The notes under the pieces are model-generated. The model saw only the letters and a list, made by a program, of their open reading frames with translations. It ran no database searches and had not been told where the DNA came from. This document shows, one piece after another, positions 1 through 64,000 of a stretch of 64,000 nt of DNA. This DNA is from Agrobacterium vitis (GTDB lineage: Bacteria > Pseudomonadota > Alphaproteobacteria > Rhizobiales > Rhizobiaceae). A program made the translations under genes and the position numbers. How positions within the stretch are numbered: the first letter of the stretch is position 1; each line of letters begins with the position of its first letter. The stretch is from assembly GCF_013337045.2 (NCBI RefSeq), contig NZ_CP118259.1, positions 2,604,001-2,668,000 on the forward strand, read 5' to 3'.

Positions 1-706
1 CACCACGGGCGCAGTTGATGATGCGAACGCCGGGCTTGGTCTTGGCAAGATTTTCCTTGCCGAGAATGCCGCGAGTCTTATCGGTCATTGGCACGTGCAG
101 GGTGATGAAGTCGGCCTGGGCCAGCAGCTCGTCCAGCTCAACCTTTTTCACGCCCATTTCCTGGGCGCGTTCTGCCGACAGGAAGGGGTCGTAAGCGATG
201 ACATGCATGCCTAGGCCGATGGCCTTCTTGCAGACGATACCGCCAATGTTGCCAGCGCCGATCACACCCAGCACCTTGCCGGTGATTTCAACACCCATGA
301 ACTTCGACTTTTCCCACTTGCCAGCCTGCGTGGAGGCATCAGCAGCAGGCAGCTGGCGGGCAACGGCGAACATCAGCGCAATGGCGTGTTCAGCCGTGGT
401 GATGGAATTGCCGAAAGGCGTGTTCATCACAATGATACCACGGCGCGAGGCAGCCGGAATATCAACGTTATCGACGCCGATACCGGCGCGGCCGATAACC
501 TTGAGATTAGTGGCAGCAGCAATCAGCTTTTCCGTGGCCTTGGTGGCCGAACGGATGGCCAGACCATCGTAATTGCCGATGATTTCGGCCAATTTGTCTT
601 TATCCTTGCCGAGCTGCGGCTGGAAATCCACTTCAACGCCGCGATCGCGGAAAATCTGGACGGCGGTTTCTGACAATTCATCAGAGACGAGAACGCGAGG
701 TGCCAT
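1..706 (-). CDS. serA: D-3-phosphoglycerate dehydrogenase, 5' part only
   Basis: Oxidises 3-phosphoglycerate to 3-phosphohydroxypyruvate, the first step of serine synthesis in the cytoplasm. About 235 N-terminal residues are visible and the frame runs off the left edge, so the rest of the catalytic domain and any ACT-type regulatory domain are outside the window. The protein starts MAPRVLVSDELS, has the GRAGIGVDNVD substrate-domain motif and the nucleotide-binding GAGNIGG loop, and the last visible residues are the NCARGG segment that carries the catalytic arginine region. The ATG at 706 follows an AGGAGG ribosome-binding site. It lies 80 bp downstream of serC on the same strand, as in the serC-serA operon of alphaproteobacteria. 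Confidence 0.95.
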   Translation of the reverse strand, partial: MAPRVLVSDELSETAVQIFRDRGVEVDFQPQLGKDKDKLAEIIGNYDGLAIRSATKATEKLIAAATNLKVIGRAGIGVDNVDIPAASRRGIIVMNTPFGNSITTAEHAIALMFAVARQLPAADASTQAGKWEKSKFMGVEITGKVLGVIGAGNIGGIVCKKAIGLGMHVIAYDPFLSAERAQEMGVKKVELDELLAQADFITLHVPMTDKTRGILGKENLAKTKPGVRIINCARG

Positions 707-757
707 GACGAGGCCTCCTAAAAGAGTTCGTTTTTAACGAGCATGAATGGGAAGTAG

Positions 758-779
758 GCCTCGCATCATTGCGAGGCCG
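758..779. other. Hairpin between serC and serA
   Basis: A perfect 9-bp inverted repeat (ggcctcgca / tgcgaggcc) with a 4-nt loop lies in the 80-bp serC-serA gap. There is no T-run on either side, so it is not a standard terminator. It may stabilise the serC transcript or set the serC:serA ratio; that role is inference. Confidence 0.5.
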
Positions 780-786
780 ATAAGAC

Positions 787-1965
787 TTAAGCAGCAGCCT
801 TGGCAAGGGTTGCCTTCTGGGTCTGGTAAGCCCAGGTCAACCACGGCATCAAAGCCTGCATGTCGGCGGTCTCAATGGTTGCACCGGCCCAGATGCGAAG
901 GCCAGCAGGCGCATCGCGGTAAGCACCGATGTCATAGGCGACGCCCTGCTTTTCCAAAAGCGTTGCAATGCCCTTGGCAAACGCGGCCTGCTCTTCAGCG
1001 GGCAGCGCCAAAACCTCAGGATCAGCAATGGTCAGGCATACCGAAGTGTTGGAGCGGGTCTCGTCAACCTGCGCAAGGTTGGCGATCCAGTCATTCGCAG
1101 CCACGAAATCGAAGATCACCTTGGCATTCGCATCAGCACGGGCAATCAGCGCGTCCAGACCACCGATCGACTTCGCCCAGTTCAGCGCATCCAGATAATC
1201 TTCAACGCAGAGCATCGATGGGGTGTTGATGGTTTCGCCCTTGAAGATGCCTTCAATCAGCTTGCCGCCAGAGGTCAGGCGGAAAATCTTTGGCAGTGGC
1301 CAAGCCGGTGCGTAAGTCTGAAGACGCTCAACAGCGCGGGGGCTGAGGATCAACATGCCGTGACCGCCCTCGCCGCCCAGAACCTTCTGCCAGGAGAAGG
1401 TGACAACGTCGAGCTTGGAGAAATCCATGGCTTGAGCAAACGCAGCAGAGGTCGCATCGCAGATGGTCAGGCCCTTGCGGTCAGCCGGGATGAAATCAGC
1501 ATTGGGAACGCGAACGCCAGAGGTGGTGCCGTTCCATGTGAAGACCACATCGCGGTCGAAATCGACATCTGCGAGGTTTGGCAACAGGCCGTAATCGGCA
1601 TTGAACTTGCGAACGTCAGCAAGCTTGAGCTGCTTGACCACATCGGTCACCCAGCCAGCGCCAAAGCTTTCCCAGGACAGCATGTCCACGCCGCGCTCAC
1701 CCAGCAAGGACCAGAGCGCCATTTCAACAGCGCCGGTGTCGGATGCGGGAACGATACCAATGCGGTAATCGGAGGGAACATTGAGAATTTCACGGGTAAG
1801 GTCAATGGCCAGCTTCAGCTTGTCTTTGCCAACCTTGGCGCGGTGCGAACGACCGAGCGGGGCATCGCTGAGTGCATCGAGTGCCCAACCGGGGCGCTTC
1901 GAGCATGGGCCAGACGAAAAATTAGCATTTTCCGTACGTACGGCGGGTGCAGTAATATCAACCAT
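787..1965 (-). CDS. serC: Phosphoserine aminotransferase
   Basis: PLP-dependent transaminase that converts 3-phosphohydroxypyruvate plus glutamate to phosphoserine, step two of serine synthesis (and pyridoxal synthesis in many bacteria). The 392-residue protein has the alphaproteobacterial form of the family: an N-terminal [11 protein letters not shown] segment, and the PLP-lysine motif [13 protein letters not shown] near residue 195. The ATG at 1965 follows a GGAAGG ribosome-binding site that lies in the loop of a leader hairpin. The gene is first in a serC-serA operon and is transcribed divergently from the DoxX gene. Confidence 0.95.
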
Positions 1966-2035
1966 AGCAAACTACCCTTCCAGGTATATGGCCTCTCGTT
2001 GGGGAGAGGTGTCCCGCCGTCGTTCCTAATCGAGT
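1966..2035 (-). promoter_or_regulatory. serC-type RNA leader (two tandem hairpins)
   Basis: On the minus strand the serC 5' leader shows two tandem hairpins. The first to be transcribed has arms 2004-2009 and 1992-1997 (cctctc/gagagg). The second has arms 1983-1986 and 1973-1976 (tacc/ggta) with the GGAAGG ribosome-binding site in its loop. Position, tandem hairpins and strong sequence conservation match the 'serC' RNA motif described upstream of serC-serA operons in Alphaproteobacteria. Exposure or masking of the ribosome-binding site would control translation initiation; the ligand or signal of this motif is not known to me. Confidence 0.65.
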
Positions 2036-2183
2036 TCACGATTTTCGTCAAGCAACTTTTATCGGCCCGACAGCGACAATCCGCCGCCCCAAATCCTCCA
2101 CAAAGCGGGCCCGTCGAAAGGCTGGGTTTCTGCCCGAAAGACGCGCAACAGCCGGTGATCACGCCCGGATTGCGTGAACTTTA

Positions 2184-2197
2184 TTGACCGAGATCAA
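2184..2197. promoter_or_regulatory. FNR/FixK-type box
   Basis: The sequence TTGA-ccgaga-TCAA is a perfect TTGA-N6-TCAA dyad, the binding site of FNR, FnrN and FixK regulators in rhizobia. It lies 64 bp before the chosen DoxX start, a position suited to an activator site, and about 220 bp from the divergent serC start. I infer low-oxygen control of the DoxX gene. Confidence 0.6.
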
Positions 2198-2260
2198 TAG
2201 CCGCCAGCCGGACCCATGCAACATCAGCCTATACGCAATATGAAACTATTGAGGTTGGCT

Positions 2261-2851
2261 ATGACAATGGAAACACTGTATTCCACACCCGGCAAATCGG
2301 CGAAAACCCGGCTGTTCCTGCCGGTCATGGAAAAATTCTATCAGGGATTTGCCGAACCCCTGGCCTTCACCGCTTTCCGGGTCGCCATCGGCGCCATGCT
2401 TGTCATTGAGGGCTATCCGAAAATCATGGCGCCCATGGCACAAATCGGTTTCGTGCAGAATCTCGGATTCTATCCCGGCTGGCTCTGGTCACCGATGTTG
2501 GCTGCCATGCAGTTTTTCGGCGGCTTCCTGATCATGATCGGGCTTTTCACACGGCCAGTCGCGCTCGCCAATGGCATCATGCTGGCCATCACCCTGTGGT
2601 TTCACATCAAGTTCCCCTACGGGCATGCATTCTTGACGCAAGAGGGCATTGATGCCCTTAAAAGCGGCGCCACGTTGTTCACCCCAGAGGCCGTCAAGCG
2701 GCTTGCCGATGGCGGCACCACCTTCCTGGAACAGGTGCAGACCAAAGCCGAACTTGCCTCGCTGTTCTGGACCGGCGGCGCGCTGTTTTATGCAGCCTTT
2801 GGTGGCGGGGCGCTGTCGGTGGACAGGGCATTGGTCAAGCGCGAATTCTGA
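2261..2851 (+). CDS. DoxX family membrane protein
   Basis: Small integral membrane protein of about 196 residues, DoxX/SURF4-like: four hydrophobic segments, with FRVAIGAMLVIEGYPK early and the GGFLIMIGLFTRPVALANG segment typical of the family. Members are linked to quinone or thiol redox at the membrane, but the exact activity of this one cannot be read from the sequence. I chose ATG 2261 because GAGG lies 6-10 nt upstream; in-frame ATGs at 2216 and 2240 would add 15 or 7 residues. An FNR-type box lies upstream. Its last 64 bp overlap the end of the convergent hydroxylase-family gene. Confidence 0.85.
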   Translation: MTMETLYSTPGKSAKTRLFLPVMEKFYQGFAEPLAFTAFRVAIGAMLVIEGYPKIMAPMAQIGFVQNLGFYPGWLWSPMLAAMQFFGGFLIMIGLFTRPVALANGIMLAITLWFHIKFPYGHAFLTQEGIDALKSGATLFTPEAVKRLADGGTTFLEQVQTKAELASLFWTGGALFYAAFGGGALSVDRALVKREF

Positions 2852-3774
2852 GCAATGACATCGGAGGGTGCGAGCGCGCCCTCCTCGACCGGCCGAGCTC
2901 CGAGAATCTGCCGCTGGCCCTTCGCCGTGAAGGGCTGGGCCAATTGGCCGACAAAGCCCTTGGCCACCGTGCCGCTGATGCCGATATTGGTGCTGGGTCC
3001 GTGTTCGGGATTGTAATAGGTCCCGAATATCTGATCGAAGAGCACCAGGTTCTCGCCGTAATTGGTATTGCCTTCACGCAAAATCTTCGAATGGTGCCAG
3101 CGATGCAGGCGCGGCGTGCTGAACACATAGTCGAGAATGCCGGTACGCACTGCGACATTGCAATGAGTGAGGATGCCGATGAACGCGGTGGCCGCACCGA
3201 CCCAGAGAAAGACGGCGACGGGCGCCCCGAGCAGGTAGAGCGGCAATTGGCTGAGTGCCACCTTGAACAGTGAATCCATCACATGGAAACGCCCGGTATT
3301 GACCACCCAAAGCCTGGCAACGCTGTGGTGAAGCGCATGGAACCGCCAGAAGAACAGTCGTTCATGGGCAATCCTGTGCGCCCAGTAAAGACCGAATTCA
3401 GCAACAATAAGCCCCAGAACGACCTGCAAAACCATCGGCAGACCCGTCGGCCAAAGGTGGAATTCCAACGCCGTCAGCGGTTGCAGCACGTGGGCGGCGG
3501 CCATCGGGAAAATCACCGTCAGGCCCGATAGAAATTCGACCAGGCCCTTGGTCAACAGTGTATGGGCGACATCGTTGACGGTCTCGCCATCGCCTTCCAG
3601 CCAGGTCGGCTCATACGGCAGGAACCGCTCGCTGAGCGCCAGAAGACCGAAAGCACAGAGATAGACGGCAACGAAGCCAAGCAGCGGATGAGAACTGGAA
3701 AAAGCGAAATAGGAGCCCGTCAGCCCGAACACAAACACGCCCGGCCATACCAGGAAGGAAGCGAGTATTTTCAT
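2788..3774 (-). CDS. Fatty acid hydroxylase / sterol desaturase family protein
   Basis: Integral membrane di-iron oxygenase family, 328 residues. The three histidine clusters that bind the iron pair are visible: HRIAHE, HALHHS and LHRWHH, plus several membrane segments. Family members hydroxylate or desaturate lipids such as fatty acids, sterols or carotenoids; the substrate here is unknown. The C-terminal tail (about the last 40 residues) is polar and proline-rich, and its coding region overlaps the 3' end of the DoxX gene in antisense by 64 bp. The ATG at 3774 has a weak ribosome-binding site. Confidence 0.85.
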   Translation of the reverse strand: MKILASFLVWPGVFVFGLTGSYFAFSSSHPLLGFVAVYLCAFGLLALSERFLPYEPTWLEGDGETVNDVAHTLLTKGLVEFLSGLTVIFPMAAAHVLQPLTALEFHLWPTGLPMVLQVVLGLIVAEFGLYWAHRIAHERLFFWRFHALHHSVARLWVVNTGRFHVMDSLFKVALSQLPLYLLGAPVAVFLWVGAATAFIGILTHCNVAVRTGILDYVFSTPRLHRWHHSKILREGNTNYGENLVLFDQIFGTYYNPEHGPSTNIGISGTVAKGFVGQLAQPFTAKGQRQILGARPVEEGALAPSDVIAQNSRLTNALSTDSAPPPKAA

Positions 3775-3927
3775 TTTGACCGTTCAAAAAGATTGACAGT
3801 GGTGATGTAAATCCGGGCAGAAAAGCCCATTGACGGACGAGATCCTTCGCCAAGCAGCCGTTCCTGTGCCGTTAGCTTTATGGGACCTTGTTGGAAATGC
3901 AAGGGGGCAGAAGGTTATGGATGACAA

Positions 3928-3958
3928 CAAAAATCCGTGCGTCCTTTCGAACGCACGG
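3928..3958 (-). terminator. Intrinsic terminator of the outer-membrane protein gene
   Basis: An 8-bp perfect stem (ccgtgcgt/acgcacgg, arms 3935-3942 and 3951-3958) is followed on the minus strand by an ATTTTTG run. It lies about 65 bp after the stop of the beta-barrel gene at 4022. The 3775-4021 stretch contains nothing else that I can support. Confidence 0.8.
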
Positions 3959-4021
3959 CGGCTTTTCAAAATCGAACCGGTCTTCTCCAGACCAGCAGGC
4001 ATGCGCAGCCGTTAAGCCCGG

Positions 4022-4840
4022 TCACTTATAGACGAGAGGGGGCGGCTCATAGGCAACCGGCGTCGGGCAGCCGCCGAACTGGTAGCGAGCGCCGACATGC
4101 AGATCGTGGCTGTAGAAACCCTTGTCACTGCCAGGACCGCCATTGGCCTTGTAGCCGAACATGCTACCACCCGTCGTCTGGCGGAAGCGATAGCCGATAT
4201 CGGCCTTCCAGTCGCAGGTGAGATCGATGGAGGTGCCAACCATCAGCTGATAGGCAAAGCGCCAGCTACCCCGGCCCCCATGCTCTTCGCTGCCATCGCA
4301 ACCACTGCCGTCATCGGCGCAGGAGGTGTTTTTCAGCTTGTCCCATTTGACGTAGGACCCGCCGATACCCGCGCCGACATAGGGCGTGAACGAGGCGTAG
4401 GTGCCGAGATCCACATAGGCATTGGCCATCAGCGTATAGGCCTGCAAGGAGGACAGGTCACGCGAGGTACAGGCGCTTGACACACCGCAGGACCCACGGG
4501 TCGAGCCGGTGAAATCCGACTTGCCGAGATAGTCGAAGGTCACATCGGTGCGCAGATGACTATTGATCTGGTATCCGACACCGGCGCCCAGCGTGTAGCT
4601 GTTATCAAGATCATGCCGGTCGAAATTGGCCTGATTGGCGTTGGAACCCTGGTAGAATTTGGCGCCGCGCAGCTGGTTGAAGGAATAGCCTATATCGCCA
4701 CGCAGATACCAGCCGGACGTATCGGCAACCCGCACTTCGGGAGCGTCCTGCAGCGGCGGTTCCGGCTGATAGACGTCGGCGGCGCTTACCGGACCGGCCA
4801 GAATGCCGGCGGCAAACAATGCCAATAGATGTCTTTTCAT
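4022..4840 (-). CDS. Outer-membrane beta-barrel protein (Omp25/RopB-like)
   Basis: The 272-residue product begins MKRHLLALFAAGILAGPVSAAD, a Sec signal peptide cut after the AxA site, then alternating aromatic strands such as WYLRGDIGYSF and a C-terminal strand region. This is the layout of the small 8-stranded rhizobial/Brucella outer-membrane protein family. Four cysteines in the middle (about residues 130-140 and 195-205) could form loop disulphides. I chose ATG 4840 because it begins the signal peptide; an ATG 36 bp upstream would put hydrophilic residues before it. A terminator follows the gene. No enzymatic role is expected. Confidence 0.85.
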   Translation of the reverse strand: MKRHLLALFAAGILAGPVSAADVYQPEPPLQDAPEVRVADTSGWYLRGDIGYSFNQLRGAKFYQGSNANQANFDRHDLDNSYTLGAGVGYQINSHLRTDVTFDYLGKSDFTGSTRGSCGVSSACTSRDLSSLQAYTLMANAYVDLGTYASFTPYVGAGIGGSYVKWDKLKNTSCADDGSGCDGSEEHGGRGSWRFAYQLMVGTSIDLTCDWKADIGYRFRQTTGGSMFGYKANGGPGSDKGFYSHDLHVGARYQFGGCPTPVAYEPPPLVYK

Positions 4841-4977
4841 GAGAAAGGCCCCAAAATCAAAGGATAACGGGGCCACGCCCCAGGTTTCAACCTTGGATAA
4901 TGAAGGGCAAAGGTTAAGACCTCATTAAGCCTGTTGCTTAACCATGCCGGGATCGCATTTCGCCGTTTTTCAGCCCG

Positions 4978-5994
4978 TCACGCCGCCTCGCAGGCCTGAC
5001 GCTGCAAATCGGCAAACAGCCGAACCGATGTCAACCGTGCCTCGATATCGTGGATTGGCATGGAGACAATCACTTCATCTGCCCCGGTATTTTTCAGGAA
5101 GCGGGACAGCTTTTCTGCCGCTGTCGCCGGGCCGCCAACCACGGCATGTTGCAGCGTATGCTCCACGCCGAAGCGTTCCATCTCACTCCACAGCCCTTCC
5201 ATGGTCTCGACCGGGCGAGGAAACTGGCTGCGCACATTGCGCCGCAGGTTGATGAATTGCTGCTGGGCGGAGGTAAACAGACGCCGCGCCTCCTGATCCG
5301 TTTCAGCGACCGCGCCCATCACGCCGACGATCATATAGGGCTTGTCGAGGGTCTCGGATGGCTGGAACCGATCACGGTAGATCGAAATCGCCTCAAACAG
5401 TTGATCGGGAGCGAAATGCGACGCAAAGGCATAAGGCAGACCCAGCGCCGCCGCCAGATGGGCACTATAAAGACTGGAGCCAAGCAACCACACCGCCACA
5501 TCGCTATTCACACCGGGAACCGCCATCAGGCTGCCATCGCCAACCGGCGGTCCCAGCAGCAATTGCAGCTCCTGAATATCCTGGGGGAAGTTATCCACGC
5601 CCGCTTCCATATTGCGGCGCAAGGCGCGGGCTGTGCGCATATCGGTGCCGGGCGCCCGTCCGAGACCCAGATCGACCCGGCCCGGAAACAGCGCCGAAAG
5701 CGTGCCAAATTGCTCGGCAATCACCATCGGCGAATGATTGGGCAGCATGATGCCGCCGGAGCCGATGCGAATCCGTTTGGTTGCCGCCCCGACATGGGCA
5801 ATGACAATTGAGGTCGCCGCGCTGGCAATGCCCGGCATGCCGTGATGTTCGGCCAGCCAGAACCGCGTGTAACCATGCTCTTCAGCCGCAACGGCCATGC
5901 GCCGCGAGGCCGAAAGCGCATCCGACACGCTCTGCCCTTCTGCGATAGGCGAAAGGTCCAAAATGGAAATTGGCACGGTTTTTCCAGAAGTCAT
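4978..5994 (-). CDS. LLM-class flavin-dependent oxidoreductase
   Basis: Bacterial-luciferase-like monooxygenase of 338 residues, close in type to E. coli YhbW. The N-terminal strand ISILDLSPI, the [15 protein letters not shown] segment and the [14 protein letters not shown] flavin-pocket motif are characteristic. It would use reduced FMN and oxygen; the substrate is unknown. The ATG at 5994 is preceded by GGAG. It stands alone on the minus strand between the beta-barrel gene and the divergent ruvC. Confidence 0.85.
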
Positions 5995-6139
5995 AAAGCG
6001 CGCTCCAGATGAGAGGATATGACTTTATTTATGTAGTCCTAATGCCAATACCAGAGGCCTTCACAGGAAAGGTTCGATCACATCTTTGCGGAACAGGCTT
6101 TGGGAAGGTGAGCACGCCGACGCCCAATCCACAGCGAAT

Positions 6140-6154
6140 GTTTTTGTTTTGTTC
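6140..6154 (+). promoter_or_regulatory. Possible LexA box upstream of ruvC
   Basis: GTTT-N7-GTTC is one mismatch from the alphaproteobacterial LexA site GTTC-N7-GTTC and lies 46 bp before the ruvC ATG. Holliday-junction genes are SOS-regulated in several relatives, so the position is sensible, but the site sits in a T-rich stretch and the match is imperfect. Confidence 0.4.
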
Positions 6155-6199
6155 ACTTTTTGCTGGCACATCTGGCGCCAAAAGGATTAGGATTTTTCC

Positions 6200-6709
6200 A
6201 TGACAAGCGCGATTCGCATTATCGGTATCGATCCTGGCCTGCGCCGCACCGGCTGGGGCGTTATCGAGACATTGGGCAATTCGCTGCGCTTTATCGCATC
6301 CGGTACAGTCATGTCCGATGGCGATATGGATCTGGCTTCCAGACTGTGCCAGCTGCATGATGGACTGGCCGATGTGGTGCATCTTCACCAGCCGGATGAA
6401 GCAGCGGTGGAACAGACTTTCGTCAATAAGGACGCGGTCGCCACACTGAAGCTTGGCCAGGCGCGTGGAATTGCCATGCTGGTGCCTGCCCGTGCCGGAT
6501 TGCCGGTGGCGGAATATGCCCCGAATGCAGTGAAAAAAGCGGTGATCGGCGTCGGCCATGGCGATAAGCAGCAGATCCATATGATGCTGAAGATCCTGAT
6601 GCCGAAGGCCGAATTCAAGGGCAATGATGCAGCCGATGCCTTGGCCATCGCCATCTGTCACGCGCATAATCGCGGTGGTGAACGGATGCGCCGGGCGCTG
6701 GCGGGATAA
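6200..6709 (+). CDS. ruvC: Holliday junction resolvase RuvC
   Basis: Endonuclease that cuts Holliday junctions symmetrically, working with RuvAB in recombinational repair. The 169-residue length fits the family. The acidic metal-binding residues are in place: D11 (IGIDPGL), E71 (VEQTFV), and D143 and D146 (GNDAADALA). It is the first gene of the ruv run, with ruvA 25 bp downstream. A possible LexA box lies upstream. Confidence 0.97.
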
Positions 6710-6734
6710 TCACTCTTTTCATTGGATATGGCAT

Positions 6735-7352
6735 ATGATTGGCAAGCTCAAAGGCACCATTGACGAGATCGGCGACGACCATGTGCTGGTCGATGTGCAC
6801 GGCGTCTGTTACGTCGCTCATTGTTCGTCACGCACCCTGGCGCGGCTGGGCTCGCCCGGCGAAGCCATCGTGCTGTTCATTGAGACCTATGTGCGCGAGG
6901 ACCAGCTGAAATTGTTCGGCTTCATGAGCGCGCTGGAGCGGGAATGGTTTAATCTCCTGCAAAGCGTGCAGGGCGTCGGTGCCAAGGTGGCGCTGGCGAT
7001 TTTGGCCACCCTCACCCCCTCGGAACTGGCCAATGCCATTGCCCTTCAGGACAAACCCGCCATTGCCAGAGCCCCTGGTGTCGGCCCTAAAGTGGCGCTG
7101 CGCCTCGTTACCGAATTGAAAAATAAGGCTCCGGCCTTCACTGGGGATGCCGGAAGTGCCATCGGCCTCAAGCAGGAACTGGGCGAAGGCGTTGCCTCCG
7201 CCCCGGTTTCCGATGCGGTGTCAGCCCTGACCAATCTTGGCTATTCCCGCGACCAGGCCGCCAATGCCATCGCCGCCGCCTTGAAAAATGGCGGTGAAGG
7301 TGCAGACAGTGCCAAGCTGATCCGGCTGGGCTTGAAGGAGCTATCGCGGTGA
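6735..7352 (+). CDS. ruvA: Holliday junction helicase subunit RuvA
   Basis: Binds the four-way junction as a tetramer and loads the RuvB motors. The 205-residue length is normal. It starts [13 protein letters not shown] (domain I OB fold), has the helix-hairpin-helix segments [13 protein letters not shown] and [13 protein letters not shown], and a flexible linker before the C-terminal RuvB-contact domain ([16 protein letters not shown]). I chose ATG 6735 from the family's N-terminus; an upstream in-frame ATG would add 37 unrelated residues. Unusually, ruvB does not follow directly: a toxin-antitoxin pair is inserted. Confidence 0.97.
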
Positions 7353-7372
7353 TTTCCTTGCTTTTGGCGGAA

Positions 7373-7400
7373 TTCCTTACTATTGTCAAAAAGTAAGGAA
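7373..7400. promoter_or_regulatory. Inverted repeat, likely antitoxin operator
   Basis: A perfect 9-bp inverted repeat (ttccttact / agtaaggaa; arms 7373-7381 and 7392-7400, 10-nt spacer) lies 22 bp before the antitoxin ATG. An incomplete half-site (ttccttg) occurs at 7354. AbrB-type antitoxins bind such dyads to autoregulate, so this is probably the operator of an internal promoter. No T-run follows, which argues against a terminator for ruvA. Confidence 0.55.
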
Positions 7401-7421
7401 ATTTAGACCGGGAGGGTCAGC

Positions 7422-7682
7422 ATGAACGTCTTCTACGCAACCATGACCTCCAAGGGTCAAACCACGGTCCCAGCCGAAATCAGGGAGCTGTTGAAGCTGA
7501 AGCCCGGCGACCGGATTCGCTACGTGGTGAAAAACGGTGAGGTCACGCTGAAAGCCAAGAACAAGCGGTTGATCGATCTGGCTGGTATCCTGCATCGTCC
7601 AGGCATGCCCACCCTGACGATTGAAGAGATGGATGAGGCGATCGGTGACGCCATCGTGGACCACGTGATGGGCCGAGAATGA
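7422..7682 (+). CDS. AbrB/SpoVT-type antitoxin (VapB/MazE-like)
   Basis: 86-residue protein with an N-terminal swapped-hairpin AbrB DNA-binding fold: MTSKGQTTVPAEIRELLKLKPGD, then a beta-rich stretch RIRYVVKNGEVTLKA. The acidic C-terminal part (about residues 55-86, EEMDEAIGDAIVD) would wrap the partner toxin. The ribosome-binding site GGGAGG precedes ATG 7422. Its stop overlaps the PIN gene start (ATGA at 7679-7682), so the two are coupled. The inverted repeat upstream is a probable autoregulatory site. Confidence 0.85.
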   Translation: MNVFYATMTSKGQTTVPAEIRELLKLKPGDRIRYVVKNGEVTLKAKNKRLIDLAGILHRPGMPTLTIEEMDEAIGDAIVDHVMGRE

Positions 7683-8077
7683 TCGGCATCGACACCAATA
7701 TTCTGCTGCGTCTCACCATGCAGGACGATGACATTCAAACCAAACAGGCGCTTGCACTGGCCGACAGCCTGACCCAGGACCAACCCGGCTTCGTCAATAG
7801 CGCGGTTTTGCTGGAATTCATCTGGACGGCACGTCGGCAGGTCAAGATGTCAAAAGAAGAATTGAAGATCATCCTATCCGGATTTCTCGATTCTGAAAAT
7901 CTCGTGCTTGAAGACGAAAATGTCATAGAACTGACATTGGATGAAATGGATCGCAGCAGCGAGGAATTTGCCGATATTTTCATTGCTCTCAAGAACAGGG
8001 AGCTTGGGTGCCGGACGACCATGACATTCGACCGGAAAGCCGCACGAACCGTCCCCCATATGGAACTCCTCGCATGA
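7679..8077 (+). CDS. PIN-domain ribonuclease toxin (VapC-like)
   Basis: 132-residue PIN domain. The acidic catalytic quartet is complete: D5 (GIDTNILLR), E46 (LLEFIW), D99 (FADIF) and D118 (TFDRKA), so the nuclease should be active. Family members cut tRNA or rRNA when released from the antitoxin. The start overlaps the antitoxin stop by 4 bp, and its own stop overlaps the ruvB start by 4 bp (ATGA at 8074-8077). The pair is thus embedded in the ruv transcription unit. Confidence 0.87.
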
Positions 8078-9117
8078 GCGCTCAAAACCCTGTTCTCACC
8101 CCGGAAAAGCGCGGCGAAGACGTTGATTCGGCGCTCAGGCCGCAGACGCTGGACGACTTCACCGGCCAGGCGGAGGCCCGTGCCAATCTGAAGATCTTCA
8201 TCGAAGCCGCCAAGAACCGGGGCGAAGCGCTGGATCATGTGCTGTTCGTCGGCCCGCCCGGCCTCGGCAAGACGACGCTGGCGCAGATCATGGCCAAGGA
8301 ACTCGGTGTCAATTTCCGTTCGACGTCAGGCCCTGTGATCGCCAAGGCGGGGGATCTCGCCGCCCTCCTCACCAATCTGGAAGAGCGCGACGTGCTGTTT
8401 ATCGATGAAATCCATCGCCTCAGCCCGGCGGTGGAGGAAATCCTCTATCCGGCCATGGAGGATTTCCAGCTTGACCTGATCATCGGCGAAGGCCCGGCGG
8501 CCCGCTCGGTGAAAATCGACCTTTCCAAATTCACCCTGGTCGCCGCCACCACCCGGCTTGGCCTGTTGACCACCCCCTTGCGCGACCGGTTCGGCATTCC
8601 GGTGCGGCTGTCCTTCTATACGGTCGAGGAGCTTGAACTGATCGTGCGGCGCGGCGCGCGTCTGATGGGGCTTGGCATGACCGATGACGGAGCGCGCGAA
8701 ATTGCCCGGCGCGCGCGCGGCACGCCGCGCATTGCCGGGCGGTTGCTGCGCCGGGTTCGCGATTTTGCCGAAGTTGCCCGTGCCCCCGCCGTCACCCGCG
8801 AGATCGCCGATGAGGCGCTCACGCGGTTGTTAGTGGATAATATGGGCCTCGATCAGCTCGACACCCGTTATTTGACCATGATTGCCGTCAATTTTGGCGG
8901 GGGTCCAGTCGGCATCGAAACCATTGCCGCGGGCCTGTCCGAACCACGCGACGCCATCGAGGATATTATCGAGCCCTATATGATCCAGCAGGGTTTCATC
9001 CAGCGCACGCCACGTGGCCGCGTTCTGACAGCGATTGCCTGGAAACATCTGGGCCTGATGCCGCCGAAAGACATGGAGGCCGCGCAGTTCCGCCTGACCC
9101 TTGAGGATGACGATTGA
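8074..9117 (+). CDS. ruvB: Holliday junction helicase ATPase RuvB
   Basis: AAA+ motor that drives branch migration with RuvA. 347 residues, normal length. Walker [10 protein letters not shown] is at residues 60-68, Walker B FIDEIHRL around 110, sensor 1 ATTRLG, and the arginine-finger and C-terminal winged-helix segments are intact. I chose ATG 8074 ([10 protein letters not shown]) because it matches the family's N-terminus and overlaps the PIN toxin stop as ATGA; a start 66 bp upstream would lie inside the toxin gene. The downstream gene begins within its stop codon. Confidence 0.97.
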
Positions 9118-10004
9118 TAACCAGACGGACGTTTTTCAAGCTGCTGGCAGGCACCGCCGCCGGCATTCTGTCGCTTGGCGGCTATGCCGGGGCGGTGGAG
9201 CCGTTGCTGCGGCTGGAAACCACGCGCTATAAACTCTCCCCGCCCGGCTGGCCGAAGGGCCAAAGCCTGCGGATTGTCGCGCTCGCCGATTTCCATGCCT
9301 GTGAGCCCTGGATGCCGGCTGAGCGGATCGCCAGGATCTGCGAACATGCCAATACACTGGGCGGCGATGTCATCCTGCTGCTGGGCGATTACATGTCCGG
9401 CATGAAACTGGTGACCGGCGTGGTGCCGCCGGAACAATGGTCCAAGGCGCTCTCCGTGCTGAAAGCACCCTATGGCGTGCATGCCGTCTGCGGAAATCAT
9501 GATTGGTGGCAAGATAGCGAGGCGCAGTTGCAACGCTTGCCAGAAACCATGGCCCATCGGGCGCTGCGGTCCGTCGGAATCAATGCCATGTCCAACAGCG
9601 CGGTGCGGCTGGGGTCAGGCGATCAGCCTTTCTGGGTGGCCGGGCTGGAAGACCAATGGGCCTATCTCACCGGCAATCACCGGATGCGCGGTCTCGACGA
9701 TCTACCCGGCACGCTGGCCAAAGTGACGGACAATGCCCCGGTCATCCTGCTGGCCCATGAACCGGATATTTTTCCAAGCGTGCCGGATCGGGTCTCGCTG
9801 ACGCTTTCGGGCCATACCCATGGCGGGCAGGTCAATCTGTTCGGCTGGACGCCGGTCGTGCCGTCGCGCTTCGGCTCGCGCTATGTCTATGGCCATCGCG
9901 AGGAAAATGGCCGCAATATCATCGTCTCGGGCGGGCTTGGCTGTTCTGTCGCACCGATCCGGTTCGGCTCACCGCCGGAAATATTGGTGATCGATCTTGG
10001 CTAA
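9114..10004 (+). CDS. Tat-exported calcineurin-like metallophosphoesterase
   Basis: 296-residue protein of the YaeI type. The N-terminus [12 protein letters not shown] is a twin-arginine signal followed by a hydrophobic stretch, so it is probably exported or membrane-anchored. The metal-binding motifs are in order: ADFHAC, LLGDYM, GNHDWW and the late SGHTHGGQ. Relatives hydrolyse phosphodiester bonds, for example in UDP-diacylglucosamine or nucleotides; the substrate is unknown here. Translation starts at a TTG that overlaps the ruvB stop (TTGA, 9114-9117), implying coupling. Confidence 0.85.
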
Positions 10005-10512
10005 ACAACCGGACAACCGCATCCGCATCAAACAGCAGAGCCGCATCTTCCAGATGCGCATTGCGGGCTTGGCTTTTCGCAATGGCCATGTGCTGGTGCA
10101 TCGCGCCGTGCATGAAAAATTCTGGACCTTTCCCGGAGGACGCGCCGAAATCGGCGAGACCTCGCAGGAAACATTGAAGAGGGAAATGGCCGAGGAACTC
10201 GGTGTCGAGGCCAGGATCGACAGGCTGTTGTGGAGCGTCGAAAACTTCTTCCACTACGAAGGCCGCGACTGGCACGAACTGGGCTATTATTATCTGATGC
10301 ACCTGCCAGACACCGTGCCCTTCCACGAGAAGGACATCATTCACCGCATCCAGGATGGAAAGAACGCGCTGGAATTCAAATGGGCACGCGCCACCAAAGA
10401 GGCGTTGACCGCACTGGATATTCCACCCTATTTCATTGCCGACGAGATTGAAAACCTGCCCCGAACCTCACGCCATCTGGCGTGGAACGATAGCAATCTG
10501 GACGACAAATGA
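9997..10512 (+). CDS. Nudix hydrolase (first of a tandem pair)
   Basis: 171-residue Nudix protein. The Nudix box is complete (GGRAEIGETSQETLKREMAEELG, about residues 48-70, shown here in the order G-x5-E-x7-REx2EE), so it should hydrolyse a nucleoside diphosphate linked to another group. The proposed TTG start at 9997 overlaps the preceding gene by 8 bp; an internal ATG (10054) is the alternative. It overlaps the second Nudix gene by 4 bp. The two proteins share the same architecture (fxFPGGR/ALPGGR, HELGxYYL, F-x3-DI-HR) and look like a duplication. Confidence 0.85.
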   Translation: MAKQPDNRIRIKQQSRIFQMRIAGLAFRNGHVLVHRAVHEKFWTFPGGRAEIGETSQETLKREMAEELGVEARIDRLLWSVENFFHYEGRDWHELGYYYLMHLPDTVPFHEKDIIHRIQDGKNALEFKWARATKEALTALDIPPYFIADEIENLPRTSRHLAWNDSNLDDK

Positions 10513-11018
10513 CCGTTGAACGCCACATGATCCGGCTGGATAAAAAGCCGCAATTGTTTACCTTCCGGGTGGCGGGCGTGATCCTGCAAAACGATCATCT
10601 GCTGGTGCAAAGAAGCGTCAATGAAAGCTATTGGGCCTTGCCGGGAGGCCGGGCCGAAATTGGTGAAAGCAGCGAGCAGACGATTATCCGCGAAATGCAG
10701 GAGGAAATCGACCGCACTGTGCGCGTCGAGCGCCTGCTGTTCACGACTGAGCTTTTCTTTTCTTTTGATGATTACCGCGCCCACGAACTAGGGTTTTACT
10801 ATCTCCTGGGCATGGATGTGCCCCTGCCCTTCCATCTCGATGATATTGTCCATCGCGTGATGGATGGTCCCACCGAGGTGCTCTTTCGCTGGGTGCCAGC
10901 AACGGCAGCGGGTTTTGCAGCTTTTGATATCCGGCCAGCCTTTCTGGGCAATTATATGGGGCAGTTGCCAGAGCGTGCAGAACACTTGATTGTGGATGAG
11001 GACAGCAATGACCATTGA
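10509..11018 (+). CDS. Nudix hydrolase (second of a tandem pair)
   Basis: 169-residue paralogue of the preceding protein. The Nudix box GGRAEIGESSEQTIIREMQEE is intact at about residues 47-67. HELGFYYLLGMDVPLPFH and DDIVHRVMDGP match the equivalent blocks in its neighbour. ATG 10509 overlaps the upstream stop (ATGA). Both copies keep catalytic glutamates, so neither looks decayed; divergence in the rest suggests different substrates. Confidence 0.85.
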   Translation: MTVERHMIRLDKKPQLFTFRVAGVILQNDHLLVQRSVNESYWALPGGRAEIGESSEQTIIREMQEEIDRTVRVERLLFTTELFFSFDDYRAHELGFYYLLGMDVPLPFHLDDIVHRVMDGPTEVLFRWVPATAAGFAAFDIRPAFLGNYMGQLPERAEHLIVDEDSNDH

Positions 11019-11568
11019 TCCCTGCCGTATCTTTCGCAAGATGGCCCGCAACAATACCTTGGCCAATGCGAGATTGCTGGGTGCCTGCGCGCAGCTTCAA
11101 CCGGGTGAGTTTGAAGCGCCGCGCACCAGCTTCTTCCCCTCCATTAAGGCAACCCTCAATCACATTTTGACCGTCGATTGGTTCTATGTGGATGCCTTGG
11201 AAGGTGGCACGCTTGGTCCGGCGGCCTTTGACAATGAAGAGCCTTTTGAAACGGTCGACGCCTTGCACAAGGCCCAATCCGCTGTTGATCAGCGTCTTCT
11301 AAGTCTATGCGATGCCCTCACCGCTGACGCGCTTGCCAAAGACGTCACAGTACATCGCGAGACGAGGCTGCAAATTGAACGGTGTGACGATCTTCTCTTC
11401 CATCTGTTCCACCATCAAACCCATCATCGCGGTCAGGTCCATGCCATGCTGGCTGGAACCAGTGTCAAGCCGCCCCAGCTCGACGAGTTCATAACGGCAA
11501 CGGATTTCCGCGACCGAGCCGATGATATGCGAAAGCTGGGTTGGACCGAAGCCGATCTCGGTCATTGA
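11008..11568 (+). CDS. DinB family protein
   Basis: 186-residue four-helix-bundle protein of the DinB/YfiT superfamily. The three histidines that bind a divalent metal are visible: one in SIKATLNHILTVDWFY and two in the LFHHQTHHRGQ motif. Relatives include thiol-dependent transferases and damage-induced proteins of unknown activity. ATG 11008 is chosen because GAGGACAG precedes it; an in-frame ATG 18 bp upstream is possible. It overlaps the second Nudix gene by 11 bp. Confidence 0.85.
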   Translation: MTIDPCRIFRKMARNNTLANARLLGACAQLQPGEFEAPRTSFFPSIKATLNHILTVDWFYVDALEGGTLGPAAFDNEEPFETVDALHKAQSAVDQRLLSLCDALTADALAKDVTVHRETRLQIERCDDLLFHLFHHQTHHRGQVHAMLAGTSVKPPQLDEFITATDFRDRADDMRKLGWTEADLGH

Positions 11569-11579
11569 AAAGGCAAACT

Positions 11580-12029
11580 ATGACCCATGAATTTTCCATT
11601 TCCGGCCAGCTGATCGAAGGCGGCCATCGTCTCGTCCAGAGGGTCTATTATGAGGACACGGATTTTTCCGGTCTGGTCTATCACGCCCGCTATCTGCATT
11701 TCCTTGAGCGCGGACGCACCGATTATCTGCGCTGCCTGGGCTGCGAACAGAGCGAGTTGATCAATGCCGACGAGGAAGGGCTGGTTTTCGTTGTGCATCG
11801 CATGGAGCTGGATTTCAAAAGCCCGGCGCGAATGGATGATATCCTTGTTATCGAGACCGTCACCGAAAAGGCCGGAGGCGCCAAGATGGTGCTGCGGCAA
11901 ACCATCAACAGTGGTGACCGCAGGTTGATTGAAGCAAAAGTGGTGATTGCCGTCGTTAACAAATTTGGACGCCCGCGCCGTCTCCCCGAGACGATTGCCG
12001 AGAAGTTCCTCGGCTTCACCCCTGGCTGA
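11580..12029 (+). CDS. ybgC: Tol-Pal-associated acyl-CoA thioesterase YbgC
   Basis: 149-residue hot-dog-fold thioesterase. The catalytic YYEDTDFSGLVYHARYL motif (active-site aspartate in EDTD) near residues 23-39 is diagnostic. YbgC hydrolyses acyl-CoA and interacts with phospholipid-synthesis enzymes; it is encoded next to tolQRAB in most proteobacteria. Here 473 bp with hairpins separate it from tolQ, so tolQ probably has its own promoter or leader. The start ATG 11580 gives the family N-terminus. Confidence 0.93.
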   Translation: MTHEFSISGQLIEGGHRLVQRVYYEDTDFSGLVYHARYLHFLERGRTDYLRCLGCEQSELINADEEGLVFVVHRMELDFKSPARMDDILVIETVTEKAGGAKMVLRQTINSGDRRLIEAKVVIAVVNKFGRPRRLPETIAEKFLGFTPG

Positions 12030-12402
12030 CAGTCCGGTCAAGAATTGCTACTGGCCTGGCGAAAATGGTGATTTCGAGAGCCGAAGCGGTTTTCGTTCTA
12101 AAATGTTGACGCATCAGGCAAGCACAGAAATTGCCATTTGCAGGCGGCCAGCGGCGATTATTGGACAGGCTATGATAACCTATCGTTAACAATAATGATG
12201 TCTTACTAACCTTGCGGTGCTTTGTGCGCCGCACGCCTTCCTTTGACCAAATTTAGCGGCAAAAAGGCAAGCTGGGTGCTTTGGGGATGGCGGATCGCGT
12301 TGATGAAACGCCACCGCGCCTATCGGCACATCAGTCATACAAGTGCATGATCGATCACACTGCCTGGTAGTGCAGATATGATTGCATAGAAAAACGAATT
12401 TG
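12030..12402. other. Non-coding stretch between ybgC and the tolQ leader
   Basis: About 370 bp without a convincing gene on either strand. It is AT-richer than the flanks around 12160-12210 and probably holds the tolQ promoter, but no box stands out. Confidence 0.5.
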
Positions 12403-12479
12403 TTACAGCGTTGTTTGCGCAAGCCCGCGTGATGCGCAAACAACGCTGTAAATCCGCCCGGTCTCTTTACGTCCGGGCG
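12403..12479 (+). promoter_or_regulatory. tolQ leader with two strong hairpins
   Basis: Two perfect stem-loops lie just before tolQ. The first has 18-bp arms (12403-12420 and 12434-12451) around a 13-nt loop. The second has 7-bp arms (cgcccgg/ccgggcg, 12455-12461 and 12473-12479) with an 11-nt loop. The second ends 24 nt before the tolQ ATG. Neither has a T-run, so they are more likely a structured 5' leader or RNA-stability element than terminators. Confidence 0.6.
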
Positions 12480-12502
12480 TCTGGATTTTGGGAACGGTAG
12501 CG

Positions 12503-13222
12503 ATGGAACAAGTAGGATTGGCAGCCGCAAGCCACGACGTGAGCCTTTGGGCCCTGTTCATGCAGGCAGGCTGGGTCGTGAAAATCGTGATGATCGGGCT
12601 TCTGGGCGCCTCCGTCTGGACCTGGGCAATCGTCATCGACAAATATGTCAGCTTCGCCAAGGCGCGCCGCCAGTTCGACCAGTTCGAACAGGTGTTCTGG
12701 TCCGGGCAGTCGCTGGAAGAACTGTATCGCACGCTGGCCGAGCGCAACAATACCGGGCTTGCGGCTATTTTCGTCTCCGCCATGCGGGAGTGGAAGAAGA
12801 GCTTTGAGCGCGGCGCGCGTTCGCCCATCGGCTTGCAGATGCGTATCGACCGTTCGATGGATGTCACCATGGCGCGCGAGGCCGAACATTTCGAAGCCCG
12901 TCTTGGCTCGCTGGCCACCATCGGTTCGGCTGGTCCCTTCATCGGCCTGTTCGGCACGGTTATCGGTATCATGACTTCGTTCCAGGCGATTGCCGGTTCG
13001 AAATCCACCAATCTGGCAGTGGTCGCCCCCGGTATCGCCGAGGCGCTGCTGGCAACGGCCATCGGTCTGGTCGCCGCTATTCCAGCGGTCATCGCCTACA
13101 ATAAATTTTCCGGCGAAGCGGGCAAGCTGTCCTCGCGCATGGAAGGCTTTGCCGACGAGTTTTCCGCCATACTGTCGCGACAGATCGATGAGAAGCTCCA
13201 GCCTCGCCAAGCGGCGGAATAA
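12503..13222 (+). CDS. tolQ: Tol-Pal proton channel subunit TolQ
   Basis: Inner-membrane MotA/TolQ/ExbB-type protein of 239 residues with three membrane segments (about 22-45, 140-165 and 175-200). With TolR it forms the proton channel that energises TolA during cell-envelope constriction. The conserved LGSLATIGSAGPFIGLFGTVIGIM and the following TM3 block are present. ATG 12503 (MEQVGLAAA) follows GGGAAC; an in-frame start 15 bp upstream is less likely. tolR follows after 49 bp. Confidence 0.96.
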   Translation: MEQVGLAAASHDVSLWALFMQAGWVVKIVMIGLLGASVWTWAIVIDKYVSFAKARRQFDQFEQVFWSGQSLEELYRTLAERNNTGLAAIFVSAMREWKKSFERGARSPIGLQMRIDRSMDVTMAREAEHFEARLGSLATIGSAGPFIGLFGTVIGIMTSFQAIAGSKSTNLAVVAPGIAEALLATAIGLVAAIPAVIAYNKFSGEAGKLSSRMEGFADEFSAILSRQIDEKLQPRQAAE

Positions 13223-13271
13223 GGCTCCAGTCTAGAACGACTGGGCAAGGTCGGCGAAAGGAATTGATCAG

Positions 13272-13730
13272 ATGGGCATGTCGGTAGGAGCAAATGGAGG
13301 TGGCGGTGGCCGTCGCGGCAGCAGGCGCCGGGGCGGCAAGCGCGGTCCCGTCAGCGAAATCAACGTCACGCCGCTCGTCGACGTCATGCTGGTGCTGTTG
13401 ATCATCTTCATGGTGGCGGCACCAATGATGACGGTTGGCGTGCCGATTGACCTGCCGGAAACCCAGGCCAGCGCCATGAATTCCGATACGCAGCCAATCA
13501 CCATTTCGGTCAATCCGGCTGGCGAAATCTATTTGCAGGAAAGCCCGATCCCGCTTGAGGAAATCGTTCCCAAGCTTCAAGCTATTGCCACCACGGGTTA
13601 CAACGAACGCATTTATGTGCGCGGCGACACGGCTGCTGCCTATGGCACGGTCATGAAGGTCATGGCGCGCATTTCTTCGGCTGGCTACAAGAATATCGGC
13701 CTTGTGACCCTGCAAGAACAGGACAAGTGA
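13272..13730 (+). CDS. tolR: Tol-Pal proton channel subunit TolR
   Basis: ExbD/TolR family, 152 residues: a basic Gly/Arg-rich cytoplasmic N-terminus, one membrane helix with the essential aspartate in the INVTPLVDVMLVLLIIFMV region (about residues 35-53), and a periplasmic domain. The ribosome-binding site AAGGAA precedes the ATG. It lies 9 bp before tolA. Confidence 0.96.
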   Translation: MGMSVGANGGGGGRRGSRRRGGKRGPVSEINVTPLVDVMLVLLIIFMVAAPMMTVGVPIDLPETQASAMNSDTQPITISVNPAGEIYLQESPIPLEEIVPKLQAIATTGYNERIYVRGDTAAAYGTVMKVMARISSAGYKNIGLVTLQEQDK

Positions 13731-13739
13731 TCTTTCGAA

Positions 13740-14909
13740 ATGAAAGGCAGTCTCGTCACATCTGCGATTTTGCACGCAACGCTGCTGGCCATGGCGCTGG
13801 TGACGATCAGCGCGCCTGCGCCCATGCAAGTCGCCGATGTCGAGGCCCTGCCCGTCGATATCGTGCCGATCTCCGAACTGACCCAGATCCAGCAGGGTGA
13901 TAAAAAAGCGCCGAAGCGTGAAAAATCGGCACCCACCCCGACCAAGAAGCCGAGCACCGTTCAGAACGCGGAAAACATGGGCGACAACGAAGTCGACATG
14001 AAGACCCCGCCGACACCGTCGAAAAAGCCGTCGCAGCAGGAAACCGCAGCAGCTCCTGAAAAGGTCGACAAGGTCCTGCCGACGCAGGACAACGAAACTA
14101 ATGACGTCAAGGAAATTGCCAAGGAAGAAACGGCGGTAGCCCCGTCCAAGGAAGCCGTGCCCCTGCCGAAGGACGTGCCGACCCCGACGCCCGAGCCAAA
14201 GCCTGAACCGCCGAAGCCAGAGCCGCCAAAGCCGGAGGCCAAGCCCGAGCCGAAGCCGGAAGCCAAGCCGCAGGAAGTCGCAAAAGCCGAAGACATTCCG
14301 CTGCCGACCAGCGTTCCCCTGCCCGCGTCCAAGCCAAAGCCGGAGCCGCCAAAGCCTGCGGAGACCAAGACGCCTGAGCCGAAGCCGACGGAAGCCAAGC
14401 CAAAGACCGAGGCCGCCAAGGCGCCTGATGTAAAGAAGGCTGACAAGAACCAGCAGGCGGCCAAGGCGAAATCGTCCAAGGAAAGCGATTTCAACGCCGA
14501 TGAGATCGCCGCTCTGCTCAACAAAACCGATGCAGCCGGTGGCGGCGCCAAGCGCTCCACCGAACAGGCGGCGCTGGGCGGCAAGAAGACCACGGGCGGC
14601 TCGACACTCAGCCAGAGTGAAATGGACGCCCTGCGCGGCGCAATCCAGAACAACTGGTCAGTGCTGTCAGGCATGGGCGATGCCCAGGGCATGGTGATTC
14701 GCGCCCATTTCAAACTGGACGAGAGCGGCAATCTGATCGGCGAGCCGGAAGTGACGGCGACCGGTGGATCGCCCAGCGCCCAACAGGTGATGATCTCAAG
14801 TGCGCGTCGCGCCATTCTGAAATCCGTGCCGTTCAAGAACCTGCCCGTTGAAAAATACGATGCCTGGTCAGAGGTTGTCGTCAACTTCGATCCAAGCGAA
14901 TTCATGTAA
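13740..14909 (+). CDS. tolA: Tol-Pal bridging protein TolA
   Basis: 389-residue protein with an N-terminal membrane anchor ([16 protein letters not shown]), a long central domain rich in Pro, Lys, Glu and Ala (about residues 40-250, with many [13 protein letters not shown] repeats) that would span the periplasm, and a C-terminal TonB/TolA-like domain ([17 protein letters not shown] onward) that contacts Pal and TolB. Low-complexity codons in the centre make this stretch prone to length change. Three copies of a short repeat begin at its stop codon. Confidence 0.95.
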
Positions 14910-14940
14910 AAGCGAATTCATGCCCACACGAATTCATGTA
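14895..14940. repeat. Triplicated cgaattcatg motif at the tolA-tolB junction
   Basis: The sequence agcgaattcatg occurs at 14895-14906 and 14911-14922, and acgaattcatg again at 14929-14939. The first copy encodes the last TolA residues (EFM) before the stop. The other two continue the same frame after the stop and would again read EFM, so this looks like a small tandem duplication. Confidence 0.7.
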
Positions 14941-14961
14941 GAAGCTGAAAGGCTTGCCCTT

Positions 14962-16269
14962 ATGAAGACATTCTCACTCCTGCGTATCCTGATCGTCCTC
15001 GTCGGCATGGCGGGCGCCTTTGCCACGCCGGCCATGGCGCTGGTCGAGATCAACATCAATAAGGGCAATGTCGAGCCGATGCCGATCGCCATTCCCGACT
15101 TCCTGTCGGCCAATGGCATCGGCGCGAAGATCTCGGCGGTTGTCGAGGCCGATCTCAAGCGCTCCGGCCTGTTTGCCCCGGTCAATCACGGCGCCTTCAT
15201 CGACAAGCAGATCAATCCCGATCAGGCCCCCAACATGCAGAACTGGACGGTGCTGAACGCCCAGGCGCTGGTGGTTGGCCGCATCACCCAGGAAGGCGAT
15301 GGCCGGTTGCGCGCCGAATTCCGCCTGTGGGATACCTATGCAGGCCAGCAGATGAGCGGCCAGCAGTTCTATACCCAGCCTGAAAACTGGCGGCGCGTCG
15401 CCCATATCATCGCCGATGCGATCTATGAGCGCATCACCGGTGAAAAGGGCTATTTCGATACCCGCATCGTCTTCGTGGCCGAAAGCGGCACCAAGACCGA
15501 CCGCAAGCGCCAGCTGGCCATCATGGACCAGGATGGCGAAAACGTCCGCATGCTGACCAACACCGCCAATCTGGTGCTGACACCGCGCTTTTCGCCGAAC
15601 CGCCAGGAAGTGACCTATATGTCCTTCGAGGGCAACCAGCCACGCGTTTACCTGCTGCAACTGGAAACCGGACAGCGCGAAGTGGTCGGCAATTTCCCCG
15701 GGATGACCTTCTCGCCGCGCTTCTCGCCGGATGGTCAGCGGGTGATCATGAGCCTGCAACAGGACGCCAACAGTAACATCTATACGATGGACCTGCGCTC
15801 GCGCACCACCACGCGGCTGACCAGCACGGCGGCCATCGATACCTCGCCGTCCTATGCGCCGGACGGACGCCGGATCGTGTTTGAGAGCGACCGTGGCGGA
15901 CGCCAGCAGCTTTACGTGATGAATTCCGACGGCTCCGGCCAGACCCGCATTTCCTTTGGCGAAGGCTCCTACTCCACCCCGGTCTGGTCGCCCCGCGGAG
16001 ACTTGATCGCCTTTACCAAGCAATCGGGCGGAAAATTCTCGATCGGCGTGATGAAGCCGGATGGTTCAGGCGAACGGCTTCTGACCACCGGCTTCCATAA
16101 TGAAGGCCCGACCTGGGCGCCGAACGGTCGCGTGCTGATGTTCTTCCGCCAGGCGGCGGGCTCCGGCGGGCCGCAGCTCTATTCCATCGATCTGACAGGC
16201 TATAACGAGCAATTGGTCAAAACACCGAGCTTTGCATCCGACCCAGCCTGGTCGCCGCTTCTCGAATAG
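14962..16269 (+). CDS. tolB: Tol-Pal periplasmic beta-propeller TolB
   Basis: 435-residue periplasmic protein. The signal peptide [18 protein letters not shown] ends near ATPAMA. An N-terminal alpha/beta domain (PIAIPDFL) is followed by a six-bladed propeller made of WD40-like PD40 repeats ([38 protein letters not shown]). It binds Pal and TolA. ATG 14962 is chosen because it begins the signal peptide; longer frames upstream run through the repeat. Confidence 0.96.
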
Positions 16270-16276
16270 CATGGTC

Positions 16277-16306
16277 ATCGCCTTCCGGCTCCTCCCGGAA
16301 GGCGAT
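16277..16306 (+). terminator. Hairpin between tolB and pal
   Basis: A perfect 12-bp stem (atcgccttccgg / ccggaaggcgat, loop 6 nt) lies 7 bp after the tolB stop, followed by TTGCATTTG. The T-run is weak, so it may be a partial terminator or a 3'-end stabiliser. pal, 230 bp downstream, then probably has its own promoter. Confidence 0.5.
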
Positions 16307-16500
16307 TGCATTTGATGACCGGTCGTGAATTAAGTAAAGATTAACCATGACCGTTTGCTTCTGATTAACCAGGATTGATTAGAGTTCGGCAACCACGATT
16401 GACACAAGTGTCAATCGGCACTGCTCACACGGACCGCCCAACCGGCTGCCCACCATCACTGCACAATGACTGCCCCACACTACTTGCAAGGAGATCGGCC

Positions 16501-17034
16501 ATGAGCCGCACTGTAACCCCGGTAATGAGCCGCATGCAAAAGCTTGCCAGCAACCCCGCAATCGTCGCTCTCGCGCTGACGCTGGCGCTGGCTGGCTGCG
16601 CTTCCAAGAAGAACATGCCCAACAGCGCGTCCGAGCTTGGCCTTGGCGGCGCAGGTGCTGCAACACCCGGCTCCACCCAGGACTTCACCGTCAATGTCGG
16701 CGACCGGATCTTCTTCGATACCGACTCAACCTCGATCCGCGCCGACGCCCAGCAGACGCTGGACCGCCAGGCTCAATGGTTGCAGCGTTATTCGCAGTAT
16801 CCGATCACAGTCGAAGGCCATGCCGACGAACGCGGCACCCGCGAATACAACCTGGCTCTCGGCGCGCGTCGTGCCGCCTCCACCAAGGCTTATCTCGTGT
16901 CGCGCGGCATTCCGGCCAACCGCATCAAGACCATCTCCTACGGCAAGGAACGTCCTGTCGCCACCTGCGACGATATTTCCTGCTGGTCGCAGAACCGCCG
17001 TGCCGTTACGGTTCTCGGCGGCGCTGGAATGTAA
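16501..17034 (+). CDS. pal: Peptidoglycan-associated lipoprotein Pal
   Basis: 177-residue outer-membrane lipoprotein. The lipobox LAGC places the lipidated cysteine at residue 33. The OmpA-like domain binds peptidoglycan: residues FFDTDSTSI, EGHADERGTREYN and LGARRA are the standard blocks, and the C-terminal RRAVTVLG closes the fold. ATG 16501 follows a clear AAGGAGA ribosome-binding site, which excludes the longer upstream frame. Confidence 0.97.
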   Translation: MSRTVTPVMSRMQKLASNPAIVALALTLALAGCASKKNMPNSASELGLGGAGAATPGSTQDFTVNVGDRIFFDTDSTSIRADAQQTLDRQAQWLQRYSQYPITVEGHADERGTREYNLALGARRAASTKAYLVSRGIPANRIKTISYGKERPVATCDDISCWSQNRRAVTVLGGAGM

Positions 17035-17069
17035 TTCACGAAATCGTGCCTGCATTCATGACAGAAACA

Positions 17070-17100
17070 GGGCGGTCTTCGGGCCGCCCTTTTGTTTTCT
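17070..17100 (+). terminator. Intrinsic terminator after pal
   Basis: An 8-bp stem (gggcggtc/ggccgccc with one GU pair) closed by a TTCG tetraloop is followed by TTTTGTTTT. It lies 35 bp after the pal stop. cpoB downstream therefore needs its own promoter within the next 150 bp. Confidence 0.85.
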
Positions 17101-17249
17101 TCACACTTTGGCCGAACTCGGTTGCTTTTTGCAAAGAACAGAGAAAAGCTTTATTGGCAGACATCGCAGGCTTAGGGTCGATATTCGACAGCAAAGCCTG
17201 ACGGGCACACATCAATCGGGCGATAACACGGAAAACAGGAACCACATCG

Positions 17250-18251
17250 ATGAAGAGACTTGTCGTGGCCGGGATGGTGGGAATGACTGCAATTCTCGCC
17301 CCCCCAATCCTCGGAGTCCAAGCGGGCAGCAGTGCCTTGGCCTTTTCGCTTTTCGAACGCCAGCACACGCCGCCAGCGCCAGTCAGCGACATGCCAGTGC
17401 AGCAGGTCCAGCAGCAGGGCAGTGACATCGTTCAAGTCCAGCAATTGCAGGACCAGATCCGTCAGTTGAACGGCCGGATCGAGGACATGAGCTACCAGCT
17501 GCTGCAAATGCAGGAAACCATCCGCAAGGCGCAGGAAGACAATGAATTCCGATTCCAGGAGCTGGAAAAAAAAAGAAGTGACGCAGGCTCCCCCGGCCAG
17601 GCCAGCCCGTCGGTAGCGGCGCGCCAGCCAACTGGAGGCGGTGACGGCGTCGGCCAGATCATCGGCGAAACCGCTGGCAGCCAGGCAACAAACCCGGCTG
17701 GCGGCGGTCGCTCCGCGGCCCCCGGTGAAATGACGCTTGGCTCAATCGAAATGGACAACAGCGGCAATCCGGTCGGGGCCAGCGTCAATGGTTCGGCAGG
17801 TTCCAACGCCAGCGCCCTGCCGGGTACAGCACCTGCCAGCCAGAGCGGAACCAAAACCGCATCGCTCGGCGGCGAGCAGGATCTCTACCAGATTGCCTAT
17901 AGCCATGTGCTATCGGGTGACTACAAGGCGGCGGAAGGCGAATTCCGCGATTTCATCAGCCGCTACCCGAAAAGCGGCAAGGCCGCCGACGCCAATTTCT
18001 GGCTGGGCGAAGCGCAATATTCTCAGGCCCGCTACAAGGATTCGGCTGAGACCTTCCTCAAAGCCTATCAAGGCTACGGAAAATCACCCAAGGCCCCGGA
18101 AATGCTGCTGAAACTCGGCATGTCGCTGGCTGCCCTTGACAACAAGGACACCGCCTGCGCCACCTTGCGCGAGGTGAACAAGCGCTATCCCGACGCCTCC
18201 AAGGCCGTCCAGAACAAGGCCGCCAGCGAGCAGAAGCGCCTGGCTTGCTGA
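17250..18251 (+). CDS. cpoB: Cell-division coordinator CpoB (YbgF)
   Basis: 333-residue periplasmic protein. A signal peptide (MKRLVVAGMVGMTAIL onward) is followed by a coiled coil (about residues 60-110, QLQDQIRQLNGRIEDM) that trimerises in the family, a low-complexity Gly/Ser/Ala linker, and C-terminal TPR repeats (DLYQIAYSHVLSGDYKAA onward). CpoB links peptidoglycan synthesis to Tol-Pal constriction. It overlaps the tilS start. Confidence 0.93.
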   Translation: MKRLVVAGMVGMTAILAPPILGVQAGSSALAFSLFERQHTPPAPVSDMPVQQVQQQGSDIVQVQQLQDQIRQLNGRIEDMSYQLLQMQETIRKAQEDNEFRFQELEKKRSDAGSPGQASPSVAARQPTGGGDGVGQIIGETAGSQATNPAGGGRSAAPGEMTLGSIEMDNSGNPVGASVNGSAGSNASALPGTAPASQSGTKTASLGGEQDLYQIAYSHVLSGDYKAAEGEFRDFISRYPKSGKAADANFWLGEAQYSQARYKDSAETFLKAYQGYGKSPKAPEMLLKLGMSLAALDNKDTACATLREVNKRYPDASKAVQNKAASEQKRLAC

Positions 18252-19615
18252 TGCCGCCCGACACCGGTTTGGACACACAGCTTCCGGGCCACGACCGACT
18301 GGGCGATTTCATGACGGACACTCTATCCGCGGTCCCTCCTGACGCCGCCATTGCCGCTTTCCTCGACAGAATAAACCACCCCTTGCGCCTTCTGGTGGCG
18401 ATTTCCGGCGGCAGCGATTCGACCGGCCTGCTACTTGCGCTGCATGAACAGCTGCACGCCATGCCAGCAAAACCCGTCACCCTTCACGCCGCCACCATCG
18501 ATCACGGTCTTCGCGATGGCTCCGCCGCAGAAGCCGAAACGGTTGCAGCGCTTTGCGCAAGGCTCGGCATTCCCCATGAGATCCGCCGTTGGGCAGGCGA
18601 CAAGCCGAAATCAGGGATTTCCGCCGCCGCCCGGGCCGCCCGCTACCAGCTGCTGGCCGGCATCGCCAAGGAGATCGACGCTGCCGCCATCCTGACCGGC
18701 CATACCGCCGACGATCAGATCGAGACCATCGCCATGCGCGCGGAACGCAGCCGAAACCCTGAGGCGACCGGCCTTGCGGGCATGGCAGAATCCGTCCTGT
18801 TTGAAAATTATATCTGGATCACCCGACCGCTTCTGCGCTCGCGCCGCCAGGCAATCCGTGCATTCTTGCAGTCTCGTCAACTTGGCTGGATCGATGATCC
18901 CAGCAATGACAACATCGCCTATGAGCGCGCCCGGATCCGAGCCCACCTCGCAACGGCTCCGCAGATCGGCATGCCACACAACGAGCGCCTGTCTCTGTCG
19001 CAACAGGCCGCCACGCTGGTCTCCACCCATGCCACCATGCCTCTGCCGGGGCTCGTTGATATCGACAACGCCCTGTTCGAGGCGCCCCGAGCAATCCTTT
19101 GCCATGCCTTGCAGGCGCTGATTGCAACTGTAGGAGGCCAACCGCATGGACCTGGGCAGGACGCGCTTGTGCGGCTTATCGCCCTTTGCCAACAGCCGCC
19201 TGGTGCCAGACTGACACTCGGTCGGTGTCTTGCGCATCGTCATCGCCACGGCATCTATCTGGTACGTGAAGGGCGCAATCTGCCGCATGGTCGTGTGAAA
19301 GCAGATGAGACCGTGCTGTGGGACGGCCGCTGGAAAATCAGCAATATCGGCCGGATGGAAAGCCCGGTGCAGCCGGGTGGAACCGAAACAGATCAGAAGT
19401 CCGTCCCCCTGCCCATCTCGTCCGTGCCCATCTCGTCCGTGCCCGTTTCACTGGCGGCGCTGGCCCGCCAATCTCTCCCCGGAATCGGTCCAAACCTGCG
19501 AGCCATACCTATTATTGCGCCCTACCAGGGGTTTCTCCCGGGGTTCGACTGGCCGCTCGCCGTGGCTTTGGCGGGTCTTTTCGACGCACCAGGCTTTTTA
19601 TCACCCTGTTTTTAA
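18251..19615 (+). CDS. tilS: tRNA(Ile)-lysidine synthetase TilS
   Basis: Modifies C34 of tRNA-Ile(CAU) to lysidine so it reads AUA. The 454-residue protein has the ATP-binding P-loop SGGSDS at residues 52-57, the DHGLR motif and the GHTADDQ block. I chose ATG 18251, which overlaps the cpoB stop by one base; ATG 18311 (MTDTLSAVPP) is a plausible alternative. A 15-bp tandem repeat near the 3' end encodes PISSVPISSVP. Confidence 0.94.
   Translation: MPPDTGLDTQLPGHDRLGDFMTDTLSAVPPDAAIAAFLDRINHPLRLLVAISGGSDSTGLLLALHEQLHAMPAKPVTLHAATIDHGLRDGSAAEAETVAALCARLGIPHEIRRWAGDKPKSGISAAARAARYQLLAGIAKEIDAAAILTGHTADDQIETIAMRAERSRNPEATGLAGMAESVLFENYIWITRPLLRSRRQAIRAFLQSRQLGWIDDPSNDNIAYERARIRAHLATAPQIGMPHNERLSLSQQAATLVSTHATMPLPGLVDIDNALFEAPRAILCHALQALIATVGGQPHGPGQDALVRLIALCQQPPGARLTLGRCLAHRHRHGIYLVREGRNLPHGRVKADETVLWDGRWKISNIGRMESPVQPGGTETDQKSVPLPISSVPISSVPVSLAALARQSLPGIGPNLRAIPIIAPYQGFLPGFDWPLAVALAGLFDAPGFLSPCF
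19411..19440. repeat. 15-bp tandem repeat inside tilS
   Basis: Two exact copies of gcccatctcgtccgt, in frame, give the repeated peptide PISSV; a third diverged copy follows. It lies in a variable linker of TilS and may vary between strains. Confidence 0.8.
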
Positions 19616-19738
19616 ATCTTATTGACGGAAAACGAAGTCGGGGCCGCGCTTTGCCTTGGCAAGGCGCTTCAGGAAACCTATGTTACTGTCCGACGATACG
19701 GCGTTTTCATGCGCCGAACATTTTTTCTGGGGAGTTCG

Positions 19739-21679
19739 ATGAACCCAAATTTTAGAAATCTCGCGCTGTGGGCGATCATAGCTTTGCTATTGGTCGCGCT
19801 GTTCAGCATGTTCCAGACGTCTCCGTCGCAAACAAGTTCCCGCGAGATTCCCTATTCGCAATTCTTGCGTGAAGTTGATTCGGGCCGCGTTCGCGACGTT
19901 ACCGTCACCGGCAACCGCATCATTGGCAGCTATGGCGAAAACGGCGCCGCCTTCCAGACCTATGCCCCGGTCGTGGATGACAATCTGCTTGAAAAACTGC
20001 AAACCAAGAATGTGATGATCGTTGCTCGTCCCGAGTCCGACGGGTCTTCCGGCTTCCTCAGCTATCTCGGCACGCTGCTGCCCATGCTGCTCATTCTTGG
20101 CGTCTGGCTGTTTTTCATGCGTCAGATGCAAGGTGGTTCGCGCGGCGCGATGGGCTTTGGCAAGTCCAAGGCCAAGCTTTTGACCGAAGCGCATGGCCGC
20201 GTCACCTTTGAAGACGTGGCTGGTGTGGACGAAGCCAAGCAGGATCTCGAGGAAATCGTAGAATTCCTGCGCGATCCGCAAAAATTCCAGCGTCTGGGCG
20301 GCAAAATTCCGCGCGGCGTGCTGCTGGTCGGTCCTCCCGGTACCGGTAAAACCCTGTTGGCCCGTTCGGTCGCAGGCGAGGCCAATGTGCCGTTCTTCAC
20401 CATTTCCGGTTCGGACTTCGTTGAAATGTTCGTCGGCGTCGGCGCAAGCCGCGTGCGTGACATGTTCGAACAGGCCAAGAAGAATGCACCCTGCATCATC
20501 TTCATCGATGAAATCGACGCTGTCGGTCGCCATCGTGGTGCGGGTCTCGGCGGTGGTAATGACGAGCGCGAACAGACGCTGAACCAGCTTCTGGTCGAAA
20601 TGGACGGCTTTGAGGCCAATGAGGGCATTATCCTGATTGCCGCCACCAACCGTCCAGACGTTCTCGATCCCGCCCTGCTGCGTCCAGGCCGTTTTGACCG
20701 CCAGGTCGTGGTGCCAAACCCCGACATCATTGGCCGCGAGCGCATTCTCAAGGTGCATGCCCGCAACGTGCCGCTGGCTCCCAATGTCGATCTCAAGGTT
20801 CTGGCTCGTGGTACACCCGGCTTTTCCGGTGCGGATCTGATGAACCTTGTTAACGAAGCCGCTCTGATGGCGGCCCGCCGCAACAAGCGCGTCGTCACCA
20901 TGGCTGAATTCGAAGACGCCAAGGACAAGATCATGATGGGTGCGGAACGCCGCTCCTCCGCCATGACCGAAGCCGAAAAGAAGCTGACCGCCTATCACGA
21001 AGCCGGTCATGCCATCACGGCGCTGAACGTGCCGGTCGCCGACCCGCTGCATAAGGCAACCATCATTCCGCGTGGCCGCGCCCTTGGCATGGTCATGCAA
21101 TTGCCGGAAGGCGACCGCTACTCCATGAGCTACAAGTGGATGGTGTCGCGTCTGGTGATCATGATGGGTGGCCGTGTTGCCGAAGAAATCACCTTCGGCA
21201 AGGAAAACATCACCTCCGGCGCGTCGTCAGACATCGAGCAGGCCACCAAGCTTGCCCGCGCCATGGTGACCCAATGGGGCTTTTCCGATATCCTCGGTCA
21301 GGTTGCCTATGGTGAAAACCAGCAGGAAGTGTTCCTCGGCCATTCCGTCTCGCAGAGCAAGAATGTCTCGGAATCAACCGCGCAGAAGATCGACACCGAA
21401 GTGCGTCGCCTGATCGACGAGGCCTATACCGAGGCTCGCCGGATCATCACCGAGAAGCACGACGCCTTCGTTATTCTGGCCGAAGGCCTGCTGGAATATG
21501 AAACCCTGTCGGGTGAGGAAATCAAGGCGCTGATCCGCGGCGAAAAGCCAACCCGCGACAGTGGCGAAGATGGTCCGACCCGCAGCTCTGCGGTTCCCTC
21601 CACCGGCAAAAAGGACGCCCCCAAGCCCGATGGTAACGGTGGCGAACCGGAAGCCGGACTGGAACCCCAGGCGCATTGA
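19739..21679 (+). CDS. ftsH: ATP-dependent zinc metalloprotease FtsH
   Basis: Membrane-bound AAA+ protease, 646 residues, that degrades misfolded membrane proteins and regulators. It has two membrane segments (about 8-25 and 104-125), Walker A GPPGTGKT at 198-205, Walker B FIDEIDA, the second region of homology RPGRFDRQ, and the zinc site H420-EAGH-424 with a downstream aspartate. The C-terminal 50 residues are polar and disordered. ATG 19739 follows GGGGAG; the frame remains open upstream but that stretch is not FtsH-like. Confidence 0.97.
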
Positions 21680-21727
21680 TCCGCCAAGTCTCGTAAAAAG
21701 ACCTTGATATTGGTCACAGAACGAAAA

Positions 21728-21754
21728 GCCGCCCTTTGAACGGGCGGTTTTTTT
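21728..21754 (+). terminator. Intrinsic terminator after ftsH
   Basis: A 6-bp GC stem (ccgccc/gggcgg, one extra GU pair) with a 7-nt loop is followed by seven T. It lies about 50 bp after the ftsH stop. Confidence 0.85.
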
Positions 21755-21948
21755 ATGTGGTAACGGGTTATAATCAATGTTGACGGTAATTTAAGTGAAT
21801 GCGCCGTTAAAACATGCGATGAGCGATGAAAGAACGGCGGACGGCCTGCGCACATAGGTATTGCCGGTCAATGCGATGCGTAAAAACAAAGAAAAGAGCA
21901 TTTCGCGAGCTAAAGACGGCGAAAAAGCTTTGGACCTCAGGAGACATC

Positions 21949-23301
21949 ATGACACGACGTTATTTCGGAACCGATGGTATTCGCGGACAGTCGAATGTCT
22001 TTCCCATGACGCCGGATCTCGCCATGAAGGTCGGAATTGCCGTCGGTACTATCCTCCGACGCGGCCAGCATCGTCACCGCGTGGTGATTGGCAAGGATAC
22101 CCGCCTCTCCGGTTATATGCTGGAAACGGCACTGGTGGCCGGTTTTACCGCCGCGGGCCTGGACGTGTTTCTGCTCGGCCCGATCCCGACGCCGGCTGTG
22201 GCCATGCTGACCCGCTCGCTGCGCGCCGATATCGGTGTCATGGTCTCCGCCTCGCATAATCCCTTTGCCGATAACGGCATCAAATTGTTCGGCCCCGATG
22301 GTTACAAGCTGTCCGATGAGCTGGAAGCTGAAATCGAAGCCCTGCTGAACCAGGAAGCACCCCTCCCCTTGGCCAGAGCAGAGGATATCGGTCGGGCCAA
22401 GCGCGTCGATGGCGACATCTATCGCTATATCGAATTCGTCAAACGCACATTGCCGCGCGATGTCACGTTGAGCGGGCTTCGGATTGCCATCGATTGCGCC
22501 AATGGCGCCGCCTATAAGGTCGCGCCCACGGCCCTTTGGGAATTGGGTGCTGAAGTGGTGACCATCGGCAACGAACCGAATGGCCTCAATATCAATCTGG
22601 AATGCGGCTCCACCCATACGGCTGCGTTGCAAAAGAAAGTCCATGAGGTGCGCGCCGATATCGGCATCGCGCTCGATGGCGATGCAGACCGGGTGATCAT
22701 CATCGATGAAACCGGGGCAATCGTCGATGGCGATCAGTTGATGGCGGTGATTGCCGAAAGCTGGGCCAATGACCAGACCCTGAAAGGCGGCGGCATTGTC
22801 GCCACAGTGATGTCCAATCTCGGTCTGGAGCGCTTTCTGGGTGGCAAGGGCCTGACGCTGGCCCGCACCAAGGTCGGCGACCGCCATGTGGTCGAGCATA
22901 TGCGCCAAAACCATTATAATATTGGTGGCGAACAGTCGGGCCATATCGTGCTGTCGGATTTCGGCACGACCGGCGACGGCCTGGTTGCCGCCCTGCAAAT
23001 CCTGGCGGCGGTGAAGCGCACCGGCAAAACGGTCAGCCAGATTTGCCACCGTTTCGATCCCGTGCCGCAATTGCTGCGCAATGTCCGCATTTCCGGCGGC
23101 AAGCCGTTGGAAGACAGTTTCGTGCGTCAGGCCATTGCCGATGCCGAAAGCGAACTGGCCCGCAACGGCCGTCTTGTCATCCGCCCGTCCGGCACCGAAC
23201 CGCTGATCCGTGTCATGGCCGAAGGCGACGACCGCAGCCAGATCGAGCGCATCGTCAACGACCTGATCGGCGTGATCGCCAATAGCCGCGAAGCGGCGTA
23301 A
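21949..23301 (+). CDS. glmM: Phosphoglucosamine mutase GlmM
   Basis: Converts glucosamine-6-phosphate to glucosamine-1-phosphate for UDP-GlcNAc, peptidoglycan and LPS synthesis. 450 residues. The phosphoserine loop [12 protein letters not shown] puts the active serine at residue 102; the metal loop DGDADR and the sugar loop GGEQSGH follow, with the phosphate-binding [11 protein letters not shown] near the end. ATG 21949 follows CAGGAGA. An upstream in-frame start would add 41 unrelated residues. Confidence 0.97.
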
Positions 23302-23320
23302 AACCTCATCATTGCAACGG

Positions 23321-23353
23321 AAAAAGCCCGGCTAATCCATAGCCGGGCTTTTT
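23321..23353. terminator. Bidirectional terminator between glmM and yebC
   Basis: A symmetrical A-run, GC stem and T-run (aaaaagcccggct / agccgggcttttt, 13-bp arms) lies between the convergent glmM and yebC genes and can end both transcripts. Confidence 0.9.
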
Positions 23354-23399
23354 GCATTGCGTTCATTGCTCCGCTTTCAGCGGCGCAGCACGAATAGCA

Positions 23400-24146
23400 T
23401 CAGGCCGAAAGCCTTGCCATCACCTCTTCCGAGACCTCGAAATTCGAATAGACGTTCTGCACATCGTCATCGTCTTCCAGCGTCTCGATCAACTTCATCA
23501 GCGACTGCGCCTTGTCCTCATCGACAGGCACGGTGTTTTGCGGCTTCCAGACGGCCTTAACGGATTCGGCCTCGCCAAGCGTCGCTTCCAGCGCCTTGGA
23601 GACGTCGTTCATATCCTCGAAGCCGCAGATGATCGTGTGACCGTCTTCGTCGCTGAGGACATCTTCCGCACCGGCTTCGATGGCAGCTTCCATCACCGCA
23701 TCGGCATCGCCGACACTGGCCTTGTAGACGATTTCGCCAACCTTATCGAAGGAGAAGGAAACCGAACCGGTTTCGCCCAGCGCCCCACCGGCCTTGGAAA
23801 AGGTCGAGCGGACATTGGAGGCTGTGCGGTTGCGGTTATCGGTCAGGGCTTCGACAATGACGGCGACGCCGCCGGGGCCGTAGCCTTCGTAGCGCACTTC
23901 GTCATAATTCTCGCCATCGGCACCCGACGCCTTCTTGATGGCGCGCTCGATATTGTCTTTCGGCATCGACTGCGCCTTGGCATTCTGGATGGCCAGGCGC
24001 AGGCGGGCATTCATGGTCGGATCGGGCAAGCCAGCCTTGGCCGCCACCGTGATTTCACGGGCAAGCTTGGAGAACATTTTCGATCGCACGGAATCCTGCT
24101 TGCCCTTGCGATGCATGATGTTTTTAAACTGTGAATGGCCGGCCAT
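23400..24146 (-). CDS. yebC: YebC/PmpR family transcription or translation regulator
   Basis: 248-residue TACO1-type protein. The N-terminal [15 protein letters not shown], the middle [14 protein letters not shown] and the C-terminal acidic [13 protein letters not shown] blocks define the family. Members act as DNA-binding regulators or, as more recently described, relieve ribosome stalling. ATG 24146 gives the family start; an upstream in-frame start (24176) adds ten unrelated residues. Confidence 0.93.
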
Positions 24147-24410
24147 GGCACCCCTGCGACATCTGATTTGTGGCATCCTGCGGCATCAGTCGTGATCCGT
24201 CAGGCGCGCTTTAACGCTCTCTCTTTGCTGCATGATTTCGAACCGGATTGAGCTCGCTTGCTCATGCAGCCGCGAATTGGCGCCCTTATAAGGCCCTGTG
24301 GCTTGCCATTCAAGGGGGGCGTAGGTGCGAAGAGCCCTTCTGCCCTGGAACAATAAGGCTTTCCTTCCGTTGCCCTGCTGAAGAACACCAGCAAGAAGAG
24401 AGGAAAGCCA
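24147..24410. other. Non-coding stretch between yebC and the stress protein gene
   Basis: 264 bp between divergent genes. I see no convincing small gene, terminator or strong dyad in it; it should hold both promoters. Confidence 0.5.
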
Positions 24411-24914
24411 ATGGTCAATCTCACGGAAGCCCGCGAAGAGCCCGCCCGCCAGCTTTGGGAGGAAATCGAAGCCATTCATGCCGGCATGCTGGGCCTGGAA
24501 GGCTCCACCCTGCATATGCAGCCGATGGCGCCTTACGGGGATCCGAAAACCAATACAGTGTGGTTTTTCACCCGGACCGATTCAGATTTTGTCCAGAATA
24601 TCCGCCCCGGCAGCCGGGCGCATTTCTGCGTGGTCGGCAAAAACCACGATTACCACGCCAGCCTATCCGGTGTTATCGATGTGCGCCGCGATCCGGGCAA
24701 GATCGATGAATATTGGAGCTCGGTGGTCGAGGCCTGGTATCACAACGGCAAGAAAGACCCTGATCTCACGATGCTCGCCCTGCATATCGACGATGCCGAA
24801 GTCTGGGCTTCGACCGGCAATCCGCTGAAATTCGGCTGGGAAATCGCCAAGGCCAACATTGACGGCGAAAAACTACCGGATGTGGGACAGCACCACCATC
24901 TGACCTTCGCCTAA
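24411..24914 (+). CDS. Pyridoxamine 5'-phosphate oxidase-like, general stress protein 26 type
   Basis: 167-residue split-barrel FMN-binding protein. The middle carries VWFFTRTDSDFVQNI and the tail the WASTGNPLKFGWEIAKANI motif of the stress-protein-26 subfamily. These bind a flavin but lack proven pyridoxamine-phosphate oxidase activity. The ribosome-binding site GAGAGGAAAG precedes ATG 24411. A terminator follows within the end of the convergent gene. Confidence 0.88.
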   Translation: MVNLTEAREEPARQLWEEIEAIHAGMLGLEGSTLHMQPMAPYGDPKTNTVWFFTRTDSDFVQNIRPGSRAHFCVVGKNHDYHASLSGVIDVRRDPGKIDEYWSSVVEAWYHNGKKDPDLTMLALHIDDAEVWASTGNPLKFGWEIAKANIDGEKLPDVGQHHHLTFA

Positions 24915-24931
24915 CGGATATTATTTGCCCT

Positions 24932-25789
24932 TCAAAAGCCGCTGAGCACCAGGATCAGCGGCTTTTTCGGCAAGCTGCGCATAGACACTGTCACGGCATT
25001 GGTCTCGGCAATCCTGACATCAAAACCTGGGCCGAACATTCCAACAAAGTCATTCATAACAGGCCCGCGCCGGTGCATGGGCAGGATCAGCGCCGAGCGC
25101 AGCCGTTTGACCATTCGGCTCATGCTGTCGCTGCCCAGCGTCAAACCGCCATCGACCGGCACCATCACCACATCCAACCGGCCAATGGCGGCAAATTGTT
25201 TGTCCGTCAATTCATGATGCAGATGGCCGAGATGGCCAATGCACAGCCCGGCGACCTCGAAAATGAAGATGGAATTGCCATTCGGTTCGAAATCTCCGCC
25301 CCAGCTGCGGATATCGGTGGCCACGTTGCGGATATAGGCATCGCCGACGACAAGGTTATGGGCAGCAGGCTCCCCCGGCTGCGCATCATTCCAGCCATGC
25401 AGAACCTGGGCGATGCCGGGGTTGGGCGTCAGCGTATAATGACTGGAATGGGCCTTGTTCATCGTCACCACATCCGGTGTCCGCGCGGAGCGTAGGTAAC
25501 CGCTGTAGTCGGTGTCGATTGTCAGGCCCTGCGGCGTTTCAATCTCGAAGGTGGAATGGCCGAGAAAGGTGATGGTGACGTTTTCCGCCAGGGCCGCAAG
25601 GCGCAGCGGCCCCTTATCCGTGCCAGCGCTGGCATATTCGACGGAAGAAAACCGAGCCCCGGGAAGCTGGTTGGCCACCAATTGGCATTGACTGACAGGA
25701 GGGCGGGCGTCAGAGTTCTTGTCCTCCGCCAGGGCAAGGCCCGGAAGAAGGCTGAGAATACCGAAAATCACCAGCATTCGCGTCATCAT
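24932..25789 (-). CDS. Exported metallo-beta-lactamase-fold hydrolase (UlaG-like)
   Basis: 285-residue protein with a signal peptide (MMTRMLVIFGILSLLPGLALA). The fold's metal ligands can be seen in FLGHSTFEIETPQG, the IDTDYSG segment, HSSHYT (in place of the usual HxHxDH) and GHLGHLHHEL. It resembles the UlaG/YwfL lactonase-type branch. The substrate cannot be told. An alternative ATG lies one codon in. Its last bases include the terminator of the convergent gene. Confidence 0.75.
   Translation of the reverse strand: MMTRMLVIFGILSLLPGLALAEDKNSDARPPVSQCQLVANQLPGARFSSVEYASAGTDKGPLRLAALAENVTITFLGHSTFEIETPQGLTIDTDYSGYLRSARTPDVVTMNKAHSSHYTLTPNPGIAQVLHGWNDAQPGEPAAHNLVVGDAYIRNVATDIRSWGGDFEPNGNSIFIFEVAGLCIGHLGHLHHELTDKQFAAIGRLDVVMVPVDGGLTLGSDSMSRMVKRLRSALILPMHRRGPVMNDFVGMFGPGFDVRIAETNAVTVSMRSLPKKPLILVLSGF
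24934..24967 (+). terminator. Terminator for the stress protein gene, inside the convergent gene's end
   Basis: A 10-bp stem (agccgctga... / tcagcggct) preceded by A residues is followed by five T on the plus strand. It covers the stop codon and last residues of the convergent metallo-hydrolase gene. Confidence 0.75.
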
Positions 25790-25913
25790 GCCCGCCTCAG
25801 CTCCTGCCAGCGTTGCATCATGCTTGCAAAGGTAACCGAAGAATGCGCTGCGTCAAAGCACTGGATGGAATTTCCGCAAATATCTGACTGTTTCGAGAGG
25901 TGTTATGAGGCCG

Positions 25914-27725
25914 TCACTTCTGCACAGAGGCGCGCAATTTGTGGCGGAGGCCCGCCAGCCAATGGGCCATGCCGGTCAGGCTCAGGAAGGCGGGCGCGTT
26001 GTCGGTTGGCGCGACAGCTTCCATGGAGACGCCGACGGATGAAATATGGCCGGTTTCGCCGATGTCTCGGACAATCAGGATGATATGACCGAGACGGACC
26101 CGGTCGGCATATTCGGCCTTGCCGCCGAGCCGCGCTTCCATCAGTTCGCCAACGGTTTTTTGCCGGTCTGCCTCGTTCAAAAGCCCGGGTCCGTAGGCCG
26201 CATCCAGTTCGGCGGCGGGACGCGAGGGTGAAATGGTGAAAGTACCGAAGAACTCGCTATCGTCATCATCCACTGGCGCTTTACTGGCAAACAACCGGTC
26301 GAGCAGCCGCGGATAGCCGGGCGCGATGAACAGATAGACCTGATCGTTTTCCCGCAGTCGGCCCGCATATTGGTAGCGCATGGATTTACCGTCGCGGATC
26401 ACTAGTGATGGCATGGCCCAGCGCGGAATGCGCGCGCCACTGAGCACCGGACTACCCGCCACGACGCGGTAGGACAGCAGTTCGTGATGGGCGGCGCCCG
26501 GCAGATCCAGTTCCACCTTGTCGATAGCGCCGATGCGCGGCGGGATGATCAGGCCAAGCCGCTTGGCCATCGGCTTGATGGTCCAGCCCTGAAGCAGCAG
26601 TGAAATCATCACCACGATGAAGGCGGTGTTGAAATAGACCTCACCACCCTTGAGATCGCCGAGGATCGGCAGAATGCCGAGCAGGATGGACACCGCGCCG
26701 CGCAAGCCGACCCAGGAAATGAACCGCTTTTCCTGATGGGTATAATCGAAGGGAATGAGACACAGCCAGACCGCTGCGGGCCGGGCGATAAACACCAGAA
26801 ACAGGCCCAGAACCACCGCCGGAAACAGGATCTTGATGAAATGCGACGGCGTGGCCAGAAGGCCGAGCACCAGGAACATGATGATCTGCGCCAGCCAGGT
26901 CATGCCCTCCTGAAAGCGGGCAATGGAAGCGCTGCCGGGGATCTTGCGGTTACCGGCATAGATGCCCGCGACATAGACGGCCAGAAAGCCGCTACCGCCG
27001 ATGGCGCCGGTATAGGAAAAGATCACCATCGACATGGCCAGCACGATGATCGGCAACAGGCCGCGATCAATCGGGATCTTCTTGACGATCATCGCCATCA
27101 TCGCCCCGCCGATCAGCCCGAGCGCCAGGCCCATGCCCATCTGCTCGACGAACATCCGCAGCAGGCTCCAGTCGAGACCGGTGTGATCCTTGCCGGTGGA
27201 CACCATCTGCACCAGCGCCAGGGTGAGAAAAATCGCCATCGGATCATTGGTGCCGGATTCCACTTCCAGCGAGGAGCGCACCTTGTCGCGGATATTGATG
27301 CCGCCAATCCGCAACAGGAAGAACACCGCCGCCGCATCGGTGGAGGCGACGATGGAGCCAAGCAGCATTCCCTCCAGCAACGACAGTTTCAACAGCCAGG
27401 TGGCCAGCAGACCAAACAGGCCTGCCGTCAACAAAACCCCGACCGTCGCCAGCATGATCGACGGCGCTGCCGCTTGGCGGAAGGATTGCAACGAGGTTGT
27501 ATAGCCGGAATCAAACAGGATAACGGCCAGCGCCAGCGAGCCGATGGTATAAGCAACGGAATGATTGTCGAAATGAATGCCGAGACCATCGACCCCGGCC
27601 ATCAACCCGATGACCAGAAACAGCAGCAGCAGCGGCGCGCCAAAGCGAAAGGCGATCAGGCTGGAAAAAGCCGCAAACAGGATCAGCGCCGTCAGAACCA
27701 GCGTGACGATGTAGAAATGTTCCAA
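25914..27725 (-). CDS. Potassium/proton antiporter, CPA1/NhaP2 (CvrA) type
   Basis: 603-residue protein with about 12 membrane helices (residues 5-400), the GTNDPMAIF motif of the transport core (preceded by EVES) and SIVASTDAAAVFFLL. After the membrane part come a TrkA-C-like domain and a C-terminal CorC_HlyC-like domain (about 500-580), as in CvrA/NhaP2. I chose TTG 27725 (MEHFYIVTLVLTAL) because the preceding frame is hydrophilic and lies in a duplicated repeat; an ATG at 27818 would add 31 residues. Confidence 0.85.
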   Translation of the reverse strand: MEHFYIVTLVLTALILFAAFSSLIAFRFGAPLLLLFLVIGLMAGVDGLGIHFDNHSVAYTIGSLALAVILFDSGYTTSLQSFRQAAAPSIMLATVGVLLTAGLFGLLATWLLKLSLLEGMLLGSIVASTDAAAVFFLLRIGGINIRDKVRSSLEVESGTNDPMAIFLTLALVQMVSTGKDHTGLDWSLLRMFVEQMGMGLALGLIGGAMMAMIVKKIPIDRGLLPIIVLAMSMVIFSYTGAIGGSGFLAVYVAGIYAGNRKIPGSASIARFQEGMTWLAQIIMFLVLGLLATPSHFIKILFPAVVLGLFLVFIARPAAVWLCLIPFDYTHQEKRFISWVGLRGAVSILLGILPILGDLKGGEVYFNTAFIVVMISLLLQGWTIKPMAKRLGLIIPPRIGAIDKVELDLPGAAHHELLSYRVVAGSPVLSGARIPRWAMPSLVIRDGKSMRYQYAGRLRENDQVYLFIAPGYPRLLDRLFASKAPVDDDDSEFFGTFTISPSRPAAELDAAYGPGLLNEADRQKTVGELMEARLGGKAEYADRVRLGHIILIVRDIGETGHISSVGVSMEAVAPTDNAPAFLSLTGMAHWLAGLRHKLRASVQK

Positions 27726-27760
27726 CCTTTCGCCCCTTTCTTGCGCACGGCGCACCCTGC

Positions 27761-27919
27761 CATCCCAGCACACCACCAATTCCGGCGCCCAAGACCGCAT
27801 GATCCGACACTGTGGCATGAAGAAAGACGGCAGAATCGCCTTGAATTCCCTCAGGAATACTATGGCTCAGACTGGGGCGAAATTACAAAACGAATTATGG
27901 CGAGAAGGGGGAAAATGGG
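27761..27919. repeat. Direct repeat, copy 1 (upstream of the antiporter)
   Basis: 159-bp sequence repeated at 29425-29583 at a constant 1664-bp offset with no gaps; I count 16 mismatches (about 90% identity). This copy covers the region just before the antiporter start. The 27920-28050 stretch beyond it holds nothing I can support. Confidence 0.85.
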
Positions 27920-28050
27920 GGTAGTTAGGCGCAGTGCTTGGCTCGTAAGCCCCGCAGTTCGCGCACGAACCTCCAGCTTATGGAACGACACGAACAAAGC
28001 TTCCCGTAAATTGGACGTCGAGATTGACCAGAAGGCATCCAAAGGAGTGG

Positions 28051-28563
28051 CTACTCGAGCTCTCCGCTGTTGATTTCAGCGATTAAATCATCCGTCAAGT
28101 TAAGCAGGGCATTGGCCACAGCCACATGTCCCTTCGCAACGGCTTGTGCCGCAGTTGCGGCCAAGAGCGTTTCTTGGTCCCAATCCTCTTTCAGGTGAAG
28201 ATAGACAATCTCGACTAATTGACTGATCGCATGATGATAATCTTCGGCATAAACTTTCGGAATTTCTGGTGCTAGGCCTGTCTTGCGGGCGATTTCTATA
28301 GCTGTTGGCAATTGGAAAAAAGATGAATTGATTGGCCCTTTCGCTTGGCCGGCGATGCGGATAATGTGAGGGACCGCTACATAGGAGGCGGTGTACACAT
28401 CGCCCTGATGGCACAGACGTGACCACAGGCTGAACCACAGCTCCGTTTTGTCCGTCATTGTTTCTGTTGAGGAATCCAGCGCCTGAAGCAGTTGTGGTAG
28501 GTCAGTGGCGTCGCCATAAGCGTGCCGAAGTTCTTTCCAGCGGGGATCGTTGAGCGGCAACAT
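28051..28563 (-). CDS. Unrecognised 170-residue protein, possible orphan immunity protein
   Basis: Largely helical protein beginning MLPLNDPRWKELRHAYGDA with the block LWSRLCHQGDVYTASYVAVPHI. That block occurs in small cytoplasmic proteins I associate with HEAT-like immunity proteins of polymorphic toxin systems, but I could not confirm this. No signal peptide or membrane segment. ATG 28563 (AAGGT 11 nt upstream) is preferred; a 24-codon longer frame starts at 28635. It is transcribed divergently from the next gene and both lie between the 159-bp direct repeats. No toxin gene is visible nearby. Confidence 0.6.
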   Translation of the reverse strand: MLPLNDPRWKELRHAYGDATDLPQLLQALDSSTETMTDKTELWFSLWSRLCHQGDVYTASYVAVPHIIRIAGQAKGPINSSFFQLPTAIEIARKTGLAPEIPKVYAEDYHHAISQLVEIVYLHLKEDWDQETLLAATAAQAVAKGHVAVANALLNLTDDLIAEINSGELE

Positions 28564-28761
28564 TTTCCATTTACCTTTCGCAGCCAACAGCACGGAACGT
28601 CTTCGCACTGGGCCGCGCCGCCATTCTGCATTCATACCGCTTCAGGCAAGTTGTTGTCACCATAATCTGCCGCCGATTATGACGGTTTAACCACGTCACC
28701 ACTGCAATTATTCCATCAGACCGAATAAAGCGGCCAGTGTCGACCTTTGAGAGACAACTAC

Positions 28762-29403
28762 ATGCGGAAAGAACCGATTACCATCTCGCTAAAACAGAGC
28801 CTGTGTTCGACGGCAGTCGAATTCCTATATTTCGGACAGCCGCTTCTCGATGTCGCCAATCGATTAGGGCCGCCGAAGAGCTGGATTGCAAACACCAGTT
28901 ACCAGCCAGTTCCACTGTACTGGTTCTATCCGGGCGGTTTGGAATTATGCTTTGAACCCGAACAGCCGTACCCATTGGCCTGGTTTAAACTATCAGACGT
29001 TGGCCGCCATAAGGGAAGGAGTACTCGCTTCAGTCATGATGTCCACATGCGCAACGACTTTCCGATGGCGGACATGTCGGTGTCAGGCTTTCTGAGAAGC
29101 GGCTTATGGGACCTGGATATAGTGAATGTCGGCATCTGTGCGCAGCCGAATTTTCCGACCCTCGATATCTGTATTGGATGCCTTCGGATACCGTTCTTGA
29201 TGAACGCGGAGAATGAGATGGCGCTGAAAAATCAGCTAAAAGATGCGCCCCTCAGCAGCAGGTTTAAGTTACTCGATTCAAACTGTGACTTCTTCGGAGC
29301 TTACTTTTCTCCTGAAGATGCTGCCATTAGTCGCTCCCCTAAAGAGGGATGGACCACGATCAGCGGCAAAGAATACCTTCGAGAGCTTGAACAAGCCAGT
29401 TAA
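28762..29403 (+). CDS. Unrecognised 213-residue protein
   Basis: Soluble protein without signal peptide or membrane helices, starting MRKEPITISLKQSLC. The first half (LGPPKSWIAN, YWFYPGGLELCFEPE) resembles the compact alpha/beta layout of small immunity-type proteins, but I recognise no family. Several cysteines are scattered and not arranged as a metal site. ATG 28762 is preferred; a TTG 15 bp upstream is in frame. It is divergent from the 170-residue protein gene, inside the direct-repeat cassette. Confidence 0.55.
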   Translation: MRKEPITISLKQSLCSTAVEFLYFGQPLLDVANRLGPPKSWIANTSYQPVPLYWFYPGGLELCFEPEQPYPLAWFKLSDVGRHKGRSTRFSHDVHMRNDFPMADMSVSGFLRSGLWDLDIVNVGICAQPNFPTLDICIGCLRIPFLMNAENEMALKNQLKDAPLSSRFKLLDSNCDFFGAYFSPEDAAISRSPKEGWTTISGKEYLRELEQAS

Positions 29404-29424
29404 CCCCTCAATCCCCCAGACCAC

Positions 29425-29583
29425 CATCCCAGCACACCACCCGTTCCGGCGCCCAAGACCGCATGATCCGACATTGTGGCATGAAGAAAGACTGCACAAT
29501 CGCGCTTAATTCCCTCAGCACCCCTATTGCTCAGACTGGGGCGAAATTACAAAACGAATTATGGCGATACCGGGGAAAATGGC
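29425..29583. repeat. Direct repeat, copy 2
   Basis: Second copy of the 159-bp repeat, about 20 bp after the stop of the 213-residue protein gene. The most diverged block is around 29500-29530; the end gcgaaattacaaaacgaatt is identical to copy 1. Confidence 0.85.
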
Positions 29584-29624
29584 GAGCGGGGTGGTGGACG
29601 ACACAAGCGTTTTTGCTTGCGCAT

Positions 29625-29807
29625 ACCCCCCTCTGTCCTGCCGGACATCTCCCCCTCAAGGAGGGAGATCGGACAGATGTAACCGCCCGTTTCAACGGAT
29701 AAAGTTGCGATTTCCGATATCTTCGAAGGGTAAATGCGGCGTGGCAAGCCAACTCCTTGCCGATCTCCCTCCTTGAGGGGGAGATGCCTGGCAAGGCAGA
29801 GGGGGGT
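29625..29807. repeat. Rhizobial intergenic palindrome pair (RIME-like)
   Basis: Two arms of about 48 bp (29625-29672 and 29760-29807) are near-perfect inverted repeats, including an exact 26-bp core, around an 87-bp spacer. The text (acccccctctg...ctccccctcaagg) is typical of the palindromic intergenic elements of Rhizobium and Agrobacterium. The rest of 29584-30020 holds no gene I can support. Confidence 0.7.
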
Positions 29808-30020
29808 AAGCCACGCATAGAAATCTTTGCGGTTTGTATTGTGCGGGCGGAATGGCAGTGGACGAGATTTTAGCGCGGAGTCCTTGAGCAGGATTTGCCC
29901 TGGTGGGGCGAGGATTGGTGGGCTAGTGCGACCAGTATGGTCAGAGGAGCGGCTACTACGCCCTCACTCCAGATATGCTTCCTCGTCGCGCTACTGTGAA
30001 TCGCTTGCCATGTGCTCACC

Positions 30021-31589
30021 TCAGTCCCCTGCCACCTTTTTCAAAAGTGGCAAAATCTCGCCAATCTTAAATGGATAGTCCTTCCGCTCAAGCTCTTCCT
30101 TTCGATACGGGTTGCGCACGTCGGCTAGAGCCCAGCCGAAAAATTCTTCCTTCTGGCTATCGTCCAGCGTTTTCAGGAATTGATCTTCGTCTGAGACGGC
30201 CAGAACATACTCCAAGTCCTCGATGCTGGTGAAAATCACTTCCCGCTTGTCCTCGGGCAGCATATCCGGCTCATCGGCACAAAGCTTCTCGGCCTCTGCC
30301 CGCAATGCCTTTAGCGGTGTCTGGTCGAGCTGCCACCAGTTTTCCATGGTCAGGATGACGCCCTTGGCGTTCGGGTCTATCTGCTCCTGTATGTAAATAC
30401 CTCGCCGCGCTCGGGAGAAGAACTTCCAGAGCTGCGACATGCCCTTGGCGATCTGGTTGTATGCGTTCGGCGCTTCCGCATAAGGGTCGTCGCCGAACTG
30501 CGCGTCGAATGTCAGCTTCGTAGCCTTGCACTCGAACACCACCTTGACCACCCCACCATCTTTCAGCAGCAGGTCGGGCGTCCGGTAGGTTTTGGCTTTG
30601 CTGACCACAAATTCATGTTCCCGCAACGTCTCGAACCTCGGGCAACGGGCATCCAAAAGCTTCTTGCCGAACTCCTCGAACCGGCTGTTTGCCTCCTCGA
30701 TGAGGGACTTCGGCCCCTCTTGCAGGTCATAATAGAGGCCGGATGTCATCCGGAAGATGATGAGCTGCGGTAAAGGCGCAATCATTTGTTTCTGGTGTTT
30801 TGCCGTCGTGACAATCGGATACTGCCGCAACGAACTAGGTAGATAAGCGATCTTGGCCTTCTCCGGTGATGCTACATTGGTGATGCGCCTGAGCGTTTCG
30901 GCCCGCATATCCTGCATTTCCAGCGAAATGATGCCGAGCGTCTTTTCAAACACATCGTTCCGCAAAGGCAGGTCATTAGGAATGATCGGGAGCTTGTGCC
31001 ACGCGGCGCGTATCGCGAGGGCATGCAGCAAAATGCAGCCCAGCGCAAAGTCATTGATGGTCAGGCTGTATCTCTGCTCGAAGTACTCGGCGCACTTACC
31101 CTGCCCATAGACGAAATAGTACCGGTAGAGCCGGGCGGGTTCAAACATGATGCGCTGCCACATGAACTGCTTGTGGGCGAGGCGAGGCACCTCGAACAGG
31201 ATATTGCTGGGATTCAGCAGCACCCGCTCCTCGGCCAGCTCTGCATTCTTGAGCTGGTTGATAATGCTAGCGGCGGTGTCATAATTTCGGTAGTCCGGCT
31301 CCCGTAGAAAGTTGACCTTTTGCTTGGGGGTGGACATCATAAGCAGTAAAGCGTTTTCGATCTCCCACTTGGGTACGAAATGCCGGTCAACAAGCTTCGC
31401 ACCGGCCGCTTCCTTCGGGTAGCGCAGGTATCGTGTCAAGTCGGGCGCGTTATCGCTTTGCAGGGCGTTAACTGACCACATAAGCTGCATGGTCAGCGCA
31501 TCGTCCAGGTGCGATAGAGTCGTGAGGAGGGTTTCTCGCGCCTTCACGCGCTTCCTCTTCGCCATGTCGAGCTTCAGTCTACTCACCAT
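30021..31589 (-). CDS. Unrecognised protein with a PD-(D/E)xK nuclease-like motif
   Basis: 522-residue soluble protein of no family I know. Near residues 338-355 it has TPDLLLKDGG, a hydrophobic strand and FECKATKL; that gives D339, E353 and K355, the spacing and strand order of PD-(D/E)xK nucleases and restriction enzymes. The first 300 residues are mostly helical. ATG 31589 follows GGCAGGG and is preferred to a TTG start at 31640. It stands alone in the accessory segment. I infer a DNA-acting, perhaps defence-related protein. Confidence 0.65.
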   Translation of the reverse strand: MVSRLKLDMAKRKRVKARETLLTTLSHLDDALTMQLMWSVNALQSDNAPDLTRYLRYPKEAAGAKLVDRHFVPKWEIENALLLMMSTPKQKVNFLREPDYRNYDTAASIINQLKNAELAEERVLLNPSNILFEVPRLAHKQFMWQRIMFEPARLYRYYFVYGQGKCAEYFEQRYSLTINDFALGCILLHALAIRAAWHKLPIIPNDLPLRNDVFEKTLGIISLEMQDMRAETLRRITNVASPEKAKIAYLPSSLRQYPIVTTAKHQKQMIAPLPQLIIFRMTSGLYYDLQEGPKSLIEEANSRFEEFGKKLLDARCPRFETLREHEFVVSKAKTYRTPDLLLKDGGVVKVVFECKATKLTFDAQFGDDPYAEAPNAYNQIAKGMSQLWKFFSRARRGIYIQEQIDPNAKGVILTMENWWQLDQTPLKALRAEAEKLCADEPDMLPEDKREVIFTSIEDLEYVLAVSDEDQFLKTLDDSQKEEFFGWALADVRNPYRKEELERKDYPFKIGEILPLLKKVAGD

Positions 31590-32026
31590 ACCCTGCCTGT
31601 ATTGAAACCAGTGCGATAGTATACCAGAGGTAGTTTCCAAAATTCGAGGGCTGCGCCGTCGTTATCCCGTGAAGAATAGCAAGTTCATACTATTAGCCAA
31701 TGCTCAAACGGGAAGAGGTTGTGAGGTGCTCAAATGGCTTCGCCGTGGAACCGACGAAGCCATCGGCTTATGGATTGGATTGGCCCTGCTGGAATATTCC
31801 GGTGAAGATGCCAGCCAGACACACAAAGCCCATCGCGACAGGCGGGAACACCATGCTAGTTCTTTCTGTTCGTTGATATCTACTCGTCCCGAAGAGACAA
31901 GTGATAGAGCGACGACTATCACGCCTCTCTCGTCCAAAAGCCGCTAGTCTGCTATCGGCCCCAAAGCCGTCTCTGTCCAGCGCCCCGCCTTTTTTCTAAT
32001 CAGTCACAAACGTGTCACCAACTCGC
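31590..32026. other. Non-coding stretch with one strong hairpin
   Basis: 437 bp. A 9-bp inverted repeat (atggcttcg / cgaagccat, 31734-31742 and 31755-31763) is the only clear structure. A 28-codon minus-strand frame rich in hydrophobic residues ends just before it, but I do not accept it as a gene. Confidence 0.5.
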
Positions 32027-32449
32027 TCAATCCCCCTCCTCCCTCAAAAACCGCCGCACCCTGGCCAGCGCATCAGCCGGATCGGATTTGCGGTGGTATT
32101 CTTCCAGGATGATTTGCTCGATCTTTTGGCGGGTTTCCAGGTTGCTGCGCGCCGGGTCGTCCGGGGGCATCAGCCTGCGGCGGGCTTCTTCCAGGCGGTG
32201 TTGAAGGTCGGTGGTGGCTTCGAGGATGGTGCTGTCGATGCTGGCTGGTGGGTCATCCGGCTGGGGTTCCAGCAGGTCGAAGGCGACCGGGCGTGGCGGG
32301 TCTCGCCGCAGCGCCAGCCGGTAGCGTAGCAGCAGGGCCAGCGCGCCCATTGCGAAAACCGGTGGCATGACGATGGCTATCGCCTTCACCCAATCGGCCA
32401 TGGATTGCCATGTATCGAAAATATCGGCCCAGACATTATAATCGGCCAT
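32027..32449 (-). CDS. Small single-span membrane protein
   Basis: 140-residue protein: a short N-terminus (MADYNVWADIFDTW), one membrane helix (about residues 22-43, AIAIVMPPVFAMGALALLL), a proline-rich linker and a helical cytoplasmic tail (LEEARRRL, KIEQIILEEYHRK) rich in charged residues. ATG 32449 follows GGGAGGAATG, which decides the start. I do not know its function. It is transcribed towards the gap side's opposite direction, alone. Confidence 0.7.
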   Translation of the reverse strand: MADYNVWADIFDTWQSMADWVKAIAIVMPPVFAMGALALLLRYRLALRRDPPRPVAFDLLEPQPDDPPASIDSTILEATTDLQHRLEEARRRLMPPDDPARSNLETRQKIEQIILEEYHRKSDPADALARVRRFLREEGD

Positions 32450-32479
32450 CGTCCATTCCTCCCGCACTTGTGAGCCAAG

Positions 32480-32736
32480 CGATCACCGGAGGATTTTGCC
32501 CTCTGGTGATCGGGGAGTTCGAAAGCCGCAAACAGACGACTGCCTTGGCCTTTAAGCCGAAGCTCTGGACATGCACCAAGGCCTCCCCGACCATAGAAGG
32601 ATGGAGAGTGGACCGTATAGACATAGTCCACCGCCTCAGCCACAAACCTATGGCTGAGGGGTGTCATTTAACGACCGACACCGGCCGCTGTTTGAGGAGT
32701 TTCGATACTCCAGGACCAGCGCGTTACAACTGGTCC
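32480..32736. other. Cluster of four hairpins
   Basis: Four separate inverted repeats lie upstream of the small membrane protein gene: 32480-32512 (13 bp with one GU pair), 32608-32631 (gtggac/gtccac), 32634-32659 (cctcagcca/tggctgagg) and 32713-32736 (ggaccag/ctggtcc). No convincing gene covers them. They could be an RNA leader or a decayed element. Confidence 0.5.
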
Positions 32737-32845
32737 CGCAACTGGTTTAGCGTATAACGGGTGGAGAGGGGAAGCGGATTTTTGGACTCGTATTTCAGGT
32801 CCAAATCGAGTCACAGTCAAAACCATTTTAGCTCTGCGTGCTTGG

Positions 32846-33035
32846 CTCCCCTCACCCCGCCTACGCTATGCTCGGCGGACTGACCGGGGCAGAGCCACCG
32901 GTCTCTGCCCGTCCTTCGGACCCCCGCTGGGGCGAGGAGAGAAGCCGACGCTGCGGCTCTTTCCCTCTTCTCCCCCATTCCCTATGTAAAGTGGGGGGAG
33001 AAGGTGCCGGCAGGCGGATGAGGGGGTGCGAAGCG
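32846..33035. repeat. Composite palindromic intergenic repeat
   Basis: Nested inverted repeats: gggcagag/ctctgccc (32887-32894, 32903-32910), ttctccccc/gggggagaa (32968-32976, 32994-33002), and outer arms around cccctcacccc and the closing ggatgaggggg. The text resembles a second class of rhizobial intergenic repeat. It ends just before the stop of the next gene. Confidence 0.6.
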
Positions 33036-33044
33036 GGAGGCTGT

Positions 33045-33749
33045 TTAGCTTATCGTAAGTGCGTTTATCGCACGGATCACGTCAGCGCCGAGCGTCTGGG
33101 TGTTTTTCAGGCCGCCTTTAGAATTCAGCAGATCCACGCCCACCTCTTTTGCAATCGATCTCAACAGGTCTTTAACGACAATTTTTTGAGGGAGACCATC
33201 GCGATGAACGCGAATTGCACCGCTTTCATATCTGAGAATTTCTATGTCATTATGAAACGCGCGGTCTGTCACCTCCAACGCCTCGACGGGTCTCTGCTCA
33301 CGCTGCCGACGAGAAATTGGGTAAACGAGCCTATTTCCGTTAAGTGATGCCAGACTTTCCAACTCCGCTGCCGGACAATCAAGTACTTCTTCGACTGAAA
33401 CACCTCTTTCATCATCGACATTGATTCGGAAAACCATCACCCTATCAACGTGATGAAAAGTGCTTTTACTGAAATCGACATGACTAGAAGTCGTGGCTGT
33501 CTTTACTGATATCCGTTCATTAGAAGCCGATATCACATCATATCCATGCTGGTTGACAGCCAGAGCCATCTGCCCCCGCGTGATCATCGCTGCATAGAGT
33601 TCACCAATACGGGCAGTGAGATGCCTGAGTTCACCGGGACTGACGCCCCAGTTGACCTCTTTCTCAAACCACGCCAGAGCTTCAGCAAGGGATTGGATGA
33701 TTTGAACTTGCGTCAAAGTTGGTCTGTTGGATGTGGTCGTCACCGTCAT
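33045..33749 (-). CDS. DUF6998-type protein
   Basis: 234-residue protein. Residues 30-115 (ELRHLTARIGELYAAMITRGQMA, NQHGYDVISASNERISVKTAT, DRVMVFRIN) fit the widespread DUF6998 family as I remember it, whose members have a core reminiscent of nuclease folds but no proven activity. The C-terminal 60 residues (IRVHRDGLPQKIVVKDLL onward) look like a separate helical, possibly DNA-binding part. ATG 33749 follows GAGG. It ends the accessory segment; the DNA upstream (33750-33850) is unusually AT-rich. Confidence 0.6.
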   Translation of the reverse strand: MTVTTTSNRPTLTQVQIIQSLAEALAWFEKEVNWGVSPGELRHLTARIGELYAAMITRGQMALAVNQHGYDVISASNERISVKTATTSSHVDFSKSTFHHVDRVMVFRINVDDERGVSVEEVLDCPAAELESLASLNGNRLVYPISRRQREQRPVEALEVTDRAFHNDIEILRYESGAIRVHRDGLPQKIVVKDLLRSIAKEVGVDLLNSKGGLKNTQTLGADVIRAINALTIS

Positions 33750-33854
33750 GCATCCTCATGCGACTTTGGATTATTGGAATACTAGTGAATTATTTTCTTC
33801 ACCTTCAAACACTCTGAATACAATCAAAACGAGAAAAAATACTGCTTATCATAA

Positions 33855-33883
33855 CAAAAAAGCGGACCGGTTTCCCGATCCGC
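33855..33883 (-). terminator. Intrinsic terminator after gap
   Basis: An imperfect GC stem (gcggatcgg / ccggtccgc, one mismatch) with a 4-nt loop is followed on the minus strand by six T. It lies 31 bp after the gap stop. Confidence 0.85.
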
Positions 33884-33914
33884 TTCTATCAAATCATCCA
33901 GGCAGCGAAGCTGC

Positions 33915-34922
33915 TTAGATCAGCTTGCCCATGGCGACGGCGGTGTCGGCCATGCGGTTGGAGAAGCCCCATTCATTGTCGTACCAGGACAGGATGCGCA
34001 CCAGCTTGCCGCCGTCCATAACCTTGGTCTGGTCGCCGGAGAAGGTCGAGGAATGGCTGTCGTGGTTGAAGTCGATGGAAACCAGCGGCTCTTCGGTATA
34101 GCCGAGAATGCCCTTCAACTCGCCTTCCGACGCTGCCTTGATGGCGGCGTTGATTTCTTCCTTGGTGACCGTGCGACCGGGGATGAACTTCAGGTCAACA
34201 ACCGAGACGTTCGGGGTGGGCACGCGGATGGCCGAACCGTCCAGCTTGCCCTTCAGTTCCGGCAGAACCAGGCCAACGGCCTTGGCGGCACCGGTCGAGG
34301 TCGGGATCATCGACAGCGCAGCAGCGCGGGCGCGGTGCAGGTCCTTGTGCATCGTATCCAGCGTCGGCTGGTCGCCGGTGTAGGAATGGATGGTGGTCAT
34401 GTAGCCGCTTTCGATACCGACGAGCTTTTGCAGCACGTAGGCAACCGGTGCCAGGCAATTGGTGGTGCAGGACGCGTTGGAAACGACCAGGTCGTCCTTG
34501 GTCAGCGTGTTGTGGTTGACGCCGAAAACGATGGTCTTGTCGGCACCGTCAGCAGGCGCCGAGACCAGCACGCGCTTGGAGCCATTGGCCAGGTGCAGCG
34601 ATGCCTTTTCCTTGGCGGTGAAAATGCCGGTGCATTCCAGCGCGATATCGACATTGCTCCAGGGCAGATCCTTGGGATCGCGAACCGCGGTCACCTTGAT
34701 CGGCGCGCGACCGTCGATGATGATGCTGTCGCCTTCGACCTTGACGGTCGAGGGGAAACGGCCATGGACGCTGTCATAGCGCAGTAGATGCGCATTGGTT
34801 TCGACCGGGCCAAGATCGTTGATGGCCACGACCTCAATGTCGGTCCGACCGGATTCGATGATACCGCGCAGCACATTGCGGCCGATACGGCCAAAGCCGT
34901 TAATGGCAACTTTCACAGTCAT
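33915..34922 (-). CDS. gap: Glyceraldehyde-3-phosphate dehydrogenase
   Basis: 335-residue NAD(P)-linked enzyme that interconverts glyceraldehyde-3-phosphate and 1,3-bisphosphoglycerate. The N-terminal [12 protein letters not shown] dinucleotide motif and the catalytic SNASCTTNC motif (cysteine near residue 152) are present, as is the [12 protein letters not shown] end. ATG 34922 follows GGGAG; the frame upstream is open but not part of the family. It is downstream of tkt on the same strand, 198 bp away. Confidence 0.97.
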
Positions 34923-35120
34923 TGCATAACTCCCGCTTGTCGGATGGCTCCGGGCTGCTGGGTCGCCCCCGGAGCGGTGATGGTCTGGAACGGCGCGACG
35001 ATAGCCAAGTGGTTCTCGCCTTGGGCAGCCCCAGGCATTGGGTAAAGGCACTCATGTGTTAAAGGCGTTCAGACAAGCCCGAAGAGAAGCGGGCCCGCCA
35101 GACCCGCTTTTAATGCCTCT

Positions 35121-37097
35121 TCAGGAAAGCTTGGCTTCAGCCGCTTCGACAATTGCTTCGACGGTGATGCCGAAATGCTTGTACAATTCCTTGTAGGGGC
35201 CGGAAGCACCGAAGGACTTCATGCCGATAAAGGTGCCGTGCGAGCCGATGATCTCATCCCAGCCCTGACGGATCGCCGCTTCAACGCCGATCTTGACCGG
35301 AGCCGTGCCGATCACCGCGTTGCGGTATTCCTCTGGCTGTTCAAAGAACAGTTCGAAGCACGGCACGGAAACGACGCGAGCGGCAATGCCCTTGGCGGCC
35401 AGAGCCTCACGCGCCTGGATCGCCAGCTCGACTTCCGAACCGGTGGCAAAGATCGACACCTTGGCATCGTCAGCGCCGAGCAGCTCATAGCCGCCCTTGG
35501 CCGACAGGTTTTCCGCCGAATATTCGGTGCGGGCCGCAATCAGGTTCTGACGGGTCAGCGCAATACCGGACGGACGATCCGTGTGGGTCAAGGCAATCTG
35601 CCAGCATTCCGCCACTTCGGTGGCATCGGCCGGGCGGAACATCATCAGGTTGGGGATGGCGCGCAGGGCTGCCATCTGCTCGACCGGCTGGTGGGTCGGG
35701 CCATCTTCGCCAAGACCGATGGAATCATGGGTCAGAACGTGAATGACGCGAATACCCATCAAGGAGGCCAGACGGATCGACGGACGGCAATAATCCGAGA
35801 AGATCAGGAAGCCGCCGGAATACGGAATGAGACCGCCATGCAGGGCGATGCCGTTCATCGCCGCCGCCATGCCATGCTCGCGAATGCCCCAATGCACGTA
35901 ACGGCCCGAGAAATCGGTCGGGGTGATCGACGCGGTCTGGCTGGTCTTGGTATTGTTGGAGCCGGTCAGGTCGGCGGAACCGCCAAGCGTCTCGATCACC
36001 ACGCCATTGATCACCTCCAGCGCATCCTCGGAGGATTTGCGGGTGGCAAGGGTCGGCTTGCTCTCGGCCAGCTTCTTCTTATAGGCGTCGATGGCAGCAT
36101 CGAAGCCTTCAGGCAGCTTACCAGCGAAGCGGCGGGTGAACTCGGCCTTGTGATCGGAGCCTTCCAGAACCTTTTCCCATTCGGCACGTGTGGAGGCACC
36201 ACGCGCACCGGCTTCGCGCCAGGCGTCCAGCACATCGGCAGGCACGTGGAAAGGCTCATCGGCCCAGCCCAGCGCCTTGCGGGTGGCGGCGATTTCGTCG
36301 GCACCCAGCGGCGAACCATGCACCTTATGGGTGCCGGCCTTGTTGGGAGAACCGAAGCCGATCACCGTCTTGCAGGCGATCATCGTTGGCTTTTCGGACA
36401 GCTGGGCGGCGGAAAGTGCTGCCGAAATCGCTTCCGGATCGTGACCGTCAACCGCCATCGTGTTCCAGCCCGAAGCGCGGAACCGGCCATGCTGGTCGGT
36501 GCTGTCGGCCAGCGAAATAGCGCCGTCGATGGAAATGCCGTTATCGTCCCAGAGCACGATCAGCTTGTTGAGCTTCAGATGGCCAGCCAGCGAAATCGCT
36601 TCCTGGCTGATGCCTTCCATCAGGCAGCCATCGCCGACGATGGCATAGGTGTGGTGATGCATCAGCTCGCTGCCGAATTCGGAAGCCAGCTTCTTTTCAG
36701 CAATCGCCATGCCGACGGCATTGGCAACGCCCTGGCCGAGCGGGCCAGTCGTCGTCTCGATGCCCGAGAGATGGCCATATTCCGGGTGACCCGCGGTTTT
36801 CGAGCCGAGCTGACGGAAATTTCTGATGTCGTCGATGGAAATGTCTTCGTAGCCGGTCAGATAAAGGACCGAATAGAGCAGCATCGATCCATGACCAGCC
36901 GACAGCACGAAACGGTCGCGATTGGCCCATTTGGGCGCCTTGGGATCGAAATTCAAAAAGCGGGTAAACAGCACCGTCGCGACATCGGCCATGCCCATTG
37001 GCATGCCAGGATGGCCGGAATTGGCCTTTTCGACCGCATCCATGGACAAAAATCGGATCGCATTGGCCATCCGGTTGTGCTTTTCGGGAGAAATCAT
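35121..37097 (-). CDS. tkt: Transketolase
   Basis: Thiamine-diphosphate enzyme of the pentose phosphate and Calvin-type pathways, 658 residues. The GDGCLMEG...WDDN cofactor motif (about residues 150-185), [13 protein letters not shown] and the [19 protein letters not shown] block in the Pyr domain are diagnostic. ATG 37097 ([13 protein letters not shown]) is the family start; longer frames upstream are not conserved. It precedes gap in the usual alphaproteobacterial order, with a weak hairpin at 35087-35109 between them. Confidence 0.97.
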
Positions 37098-37547
37098 GAC
37101 TGTTCCGCCTGTTCCGGGTCTCGATGGACGAACGCCGTTCGGGCGAACGTCAGAAAGTGGGTGATCCTTAACATCTAGGACGGGCAAGTCAATAAATTGA
37201 GGCCGGGTGATTGCGTGGAAGGCATTATTTCAGTTTTTGCCTTAATATTGATCATTGTCTCGTATTGATGCGCGCCATGGACGATGGCCGGTCTACTCGT
37301 CCACAAGCATGACACAGTGAAAAGCCGGGGTTTGTTGACGCCAGCTACAGGCAATGACTAATGTCGCATGAGAAGGATGGGGGCCAAAGGGTCGATTCGG
37401 CTTGCCTTTTGGAGTTTGTCAGGGAAAAATGAGGCCGGTTTTCCAAAATGACAAAGACGACCGAGATCATCTGGGACGACCAAGAAAATCTGGAGGCTTT
37501 CCGGCTCGAACAGAGCCTGAAAACTTCATCAGCCGGGGCAGAGAGAC
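37098..37547. other. Non-coding stretch between tkt and the DUF4164 gene
   Basis: 450 bp between divergent genes. The part at 37188-37280 is AT-rich and probably carries promoters; I find no convincing gene or strong dyad. Confidence 0.5.
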
Positions 37548-37817
37548 ATGGCGACGGATAAAGCGGAAGCCGCGCTCGGCGCATTGAGACAGGCCATTTC
37601 CGGCCTGGAAAATGCCATTGACATGCGACTGGAACTGCAACGCGCCAATGGCGAGGTGGAGCAGGAGGTGAAGCGCGTCCATATCGACCGCGCCCGTCTT
37701 GCCCAGGAACTTGACCAATCGCAATTCCGGGCCAACCGTCTGGAAGAGGTCAATCGCGAAGTCTCGCGCCGCCTGGTCACCGCAATGGAAACCATCAGGG
37801 CCGTACTGGACCGTTAG
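37548..37817 (+). CDS. DUF4164 coiled-coil protein
   Basis: 89-residue, almost entirely helical protein (LENAIDMRLELQRANGEVEQE, REVSRRLVTAMETIRAVLDR) predicted as a coiled coil. It is the small protein that regularly precedes zapA in rhizobia, so a role in division is inferred. Function is unknown. Spacing to zapA is 36 bp. Confidence 0.8.
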   Translation: MATDKAEAALGALRQAISGLENAIDMRLELQRANGEVEQEVKRVHIDRARLAQELDQSQFRANRLEEVNREVSRRLVTAMETIRAVLDR

Positions 37818-37853
37818 GCCAGCCTCGCCTCACTCAGGGATCATTCGACAGAC

Positions 37854-38219
37854 ATGGCACAAGTCACGGTCACCATCGATGGAAAAGCCTATCGCATGGC
37901 CTGCGAGGAAGGACAGGAAAACCACCTGACCGATCTGGCCAGCCAGTTCGACCGTTATGTCAGCCACCTCAAAAGCCAGTTCGGTGAAATCGGCGACCTG
38001 CGCGTTACCGTGATGGCGGGCATCATGGTCATGGATGAATTGTCCGAGCTGAAACGCCGGATTGCCTCCGCCGAAGCCACCTCAGCCGGCGCTATCGGCC
38101 GTGAGGATGACATCCTCGCTGCCATCACGGAATTGACCGAGCGCCTCAACGGCCTGACCCGCAAACTGACCGAAAAGCCGCAGGCTGCGGCCAGCCCAAC
38201 TGAAAACCAGCACCACTGA
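37854..38219 (+). CDS. zapA: Z-ring-associated protein ZapA
   Basis: 121-residue FtsZ-bundling protein. It begins MAQVTVTIDGKAYRMAC, then LASQFDRYVSHLKSQFGEIGDLRVTVMAGIMVMDEL, the standard ZapA head and helix, followed by a coiled-coil tail. It is followed by 6S RNA, as is usual for zapA. Confidence 0.93.
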   Translation: MAQVTVTIDGKAYRMACEEGQENHLTDLASQFDRYVSHLKSQFGEIGDLRVTVMAGIMVMDELSELKRRIASAEATSAGAIGREDDILAAITELTERLNGLTRKLTEKPQAAASPTENQHH

Positions 38220-38281
38220 AATAAACATGGCTGCAACCGTCAGCACCACTGGCGCAAGGACCGGAATGCGCCTATATCTGT

Positions 38282-38442
38282 CATGCGGTCTGCGCCTCTC
38301 GACAGGAACACACAATCCCTGGGGCCATACCCGATCTTGAGGGAGCTGTCCCTGTTCGGACCCGTGGGTTCAGACATACGGCGCCCACCTACTTTGTAGG
38401 CTCCCAGGATCGCAAAAATCCATCGGTTGCGTGGACCGCACT
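38282..38442 (+). ncRNA. ssrS: 6S RNA
   Basis: 6S RNA binds the housekeeping RNA polymerase and mimics an open promoter. The outer stem pairs tgcggtc (38284-38290) with gaccgca (38434-38440), and a second stem pairs cctggg (38318-38323) with cccagg (38403-38408). The interior gacccgtggg...gcgcccacctac text is typical of alphaproteobacterial 6S RNAs. The length of about 160 nt and the position after zapA fit. Exact ends are estimated. Confidence 0.85.
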
Positions 38443-38566
38443 CATTGATTGTCTTGATGGCCCTTATAGATTGTTTTGATGGGTCTGGTATTTCTCTTGT
38501 TGATTTGACGTCGCGATGCATATTTGCACCCGTGTCATCAAGAGAACATCCATAAAGAACAAACCA

Positions 38567-39208
38567 GTGTATCAAACTCCCCATTTCCGCCAGACTGATC
38601 ATGATGCGCTTTTCAGCTTCATAGAATCGAACCCGCTTGGCCTGCTGATTACTGCTGGCAGCGGCGGGCTGATCGCCAATCCTCTGCCGTTTTTCCTGCG
38701 CCGGGCTGGCAATGCGCAAGGACAAGACTGTCTGATCGCCCATATGGCGCGGGCAAACCCGCAATGGCAGGAGATCGAGGCAGGCGCCGACGTTCTGGTC
38801 AGCTTCATGGGGGCCGATCATTACGTGTCACCCAACTGGTATCCGAGCAAGCAGGAGAGCGGCAAAGTCGTGCCGACCTGGAATTACCAGACCGTGCAGG
38901 TCCGGGGCTCTATGCGAACCCACCATGATCCGGCCTGGTTGCTGAGCCAGGTGCGACTGCTCACCGACCAGCAGGAAGCATCAGAATTGCACCCCTGGGC
39001 CGTCGATGATGCACCGGAAAAATTCGTGGCCGCCCAGATGCGGGGCATCGTTGGCGTGGAACTGGAGATTGCCAGCCTGGAGGGTAAGCTCAAGGCCAGC
39101 CAGAACCGAACCGACATCGACCGGCAAGGCGTGCTGGATGGACTTGGCGGGCAACAAACGCCCCAGGCCGACGCCATGGCCGCGCTGATGCGTCGCGCCA
39201 AGAGCTAA
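38567..39208 (+). CDS. FMN-binding PaiB-family protein
   Basis: 213-residue protein. It begins (from GTG 38567) VYQTPHFRQTDHDALFSFIE and carries AHMARANPQW and the SFMGADHYVSPNWYPSK block of the PaiB/FMN-binding split-barrel family; the W-x-YQTVQVRG motif follows. PaiB of Bacillus is a negative regulator of sporulation genes, but in proteobacteria the role is unclear. An ATG 51 bp upstream is in frame. It lies between ssrS and the cyclo-ligase gene, where the usual order is ssrS next to that gene. Confidence 0.85.
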   Translation: MYQTPHFRQTDHDALFSFIESNPLGLLITAGSGGLIANPLPFFLRRAGNAQGQDCLIAHMARANPQWQEIEAGADVLVSFMGADHYVSPNWYPSKQESGKVVPTWNYQTVQVRGSMRTHHDPAWLLSQVRLLTDQQEASELHPWAVDDAPEKFVAAQMRGIVGVELEIASLEGKLKASQNRTDIDRQGVLDGLGGQQTPQADAMAALMRRAKS

Positions 39209-39229
39209 GTCTAAAGGGAAAGAAATATC

Positions 39230-39269
39230 GCGGCAGCTTCCATCCTGTCGAAACGATGGAAGCTGCCGC
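39230..39269. terminator. Bidirectional terminator
   Basis: A perfect 15-bp stem with a 10-nt loop sits between the convergent PaiB-like and chemoreceptor genes. Flanking T-runs are moderate on both sides. Confidence 0.75.
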
Positions 39270-39275
39270 TACTGC

Positions 39276-41318
39276 TTAAAATTCTTCCCAATTATTACCA
39301 CCGGAGGCGCTTGAGGCCGCGGTGGCTGAAGAACCGCCGGTGAAGGCGCTGGCCAGCTTGCCCATCATCGAGCGCGCCGGAGAACCGACCGGGCGGGAGG
39401 TGGGCTGGGCAGGCTTGATGCGCGATGCGGCCAAAGGCTTGGCGGCAGGTGCCCGTGGTGCAGGTGCTGGCTGTTGGCTTGGCGCCCAGGATGCGGCCTC
39501 GCCCGGAACCTTGAACTCGGCAATCAGGCTGACCAATGTGGTGGCGCTTTCAGCGAGCTTGTGGGTGACGGCGGTGGTTTCTTCCACCATGGCGGCGTTT
39601 TTCTGGGTGAACTGGTCCATATGGTTGACGGAAGTGTTGATCTCCTGCAAGCCGGTGCTCTGCTCACGCGAAGACGTAGCAATCTCGGCAATCAGACCAT
39701 TGATCATCGATACCTGTTGGGAAATCGCGCCAAGCGCATCGCCGGTTTCGCGCACCAGCCTGACGCCACCAGCCACTTCCGTGCCGGATTTGCTGATCAA
39801 CGTCTTGATATCCTTGGCGGCATTGGCGGAGCGCTGGGCCAACTCGCGCACTTCCTGTGCGACAACGGCAAAGCCCTTGCCCGCTTCGCCAGCCCTTGCG
39901 GCCTCGACACCGGCATTCAATGCCAGAAGATTGGTCTGGAAAGCGATTTCATCGATCACATTGATGATCTTGGAAATTTCGCTCGAGGCCTGTTCGATCC
40001 GGCCCATGGCCGAAACTGCATCGGCCACCACCTGGGAAGAGCCTTCGGTACTGACCTGGGCATCGGCAGCAAGGGCCGCGGCCTGTTGGGCACGGTCGGC
40101 GGCGCTGCGCACCGTGCCGGTGACCTGTTCAAGCGCTGCCGAGGTCTCTTCCAGCGAGGCTGCCTGCTGCTCGGTGCGGCTGGCAAGCGCGCCTGCGGCG
40201 CTGCGCATTTCATTGCCGCTGGCCTCAACCGACATGGCCTCATTGCGCAAACGCGCGAAGGCCAGGCTGAGATTGTTGACCGAATTGTTGAAATCGACCC
40301 GGAGCGGTTCAAGTTCAGGGATAAACGACTGGTCAATCCGCGTCGTCAGGTCGCCGGTGCTCAGGCGGTTCATGGCAACCGCCAGCATATCGGCACAGTT
40401 TCGGATATTGGCGGCATCCGCATCCTTTTCAGCCTCACGCTCGGCCCGTTCCAGGTCGTTGCGCGCCCGCGTTTCGTTGGCGTCCTGTTCCAGTTGCAGC
40501 TTCTTGAGCGCATCTTCGCGGAAAACTTCCAGCGCCCGGGCCAGAGCGCCAATCTCGTTGCGCAAGCTCTGATGCGGAACTTCAACATCGGTCCGACCAT
40601 CGGCAAGACTGGATGCCGCCGCTGTCAGCTCCGGAATCGGGCGCATGGTCTTACGGGTGATGAACACCATCAGCAGGAGAGAGACCAGCAAAGCGATACC
40701 CGCCGTAATCGCCACGGCCTGCGCCATCTGATCGCTGATACCGGCAATTTCAGCAACACGCACACCGGCATAGAGAATGCCGATGACCGAGCCGGAGGAA
40801 CTGATGATGGGCTTGTAGATCGTATAGTAATCCGTGCCGAGAATGGCGGCCTGACCACGATACGTCTCACCCTTGATGAGGGCCGAATAGACTGCACCCG
40901 TTGGATCGAGTGGCGTGCCGACGGCGCGCTGGCCATCCGGCTTGATGATATTGGTTGTGCGGCGAATGTAACCCTTGGTCGCTTCGTCCAGGGTAAACAA
41001 TGTCGCCGTCTGGCCTGTCATCCGGCCAATGGAATCGATCGTGTCATGATTGGCAAATTGCGCTGGCAGCGTCTGCGCCGAGATGCGTTCAACATTGCCA
41101 TCCCTGCCCCAGCTGACCTTGACGCCAGGCACATCGCGCTCCAGCAACGTGGCCGCGACCCGCAGGCTGCTGTTCTGGCTGTCAATGGCCTGCTGCGTCA
41201 CACGCTCATGAACCTGACGCGAAATCGTCCAGGCAACAGCGCCCAGAGATACAACCAATATCAGGGTCGTCACAACAGTGATCGTCCCGACCAGCCCGAA
41301 ACGGGATAGAAATTTCAT
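39276..41318 (-). CDS. Methyl-accepting chemotaxis protein
   Basis: 680-residue chemoreceptor. A membrane helix (about 8-30) is followed by a periplasmic Cache-type sensor domain (SWGRDGNVERIS, GETYRGQAAILG), a second helix near 190-210, HAMP segments, and the signalling hairpin with the invariant tip EIAFQTNLLALNAGVEAARAG. The C-terminus is NNWEEF: the last five residues match the NWE-x-F pentapeptide that binds CheR/CheB. ATG 41318 follows GAGGG. The ligand is unknown. Confidence 0.93.
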   Translation of the reverse strand: MKFLSRFGLVGTITVVTTLILVVSLGAVAWTISRQVHERVTQQAIDSQNSSLRVAATLLERDVPGVKVSWGRDGNVERISAQTLPAQFANHDTIDSIGRMTGQTATLFTLDEATKGYIRRTTNIIKPDGQRAVGTPLDPTGAVYSALIKGETYRGQAAILGTDYYTIYKPIISSSGSVIGILYAGVRVAEIAGISDQMAQAVAITAGIALLVSLLLMVFITRKTMRPIPELTAAASSLADGRTDVEVPHQSLRNEIGALARALEVFREDALKKLQLEQDANETRARNDLERAEREAEKDADAANIRNCADMLAVAMNRLSTGDLTTRIDQSFIPELEPLRVDFNNSVNNLSLAFARLRNEAMSVEASGNEMRSAAGALASRTEQQAASLEETSAALEQVTGTVRSAADRAQQAAALAADAQVSTEGSSQVVADAVSAMGRIEQASSEISKIINVIDEIAFQTNLLALNAGVEAARAGEAGKGFAVVAQEVRELAQRSANAAKDIKTLISKSGTEVAGGVRLVRETGDALGAISQQVSMINGLIAEIATSSREQSTGLQEINTSVNHMDQFTQKNAAMVEETTAVTHKLAESATTLVSLIAEFKVPGEAASWAPSQQPAPAPRAPAAKPLAASRIKPAQPTSRPVGSPARSMMGKLASAFTGGSSATAASSASGGNNWEEF

Positions 41319-41629
41319 TGCCAAACCCTCAAATATTTGTCGTCCCTTGAGCCCAAAATATTTGATGAGTGTTAAGGCAAGATTGTCACAGACCTTTCTC
41401 CATCCCGTCACCCGGAAGACCGTTGCGTTCCACCCAGGGAGAAATGGCCGCAATGTGGGACACTTGCAGCGCCCATCGATTAGTAAAAAAGTGCAATTAT
41501 ATGATTATACAACTAAATAAATCTCATTCTAAATTAGTTTTTACTGAATTAAAAAATGTTCCATCGTGACCTGCTCTTGCAAAACAAAGAGCGGTTATGG
41601 TTAAACAACTGCTAACAAAGAGAGAACAC
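41319..41629. other. AT-rich divergent promoter region
   Basis: 311 bp between the chemoreceptor and the cyclo-ligase genes. The 41490-41560 part is very AT-rich compared with the rest of the window and should hold promoters; no gene is visible. Confidence 0.5.
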
Positions 41630-42208
41630 ATGCCCTCGGACAGTACAAAAAACCATTTGCGCCAACAAAGCCTTGCCCGCAGGGATGCAATTCCTGCGCA
41701 TATTCGCGCCGATCATTCGACAGCAATTGCCCATCACGGCGCCGGCGCCATCGAGATTGCCCCAGGTATCATGATTTCCGGCTTCCTGCCGATCCGCTCT
41801 GAAGTAGACGCGCAACCGTTGATGGAGATGTTGGGCCAGCGCGGTGCCAATCTCTGCCTGCCCGTGGTTCTTGATCGCCAGACGATCTGCTTCCGGCAAT
41901 GGCGCACGGACGACCCGCTGATCGATACCGGTTTTGGCACGCGCGGTCCTGGCCCCCAGGCAGAGGCGGTCGATCCACAAGTCCTGCTGATTCCGCTGGC
42001 CGCTTTCGACCAGCATGGCAACCGGATCGGCTATGGAGCAGGCCATTACGACCGGGCGATTGCTCGTTTGCATCAGAAAGGCCTTAATCCGCTTCTGATC
42101 GGCATTGCATTTGACTGTCAGGAAGTGGCAGATGTGCCTTTCGAACCCCATGACGTCGCTTTGCATGCCATTTTGACGGAAAGTGGATACAAGAACTTCA
42201 AGACCTGA
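41630..42208 (+). CDS. 5-formyltetrahydrofolate cyclo-ligase
   Basis: 192-residue enzyme (YgfA/Fau type) that turns 5-formyl-THF into 5,10-methenyl-THF using ATP. The family blocks ISGFLPIRSEVDAQPLM, LIPLAAFDQHGNRIGYGAGHYDRAI (the YGxGxYDR signature) are present. ATG 41630 follows AGAGAG; an upstream ATG adds 11 residues. In many bacteria it is next to 6S RNA; here two genes separate them. The YmdB-type gene follows after 13 bp. Confidence 0.93.
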   Translation: MPSDSTKNHLRQQSLARRDAIPAHIRADHSTAIAHHGAGAIEIAPGIMISGFLPIRSEVDAQPLMEMLGQRGANLCLPVVLDRQTICFRQWRTDDPLIDTGFGTRGPGPQAEAVDPQVLLIPLAAFDQHGNRIGYGAGHYDRAIARLHQKGLNPLLIGIAFDCQEVADVPFEPHDVALHAILTESGYKNFKT

Positions 42209-42221
42209 CTGGATTTAAGGA

Positions 42222-43046
42222 ATGCGGCTGCTTTTTCTGGGCGACATGGTTGGCAAGACAGGCCGCACGGCGGTTTGGGAAAAGCTGCCCGGCCTGGTCT
42301 CCGACCTGAAACTGGATTTCGTAATCGTTAATGGCGAAAATGCCGCTGGCGGCTTCGGGATTACCGAGGATATTTTCCTCGAAACCATCAATGCTGGCGC
42401 CGATGTCGTCACCACCGGCAACCACGTCTGGGACCAGAAGGAAGCGATCACCTTTTCAGGCCGCCACGACCAGTTCCTGCGCCCGGCCAATTATCCGGCA
42501 GGAACGCCCGGCAAAGGGTCCGGTCTCTATTATGCCCGCAATGGCGCGCGCGTGCTGGTCGCCAATATCATGGGCCGGGTGTTCATGCATCCCGAGTTGG
42601 ACGATCCGTTCAAATCGGCGGAAACCATTCTTGCCGCCTGCCCCCTGAAGGAACAGGCCGACGCCATCATCTTCGACTTCCATGCCGAGGCCACCAGCGA
42701 AAAACAATGTTTCGGCCATTTCGTTGATGGCCGCGCCAGTTTCGTGGTCGGCACCCATACCCATGTGCCGACCGCCGACCACCAGATTCTCAATGGCGGC
42801 ACCGCCTATATGTCGGATGCCGGCATGTGCGGCGATTATGATTCGTCGCTCGGCATGGAAAAGGAAGAGCCGCTGAACCGCTTCATTTCAAAAATGCCCA
42901 AGGGCCGGTTTGAAGCAGCCCACGGCCCGGCGACGATCTGCGGCGTCGGCGTCGAGATTTCCGACAGTACAGGCCTTGCCGAAAAGATCGCGCCTTTGCG
43001 CATCGGCCCGCGACTCACTGAGACCATACCCGCTTTCTGGGCCTGA
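42222..43046 (+). CDS. YmdB-type metallophosphoesterase (TIGR00282)
   Basis: 274-residue calcineurin-fold enzyme. The metal ligands are in FLGDMVGKTGRT, VNGENAAGGFGI, TTGNHVWDQKE and the GTHTHVPTADH motif. Relatives hydrolyse cyclic nucleotides (2',3'- or 3',5'-) in Bacillus and Deinococcus; the role here is not known. It is coupled to the preceding gene by a 13-bp gap, with TAAGGA as ribosome-binding site. Confidence 0.9.
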   Translation: MRLLFLGDMVGKTGRTAVWEKLPGLVSDLKLDFVIVNGENAAGGFGITEDIFLETINAGADVVTTGNHVWDQKEAITFSGRHDQFLRPANYPAGTPGKGSGLYYARNGARVLVANIMGRVFMHPELDDPFKSAETILAACPLKEQADAIIFDFHAEATSEKQCFGHFVDGRASFVVGTHTHVPTADHQILNGGTAYMSDAGMCGDYDSSLGMEKEEPLNRFISKMPKGRFEAAHGPATICGVGVEISDSTGLAEKIAPLRIGPRLTETIPAFWA

Positions 43047-43165
43047 AGCCGTCGGCTTCATATCCTGATTGCGCCGGGCAACAGCCCGATCAATCTTGCC
43101 TCTTGCCGAGACCGGTGTAAGGTCCCGCGCAACACCGTAACGACAGTCAACACGGGAAACTCACC

Positions 43166-44368
43166 ATGCCTGCTTTCAAGACACTTGACGATCTCACCGA
43201 TATCGCCGGCAAGCGCGTACTGTTGCGCGTCGACCTGAACGTGCCCGTCTCCGGCGGCAAGGTGACGGATGCAACCCGCATCGAGCGCGTCGCCCCGACT
43301 ATCAAGGAACTGTCGGCCAAGGGCGCCAAGGTTATCCTGCTGGCCCATTTCGGTCGTCCCAAGGGCGAGCCGGTTGCCGATATGTCGCTGTCCCAGATCA
43401 TTTCCGCCGTCGAGGAAGTGCTGGATCAGGCGGTCGCGTTTGGCGAAGACTGCGTTGGCGAACCGGCCGAAAGGGCCGTTGCCGCCCTGAACAACGGCGA
43501 TATCCTGCTTCTGGAAAATACCCGCTTCCACAAGGGCGAGGAAAAGAACGACGCCGACTTTACCGCGGAACTCGCCAAGAACGGCGACATCTACGTCAAT
43601 GACGCCTTTTCCGCTGCCCACCGCGCCCATGCCTCCACGGAAGGGCTTGCCCATATTCTGCCCGCCTATGCAGGGCGTACCATGCAGGCCGAACTGGAAG
43701 CGCTGGAAAAGGGCCTCGGCAAGCCGACCCATCCGGTGGTTGCCATTGTCGGCGGCGCCAAGGTTTCCTCCAAGATCGACCTGCTGATGAACCTGGTCAA
43801 GAAGGTCGATGCGCTTGTTATCGGCGGCGGCATGGCCAATACATTCATCGCTGCCCAAGGAATCTCTGTCGGCAAATCGCTGTGCGAACACGACCTGGCA
43901 GAAACCGCCAAGCAAATCATGATCGAGGCCGAAACCGCTGGCTGCACCATCGTGCTGCCGATCGACGGCGTCGTCGCCCGCGAGTTCAAGGCCAATGCCG
44001 CCAATGAAACCGTCAATGTCTCGGCCATTCCCGCTGACGCGATGATGCTCGATGTCGGCCCGCAATCGGTGGCGGTCATCAATGACTGGATCACCAAAGC
44101 GGCAACGCTGGTCTGGAACGGCCCGCTCGGCGCCTTTGAAATCCCCCCCTTCGACACCGCCACCGTCTCTGCCGCAAAACATGCCGCAGAGCGCAGCAAG
44201 GCTGGCAAGCTGGTCTCGGTAGCTGGTGGCGGCGACACGGTCTCGGCGCTCAACCATGCCGGTGTTGCCGACGACTTTTCCTATGTTTCGACCGCAGGCG
44301 GCGCTTTCCTGGAATGGATGGAAGGCAAGGAACTGCCCGGCGTTGCCGTATTGACCCACCCGGCTTAA
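43166..44368 (+). CDS. pgk: Phosphoglycerate kinase
   Basis: Glycolytic kinase, 400 residues: transfers phosphate from 1,3-bisphosphoglycerate to ADP. The N-terminal [19 protein letters not shown] substrate motif, [12 protein letters not shown], the nucleotide-site [12 protein letters not shown] and the closing [16 protein letters not shown] are intact. It is the first gene of a pgk-fba pair and ends in a terminator. Confidence 0.97.
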
Positions 44369-44386
44369 CAACCGACGAAAAAAGTG

Positions 44387-44425
44387 AGGTGCGGCATGGA
44401 ACAAATGCCGCACCTGAATTTCTTT
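44387..44425 (+). terminator. Intrinsic terminator after pgk
   Basis: A perfect 11-bp stem (aggtgcggcat / atgccgcacct; 44387-44397 and 44405-44415) with a 7-nt loop is followed by gaatttctttt. It separates pgk from fba. Confidence 0.75.
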
Positions 44426-44449
44426 TAAAAAACATTGAATTTTAAAACG

Positions 44450-44475
44450 ATTGAAACGATTTCAATCGTTTCAAT
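44450..44475. promoter_or_regulatory. Overlapping palindromes upstream of fba
   Basis: An 11-bp inverted repeat (attgaaacgat / atcgtttcaat, 4-nt spacer) contains a second, shorter one (gattgaaa / tttcaatc). The TTGAAACG-type half-sites resemble operators of LacI-family sugar regulators. It lies 78 bp before the fba ATG, after the pgk terminator. Confidence 0.5.
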
Positions 44476-44553
44476 GACTTAAGGCCCCATTTTCCTCCTG
44501 AACAACATCTGTTACGCGATAACCAGTGGTAACGTTTTTGGGAGCATTAGGAC

Positions 44554-45579
44554 ATGAGTGAGAGACTTGAAGACATCGCCGTCAAGATGATGGCCGATGG
44601 CAAGGGCCTTCTGGCAGCGGACGAGTCCACGTCCACCATCAAGAAGCGTTTCGACACGATTGGCCTCGAATCCACCGAAACCAGCCGCCGCGACTACCGC
44701 GAAATGCTGTTTCGCTCCGACGAGGCAATGAAAAAATACATTTCCGGCGTCATTCTCTATGAAGAGACGCTGTACCAGAAGGCTGCCGACGGCACGCCTT
44801 TCGTTGACATCATCAAGGCCGCCGGCTCCATCCCAGGTATCAAGGTCGATACCGGCGCCAAGCCAATGGCCGGTTTCCCGGGCGAAACCCTGACGGAAGG
44901 CCTGGACGGCCTGCGTGAGCGTCTCGCCAATTACTACAAGGCCGGTGCCCGCTTTGCCAAGTGGCGCGGCGTTATCGCCATTGCCGATGGCCTACCGACC
45001 TGGGGTTCGATCAAAGCCAATAGCCAGGCGCTCGCCTATTATGCCGCCCTGTGCCAGGAAGCCGGCATCGTGCCGATCGTTGAGCCGGAAGTGCTGATGG
45101 ATGGCGCACCGGGTACCCACGACATTGCCAAATGTGCCGAAGTGACGGAATGGGTGCTACGCACCGTGTTCCAGGATCTCTACGACGCCCGCGTCAATCT
45201 CGAAGGCATGATCCTGAAGCCCAACATGATCATCGACGGCAAGAATGCCCGCAAGGCCTCTGTCGAAGAAGTTGCAGCTGCGACCGTCAAGGTGCTGAAG
45301 GCAACGGTTCCTTCCTCCGTTCCCGGCATCGCCTTCCTGTCCGGCGGCCAGAGCACAGAGGAAGCAACCGCGCATCTCTCCGCGATGAATGCCGGTTACG
45401 ACATGCCCTGGACCCTGACCTATTCCTATGGCCGCGCCCTTCAGGATAGCGCCATTAAGACTTGGGGTGGCCGCAGCGAAAATGTTGCCGCCGGTCAGCG
45501 TGCCTTCACCCACCGCGCCCGCATGAACAGCTTGGCCGCGACTGGCACCTGGAAACAGGACCTGGAAAAGGCCGCTTGA
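44554..45579 (+). CDS. fba: Fructose-bisphosphate aldolase, class I
   Basis: 341-residue Schiff-base aldolase that cleaves fructose-1,6-bisphosphate. The N-terminal KGLLAADESTSTIKKRF motif, IVPIVEPEVLMDG, the lysine in EGMILKPNMI and the SGGQSTEEATAHLSAMN block are the class I signature; there are no class II zinc ligands. It follows pgk but has its own promoter region, with a likely operator at 44450-44475, and ends in a strong terminator. Confidence 0.96.
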   Translation: MSERLEDIAVKMMADGKGLLAADESTSTIKKRFDTIGLESTETSRRDYREMLFRSDEAMKKYISGVILYEETLYQKAADGTPFVDIIKAAGSIPGIKVDTGAKPMAGFPGETLTEGLDGLRERLANYYKAGARFAKWRGVIAIADGLPTWGSIKANSQALAYYAALCQEAGIVPIVEPEVLMDGAPGTHDIAKCAEVTEWVLRTVFQDLYDARVNLEGMILKPNMIIDGKNARKASVEEVAAATVKVLKATVPSSVPGIAFLSGGQSTEEATAHLSAMNAGYDMPWTLTYSYGRALQDSAIKTWGGRSENVAAGQRAFTHRARMNSLAATGTWKQDLEKAA

Positions 45580-45615
45580 GGTCACGCATCGAACAGATTT
45601 GATCCTGCACATTGA

Positions 45616-45644
45616 AGCCCCACCACAACCGGTGGGGCTTTTTT
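45616..45644 (+). terminator. Intrinsic terminator after fba
   Basis: An 8-bp GC stem (gccccacc/ggtggggc) with a 6-nt loop is followed by six T. Confidence 0.9.
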
Positions 45645-45740
45645 CTTGTCACCCTGACAGGATTTCATCTTCATTTCGGCAAAGCCGCTGCTATCAAGAT
45701 CACGGTTGTTCATTACGTATCACCGGCAGCAAGGCCAACC

Positions 45741-46658
45741 ATGATCTCCATTCCTTTCATCACGCTCGACGTCTTTACCGTTGAGCGGTTTCGCGGCAAT
45801 CCTCTGGCGGTCATTCTCGATGGGCGCGGGCTGTCGGATGCGACGATGCAGGCCATTGCCGCCGAGTTCGGCTATTCTGAAACCACCTTCGTCCTGCCTC
45901 CGACAGACGCGGCCAATACCGCGCAGGTGCGAATCTTCACGCCTGTCATGGAAATACCTTTTGCCGGTCATCCCAATGTTGGCACCGCCATCGCCCTTGC
46001 GGGCCAATCGACCTTGTTCGGCCAGTCCCTTGGCGACGATCTGCGCTTTGAGGAAAAAGCCGGTCTCGTCACCGTTCAACTGAGCCGCGATGACAATGGT
46101 CTGGTGAATGCCCGCATCCGTGCGCCCCAGCCTCTTTTTGTCAGCGGCCCGGTGGCAACGGCCGATCTGGCCGCCGCCATGTGCTTGGCTGAGAGTGACA
46201 TTCAAACCGCAAACCATGCTCCGGCCTTTATCTCGGTAGGGTTGAAATTCATCGCAGCGGAGTTGACCGATCTCGTCGCCCTTGGCCGCAGCAAGCCTGA
46301 TCTTGCCGCTCTCGGCCGTCTGGTCGAAATCCATGCCGACCAGGAAACGGATGGCGCAACCTTCCTCTATTGCCGGATGTCGGAAAACCATATCCGCGCC
46401 CGGATGTTTTCACCTTTCGACAATGTCGCGGAAGATCCGGCGACCGGCAGCGCCTCGGCGGCACTTGCCGCCTATCTGGCACAGCGGGCACCGGAAGCCG
46501 ATCTTGACCAGACGCTGGTGATCGAACAGGGTGTTGAAATGGGTCGCCGCAGCCTGATAACAGTCACCGTCCAGAAAGCGGACGGCAACGTCATCCGAAC
46601 CGAGATTTCAGGCCACGCTGTGACCGTCATGCAGGGCACGCTCAGCATTGATCGTTGA
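45741..46658 (+). CDS. PhzF family isomerase-like protein
   Basis: 305-residue protein of the PhzF/diaminopimelate-epimerase fold. It shows ITLDVFTVERFRGNPLAV, the GYSETTFVLP strand (with the acidic catalytic residue), EIPFAGHPNVGTA and the EDPATGSASAALAAYL motif. PhzF itself works in phenazine synthesis, but most relatives have no known substrate, and no phenazine genes are nearby. ATG 45741 is used because the upstream frame crosses the fba terminator. Confidence 0.9.
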   Translation: MISIPFITLDVFTVERFRGNPLAVILDGRGLSDATMQAIAAEFGYSETTFVLPPTDAANTAQVRIFTPVMEIPFAGHPNVGTAIALAGQSTLFGQSLGDDLRFEEKAGLVTVQLSRDDNGLVNARIRAPQPLFVSGPVATADLAAAMCLAESDIQTANHAPAFISVGLKFIAAELTDLVALGRSKPDLAALGRLVEIHADQETDGATFLYCRMSENHIRARMFSPFDNVAEDPATGSASAALAAYLAQRAPEADLDQTLVIEQGVEMGRRSLITVTVQKADGNVIRTEISGHAVTVMQGTLSIDR

Positions 46659-46688
46659 TCCACGCCATACAGAAACGGAAAACCAGCA

Positions 46689-47858
46689 ATGCAATCAGCT
46701 CTGCGGGACGCATGGAAGCATCTGATCCCGGACGTGGCGCCGATCAGTTCTTCAGAACAGGCCCGCTCCGCCCTTGGCGCGGCGCTGGGCATTCTGGTCA
46801 CCGGCTTCATCAGTGCCTTTTTGTTGGGATATTTTTGGCCGGAGCAAGCTACAAGCCTGCCGGTGCTGATCGCGCCGATGGGAGCCTCCGCCGTGCTGCT
46901 GTTTGCAGTCCCCACCAGTCCGCTTGCCCAACCCTGGTCAATCCTTGGGGGCAATCTTTGCGCCGCATTGATTGGTGTGACCGTAGCACAATGGGTGCCG
47001 GATCTGCTGCTTGCCAGCGCGCTCGCCATCGGCGGTGCGATTGCCGCGATGATTGCGTTGCGCTGCCTGCATCCGCCAAGCGGCGCCATCGCGCTGACTG
47101 CCGTGCTCGGCGGTCCGGGCATTCATGCGCTCGGCTATGGCTTCGTGCTCTGGCCGGTGGCTGGCAATTCCCTGCTGCTTCTGGCCAGCGCGCTGCTCTA
47201 TAACCGGCTTGCGGGCCGCCGTTATCCGCATCGCGCCAAGCCTGCTTTGCCGCAAACGCCCGGCATTGCTGATACCGCAGGCTTCCAGCGCCGCGATCTC
47301 GATGACGTCCTGAAGGATTACGATGCCTTTCTCGACATCGACCGCGACGACCTAGAGGATATCCTGCGCCGCACGGAGCTGCGCGCCTATCGCCGTCGCA
47401 GCAGCCATACGACCTGCGGCGCGGTGATGATTGCGGGCATTGCCGCCCTCTCCCCCGATACCACGCTGAGCGAGGCGCTGCACCGCCTGCGCCAAAGCCG
47501 CGTCAAGGCTTTGCCGGTGACCGCCGAAGACGCCACCATTCTCGGCATCGTCACGCAGACCGACCTGATGGACAAGGCAAGCTGGTCACGGGGCAAGCCG
47601 GTGATCGGTCTTGGCCGACGGCTGGCGCTGGCCTTGCAAGGCGCCTCTGCGCCAAACGGCACGGTCAAGGACATCATGACCACACCGGTGCGCACCGTCA
47701 CGCCCGACGCACCGCTGTCCGAAGCAATCGTCACCTTTGCCGAAGCGGCCCTACATCATTTGCCTGTCATCAACGCCCAGGCAAAGCTGATCGGCATGAT
47801 CGCCCAAACAGATGTATTGATGGCCATGGTGCAGGCCTCAAACCAGAAAGCGAAATAG
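46689..47858 (+). CDS. HPP-family membrane protein with CBS domains
   Basis: 389-residue protein. The N-terminal half (about residues 30-170) has four membrane helices with the family's LRCLHPPSGAIALTAVL motif; a linker is followed by two CBS domains (MIAGIAALSPDTTLSEAL near 245, and IMTTPVRTVTPDAPLSEAI near 325) that bind adenine nucleotides. HPP proteins are linked to nitrite transport or regulation. It follows the PhzF gene by 30 bp. No terminator is clear after it. Confidence 0.88.
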   Translation: MQSALRDAWKHLIPDVAPISSSEQARSALGAALGILVTGFISAFLLGYFWPEQATSLPVLIAPMGASAVLLFAVPTSPLAQPWSILGGNLCAALIGVTVAQWVPDLLLASALAIGGAIAAMIALRCLHPPSGAIALTAVLGGPGIHALGYGFVLWPVAGNSLLLLASALLYNRLAGRRYPHRAKPALPQTPGIADTAGFQRRDLDDVLKDYDAFLDIDRDDLEDILRRTELRAYRRRSSHTTCGAVMIAGIAALSPDTTLSEALHRLRQSRVKALPVTAEDATILGIVTQTDLMDKASWSRGKPVIGLGRRLALALQGASAPNGTVKDIMTTPVRTVTPDAPLSEAIVTFAEAALHHLPVINAQAKLIGMIAQTDVLMAMVQASNQKAK

Positions 47859-47963
47859 GAAAAATCATTGAGAATGACCTTTCATATCAGGCCAACAGCA
47901 AATTAAGGCCATAAAAAATCGTTTCCATTCGCCTACGGGCGGTCCTGCTTTGGAGGAGAGGCG

Positions 47964-48290
47964 ATGCTTTTTGTGATGGCAATCATGTTGGCTGCGGCAC
48001 AAACGCCTGATTTCCCTGCCCCACCAACCACCTGCGCGCAAGCCAAGGCGACCGATACCGCGCCAGCAGATCAACTCGAACTGCTGGACCAATTTAGAGC
48101 TCATCTTGCCAAGGCAGATCTGGAACGATTGGATCAGGCGCTTCCACGCAGCAGCAATGGTGGGATTGCCAAATGCGATGCTGTCGAGGGCAGTCGCGCA
48201 TCATGCGAGGTGACGGCCTATATGCCCGCAATTGAAAACACTGGACTTATGGCACAATTTCTCGACTTCATCTGCCCCAAGAAATTCTGA
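47964..48290 (+). CDS. Small exported protein of unknown function
   Basis: 108-residue protein with a hydrophobic N-terminal signal (MLFVMAIMLAAAQ) and three or four cysteines in the mature part (TTCAQA, AKCDAV, SCEVT, FICPKKF), which could pair in the periplasm. GGAGGAGAGG directly precedes ATG 47964, a strong ribosome-binding site. I do not recognise a family. Confidence 0.65.
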   Translation: MLFVMAIMLAAAQTPDFPAPPTTCAQAKATDTAPADQLELLDQFRAHLAKADLERLDQALPRSSNGGIAKCDAVEGSRASCEVTAYMPAIENTGLMAQFLDFICPKKF

Positions 48291-48410
48291 ATGCAGTCAT
48301 CCACCATAGTGGGTACACGGCGGTGTAGGCAGCGCAAAAATCTGCAGCGGTTTTGCGATAAACCACAGACCTCAAGCAAGAAAACAAATGCTGAAAGCTT
48401 GCACCATACC

Positions 48411-48516
48411 TTAGAGCATCGGACCGAAAATAGGAATCGGAACGATGCTCTAAGTTTTTGTTTACGCATCGGATTTATCCGAAAACCGGTTCCCACTTTT
48501 CGGTCCGATGCTCTAA
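48411..48516. repeat. Rhizobiales palindromic repeat
   Basis: Exact 20-bp inverted repeats (ttagagcatcggaccgaaaa at 48411-48430 and its complement at 48497-48516) flank about 66 bp that contain a further partial copy (gatgctctaa, 48444-48453). The text resembles a common intergenic element of rhizobia. The right arm contains the stop codon of the small gene on the minus strand. The stretch 48291-48410 holds nothing else. Confidence 0.75.
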
Positions 48517-48668
48517 GGCCGCACCAGCAGTGTTACAGTCCATATAATAAAGGCCAGCACTGCAAGCTTCCAGAAGTCGCTGCGCTTTCGAAGGAATGGC
48601 AAGCCGAGCGGCCGGATCAGTTGCACGGCCATCGCCAGGATCAGAAAGGCGGATATTGCCTTGTTCAT
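48513..48668 (-). CDS. Small membrane protein, 51 residues
   Basis: A short minus-strand gene that encodes MNKAISAFLILAMAVQLIRP, then GLPFLRKRSDFWKLAVLAFI and a C-terminal IRP-like VRP end. It has two hydrophobic segments (residues 4-20 and 35-49) around a basic loop. I recall similar small proteins in other rhizobia, with the QLIRPLGLPxLRxRxDFWK core conserved, but no function. GAGGTAG lies about 12 nt before the ATG. The stop codon is in a palindromic repeat. Confidence 0.6.
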   Translation of the reverse strand: MNKAISAFLILAMAVQLIRPLGLPFLRKRSDFWKLAVLAFIIWTVTLLVRP

Positions 48669-48816
48669 GTCTTTGGTCGCTACCTCTACGAAGCCAACGC
48701 ATTTTAGCAGGAATAAAGCGCTTGTCCTCGGTCATACTGATATCACCGGGCAAAGGGAAGCAGGCTTTGCTTGGCCATCATCTGGTGGTTTGCGCCATAC
48801 CCATAATACCAAGTCT

Positions 48817-48930
48817 CGAAGATGCTCACGCATCCTCGTCTTGAAGGCATTGCAAATATCTCAAACGCAGCAGAGGCTTGAGATATTTGCAAAGGGAATA
48901 CCAAGAGTCATTTTCAATGACCCTTGGTAT
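48817..48930. repeat. Two nested palindromes upstream of the MFS gene
   Basis: The first palindrome has exact 14-bp arms (tgcaaatatctcaa / ttgagatatttgca; 48851-48864 and 48878-48891). The second (48898-48930) has 15-bp arms with one mismatch and ends cttggtat. An ataccaag copy also occurs at 48815-48822. This looks like a mosaic repeat; 48931-49077 then holds the MFS promoter. Confidence 0.65.
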
Positions 48931-49077
48931 AGCTCGAAAATCACCTGCTGTAACGTCGCAGTAACGACAGTTTGCCATAATTCATAAATCGACCCCATTC
49001 CGGGGAATAATGGCCCCACGCATTCCGCGACCTGCCACGCTTGGCCTTCGCCTCGACCCGTTCCGAAGTGATTTTGC

Positions 49078-50361
49078 ATGACCCGAAACCTGCTTCCTGT
49101 TCTCTCCCTCTTGCTTGGCACGCTTTTTCTGTTCCTTGGCAATGGCCTGCACGGGCTGCTTCTGCCGGTGCGTGGGTCCTTTGAAGGCTATTCCAACGAA
49201 GTGCTCGGCCTGCTCGGTACGTCCTGGGCGGCGGGCTTTGTGCTTGGCTGTTTCATTGCGCCCAAGCTGGTGATGCGGGTTGGCCATGTCCGGGCCTTTT
49301 CCTGCTTCATCGCCATTATCGCCATCATTTCGCTGATCACCGGCCTGGTCGTCGAGCAATATTCATGGGTTGCCCTGCGAACGCTGACCGGCTTTTGCAC
49401 CGCCGGCACCTCGATGATCATCGAAAGCTGGCTGAACGAGAGGGCCAGCAACGAGAGCCGTGGCTCGATCTTTTCCTTCTACATTTCCGTCACCCTGTTC
49501 GGGGTGGTCGGCGGCCAGATGATGGTGGCTTTCGGCAATATTCACACGCCGACGCTGTTCATGATCTGCGGCATTCTCTATTGCCTGGCCATGCTGCCCA
49601 CCACCATGTCCAACGCCGCCTCGCCGCAGCCGTTGAAATCCGTCAAGCTGGATCTGCCGAAACTCTATCGAAATTCGCCCGTGTCCTTTGTCGGTATTCT
49701 GCTGATCGGCATTGCCAACGGCGCTTACGGCACCCTGGTGGCGGTGTTCGGCGCCCGCGTCGGCCTGCCGGATGTGATGATTGCCAGCATGTTGAGCATT
49801 ACGATCTTTGCCGGTGCGGCCGCCCAGTTTCCGGCTGGCCGCCTGTCAGACCATACGGACCGGCGCTATGTTCTGGCCGGTATTGCCTCGGTCGCCCTGG
49901 TGGCCGCCCTTCTGCTTCTGGTGGTACGGCCACAGGCCGCCTTTATCCTGATCCCGCTTGTGGCGCTCTATGGGGCGGCGGCCAATTCGCTCTATCCGAT
50001 TGCTGTGGCCCATGCCAATGACTTTGCCGACAGCGGCGATTTCGTCAAAGTGTCCGGCGGCCTGCTGCTGCTGTTTGGCATCGGTACGATTATCGGCCCG
50101 ACCATCGGCGGCCCTGTCATGACATGGTTCGGTCCCTATGCATTGTTTGGGGTCACCGCCACCGCCCATGCTCTGCTGGTTGCCTATGCGATTTTCCGCA
50201 GCCGGTTGCGCCCCACCCTCACCTCCGAGGAAAAAGAGAATTTTTCCACAGGCCATGGCCCGGTCTCGACCATGATGGCCACCCCGCAATCGGCAACACT
50301 TGACCCAAGAGCTGAACGCATGGACATCAGTGGTGAAGAGCCAGCAAACAAGGAGGCATGA
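49078..50361 (+). CDS. MFS transporter (YcaD-like)
   Basis: 427-residue protein with about 12 membrane helices. The first helix starts right after the N-terminus (LPVLSLLLGTLFLFLGNGLHG), followed by the conserved cytoplasmic loop around helix 2-3. It resembles the E. coli YcaD group, whose substrate is not known. The hydrophilic C-terminal tail (about 45 residues) is unlike the rest. Its ATG 49078 has a weak ribosome-binding site. It overlaps no gene but is followed 3 bp later by the DUF1192 gene. Confidence 0.88.
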   Translation: MTRNLLPVLSLLLGTLFLFLGNGLHGLLLPVRGSFEGYSNEVLGLLGTSWAAGFVLGCFIAPKLVMRVGHVRAFSCFIAIIAIISLITGLVVEQYSWVALRTLTGFCTAGTSMIIESWLNERASNESRGSIFSFYISVTLFGVVGGQMMVAFGNIHTPTLFMICGILYCLAMLPTTMSNAASPQPLKSVKLDLPKLYRNSPVSFVGILLIGIANGAYGTLVAVFGARVGLPDVMIASMLSITIFAGAAAQFPAGRLSDHTDRRYVLAGIASVALVAALLLLVVRPQAAFILIPLVALYGAAANSLYPIAVAHANDFADSGDFVKVSGGLLLLFGIGTIIGPTIGGPVMTWFGPYALFGVTATAHALLVAYAIFRSRLRPTLTSEEKENFSTGHGPVSTMMATPQSATLDPRAERMDISGEEPANKEA

Positions 50362-50364
50362 GCC

Positions 50365-50559
50365 ATGATGGAAGACCCAGACCGCCCGCGCAAACCACCG
50401 GAACACGAGATCGGCTGCGACCTTTCTCTCCTGTCGGCAAGCGAACTGGAGATGCGAATCACTTTGCTAAAACAGGAAATCGCCCGTCTCGAGACGGAAA
50501 AATCCAGCAAGATGGCTGGAAAAGCGGCAGCTGAATCGCTGTTTCGCCCTTTAAAGTAG
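50365..50559 (+). CDS. DUF1192 family protein
   Basis: 64-residue protein typical of the alphaproteobacterial DUF1192 family: a short acidic head (MMEDPDRPRKPPEHEIG), then DLSLLSASELEMRITLLKQEI, a coiled-coil helix. Function is unknown. The AAGGAGG ribosome-binding site is inside the end of the MFS gene, so the two are co-translated. Confidence 0.85.
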   Translation: MMEDPDRPRKPPEHEIGCDLSLLSASELEMRITLLKQEIARLETEKSSKMAGKAAAESLFRPLK

Positions 50560-50777
50560 CAGGGCATGGTTCAAAATATTACAGCTGCGCAATATGGTAA
50601 AGTTCGCCCATTGAACCCCCATATGTCACGGCTAGCAACGCCGCTTTGATCTATCCCGATGCAGTATTAACACAATATTAAGCATTTTATGCGAATGTAT
50701 AACCTGTCCGGTTCTTCTGGATTCAGACGGTTTCACCAAATGGCGATTTGGTCTGATTTTTCTCCCTGTTTTACCTT
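50560..50777 (+). other. Stretch with possible promoter and short hairpins
   Basis: 218 bp after the DUF1192 gene. It includes an accaaatggcgatttggt hairpin near 50735 and leads to a strong terminator, so it may encode a small RNA; no open frame is convincing. Confidence 0.35.
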
Positions 50778-50804
50778 GAGAGCCGCTTTTGCGGCTCTTT
50801 TTTT
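50778..50804 (+). terminator. Strong intrinsic terminator
   Basis: An 8-bp stem (agagccgc/gcggctct) with a TTTT loop is followed by six or more T. It lies 219 bp after the DUF1192 stop and 160 bp before rcdA, an unusual distance for a DUF1192 terminator. Confidence 0.88.
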
Positions 50805-50967
50805 ATGCCTTTCGACTTTACCTAAAACTGTGGGAATTAACCCTTTCTTAAGAAACGACTTGCGCATTTGGGGTATTGGTAGCATCGTTCGCCCATGAAA
50901 TTGGCGCTGGACTTCGTTAACCGCCGCGCTACGTCAATAAGTGATGCGTAAGACAGGGAAAATGTCG

Positions 50968-51483
50968 ATGTCGGAACTTGGATTGAATACGGTCAGCTTT
51001 GCCGGGCGCGCGGCTTCGTCGTCGCAGTTCAAGGCGACCTATGCAGAAGGCATGGGGCTGGTCGAAGAAACCGCCGCATATCTTGACGGCCCCGGCCGTT
51101 CTGCTGCGAAGGTTCTGCCCCGCATGGCCTCCGTGCTCTATGCAGCTGAATCCATGCGCCTGACCACGCGCCTGATGCAGATGGCTTCCTGGCTCCTGTT
51201 GCAGCGCGCCGTCAATAATGGCGAAATGTCACGCGACCAGGTGATTTCCGAAAAGAGCAAGGTCCGTCTGGATGGCTTCAATGTCGACCGCAACGCGCCA
51301 GGCTGGAATGATCTGCCGGAATCCTTCCGCGACCTGATCGAACGCTCGCTGCGCCTGCAGAACCGGATTGCCCTGCTGGACCGCGAAATCTATCGCCCGA
51401 ATGACACATCCATCGTGCCGGACAATGAGAACAGCGTCCAGGCCCAGTTGAACCTGCTGCGCACGGCCTTCAACGCCAACTGA
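50968..51483 (+). CDS. rcdA: Regulator of CtrA degradation, RcdA
   Basis: 171-residue DUF1465-family protein. Caulobacter RcdA helps ClpXP degrade the cell-cycle regulator CtrA. The block FKATYAEGMGLVEETAAYL, then RMASVLYAAESMRLTTRLMQMASWLLLQRAV and EKSKVRLDG... define the family. I chose ATG 50968 (MSELGLN); ATG 50962, and a GTG at 50941, are in frame. It ends in a terminator. Confidence 0.85.
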   Translation: MSELGLNTVSFAGRAASSSQFKATYAEGMGLVEETAAYLDGPGRSAAKVLPRMASVLYAAESMRLTTRLMQMASWLLLQRAVNNGEMSRDQVISEKSKVRLDGFNVDRNAPGWNDLPESFRDLIERSLRLQNRIALLDREIYRPNDTSIVPDNENSVQAQLNLLRTAFNAN

Positions 51484-51542
51484 GCATCTTTGCTTAGACA
51501 CCATGCAGACGGATGAGTTCTGCGTGGTAATCTCGGATTTTT

Positions 51543-51575
51543 AAAACCCGGCCTGCCCTGCAGAGCCGGGTTTTT
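51543..51575 (+). terminator. Intrinsic terminator after rcdA
   Basis: A 10-bp stem (aaaacccggc / gccgggtttt) with a 12-nt loop ends in T residues, 60 bp after the rcdA stop. Confidence 0.85.
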
Positions 51576-51637
51576 CGTGTTGGTACGCAGGATTGAGGAT
51601 GCATAATCAGAAAAGGCATTAACGCGCCGTACAAACC

Positions 51638-51669
51638 AAAAAAGCCCGGTCGAGGGACCGGGCTTTTTT
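51638..51669. terminator. Bidirectional terminator, rpmE side
   Basis: A symmetric A-run, stem (gcccggt / accgggc) and T-run (13-bp arms) follows rpmE on the minus strand and faces rcdA on the plus strand. Confidence 0.9.
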
Positions 51670-51690
51670 GGAAGACATGCAAACGATGAC

Positions 51691-51912
51691 TTAGAGGCCG
51701 AGGCCGCCGAAACGCTTGTTGAACTTGGAGAGACGACCGCCGCGGTCCATGAGCTGCTGGTTGCCGCCGGTCCAGGCCGGATGCGACTTGGAGTCGATGT
51801 CGAGGTTCATGACCTGACCTTCGGTGCCCCAGGTCGAAAATGTTTCGTACTCGGTGCCATCGGTCATGACGACCTTGATCTTGTGGTATTCGGGATGAAT
51901 GTTAGCCTTCAT
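51691..51912 (-). CDS. rpmE: 50S ribosomal protein L31
   Basis: 73-residue L31. It starts [19 protein letters not shown] and ends NKRFGGLGL. The zinc-type L31 has CxxC ligands; this alphaproteobacterial form lacks the cysteines. The AGGAAG ribosome-binding site decides ATG 51912. Confidence 0.97.
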
Positions 51913-52102
51913 GACGGTCTTCCTGATGTGCCGGGGGGTCTATTTGCCGCAATTGCGTCAGCCGACCCAATTCAATACATGAAGCCGGAGACTGGTAATG
52001 TCGCGGGCTTCCCAATTTGATGGGCTGCCTATACATGAAGGTCGCAAGGATAACAAGGCCCCCAGCGCATAAGCTGGGATGGCAGGGGCGGAGTAGGGAT
52101 CA

Positions 52103-53905
52103 GTGTCGGAAAACCAAGAACGCCAGGCAAAATCGAGCCGTAGTCTGAAGCCTCTCGCCAGGCTCAACCCTTACCTGATGCGGTATCGCGGCATGGCATT
52201 GGCCGCCCTGGTGTTTCTGGCTCTCGCCGCCGTCACCACGCTGGCGCTGCCGCTGGCCGTGCGCCGGATGATCGACCACGGCATGGCCTCTGCCGATGCC
52301 GGTTTCATCAACAAGTATTTTGCCATGCTGATCGTTCTGGCGCTGATCATGGCCGCGTCCAGCGCGCTGCGCTATTATTATGTCATCACCATTGGCGAGC
52401 GGATCGTCTCGGATATCCGCCGCGAAGTGTTCGATCATGTCAGCCGCCTGTCACCTGCGTTTTTCGACGTCAACCAATCGGGCGAAATCGTCTCGCGGCT
52501 GACAGCCGACGCCACCCAGATCAAATCCGCCGTCGGCGCCAGCGCTTCGGTGGCATTGCGCAATATCATCATGTGTTTCGGCGCCATGGGCATGATGATC
52601 TATACCAGCCCGAAACTGTCGGTGATGGTGCTTGCTGCCATTCCCGTCATCGTCTTTCCGCTGATTGCCTTTGGCCGCTCGGTGCGCCGCCGCTCCCGCC
52701 TTGCCCAGGACAGGCTGGCAGAGGCCGCAGCCTTTGCTGGCGAAAGCATCGGGGCTGCCCGCACGGTCCAGGCCTTCAACGGCGAGGCCGCTGCCAGCGC
52801 CCGTTACGGCGCCGCCGTCGAACAGGCTTTCCAGGCCGCCCGCATCGCCACACGCTCGCGCGCCATCCTGACCGGCGTCGCCATCACGCTGGTATTCGGC
52901 AGCATTGTCGGCGTGCTCTGGTATGGCGCCCAAAGCGTGTTGGGCGGTACGATGTCGGCGGGAACCCTGGGCCAATTCCTGCTCTATTCCGTCATTGCCG
53001 CCTCATCGCTTGGCCAATTGTCCGAGGTCTGGGGCGAATTGATGCAGGCCGGCGGGGCCGCCGAACGGCTGACGGAGCTGCTGGCCGAGGTCTCTGCCGT
53101 GCAATCGCCAGACCATCCAAAACCCTTGCCCACCCCTGCGCGCGGCGAAGTGTGGTTTGAGAATGTCGAGTTTTCCTATCCCAGCCGCCCGGGGCGCTCC
53201 GCCGTCAAAGGCCTGAGCTTTGCCGTCGATGCCGGGGAAACCGTGGCGATCGTCGGTCCCTCCGGCGCAGGCAAAAGCACGATCTTCTCGCTGATCCTGC
53301 GCTTCTACGATCCGACAAGCGGGCGCATCTGTCTTGATGGCAGTGATCTGCGCGACGTGTCAACGGAGGCATTGCGCGGCAGCATTGCCATCGTACCCCA
53401 GGATGTGACGATCTTTTCCGGCACGATCCACGATAATATTGCCTTCAGCTGCCCCGATGCCAGCCGCGAGGCGGTAATCGTTGCTGCCCGCGCCGCCCAG
53501 GCCACCGAATTCATCGACCGGCTAGACCATGGCTTTGACACGCAGGTCGGTGAGCGTGGCATCACGCTGTCAGGCGGCCAGCGCCAGCGTATCGCCATTG
53601 CCCGCGCCATCCTGAAGGATGCGCCGGTCCTGCTGCTGGACGAGGCGACCTCGGCGCTGGATGCCGAAAGCGAGACGCTGGTGCAGAAGGCACTGGACGA
53701 GCTGATGAAATCGCGCACCACCATCGTCATTGCCCACAGGCTGGCCACCGTGCTGAAAGCCGACCGGATTCTGGTCATCGATGACGGCAAGGTGGTGGAA
53801 CAGGGTACCCACCAAAGCCTGATCCAGCAGGGCGGCATCTATGCCCGGCTGGCCCGGCTGCAATTCCAGAGCGGAGCGCAGGATTTCCTGGCAGAAGCGA
53901 AGTAA
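52103..53905 (+). CDS. ABC exporter (ATPase fused to transmembrane domain)
   Basis: 600-residue half-transporter. A six-helix membrane domain (residues 25-310) precedes the ATPase: Walker A GPSGAGKST near 380, Q-loop, signature LSGGQRQRIA near 485, and Walker B LLLDEATSALD. It resembles MsbA/LmrA-type lipid or drug exporters; it would work as a homodimer. Start GTG 52103 follows GTAGGGA. It ends 4 bp before the convergent FAD dehydrogenase gene. Confidence 0.93.
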   Translation: MSENQERQAKSSRSLKPLARLNPYLMRYRGMALAALVFLALAAVTTLALPLAVRRMIDHGMASADAGFINKYFAMLIVLALIMAASSALRYYYVITIGERIVSDIRREVFDHVSRLSPAFFDVNQSGEIVSRLTADATQIKSAVGASASVALRNIIMCFGAMGMMIYTSPKLSVMVLAAIPVIVFPLIAFGRSVRRRSRLAQDRLAEAAAFAGESIGAARTVQAFNGEAAASARYGAAVEQAFQAARIATRSRAILTGVAITLVFGSIVGVLWYGAQSVLGGTMSAGTLGQFLLYSVIAASSLGQLSEVWGELMQAGGAAERLTELLAEVSAVQSPDHPKPLPTPARGEVWFENVEFSYPSRPGRSAVKGLSFAVDAGETVAIVGPSGAGKSTIFSLILRFYDPTSGRICLDGSDLRDVSTEALRGSIAIVPQDVTIFSGTIHDNIAFSCPDASREAVIVAARAAQATEFIDRLDHGFDTQVGERGITLSGGQRQRIAIARAILKDAPVLLLDEATSALDAESETLVQKALDELMKSRTTIVIAHRLATVLKADRILVIDDGKVVEQGTHQSLIQQGGIYARLARLQFQSGAQDFLAEAK

Positions 53906-53909
53906 CCCA

Positions 53910-55568
53910 TCAGGACGGGCTGGCCGCGAGAACATTGCGGCCCGCCACCCTTCCGGAAAACAGGCAGCCGCCGAGAAATGTGCCTTCCAGCGCGTTATAG
54001 CCGTGCATGCCGCCACCGCCGAAGCCTGAGACCTCGCCTGCCGCATAAAGGCCAGGCACCGGCTCGCCGGACATTTCCAGCACCCTGCCCTCAAGGTCGG
54101 TCTGCAAACCGCCCAATGTCTTGCGGGTCAAGATATGCAGGCGCACGGCGATTAACGGGCCCTTGGCCGGATCGAGCAGCCGATGCGGTGCAGCAGTCCG
54201 CATCAATTTATCGCCAAGATAGCGCCGGGCGCCTCTGATGGCGGTGATCTGCGCATCCTTGCTGAAAGTGTTGGCGATCTCCCGGTCCCGCGCCTCGATC
54301 TGGCGGCGGAGATGGGCAGGGTCCAACCGGCTCTCTCCGCTGATCGCGTTCATCTTCGCCACCAGTTCCTCCAGATCCGTGCTGACGGCAAAATCCTCAC
54401 CCCGCTCCATGAAGGCCAGGACCGGACCGGTCGGGCGCTTGCCGAGCCGCTTCAGCAGGAGGCGGATATTGCGGCCGGTCAGATCCGGGTTTTGCTCCGA
54501 GCCTGACAGTGCGAATTCCTTCTTGATGATCGCCTCGGTCAGGATGAACCAGCTATAATCACTGCCCCGCTCACGCAGGATTTTCAGCGTGGCAAGCGTA
54601 TCAAACCCCGGCATGGCGGGCGATGGCAGCCGATTGCCATCGGCATCGCACCAGAAGGAGGATGGGCCCGGCAGAATACGAATGCCATGATCCGGCCAGA
54701 TCGGGTCGTGGTTCTTCACACCCTCGGTATAATGCCACATGCGGTCGCGGTTGATGACACTGCCGCCCGCCTGCTCGGTAATGGCGATCATACGCCCATC
54801 AACATGGGCAGGCACGCCGCAAACCATGGTGGCAGGTGGCTGACCCAGCCGGTCGACCGGCCAGTTCTGCCGCACCAGTTGATGGTTACCACCAATGCCA
54901 CCGGACGCAACAATGACCGCCTGCGCGGAATAGGTGAAATTGCCGAAAGGCTGACGGCTGCTCTTTTCGCCCCGTAAAACCGCATCATTGGCCAGCACTG
55001 TGCCGGAGACGCCCGTCACCCGCCCGTCCCGGCGCTCCAGCGCATCGACCTGATGGCGAAAGCGGAAGGTGATGCGCCCGGCCTCGGCCAGCGTCTTTGC
55101 CAATTTGAGGAACGGTTCCAGCACGCCCGGCCCTGTCCCCCAGGTAACATGGAAGCGCGGCACCGAATTTCCATGGCCATCGGCAAGCTGCCCTCCCCGC
55201 TCCGCCCAGCCAACAACCGGGAACCAGCGCATGCCCATCTGATGCAGCCATGCCCGTTTCTCACCCGCGGCAAAGTGCAGATAGGCCTGCGCCCAACGTC
55301 GAGGCCAATGATCCTCCGGCCGGTCAAAGCCTGCCGAGCCAAACCAGTCCTGCTCGGCCAGCGCCAGGCTGTCACGCACCCGCATCAAGCGTTGCTCGGG
55401 ACTGTCGATGAAAAACAAACCGCCCAGCGACCAGAAAGCCTGCCCGCCCAGGTTCTGCTCCCCCTCCTGATCGACGATGCAGACCGTCAAGCCCCGCCCC
55501 GCCGCCTCGGTTGCCGCAACCAACCCCGCCAGCCCAGCGCCAACCACGATCACGTCGAACTCGTCCAT
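53910..55568 (-). CDS. FAD-dependent oxidoreductase (3-ketosteroid dehydrogenase-like)
   Basis: 552-residue flavoprotein with the Rossmann motif DVIVVGAGLAGLVAATEAAGRG at the N-terminus and the C-terminal FAD-binding GLYAAGEVSGFGGGGMHGYNALEG motif. It belongs to the fumarate reductase/succinate dehydrogenase family in the branch of KstD-like FAD-binding dehydrogenases that is common in proteobacteria. The substrate is unknown. ATG 55568 follows GGAGGG; the frame upstream adds unrelated residues. Confidence 0.88.
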   Translation of the reverse strand: MDEFDVIVVGAGLAGLVAATEAAGRGLTVCIVDQEGEQNLGGQAFWSLGGLFFIDSPEQRLMRVRDSLALAEQDWFGSAGFDRPEDHWPRRWAQAYLHFAAGEKRAWLHQMGMRWFPVVGWAERGGQLADGHGNSVPRFHVTWGTGPGVLEPFLKLAKTLAEAGRITFRFRHQVDALERRDGRVTGVSGTVLANDAVLRGEKSSRQPFGNFTYSAQAVIVASGGIGGNHQLVRQNWPVDRLGQPPATMVCGVPAHVDGRMIAITEQAGGSVINRDRMWHYTEGVKNHDPIWPDHGIRILPGPSSFWCDADGNRLPSPAMPGFDTLATLKILRERGSDYSWFILTEAIIKKEFALSGSEQNPDLTGRNIRLLLKRLGKRPTGPVLAFMERGEDFAVSTDLEELVAKMNAISGESRLDPAHLRRQIEARDREIANTFSKDAQITAIRGARRYLGDKLMRTAAPHRLLDPAKGPLIAVRLHILTRKTLGGLQTDLEGRVLEMSGEPVPGLYAAGEVSGFGGGGMHGYNALEGTFLGGCLFSGRVAGRNVLAASPS

Positions 55569-55822
55569 CACGCCCTCCCAAGCACATTTCGCTGCCATTC
55601 TCTCCCTGGCAGAAAAACTTACTTTTACGCGAACGTCAAAATAGAGCAAGCGTAAGACAGGTTGTACTCTTCAAAAGCTCTTGTTTGGCGAGGGGTTTAA
55701 AAGCTCCGCTCAGGCGTACAATTCGTATAACTTTGTCGCTCTTTTATTGGACATGGGAGCAGAAAATATCGGCAGGCGGACGAAGGGCAAAGCCAAGAGC
55801 CACACCCATTCATCTGCCTGTC

Positions 55823-56854
55823 TCACCGCTCCGTCAGTTTCAGCTCGATCCGCCGGTTCTGGGCGCGGGCTTCAGGCGTGTCGCCCGGGGCAATCGGTTG
55901 GAATTCGCCGAAACCGGCAGCAGCCAGACGGTCGGCGGGGACGCCCTTGGAGATCAGGAACTTGACCACCGAGACGGCGCGGGCAGCCGACAGCGCCCAA
56001 TTGTCGGGATAGCGGCCATTGCCTGAAAGCTGGACATTGTCCGTATGGCCGTCGACGCGCAGCACCCAGTTGATATCAGGGGGAATTTCCTTGGCAAGGT
56101 CGATGAGCGCATTGGCGAGCTTGACCATTTCCTCCTGGCCTTGCGGGTTCATGTCGGCCCCGCCGGAGGGAAACAGCACTTCTGACTGGAACACGAAACG
56201 GTCGCCGACGATGCGAATATTCTGACGGTCCGACAGAATTTCGCGCAGACGTCCGAAAAAGTCGGAGCGATAGCGATTGAGTTCCTGCACCTTCTGGGCC
56301 AGGGCCACATTCAGCCGCCGTCCGAGATCAGCGATTTTCGCTTGCGAATTCTGGTCCTTGGCCTCCGAGGCCTGCAAGGCCTGTTCGACCGCAGCAATTT
56401 GGGCGCGAAGTGCGGCGATCTGCTGGTTCAACAGATCGATCTGGCTCATGGCACGGGCGCTGACCTGCTGCTGCTCATCGAGCTTGCCGCTCAACTCGCC
56501 AATCTTCGCCTGGGCCTGGGCCGAATTTCCGGCGCCGGTGTCGAGCAGCGATTGCAAGCGGCTGCGTTCCTTCTCGGACGTATCCAGCGAGGATTGCAGG
56601 TTGGCCAGCGCGTCTTCCAGATCCTGCTTGCCGCCTTTTTCCAGCGCCAGCATTTGCGTCAGTTCGGCAATCTGGTTGTTCAGCCGGTTCAACACCTCGT
56701 CCTTGCCGGAAATTTCCCGGCTGAGCACGAATTGCGCCACCACGAAAACGGTGAGCAGGAACATTATGGCGATTAGCAGGGTCGATAAGGCATCGACAAA
56801 GCCCGGCCAATAATCGGCGCCGCGATCCCGCTTGCGGTTGCGCCCCAGGGCCAT
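55823..56854 (-). CDS. OmpA/MotB-type peptidoglycan-binding membrane protein
   Basis: 343-residue protein. One membrane helix near the N-terminus (DALSTLLIAIMFLLTVFVV), a long coiled coil (residues 40-190) and a C-terminal OmpA-like domain (LRVDGHTDNVQLSG, NWALSAARAVSVVKFLI, RAQNRRIELKL). This is the stator-like arrangement of MotB, but without flagellar genes nearby. It follows the MotA/ExbB-like gene by 3 bp, so the two form one unit. ATG 56854 has GGGAG upstream. Confidence 0.88.
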   Translation of the reverse strand: MALGRNRKRDRGADYWPGFVDALSTLLIAIMFLLTVFVVAQFVLSREISGKDEVLNRLNNQIAELTQMLALEKGGKQDLEDALANLQSSLDTSEKERSRLQSLLDTGAGNSAQAQAKIGELSGKLDEQQQVSARAMSQIDLLNQQIAALRAQIAAVEQALQASEAKDQNSQAKIADLGRRLNVALAQKVQELNRYRSDFFGRLREILSDRQNIRIVGDRFVFQSEVLFPSGGADMNPQGQEEMVKLANALIDLAKEIPPDINWVLRVDGHTDNVQLSGNGRYPDNWALSAARAVSVVKFLISKGVPADRLAAAGFGEFQPIAPGDTPEARAQNRRIELKLTER

Positions 56855-56857
56855 GGT

Positions 56858-57871
56858 CTACTTGCTCCCGAGCTTGTCGTTCAGCCGGTCCAGCGCCTTG
56901 CGCATGGCGCGGGTGTCTTCCTGCTGGGCTTCGATCCAGTCGCGCAGCATCTGTTGCTCATTGCGCATGTTCTTGACCAGGCCCTGAATACCGTCTGACA
57001 AACCGCTCAGCGCTGCCGCAGAACGATCGGAGCCGGAGGCAGGCTGCTGGGCGATCTTTTTCATCTGCTCCAGCAACCGCTCGATGTCGTGACCGGAAAC
57101 GCCTGACGGTACAGGTTGATCGGAACCGGTATCGGTGACGGAAGACAGCCAGTTTTCCAGCTCCGTATAGAACCGGTTCTGGGCACGGCCAGCCTGCAAA
57201 TCGAGAAAACCGAGGATCAGCGAGCCGGACAGACCAAGCAGCGACGAGGAAAACGCCGTACCCATGCCGGCAAGCGGCGCGGAAAGCCCGTTTTTCAGGG
57301 TTTGCAGCACATCACTGCCCTGCCCGCCCGAGCCGGCATCCAATGTCTGGATGACATTGCTGATCGAGCTGATCGTGCCGATCAGGCCCCAGAATGTGCC
57401 GAGCAGGCCGAGAAACACCAGAAGGCCGATCAGATAGCGCGATGTATCGCGCGCTTCGTCCAGCCTTGTGGCAATCGAATCGAGAATGGAGCGCAACAGC
57501 GTTGTCGACAGCCCCGTCGAGCGGCGATTGCCCAGCAGGGAGCGCATCGGCGCCAGCAATTTCGGCTCACGTCCCGACTTATCGGCAGTGCCGGATCGCT
57601 GGAAATGATTGAACCAGCGCACTTCCGAAATCAGCCCGACCACATGGGCGAAAATCAGGATGATGCCGACGGCCAATACCCCGAGAATGAGACCATTCAG
57701 GCCCGGATTGGTGTAAAATGCCTGTTCGGCCTGCCGAAACAGGATGGCCGCAATGAACCCGATGAGGATCAGAAAGATCAGCATCGTCAGAATAATGGGT
57801 GCCGGGCTTGAGAGTTTCGAGCCGTAACGGGCCGGTTCAGCGTCCGGGGCGTCCACATCCACATCCGTCAT
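56858..57871 (-). CDS. MotA/TolQ/ExbB-like proton channel protein
   Basis: 337-residue membrane protein: helices at about 30-50, 68-90, and the characteristic pair near 160-185 (GLLVFLGLLGTFWGLIGTISSISNV) and 210-235 (GLSAPLAGMGTAFSSSLLGLSGSLILG). The C-terminal part is hydrophilic. ATG 57871 (MTDVDVD) is preferred over a start 51 bp upstream. With its partner it probably forms an energised complex with the cell wall; the job is unknown. Confidence 0.88.
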   Translation of the reverse strand: MTDVDVDAPDAEPARYGSKLSSPAPIILTMLIFLILIGFIAAILFRQAEQAFYTNPGLNGLILGVLAVGIILIFAHVVGLISEVRWFNHFQRSGTADKSGREPKLLAPMRSLLGNRRSTGLSTTLLRSILDSIATRLDEARDTSRYLIGLLVFLGLLGTFWGLIGTISSISNVIQTLDAGSGGQGSDVLQTLKNGLSAPLAGMGTAFSSSLLGLSGSLILGFLDLQAGRAQNRFYTELENWLSSVTDTGSDQPVPSGVSGHDIERLLEQMKKIAQQPASGSDRSAAALSGLSDGIQGLVKNMRNEQQMLRDWIEAQQEDTRAMRKALDRLNDKLGSK

Positions 57872-58054
57872 TGGCAGCACGTCTCCATTACAGGCAAGCG
57901 GTCGATCCCTTACGCAAACCAAGGGTCAAGCCTCTGAAAGGCTCGGCCCAGGCAACGTGAAGTGGACGGAGGCTAGTTCAAATTCATGTCGAATTGAAGC
58001 GAAAACCGACGCTTTTAGGAAAGCGCCGAAAAAGCGACGCCTCCTCCGAGCTGA

Positions 58055-58855
58055 TCAAGCCTTTGGCAAGGGCCGCTTGACCACTTCCAGCAGCGCCTTC
58101 TGGATATATTCATTGCCCGCGACAATGTCGCCCCGGTCAAGACTATCGGTTCCGCCTGCCATATCGCTGACGAAGCCGCCCGCTTCGCGGATCAGCAACA
58201 GGCCAGCGGCGATATCCCAGGCATGCAGGCCCGTTTCCCAGAAACCGTCGAACCGGCCGCAGGCGACATAGGCAAGATCCAGAGCGGCTGCCCCCATGCG
58301 GCGCACGCCAGCCACTTCGCCCATCACATGGCGCAGTTCCAACAGCGCCTTGCCGTGATTGCCCTTACCCAGATGCGGCATGCCGCAACCAATCACGCAA
58401 TCCGACAGCGCCTTGCGGGCGCCAACGCGAATGCGGCGATCGTTAAGAAAGGCACCGCCACCCTTTTCGGTGGTGTAAAGCTCGTCGGTAGCAGGGTTGA
58501 AGATCACGCCCGCGACGATTTCGCCATTGCGCTCCAGGGCGATGGAGACGGCAAATTGCGGAATGCCGTGCAGGAAGTTGGTGGTGCCATCCAGCGGATC
58601 GACGATCCAGCGGTGCGCGCCATCGGTCCCCTTGATCTCTTCGCCCTCCTCCCCGAGGAAACCATAGGTGGGGCGGGCCTTCAGCAGGTCTTCGCGCACC
58701 AGTTTTTCAGCCTTCATATCGGCCTGGGACACGAAATCGCCGGGGCCTTTGACCGAAACCTGCAAGTTCTGCACTTCGCCAAAATCGCGCGACAGGGATT
58801 TCCCGGCCTTGACGGCGGCCTGGACCATGACATTGAGAAGGGCTGAGCGAGCCAT
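58055..58855 (-). CDS. suhB: Inositol monophosphatase family protein (SuhB)
   Basis: 266-residue Mg-dependent phosphatase. The lithium-sensitive motif is complete: FLGEEGEE, then WIVDPLDGTTNFLHGIP, and near the end HAWDIAAGLLLIREAGG. In proteobacteria SuhB also affects rRNA antitermination. ATG 58855 (MARSALLN) follows AAGGAAA; 13 upstream codons are open but not family-like. There is no obvious structured RNA upstream. Confidence 0.93.
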   Translation of the reverse strand: MARSALLNVMVQAAVKAGKSLSRDFGEVQNLQVSVKGPGDFVSQADMKAEKLVREDLLKARPTYGFLGEEGEEIKGTDGAHRWIVDPLDGTTNFLHGIPQFAVSIALERNGEIVAGVIFNPATDELYTTEKGGGAFLNDRRIRVGARKALSDCVIGCGMPHLGKGNHGKALLELRHVMGEVAGVRRMGAAALDLAYVACGRFDGFWETGLHAWDIAAGLLLIREAGGFVSDMAGGTDSLDRGDIVAGNEYIQKALLEVVKRPLPKA

Positions 58856-58998
58856 AGCGGTTTCCTTAGACTGAATGATGCAGCAGGCCGTCATACGCCA
58901 TCACCCGGATGGAGGTCGGGCGCGGCCCTTTTAGCGGCGTGCAAAGATTGAGCGGTTCAAGACCACAAAATCTGGCGCAATTCAAGTCCCTGCGCGAT

Positions 58999-60609
58999 TC
59001 AGGGGGCGGCTGGCGGCTGATCCGGCACATCAGTGCCGTCGCCCGGATTTTCATCCTTGTCTGCATCATTTTTGGGGACGCCATTTTGCATCTGCCCCCC
59101 GATTGGCGGCACGGAGACACCCGGAAGCCCGGTCGGATCGATGGGCGGTGGCGTCACCGGCTTTGCAGCCTTGCTGATGATGTCGCTAACCTCGTCCCTC
59201 GCCCCATTTTTGCCGGGCGTGGAGCCTTGCGCCTTCGATACCGGGCGGCCCAATCTGTGCTGGCCGGTCCGGTATTTGTTGGCCGCTTCGATTGCCTGTT
59301 TCTGCTGGCTGTCCGGCAGGCCGAGATAGAAATCCTCAAGCGCCGGATCGGCAAGGCCCGCCCGACGCGACAGCACATACCATTTCGCCGCCTCGACCGG
59401 ATCGGGCCTCGTGCCGAGCGCCGCCACATAGACATGCGCCAACCGGTTCTGGGCCGCGACATTGCCGCGATTGGCAGCAATCCTCAACCATTTGAAGCCC
59501 TGTTCCAGATCCTGCGGCCCGGCAATGCCGTTGATCAACCAGATGCCAATATCAAGCTCGGCGGTATCGAAACCGGCACGCGCCGCCCGCACCAGCCATT
59601 CGCGCGCCAGTTGGCGCTTTTCCGCCGGAACGTCTGGCAGGTTGCGATAAATCTGTGCAACGGCATATTGCGCATCGGCGATGCCTTGTTCCGCCGATTG
59701 CTCGTAGAAAGGCAGCGCCAGCAGCAATCCCTTCTTGCCGGGATTTTCCGAGACCAGCAATTGCGCCCAGTTGAACTGGGCCGACGCATTGCCCGCTTCC
59801 GCTGCCCGGCGCATATAGTCATCGGCCAGCTTGCGATCCGGCGAGACATAGCGCCCTTCGATCAACATCAGCGCATATTTAAACATTGCAGCGGGATCAC
59901 CACCCTTTGCAGCCTTGGCATACCAGAAGGCCGCTCCCTTCATGTCGCGCTTGACCGCCAGACCACGGGTCATCAGCTCGGCAAGCAATGTCTGCGCGGC
60001 GGGGTCGCCCTTTTCGGCGAGCGGCAGGGCGTAATCGAAGGCCGTGGCAAACAGCCCGCGCTGGAACGCACCATAGGCAAGATCGACCTTGCCGGTATAG
60101 GGCTTTTCCGGCGGAAGATCCGGTAGCGGAATGCCCATGCGCTCCATCAGCGTAATGCCGCCAGCCGGTCCCGCATCCTTAATACCCGGCCGCTGTACCT
60201 TGCCAGCGTCCTCACCCGAGACCGGACCGGAAAGCCCGCTCGGCCTGACAAAACCATTTGTCTCGTCAGAGCCAGAGGTCTTTTCGGGAGCCGTTTTAAC
60301 GTCAGGAACGACCGGCGCCTCGATTTCGCTCCCCGGCTTTGGGCCTCGCTTTTGCTCCCCAGTCTTTTCCGATGGCGTCTCAGGGGCGGTCTGATTGCCC
60401 GCCTCACCTGATTTGCCTTCACCCGTCTTCACGTCAGGCTCAGCCGCCGGGGGCGAGGATGCAGCAGGCGGAACCTGCGCATAAGCACCGATGTCCATGA
60501 CCGTCGGACATGCCAGCGCCAAAACCAGGCTGGCACAGACGGACCGTCCAGACAGCAACCGGAATTTGGCCAAACGGGTTAGGGCAAGACGGGGCAAGGC
60601 AAGGATCAT
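58999..60609 (-). CDS. Sel1-repeat exported protein
   Basis: 536-residue protein. A long N-terminal signal (RLLSGRSVCASLVLALACP region), a Pro/Glu/Lys-rich disordered part (about 50-160), then at least five Sel1-type repeats (residues 180-410; for example AKGGDPAAMFKYALMLIEG, AEQGIADAQYAVAQIY, ANRGNVAAQNRLAHVY) and a disordered tail. Sel1 repeats bind other proteins; exact role unknown. ATG 60609 is preferred; a TTG at 60621 would overlap the upstream stop as TTGA. Confidence 0.85.
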   Translation of the reverse strand: MILALPRLALTRLAKFRLLSGRSVCASLVLALACPTVMDIGAYAQVPPAASSPPAAEPDVKTGEGKSGEAGNQTAPETPSEKTGEQKRGPKPGSEIEAPVVPDVKTAPEKTSGSDETNGFVRPSGLSGPVSGEDAGKVQRPGIKDAGPAGGITLMERMGIPLPDLPPEKPYTGKVDLAYGAFQRGLFATAFDYALPLAEKGDPAAQTLLAELMTRGLAVKRDMKGAAFWYAKAAKGGDPAAMFKYALMLIEGRYVSPDRKLADDYMRRAAEAGNASAQFNWAQLLVSENPGKKGLLLALPFYEQSAEQGIADAQYAVAQIYRNLPDVPAEKRQLAREWLVRAARAGFDTAELDIGIWLINGIAGPQDLEQGFKWLRIAANRGNVAAQNRLAHVYVAALGTRPDPVEAAKWYVLSRRAGLADPALEDFYLGLPDSQQKQAIEAANKYRTGQHRLGRPVSKAQGSTPGKNGARDEVSDIISKAAKPVTPPPIDPTGLPGVSVPPIGGQMQNGVPKNDADKDENPGDGTDVPDQPPAAP

Positions 60610-60617
60610 TGAGGCGT

Positions 60618-61289
60618 TCAATCCTCAAACCGTGGCGCTTTTTCGTCAAGCAAAGCATTTACCTGAGCAACCACGGTGGCGGCTGCCTCTGGATCGTCAA
60701 ATACCGCCCTGGAGAGGGCCGCAAATTCGGCGCCGGTTTCAGCGACGGCAAGGGCCGATTGCGGATCTGCGCCGCCCATGACGATGCAGGGGATTTCCAC
60801 CATCGACGACCACCATTCACCCAAGGCCAGGTTTTTCGAATGCGCTTCCGGCTTGATATCGCCGTCCAGCTTGCCGAAAAACATGTAGTCGGGGTCGGCA
60901 TCGCCAGCCTCCAGCGCATGGTGCCGGTCGCGGGCAGCACCGGAGCCGACAATCATCTTCGGGGTGAATTTTTCCACCGCCTCGGCCAGCGCCTCGACAT
61001 CGCCGCTGATATGCAGGCCATCGGCCTTGGCGCGACCGGCAACCCGGCTATTGTCGGCGATAATGGCAGCGGCACCCGCCGCCTGCACCAATGGCACGAC
61101 CGCTTCGGCCTGGGCCTGGAACGTGTCGTCATCGAAATCATATTGCGGGATGATCACCGAGGCGACATCGCCACCCTTCAAGGCATTGCCGACAGTCGTG
61201 GCAAGCATCTGCACATCGGCAATCTGCGGCGTGATAAGAACGAGCCGGCAGCGGCGTTGGAACTTGGGCGACTTTGACGACTTGGACAT
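60618..61289 (-). CDS. Thiamine-phosphate synthase-like protein
   Basis: 223-residue TIM-barrel protein of the ThiE family: CRLVLITPQ, RAKADGLHISGDVEAL, SGAARDRHHALEAGDADPDYMFFGKL and ALSRAVFDDPEAA. Several ThiE catalytic positions are recognisable but the SAH-type motif is altered, so it may be a paralogue. ATG 61289 is preferred; ATG 61310 is the alternative. It precedes the Sel1 gene with a possible TTGA overlap. Confidence 0.75.
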   Translation of the reverse strand: MSKSSKSPKFQRRCRLVLITPQIADVQMLATTVGNALKGGDVASVIIPQYDFDDDTFQAQAEAVVPLVQAAGAAAIIADNSRVAGRAKADGLHISGDVEALAEAVEKFTPKMIVGSGAARDRHHALEAGDADPDYMFFGKLDGDIKPEAHSKNLALGEWWSSMVEIPCIVMGGADPQSALAVAETGAEFAALSRAVFDDPEAAATVVAQVNALLDEKAPRFED

Positions 61290-61640
61290 GGCGATTTCCG
61301 TCTTCTTCATGGCAAGAGCAAGGGAGGCGATCCGGGCCAAAGCGCCCTGCACCCTTTATATAGGGCATATAAGGTGCTGTAGCACGTCATGCCTGCGGCA
61401 TGATTTTCTCTTTAAACCGATTGTGATTTAAAGAATGATGCTGAAGCCTCTGTTGCTCTCGTTTTTGTTGGCACTCTCTCTGCGGCGAAAGGATCTCGCC
61501 ATGTTTGCAGGAAGTCGATAGACCGGACTGACGAAAGGATCAACACCAACTGTCAGAGACAGCCGCCGCCTTCTGGGGAAGATACCCATCCCTAAGGATA
61601 CCAGCACCCCCAATACACCATCGCGGAAATTCAAACATTC
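61290..61640. other. Promoter region between thiE-like and TauE/SafE genes
   Basis: 351 bp between divergent genes. A small hairpin (catgcctgcggcatg) lies near 61389, followed by a T-rich stretch; nothing else is clear. Confidence 0.5.
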
Positions 61641-62408
61641 ATGCTGCCAGATCTCTCATTCCTGCTTGCCGCTATTCCCGCCGTCGTGCTGGTCGGCCTG
61701 TCCAAGGGCGGCCTGGGCGGCGCTTTCAGTCTGCTCGGCGTGCCGATCCTGGCGCTCGTCGTGCCGCCGATGACGGCTGCGGCGATTTTCCTGCCGATCC
61801 TGCTGGTCATGGATCTGGTCGCGCTGCACGCCTGGCGCCACCATGGCGACTGGCGCACGTTTTTCCTGCTTCTGCCCGGCGCCATCGCCGGGATCGCCTT
61901 TGGCTGGGCGACATCGGCGCTGATCCCCGCCGATGCCATGCGGCTCGTGCTGGGTGCCATTACGGTGGTGTTTGCCGGGCGCTATTTCCAGCGACGATTG
62001 CGCGGCGAAGGCCATGATGCAAGACCGGCAAAGCCGCAGCGCGCTGTGGCCGCCACGGGTTGGGGCACGCTGGCCGGTTATGGCAGCTTTGTCGCGCATG
62101 CTGGCGGCCCACCGTTTGAAATCTATGCCCTGCCGTTAAAGCTCGATCCAAAGACCTATACCGGCACCAGCGTGCGATTTTTTGCCTGTCTCAATGCCAT
62201 CAAGGTCATTCCTTATATGGCGCTTGGCCAGCTGGATCTCAGCAATTTCACCTTGTCTCTCAGCCTGCTGCCGGTGGCGCTGCTGTCCACCATGGCCGGA
62301 GCCATGGTGGTGCGGCGCATGAAGGCGCAGACCTTCTATCCGCTGATCTATGCCATGACGCTGATCGCCGGATTGAAACTGTTTTGGGACGGTTTGTTTT
62401 TCCTGTAA
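61641..62408 (+). CDS. TauE/SafE family membrane transporter
   Basis: 255-residue protein with about seven to eight membrane helices. The N-terminal GLSKGGLGGAFSLLGVPILALV and the middle GYGSFVAHAGGPPFEIYALPLKL (the conserved GGPP segment) define the family, which exports organosulfonates or sulfite-type anions. The substrate is unknown. It starts with ATG 61641; no strong terminator follows. Confidence 0.9.
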   Translation: MLPDLSFLLAAIPAVVLVGLSKGGLGGAFSLLGVPILALVVPPMTAAAIFLPILLVMDLVALHAWRHHGDWRTFFLLLPGAIAGIAFGWATSALIPADAMRLVLGAITVVFAGRYFQRRLRGEGHDARPAKPQRAVAATGWGTLAGYGSFVAHAGGPPFEIYALPLKLDPKTYTGTSVRFFACLNAIKVIPYMALGQLDLSNFTLSLSLLPVALLSTMAGAMVVRRMKAQTFYPLIYAMTLIAGLKLFWDGLFFL

Positions 62409-62590
62409 TAGGGTGAGCCTTTGAAGATGGGACATCCTATTGCTTTTGCAAGCATCTCGAGACTTGGGATTAGACATTTGCGACAGAAGGCGATTGCAAA
62501 ATTGACGACAATCAAAATCCCGATAAAATTGCATTTTCGCATCGCACAATTGCGCTTGCCGGATGGCAGGATGTATCATAGCTTGCGCAT

Positions 62591-62851
62591 ATGACGACAA
62601 TCGATCCATTCTCGGCTATTGCCGATCCCAACCGACGCCATTTGCTGGAAGAGTTGCGCCGCGCACCCCGCACGGTGAACGATCTGGCCAAGGGCCTGCC
62701 GATCAGCCGGCCGGCCGTCTCACAACATTTGAAGGCGCTGCTGGATTGCAACCTGGTGACAGTCGCCACCCAGGGCACCAAGCGGATCTATTCGGTCAAC
62801 AATTCCGGCTTCAACCGGCTGAACCTGTGGCTGGACCAGTTCTGGAACTGA
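62591..62851 (+). CDS. ArsR-type winged-helix regulator
   Basis: 86-residue DNA-binding protein. The HTH is LRRAPRTVNDLAKGLPISRPAVSQHLKALLDC, followed by the wing VATQGTKRIYSVN. It lacks the metal-binding cysteines of classical ArsR, so it belongs to the metal-free group. The target is unknown. Confidence 0.88.
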   Translation: MTTIDPFSAIADPNRRHLLEELRRAPRTVNDLAKGLPISRPAVSQHLKALLDCNLVTVATQGTKRIYSVNNSGFNRLNLWLDQFWN

Positions 62852-63252
62852 CGGTGGGACTATTTCTCGCACAGACCGGCATGGCAATATCGTCATGGCA
62901 GGCGCGAATATTTCGTTGCAGACAGCGCCTCTGAGCATTCCACATCCGTTTTAGCACCGCGCGTTTTATAAGCCGTACGGTGCGATTCCAGTCCCCAAAA
63001 CAGCGCAGGGAAAAGGCCCCGAAGGCAATCGGCGCTTCGGAGCCTGGATTCGGTCAAGAGCGGCAATGTTTGGCGCTCCTGGATCATGGAAAGAGTATCA
63101 AGACAGCGGCGGTAACGCTGGATCACCGTGCGTTTTGTAAAACGCACAAGTAAATGAGACAAATAATCCGCCACTTGGCGATGCAAAAGGCCTGTTGTTG
63201 GCTGTATGAAATCCTTAAATCGGGCCCGATTTAAGGGGGTATCATCCAGTCT
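62852..63252. other. Non-coding stretch with palindromes
   Basis: 401 bp. Two clear dyads: gtgcgtttt/aaaacgcac (63128-63136 and 63139-63147, 2-nt spacer) and a perfect 24-bp palindrome at 63213-63236 (ccttaaatcggg and its complement). No gene is convincing. Confidence 0.6.
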
Positions 63253-63426
63253 TTAATGTCGTGTCGACTTCAGGCGCTCCATTTCATCCTTGAGGCGCAA
63301 TTTGAGGCGCTTGAGTTCCAGAATTTCCTTGTCGTCGGTCGAGGGAGAGGAAAGGGCGGCATGTAATTTCTCCTCCAAAACTCCATGCTTCTTGGCAAGC
63401 GATTCAATATGAGCCTGAATGGTCAT
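63253..63426 (-). CDS. YdcH/DUF465 family protein, 57 residues
   Basis: Short helical protein. It starts MTIQAHIESLAKKHGVLEEK and ends ELKRLKLRLKDEMERLKSTRH, the layout of DUF465 (two antiparallel helices with EILELKRLKLRLKDEM). Function unknown. AAGGAAGG precedes ATG 63424-63426, which decides the start. It is divergent from the second DUF465 gene. Confidence 0.85.
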   Translation of the reverse strand: MTIQAHIESLAKKHGVLEEKLHAALSSPSTDDKEILELKRLKLRLKDEMERLKSTRH

Positions 63427-63767
63427 TTGATTCTATCCTTCCTTTTCAACCTCCAGCATCCATCGCTGGAGCTTCTTGGTTTGCGACAGCAGTGTGACAC
63501 GATCGTTGGCCGATGTCTAAGGCGAAAACCTGAATTTATGAGGGCAATTTCATGTTGGCACAGGTGATACTTCCCATATCGGGTCGCCTCCATGCGTTAG
63601 GCCTCTCTAAACGCAAGGAAAATTGATCGGTTAAAAGACGCAGCCAATGCCGATGAAATTATGCGAAAGGGCTAACTTCCCGTTACCGACGTTTGGTGAT
63701 AGGAGCTTGCGCCATTCCACCATGCATCAGAAATAGATGCAGCCAGCGACAAGATGGGGACAGACGG
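63427..63767. other. Divergent promoter region of the two DUF465 genes
   Basis: 341 bp with one short inverted repeat (ctccagc / gctggag near 63451-63471). No gene is convincing. Confidence 0.5.
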
Positions 63768-63971
63768 ATGCCGGATCAGGACGACGCGGATACAAGGCTT
63801 CAACTCGCACGCCTTCGTCAGGAACACGAGGATTATGATGCTGCGATCAACGCCATGGTTCAGGTTGGTTGTGACGCCTTGCGGGTCCAGCGGATGAAGA
63901 AGAAAAAGCTTGCCATCAAGGACAGGCTGACCAAACTGGAAGACCAACTCATTCCCGATATCATTGCCTGA
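63768..63971 (+). CDS. YdcH/DUF465 family protein, 67 residues
   Basis: 67-residue helical protein: MPDQDDADTRLQLARLRQEH, then DYDAAINAMVQVGCDALRVQRMKKKKLAIKDRL, the DUF465 core with the conserved KKKL-x-LKD pattern. ATG 63768 is chosen; 25 upstream codons are open but not family-like. It precedes the cut-off gene at the right edge. Confidence 0.85.
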   Translation: MPDQDDADTRLQLARLRQEHEDYDAAINAMVQVGCDALRVQRMKKKKLAIKDRLTKLEDQLIPDIIA

Positions 63972-63987
63972 GAAAAGGGTGCCGCCG

Positions 63988-64000
63988 ATGCAGGATGAAA
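63988..64000 (+). CDS. Start of a cut-off gene at the right edge
   Basis: An ATG at 63988 is 16 bp after the DUF465 stop with AAAAGGGT nearby; only MQDE is visible. By gene order in relatives it could be purE, but this cannot be verified from four residues. Confidence 0.3.

Follow-up and report, generated by a model that had tools for sequence, protein, structure and literature searches.

Among the described systems closest to the locus considered here is the vapBC pair RL3987-RL3988 of Rhizobium leguminosarum 3841, which is located directly upstream of ruvA (RL3989). Insertion sequencing in R. leguminosarum called vapC, ruvA, and ruvB each required at every rhizosphere stage (excerpt of PMC11406972). 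Operons with inserted pairs include relA-mazEF-mazG and dinB-yafNO-yafP in E. coli; in Salmonella, parDE is found at the relA-mazG site, and ccd has been described between folA and apaH (excerpt of PMC7167474). As for regulation, an excerpt of PMC12700426 quotes the LexA consensus GTTCN7GTTC and counts ruvC among the late SOS genes of Caulobacter. The open-licence literature yielded no paper, judged by title, on a pair between ruvA and ruvB or on vapC with ruvA and ruvC. Why chromosomes retain toxin–antitoxin pairs is an unsettled question.

The pair described here, from Agrobacterium vitis, is a predicted VapBC-type module in a conserved and likely old slot between ruvA and ruvB. The reading put forward, with moderate confidence, is that the cassette has likely been exchanged often for distant alleles between conserved flanks, and that the last codons of the toxin gene likely constitute the ribosome-binding site of ruvB.

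The ruvCAB locus and its predicted toxin–antitoxin pair

The window, i.e. the whole 64,000-nucleotide stretch of A. vitis DNA that was analysed, carries the following features, all on the + strand. Slot A designates the space between ruvC and ruvA, and slot B that between ruvA and ruvB.

6140..6154, +, GTTTTTGTTTTGTTC, LexA-like box that departs from GTTCN7GTTC at one position and lies 60 nt ahead of ruvC
6200..6709, +, ruvC (family profile matches)
6710..6734, +, slot A, empty in the window, 25 bp (gap size)
6735..7352, +, ruvA (family profile matches)
7352..7402, +, presumed operator and putative promoter, inverted repeat with TACTAT
7422..7682, +, antitoxin gene, AbrB/MazE/PrlF-type, 86 aa (Pfam and NCBIfam profiles)
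7679..7682, +, antitoxin–toxin overlap, ATGA (ORF coordinates)
7679..8077, +, PIN (VapC-type) toxin gene, 132 aa, with D5, E46, D99, and D118 (profile, conserved acids, structure model)
8060..8073, +, ATGGAACTCCTCGC, toxin tail codons (MELLA) with the presumed ruvB ribosome-binding site; 3' border of the exchanged stretch
8062..8064, +, GGA of the presumed ruvB ribosome-binding site
8074..8077, +, toxin–ruvB overlap, ATGA (ORF coordinates)
8074..9117, +, ruvB (family profile matches)

A further open frame with a TTG start (9114–10004) is overlapped by the last 4 bases of ruvB (9114–9117). The preliminary description had placed an antitoxin gene and a PIN toxin gene with all four catalytic acids between ruvA and ruvB and had noted an ATGA overlap at each joint, and every one of these points was confirmed: both genes score above profile cut-offs, both overlaps are present, and the four acids are there and conserved.

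The antitoxin exceeds the Pfam cut-offs of MazE_antitoxin (PF04014, 36.3 bits, cut-off 24.7) and PrlF_antitoxin (PF15937, 37.4, cut-off 32), and in NCBIfam the AbrB domain model alone exceeds its cut-off. The toxin matches the PIN profile PF01850 (28.3, cut-off 23.6), which has two further matches elsewhere in the genome, and found no family match in NCBIfam. The four acids that define the PIN active site were followed in 92 intact-looking slot B toxins (47 from the genus, 43 from the family, and two from further named loci): D5 and E46 are kept in all 92, and D99 and D118 in 90 each. The structure model of the toxin is confident (pLDDT 95.6), residues 1–78 align with chains of VapC type and also with PcrIIC1, which ties for the best match, and the modelled fold is that of the PIN/VapC proteins. 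By sequence, a search of solved structures returned three weak matches, with 8wmm_G (E 0.12) as the sole PIN-like one, and neither protein matched a PADLOC model up to E 1, in a library of described systems only. A PIN toxin with its four acids, preceded by an antitoxin of a DNA-binding family, is the composition of VapBC type II systems, and the pair is thus predicted to be a VapBC-type toxin–antitoxin module.

Upstream of the antitoxin gene, an inverted repeat has arms at 7373–7384 (TTCCTTACTATT) and 7389–7400 (AAAAGTAAGGAA) that are 92% complementary, with wider pairing of 7352–7365 with 7389–7402. A conserved TACTAT is found within it at 7378–7383. As read by eye, TTCCTTACTATT...GTAAGGA can be seen ahead of several PIN classes as well as in other genera; the operator of class 3 differs (TCCGAC...GTCGGA), and that of class 2 is yet another sequence. 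The repeat of the preliminary description is thus present and recurrent. Its suggestion of an internal promoter fared less well: the consensus promoter scan listed none at 7353–7421, and a sigma-70 promoter in this interval was set aside accordingly. The one element that suggests an internal promoter before the antitoxin gene is the conserved TACTAT inside the repeat.

Slot B across relatives and its joint with ruvB

The search for RuvA succeeded in 62 of 63 genus genomes and in 196 of the 199 from the family. The ruvA–ruvB gap was examined in all 62 RuvA-positive genus genomes and in 98 other family genomes from 78 genera, made up of 43 rows with RuvA at about 80% identity or above and 55 others, roughly one per additional genus among the rows listed. 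Within the genus, slot B is filled in 47 genomes, empty in 14, and holds a remnant in one. Among the 98 others, 43 slots are filled (37 of the 78 sampled genera), 49 are gaps of at most 300 bases (including the decayed L093), three carry another insert, one holds a remnant, and two are unresolved. Alleles near that of the window are found in named records of Agrobacterium vitis, Allorhizobium taibaishanense, Allorhizobium sonneratiae, Agrobacterium albertimagni, and several Rhizobium, which makes it likely that the genus is Allorhizobium, broadly understood. A relative of the pair, at 43% PIN identity, is also found on a contig labelled as a Klebsiella pneumoniae MAG (L048), a label that may reflect a binning error.

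The preliminary description had presented the pair as wedged between ruvA and ruvB, and had named its presence in the same place throughout the family as the observation that would speak against this. Comparison of ruvA–ruvB spacing found that situation in part. Because slot B is filled in 47/62 genus genomes and 43/98 other family genomes, the window pair is not a lone wedge, and a lone recent insertion is ruled out. Nor is it plain ancestral content, since alleles of about 35% identity swap between close relatives.

In the order, 150 genomes were sampled, 145 of them from other families, and gaps were worked out by eye. Outside the family, the sequence of 37 gaps, each about 275 bases or longer, was read, and the pair is present in two, both from family f6 (G064 and G383), for which four genomes were sampled. 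This reading excluded four gaps above about 2.7 kb (G393, G085, G347, and G380), short gaps, and genes on separate contigs or far apart. In other families of the order (L185–L197, L200–L221), ruvA and ruvB are often 0.4–2 kb apart with other DNA between them, and in three f30 genomes (G088, G330, and G395) they lie on different contigs or more than 1 Mb apart.

The joint with ruvB was analysed in 90 toxins, the two extra named loci being left out. The toxin overlaps ruvB by 4 bases in 83 of the 90, and by 10 in L158, with the start as called; the remaining six have a best-matching toxin that is not contiguous with ruvB, and L128, one of the six, has a second toxin that is. Antitoxin and toxin genes overlap by 4 bases in 73 of the 90. 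In the window the last 18 toxin bases are ATGGAACTNCTNNCATGA; a GGA occupies positions 12–10 before ruvB in all 84 directly joined slots, across which ATGGAACTNCT is nearly invariant. Codon choice in the tail differs from that of the gene body: the Glu is GAA in 93% against 53% (p 7e-14), and in 84% against 45% in 37 toxins from other genera (p 7e-6), p values that overstate the case because the sequences are related. The first Leu of the tail is CTT in 61% against 17% in the body, and the second is CTC in 77% against 23%. The MELL tail is present in 84/90 slot toxins and in none of the 14 non-slot relatives read. Several non-slot toxins nevertheless have a comparable C-terminal strand, in some of them with E-L, which weakens MELL as a purely slot-specific mark; in the structure model M128–L130 lie in the C-terminal strand, so that the tail may be partly structural.

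Of the 66 empty slots, 63 have a usable ruvB start call; among these, GGA is at the same place in 24 and a Shine-Dalgarno-like triplet lies at -16 to -6 in 55. Because of these 55, ruvB would not in general require the toxin gene. The tail is found within one mismatch in 8/66 empty slots and without any mismatch in remnants L059 and L098, so some losses kept the start region of ruvB. From this persistence, together with the kept joint, slot B would have had an old resident, and it is likely old as well as conserved. Taken as sequence patterns, these data make it likely that the ruvB ribosome-binding site lies within the last toxin codons, and plausible that translation of ruvB is tied to the toxin gene; the tail may serve the toxin fold and ruvB initiation alike.

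A somewhat doubtful alternative holds that the pair is an ordinary selfish module and that its genomic surroundings carry no functional meaning, with ruvAB unaffected and ATGA a matter of gene packing, as argued for relA-mazEF-mazG. The short gaps in 49/98 family genomes and the Shine-Dalgarno-like triplet retained in 55/63 empty slots agree with it, and an excerpt of PMC7167474 argues likewise for E. coli operons with inserted pairs. It does not readily account for a 4-bp joint and tail codons that are kept across alleles of about 35% identity, or for a MELL tail that is missing in 14/14 non-slot relatives read.

Alleles and their probable exchange

Slot toxins of the genus fall into six classes with two or more members, plus one single. 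In 50 genus pairs whose ruvA and ruvB DNA is at least 91% identical, PIN identity is at least 60% in 24 and below 50% in 26, with none between. When genus and family are taken together, 92 of 154 pairs with RuvAB proteins at least 98% identical show PIN identities of 30–40%. The closest case lies inside the A. vitis group: G297 and G298 have a RuvA 100% identical to that of the window and a PIN protein about 35% identical (37% by local alignment). Between the window and G298, the flanks are 83–100% identical per 60-base block and the cassette 38–66%. The breaks fall at GTAAGGA, just past the operator, and at ATGGAACTCCTC, just before the last 18 toxin bases.

On a ruvAB DNA tree of 62 genomes, slot state requires at least 26 changes (minimum possible 8; shuffled mean 39.7), of which 18 are among filled slots and 9 between filled and empty or remnant slots. 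Sister rows with unlike states include c1/c5, c1/c7, c1/c2, empty/c3, and c6/empty. This tree represents one locus, with 23 of 59 inner branches open, and is a conservative yardstick because flanks would travel with the cassette. On the PIN tree, which has few columns and many weak forks, genus toxins fall in several lineages mixed with other genera, with 7 changes by genus label and 11 over all groups. Identities of antitoxins and toxins are correlated (r 0.82), and only 7 of 4186 pairs are discordant by the thresholds set here; the two genes thus appear mostly to travel together.

The cassette exceeds both flanks in identity by more than 2 points in 17 of 208 same-class pairs (e.g. 99.9 vs 95.0 and 93.8). 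In the other 191 it is not clearly closer than the flanks, which means either that the exchanges are mostly old or that the cassette evolves quickly. Eight pairs in which the 60 bases beside the junction were compared with the far flank gave a mixed pattern, lower in some (L084/L085, 75 vs 90.9) and not in others (L009/L054); therefore no clear donor flank is apparent. L128 (oriented 718–2143) carries two antitoxin–PIN pairs in tandem between ruvA and ruvB, so a second pair can occupy slot B; this arrangement is a possible intermediate of allele replacement. Since the occupant differs even among close relatives, the pair has likely been exchanged many times.

The same distribution could arise by capture and loss, in which insertion of a new pair next to the resident is followed by deletion of the resident, and the alleles are paralogues sorted by loss rather than exchanged cassette for cassette. 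The L128 tandem, and two genomes (G110 and G150) with two LexA-box/antitoxin starts in slot A, are what such a process would leave behind. We consider it unlikely: of the 92 filled B slots one has a clear tandem array, and in the closest swap the operator and the tail are retained at the two ends of the replaced stretch. Very improbable is vertical inheritance with very fast divergence and no exchange. One ancestral slot would account for the common overlap and tail, for the pair in two of the four sampled f6 genomes, and for the many same-class cassettes that are not closer than their flanks. Against this stand the bimodal PIN identities, without intermediates at close flank distance, the slot states scattered on the ruvAB tree, and codon changes in window-class toxins that are mostly synonymous (synonymous:nonsynonymous for the window toxin, 13:0 vs L007, 17:2 vs L010, 9:4 vs L011, and 37:15 vs L013). 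A mobile element with a fixed insertion site that delivers pairs repeatedly can scarcely be entertained: it would fit a spot filled in 37/78 sampled genera, but slots of about 700–760 bases have no space for a recombinase beside the pair, and the kept joint with ruvB, along with the tail that persists in some empty slots, points to an old resident.

Under the favoured reading, that of a cassette exchanged between conserved flanks, the antitoxin would repress its own promoter at the inverted repeat, and one transcript would carry antitoxin, toxin, and ruvB, with translation of toxin and ruvB coupled at ATGA. Tail-keeping deletions would survive because the ruvB start site stays. Exchange could proceed via ruvA and ruvB homology, or via the common operator and tail. 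The toxin is likely to have ordinary VapC RNase activity, and the module is likely maintained as a selfish cassette through addiction, with ruvB as its anchor.

Slot A, possible SOS control, and comparison with known systems

By gap size, slot A is filled in 42/62 genus genomes (737–763 bases). Where the sequence was read, it holds another AbrB–PIN pair, the toxin of which ends in [STA]PxTHP (in L270 the PIN gene was missed by the motif). Among 23 slot A toxins there are three main classes, paired with various slot B classes. Among 30 genus loci read, a perfect LexA-type box, GTTCTTGACYTGTTC, lies 1–4 bases past the ruvC stop in 15 of the 15 with a filled slot A. Four named loci, two of which duplicate those just counted, also have it, as do 6 of 20 genomes chosen for an empty slot B, and it is found in 0/20 loci with a measured slot A gap below 100 bases. 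A strict pattern of box plus antitoxin start matches 49/199 family genomes, i.e. 32/109 genera, with 0 matches in the control; the 46 of these 49 matches that could be checked by eye against RuvA rows are all upstream of ruvA and no more than about 1.5 kb from it. The box is less than 300 bases from ruvA in G185 and G228, where a whole pair cannot fit. L041, L042, and L236 have a perfect LexA-type box after ruvC and no pair was found behind it. Tandem LexA-box/antitoxin starts upstream of ruvA occur in G110 (C1, 69391 and 70174) and G150 (C24, 46967 and 47296).

The window itself has only the weaker, one-mismatch box before ruvC, which is kept in 10/11 named loci; such boxes occur no more than 110 bases ahead of ruvC in 53/61 loci, copies included. 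With one mismatch allowed, the scan of the window listed no match between 6154 and 8035, and thus none before the slot B pair. For the SOS tie raised in the preliminary description, the window thus offers a candidate site before ruvC and none directly before the pair. An SOS link of the ruvCAB operon is plausible, and SOS control of slot A is a strong prediction from the position of its box.

A more speculative proposal, which we regard as rather unlikely, is that the ruvCAB operon of Rhizobiaceae is a two-slot exchange platform for toxin–antitoxin alleles, in which LexA cleavage turns on slot A, slot B forms a translational fusion with ruvB, and each slot re-assorts independently of the other. 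The Holliday-junction machine would carry self/non-self toxin alleles and exchange them by its own recombination, wiring damage, recombination, and toxin release together, and mixed-allele hybrids might be penalised.

Whatever the answer, slot B constitutes a natural experiment: a fixed site in a core repair operon, with many alleles, filled, empty, or decayed in close relatives, and with a common ruvB joint. It allows persistence by addiction to be tested against a borrowed neighbour start site and against a true tie to DNA repair. Slot A gives a sharp prediction of its own, as a perfect LexA-type box stands right before an antitoxin–PIN pair upstream of ruvA in 32/109 genera by the strict pattern.

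In comparison with described systems, the window pair resembles RL3987-RL3988 of R. leguminosarum, both being AbrB plus PIN pairs in a Rhizobiaceae ruv cluster. RL3987-RL3988, however, occupies the position upstream of ruvA, which corresponds to slot A, and not that between ruvA and ruvB; in the excerpt of PMC11406972, alleles, a LexA box, and a conserved slot go unmentioned. The E. coli operon insertions, as described in the excerpt of PMC7167474, likewise place a pair between two genes of a core operon, are missing in many strains, and involve a site that takes other content. By contrast, in slot B distant alleles of one protein family alternate across a bacterial family, and ruvCAB combines a kept overlap into the next repair gene, a conserved tail, and two slots per operon. 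VapBC type II systems with a PrlF/AbrB antitoxin annotated on plasmids share with the window pair the gene order, the PIN toxin, the AbrB-type antitoxin, and the 4-bp overlap. All 134 plasmid records are nevertheless below 60% identity, and the five plasmid toxins read are without the MELL tail. The locus is thus of a known kind, a VapBC-type pair in a core operon. What sets it apart is that the slot it occupies is conserved, multi-allelic, and likely open to exchange, that this slot is joined to ruvB, and that a second slot of the operon has a LexA-type box.
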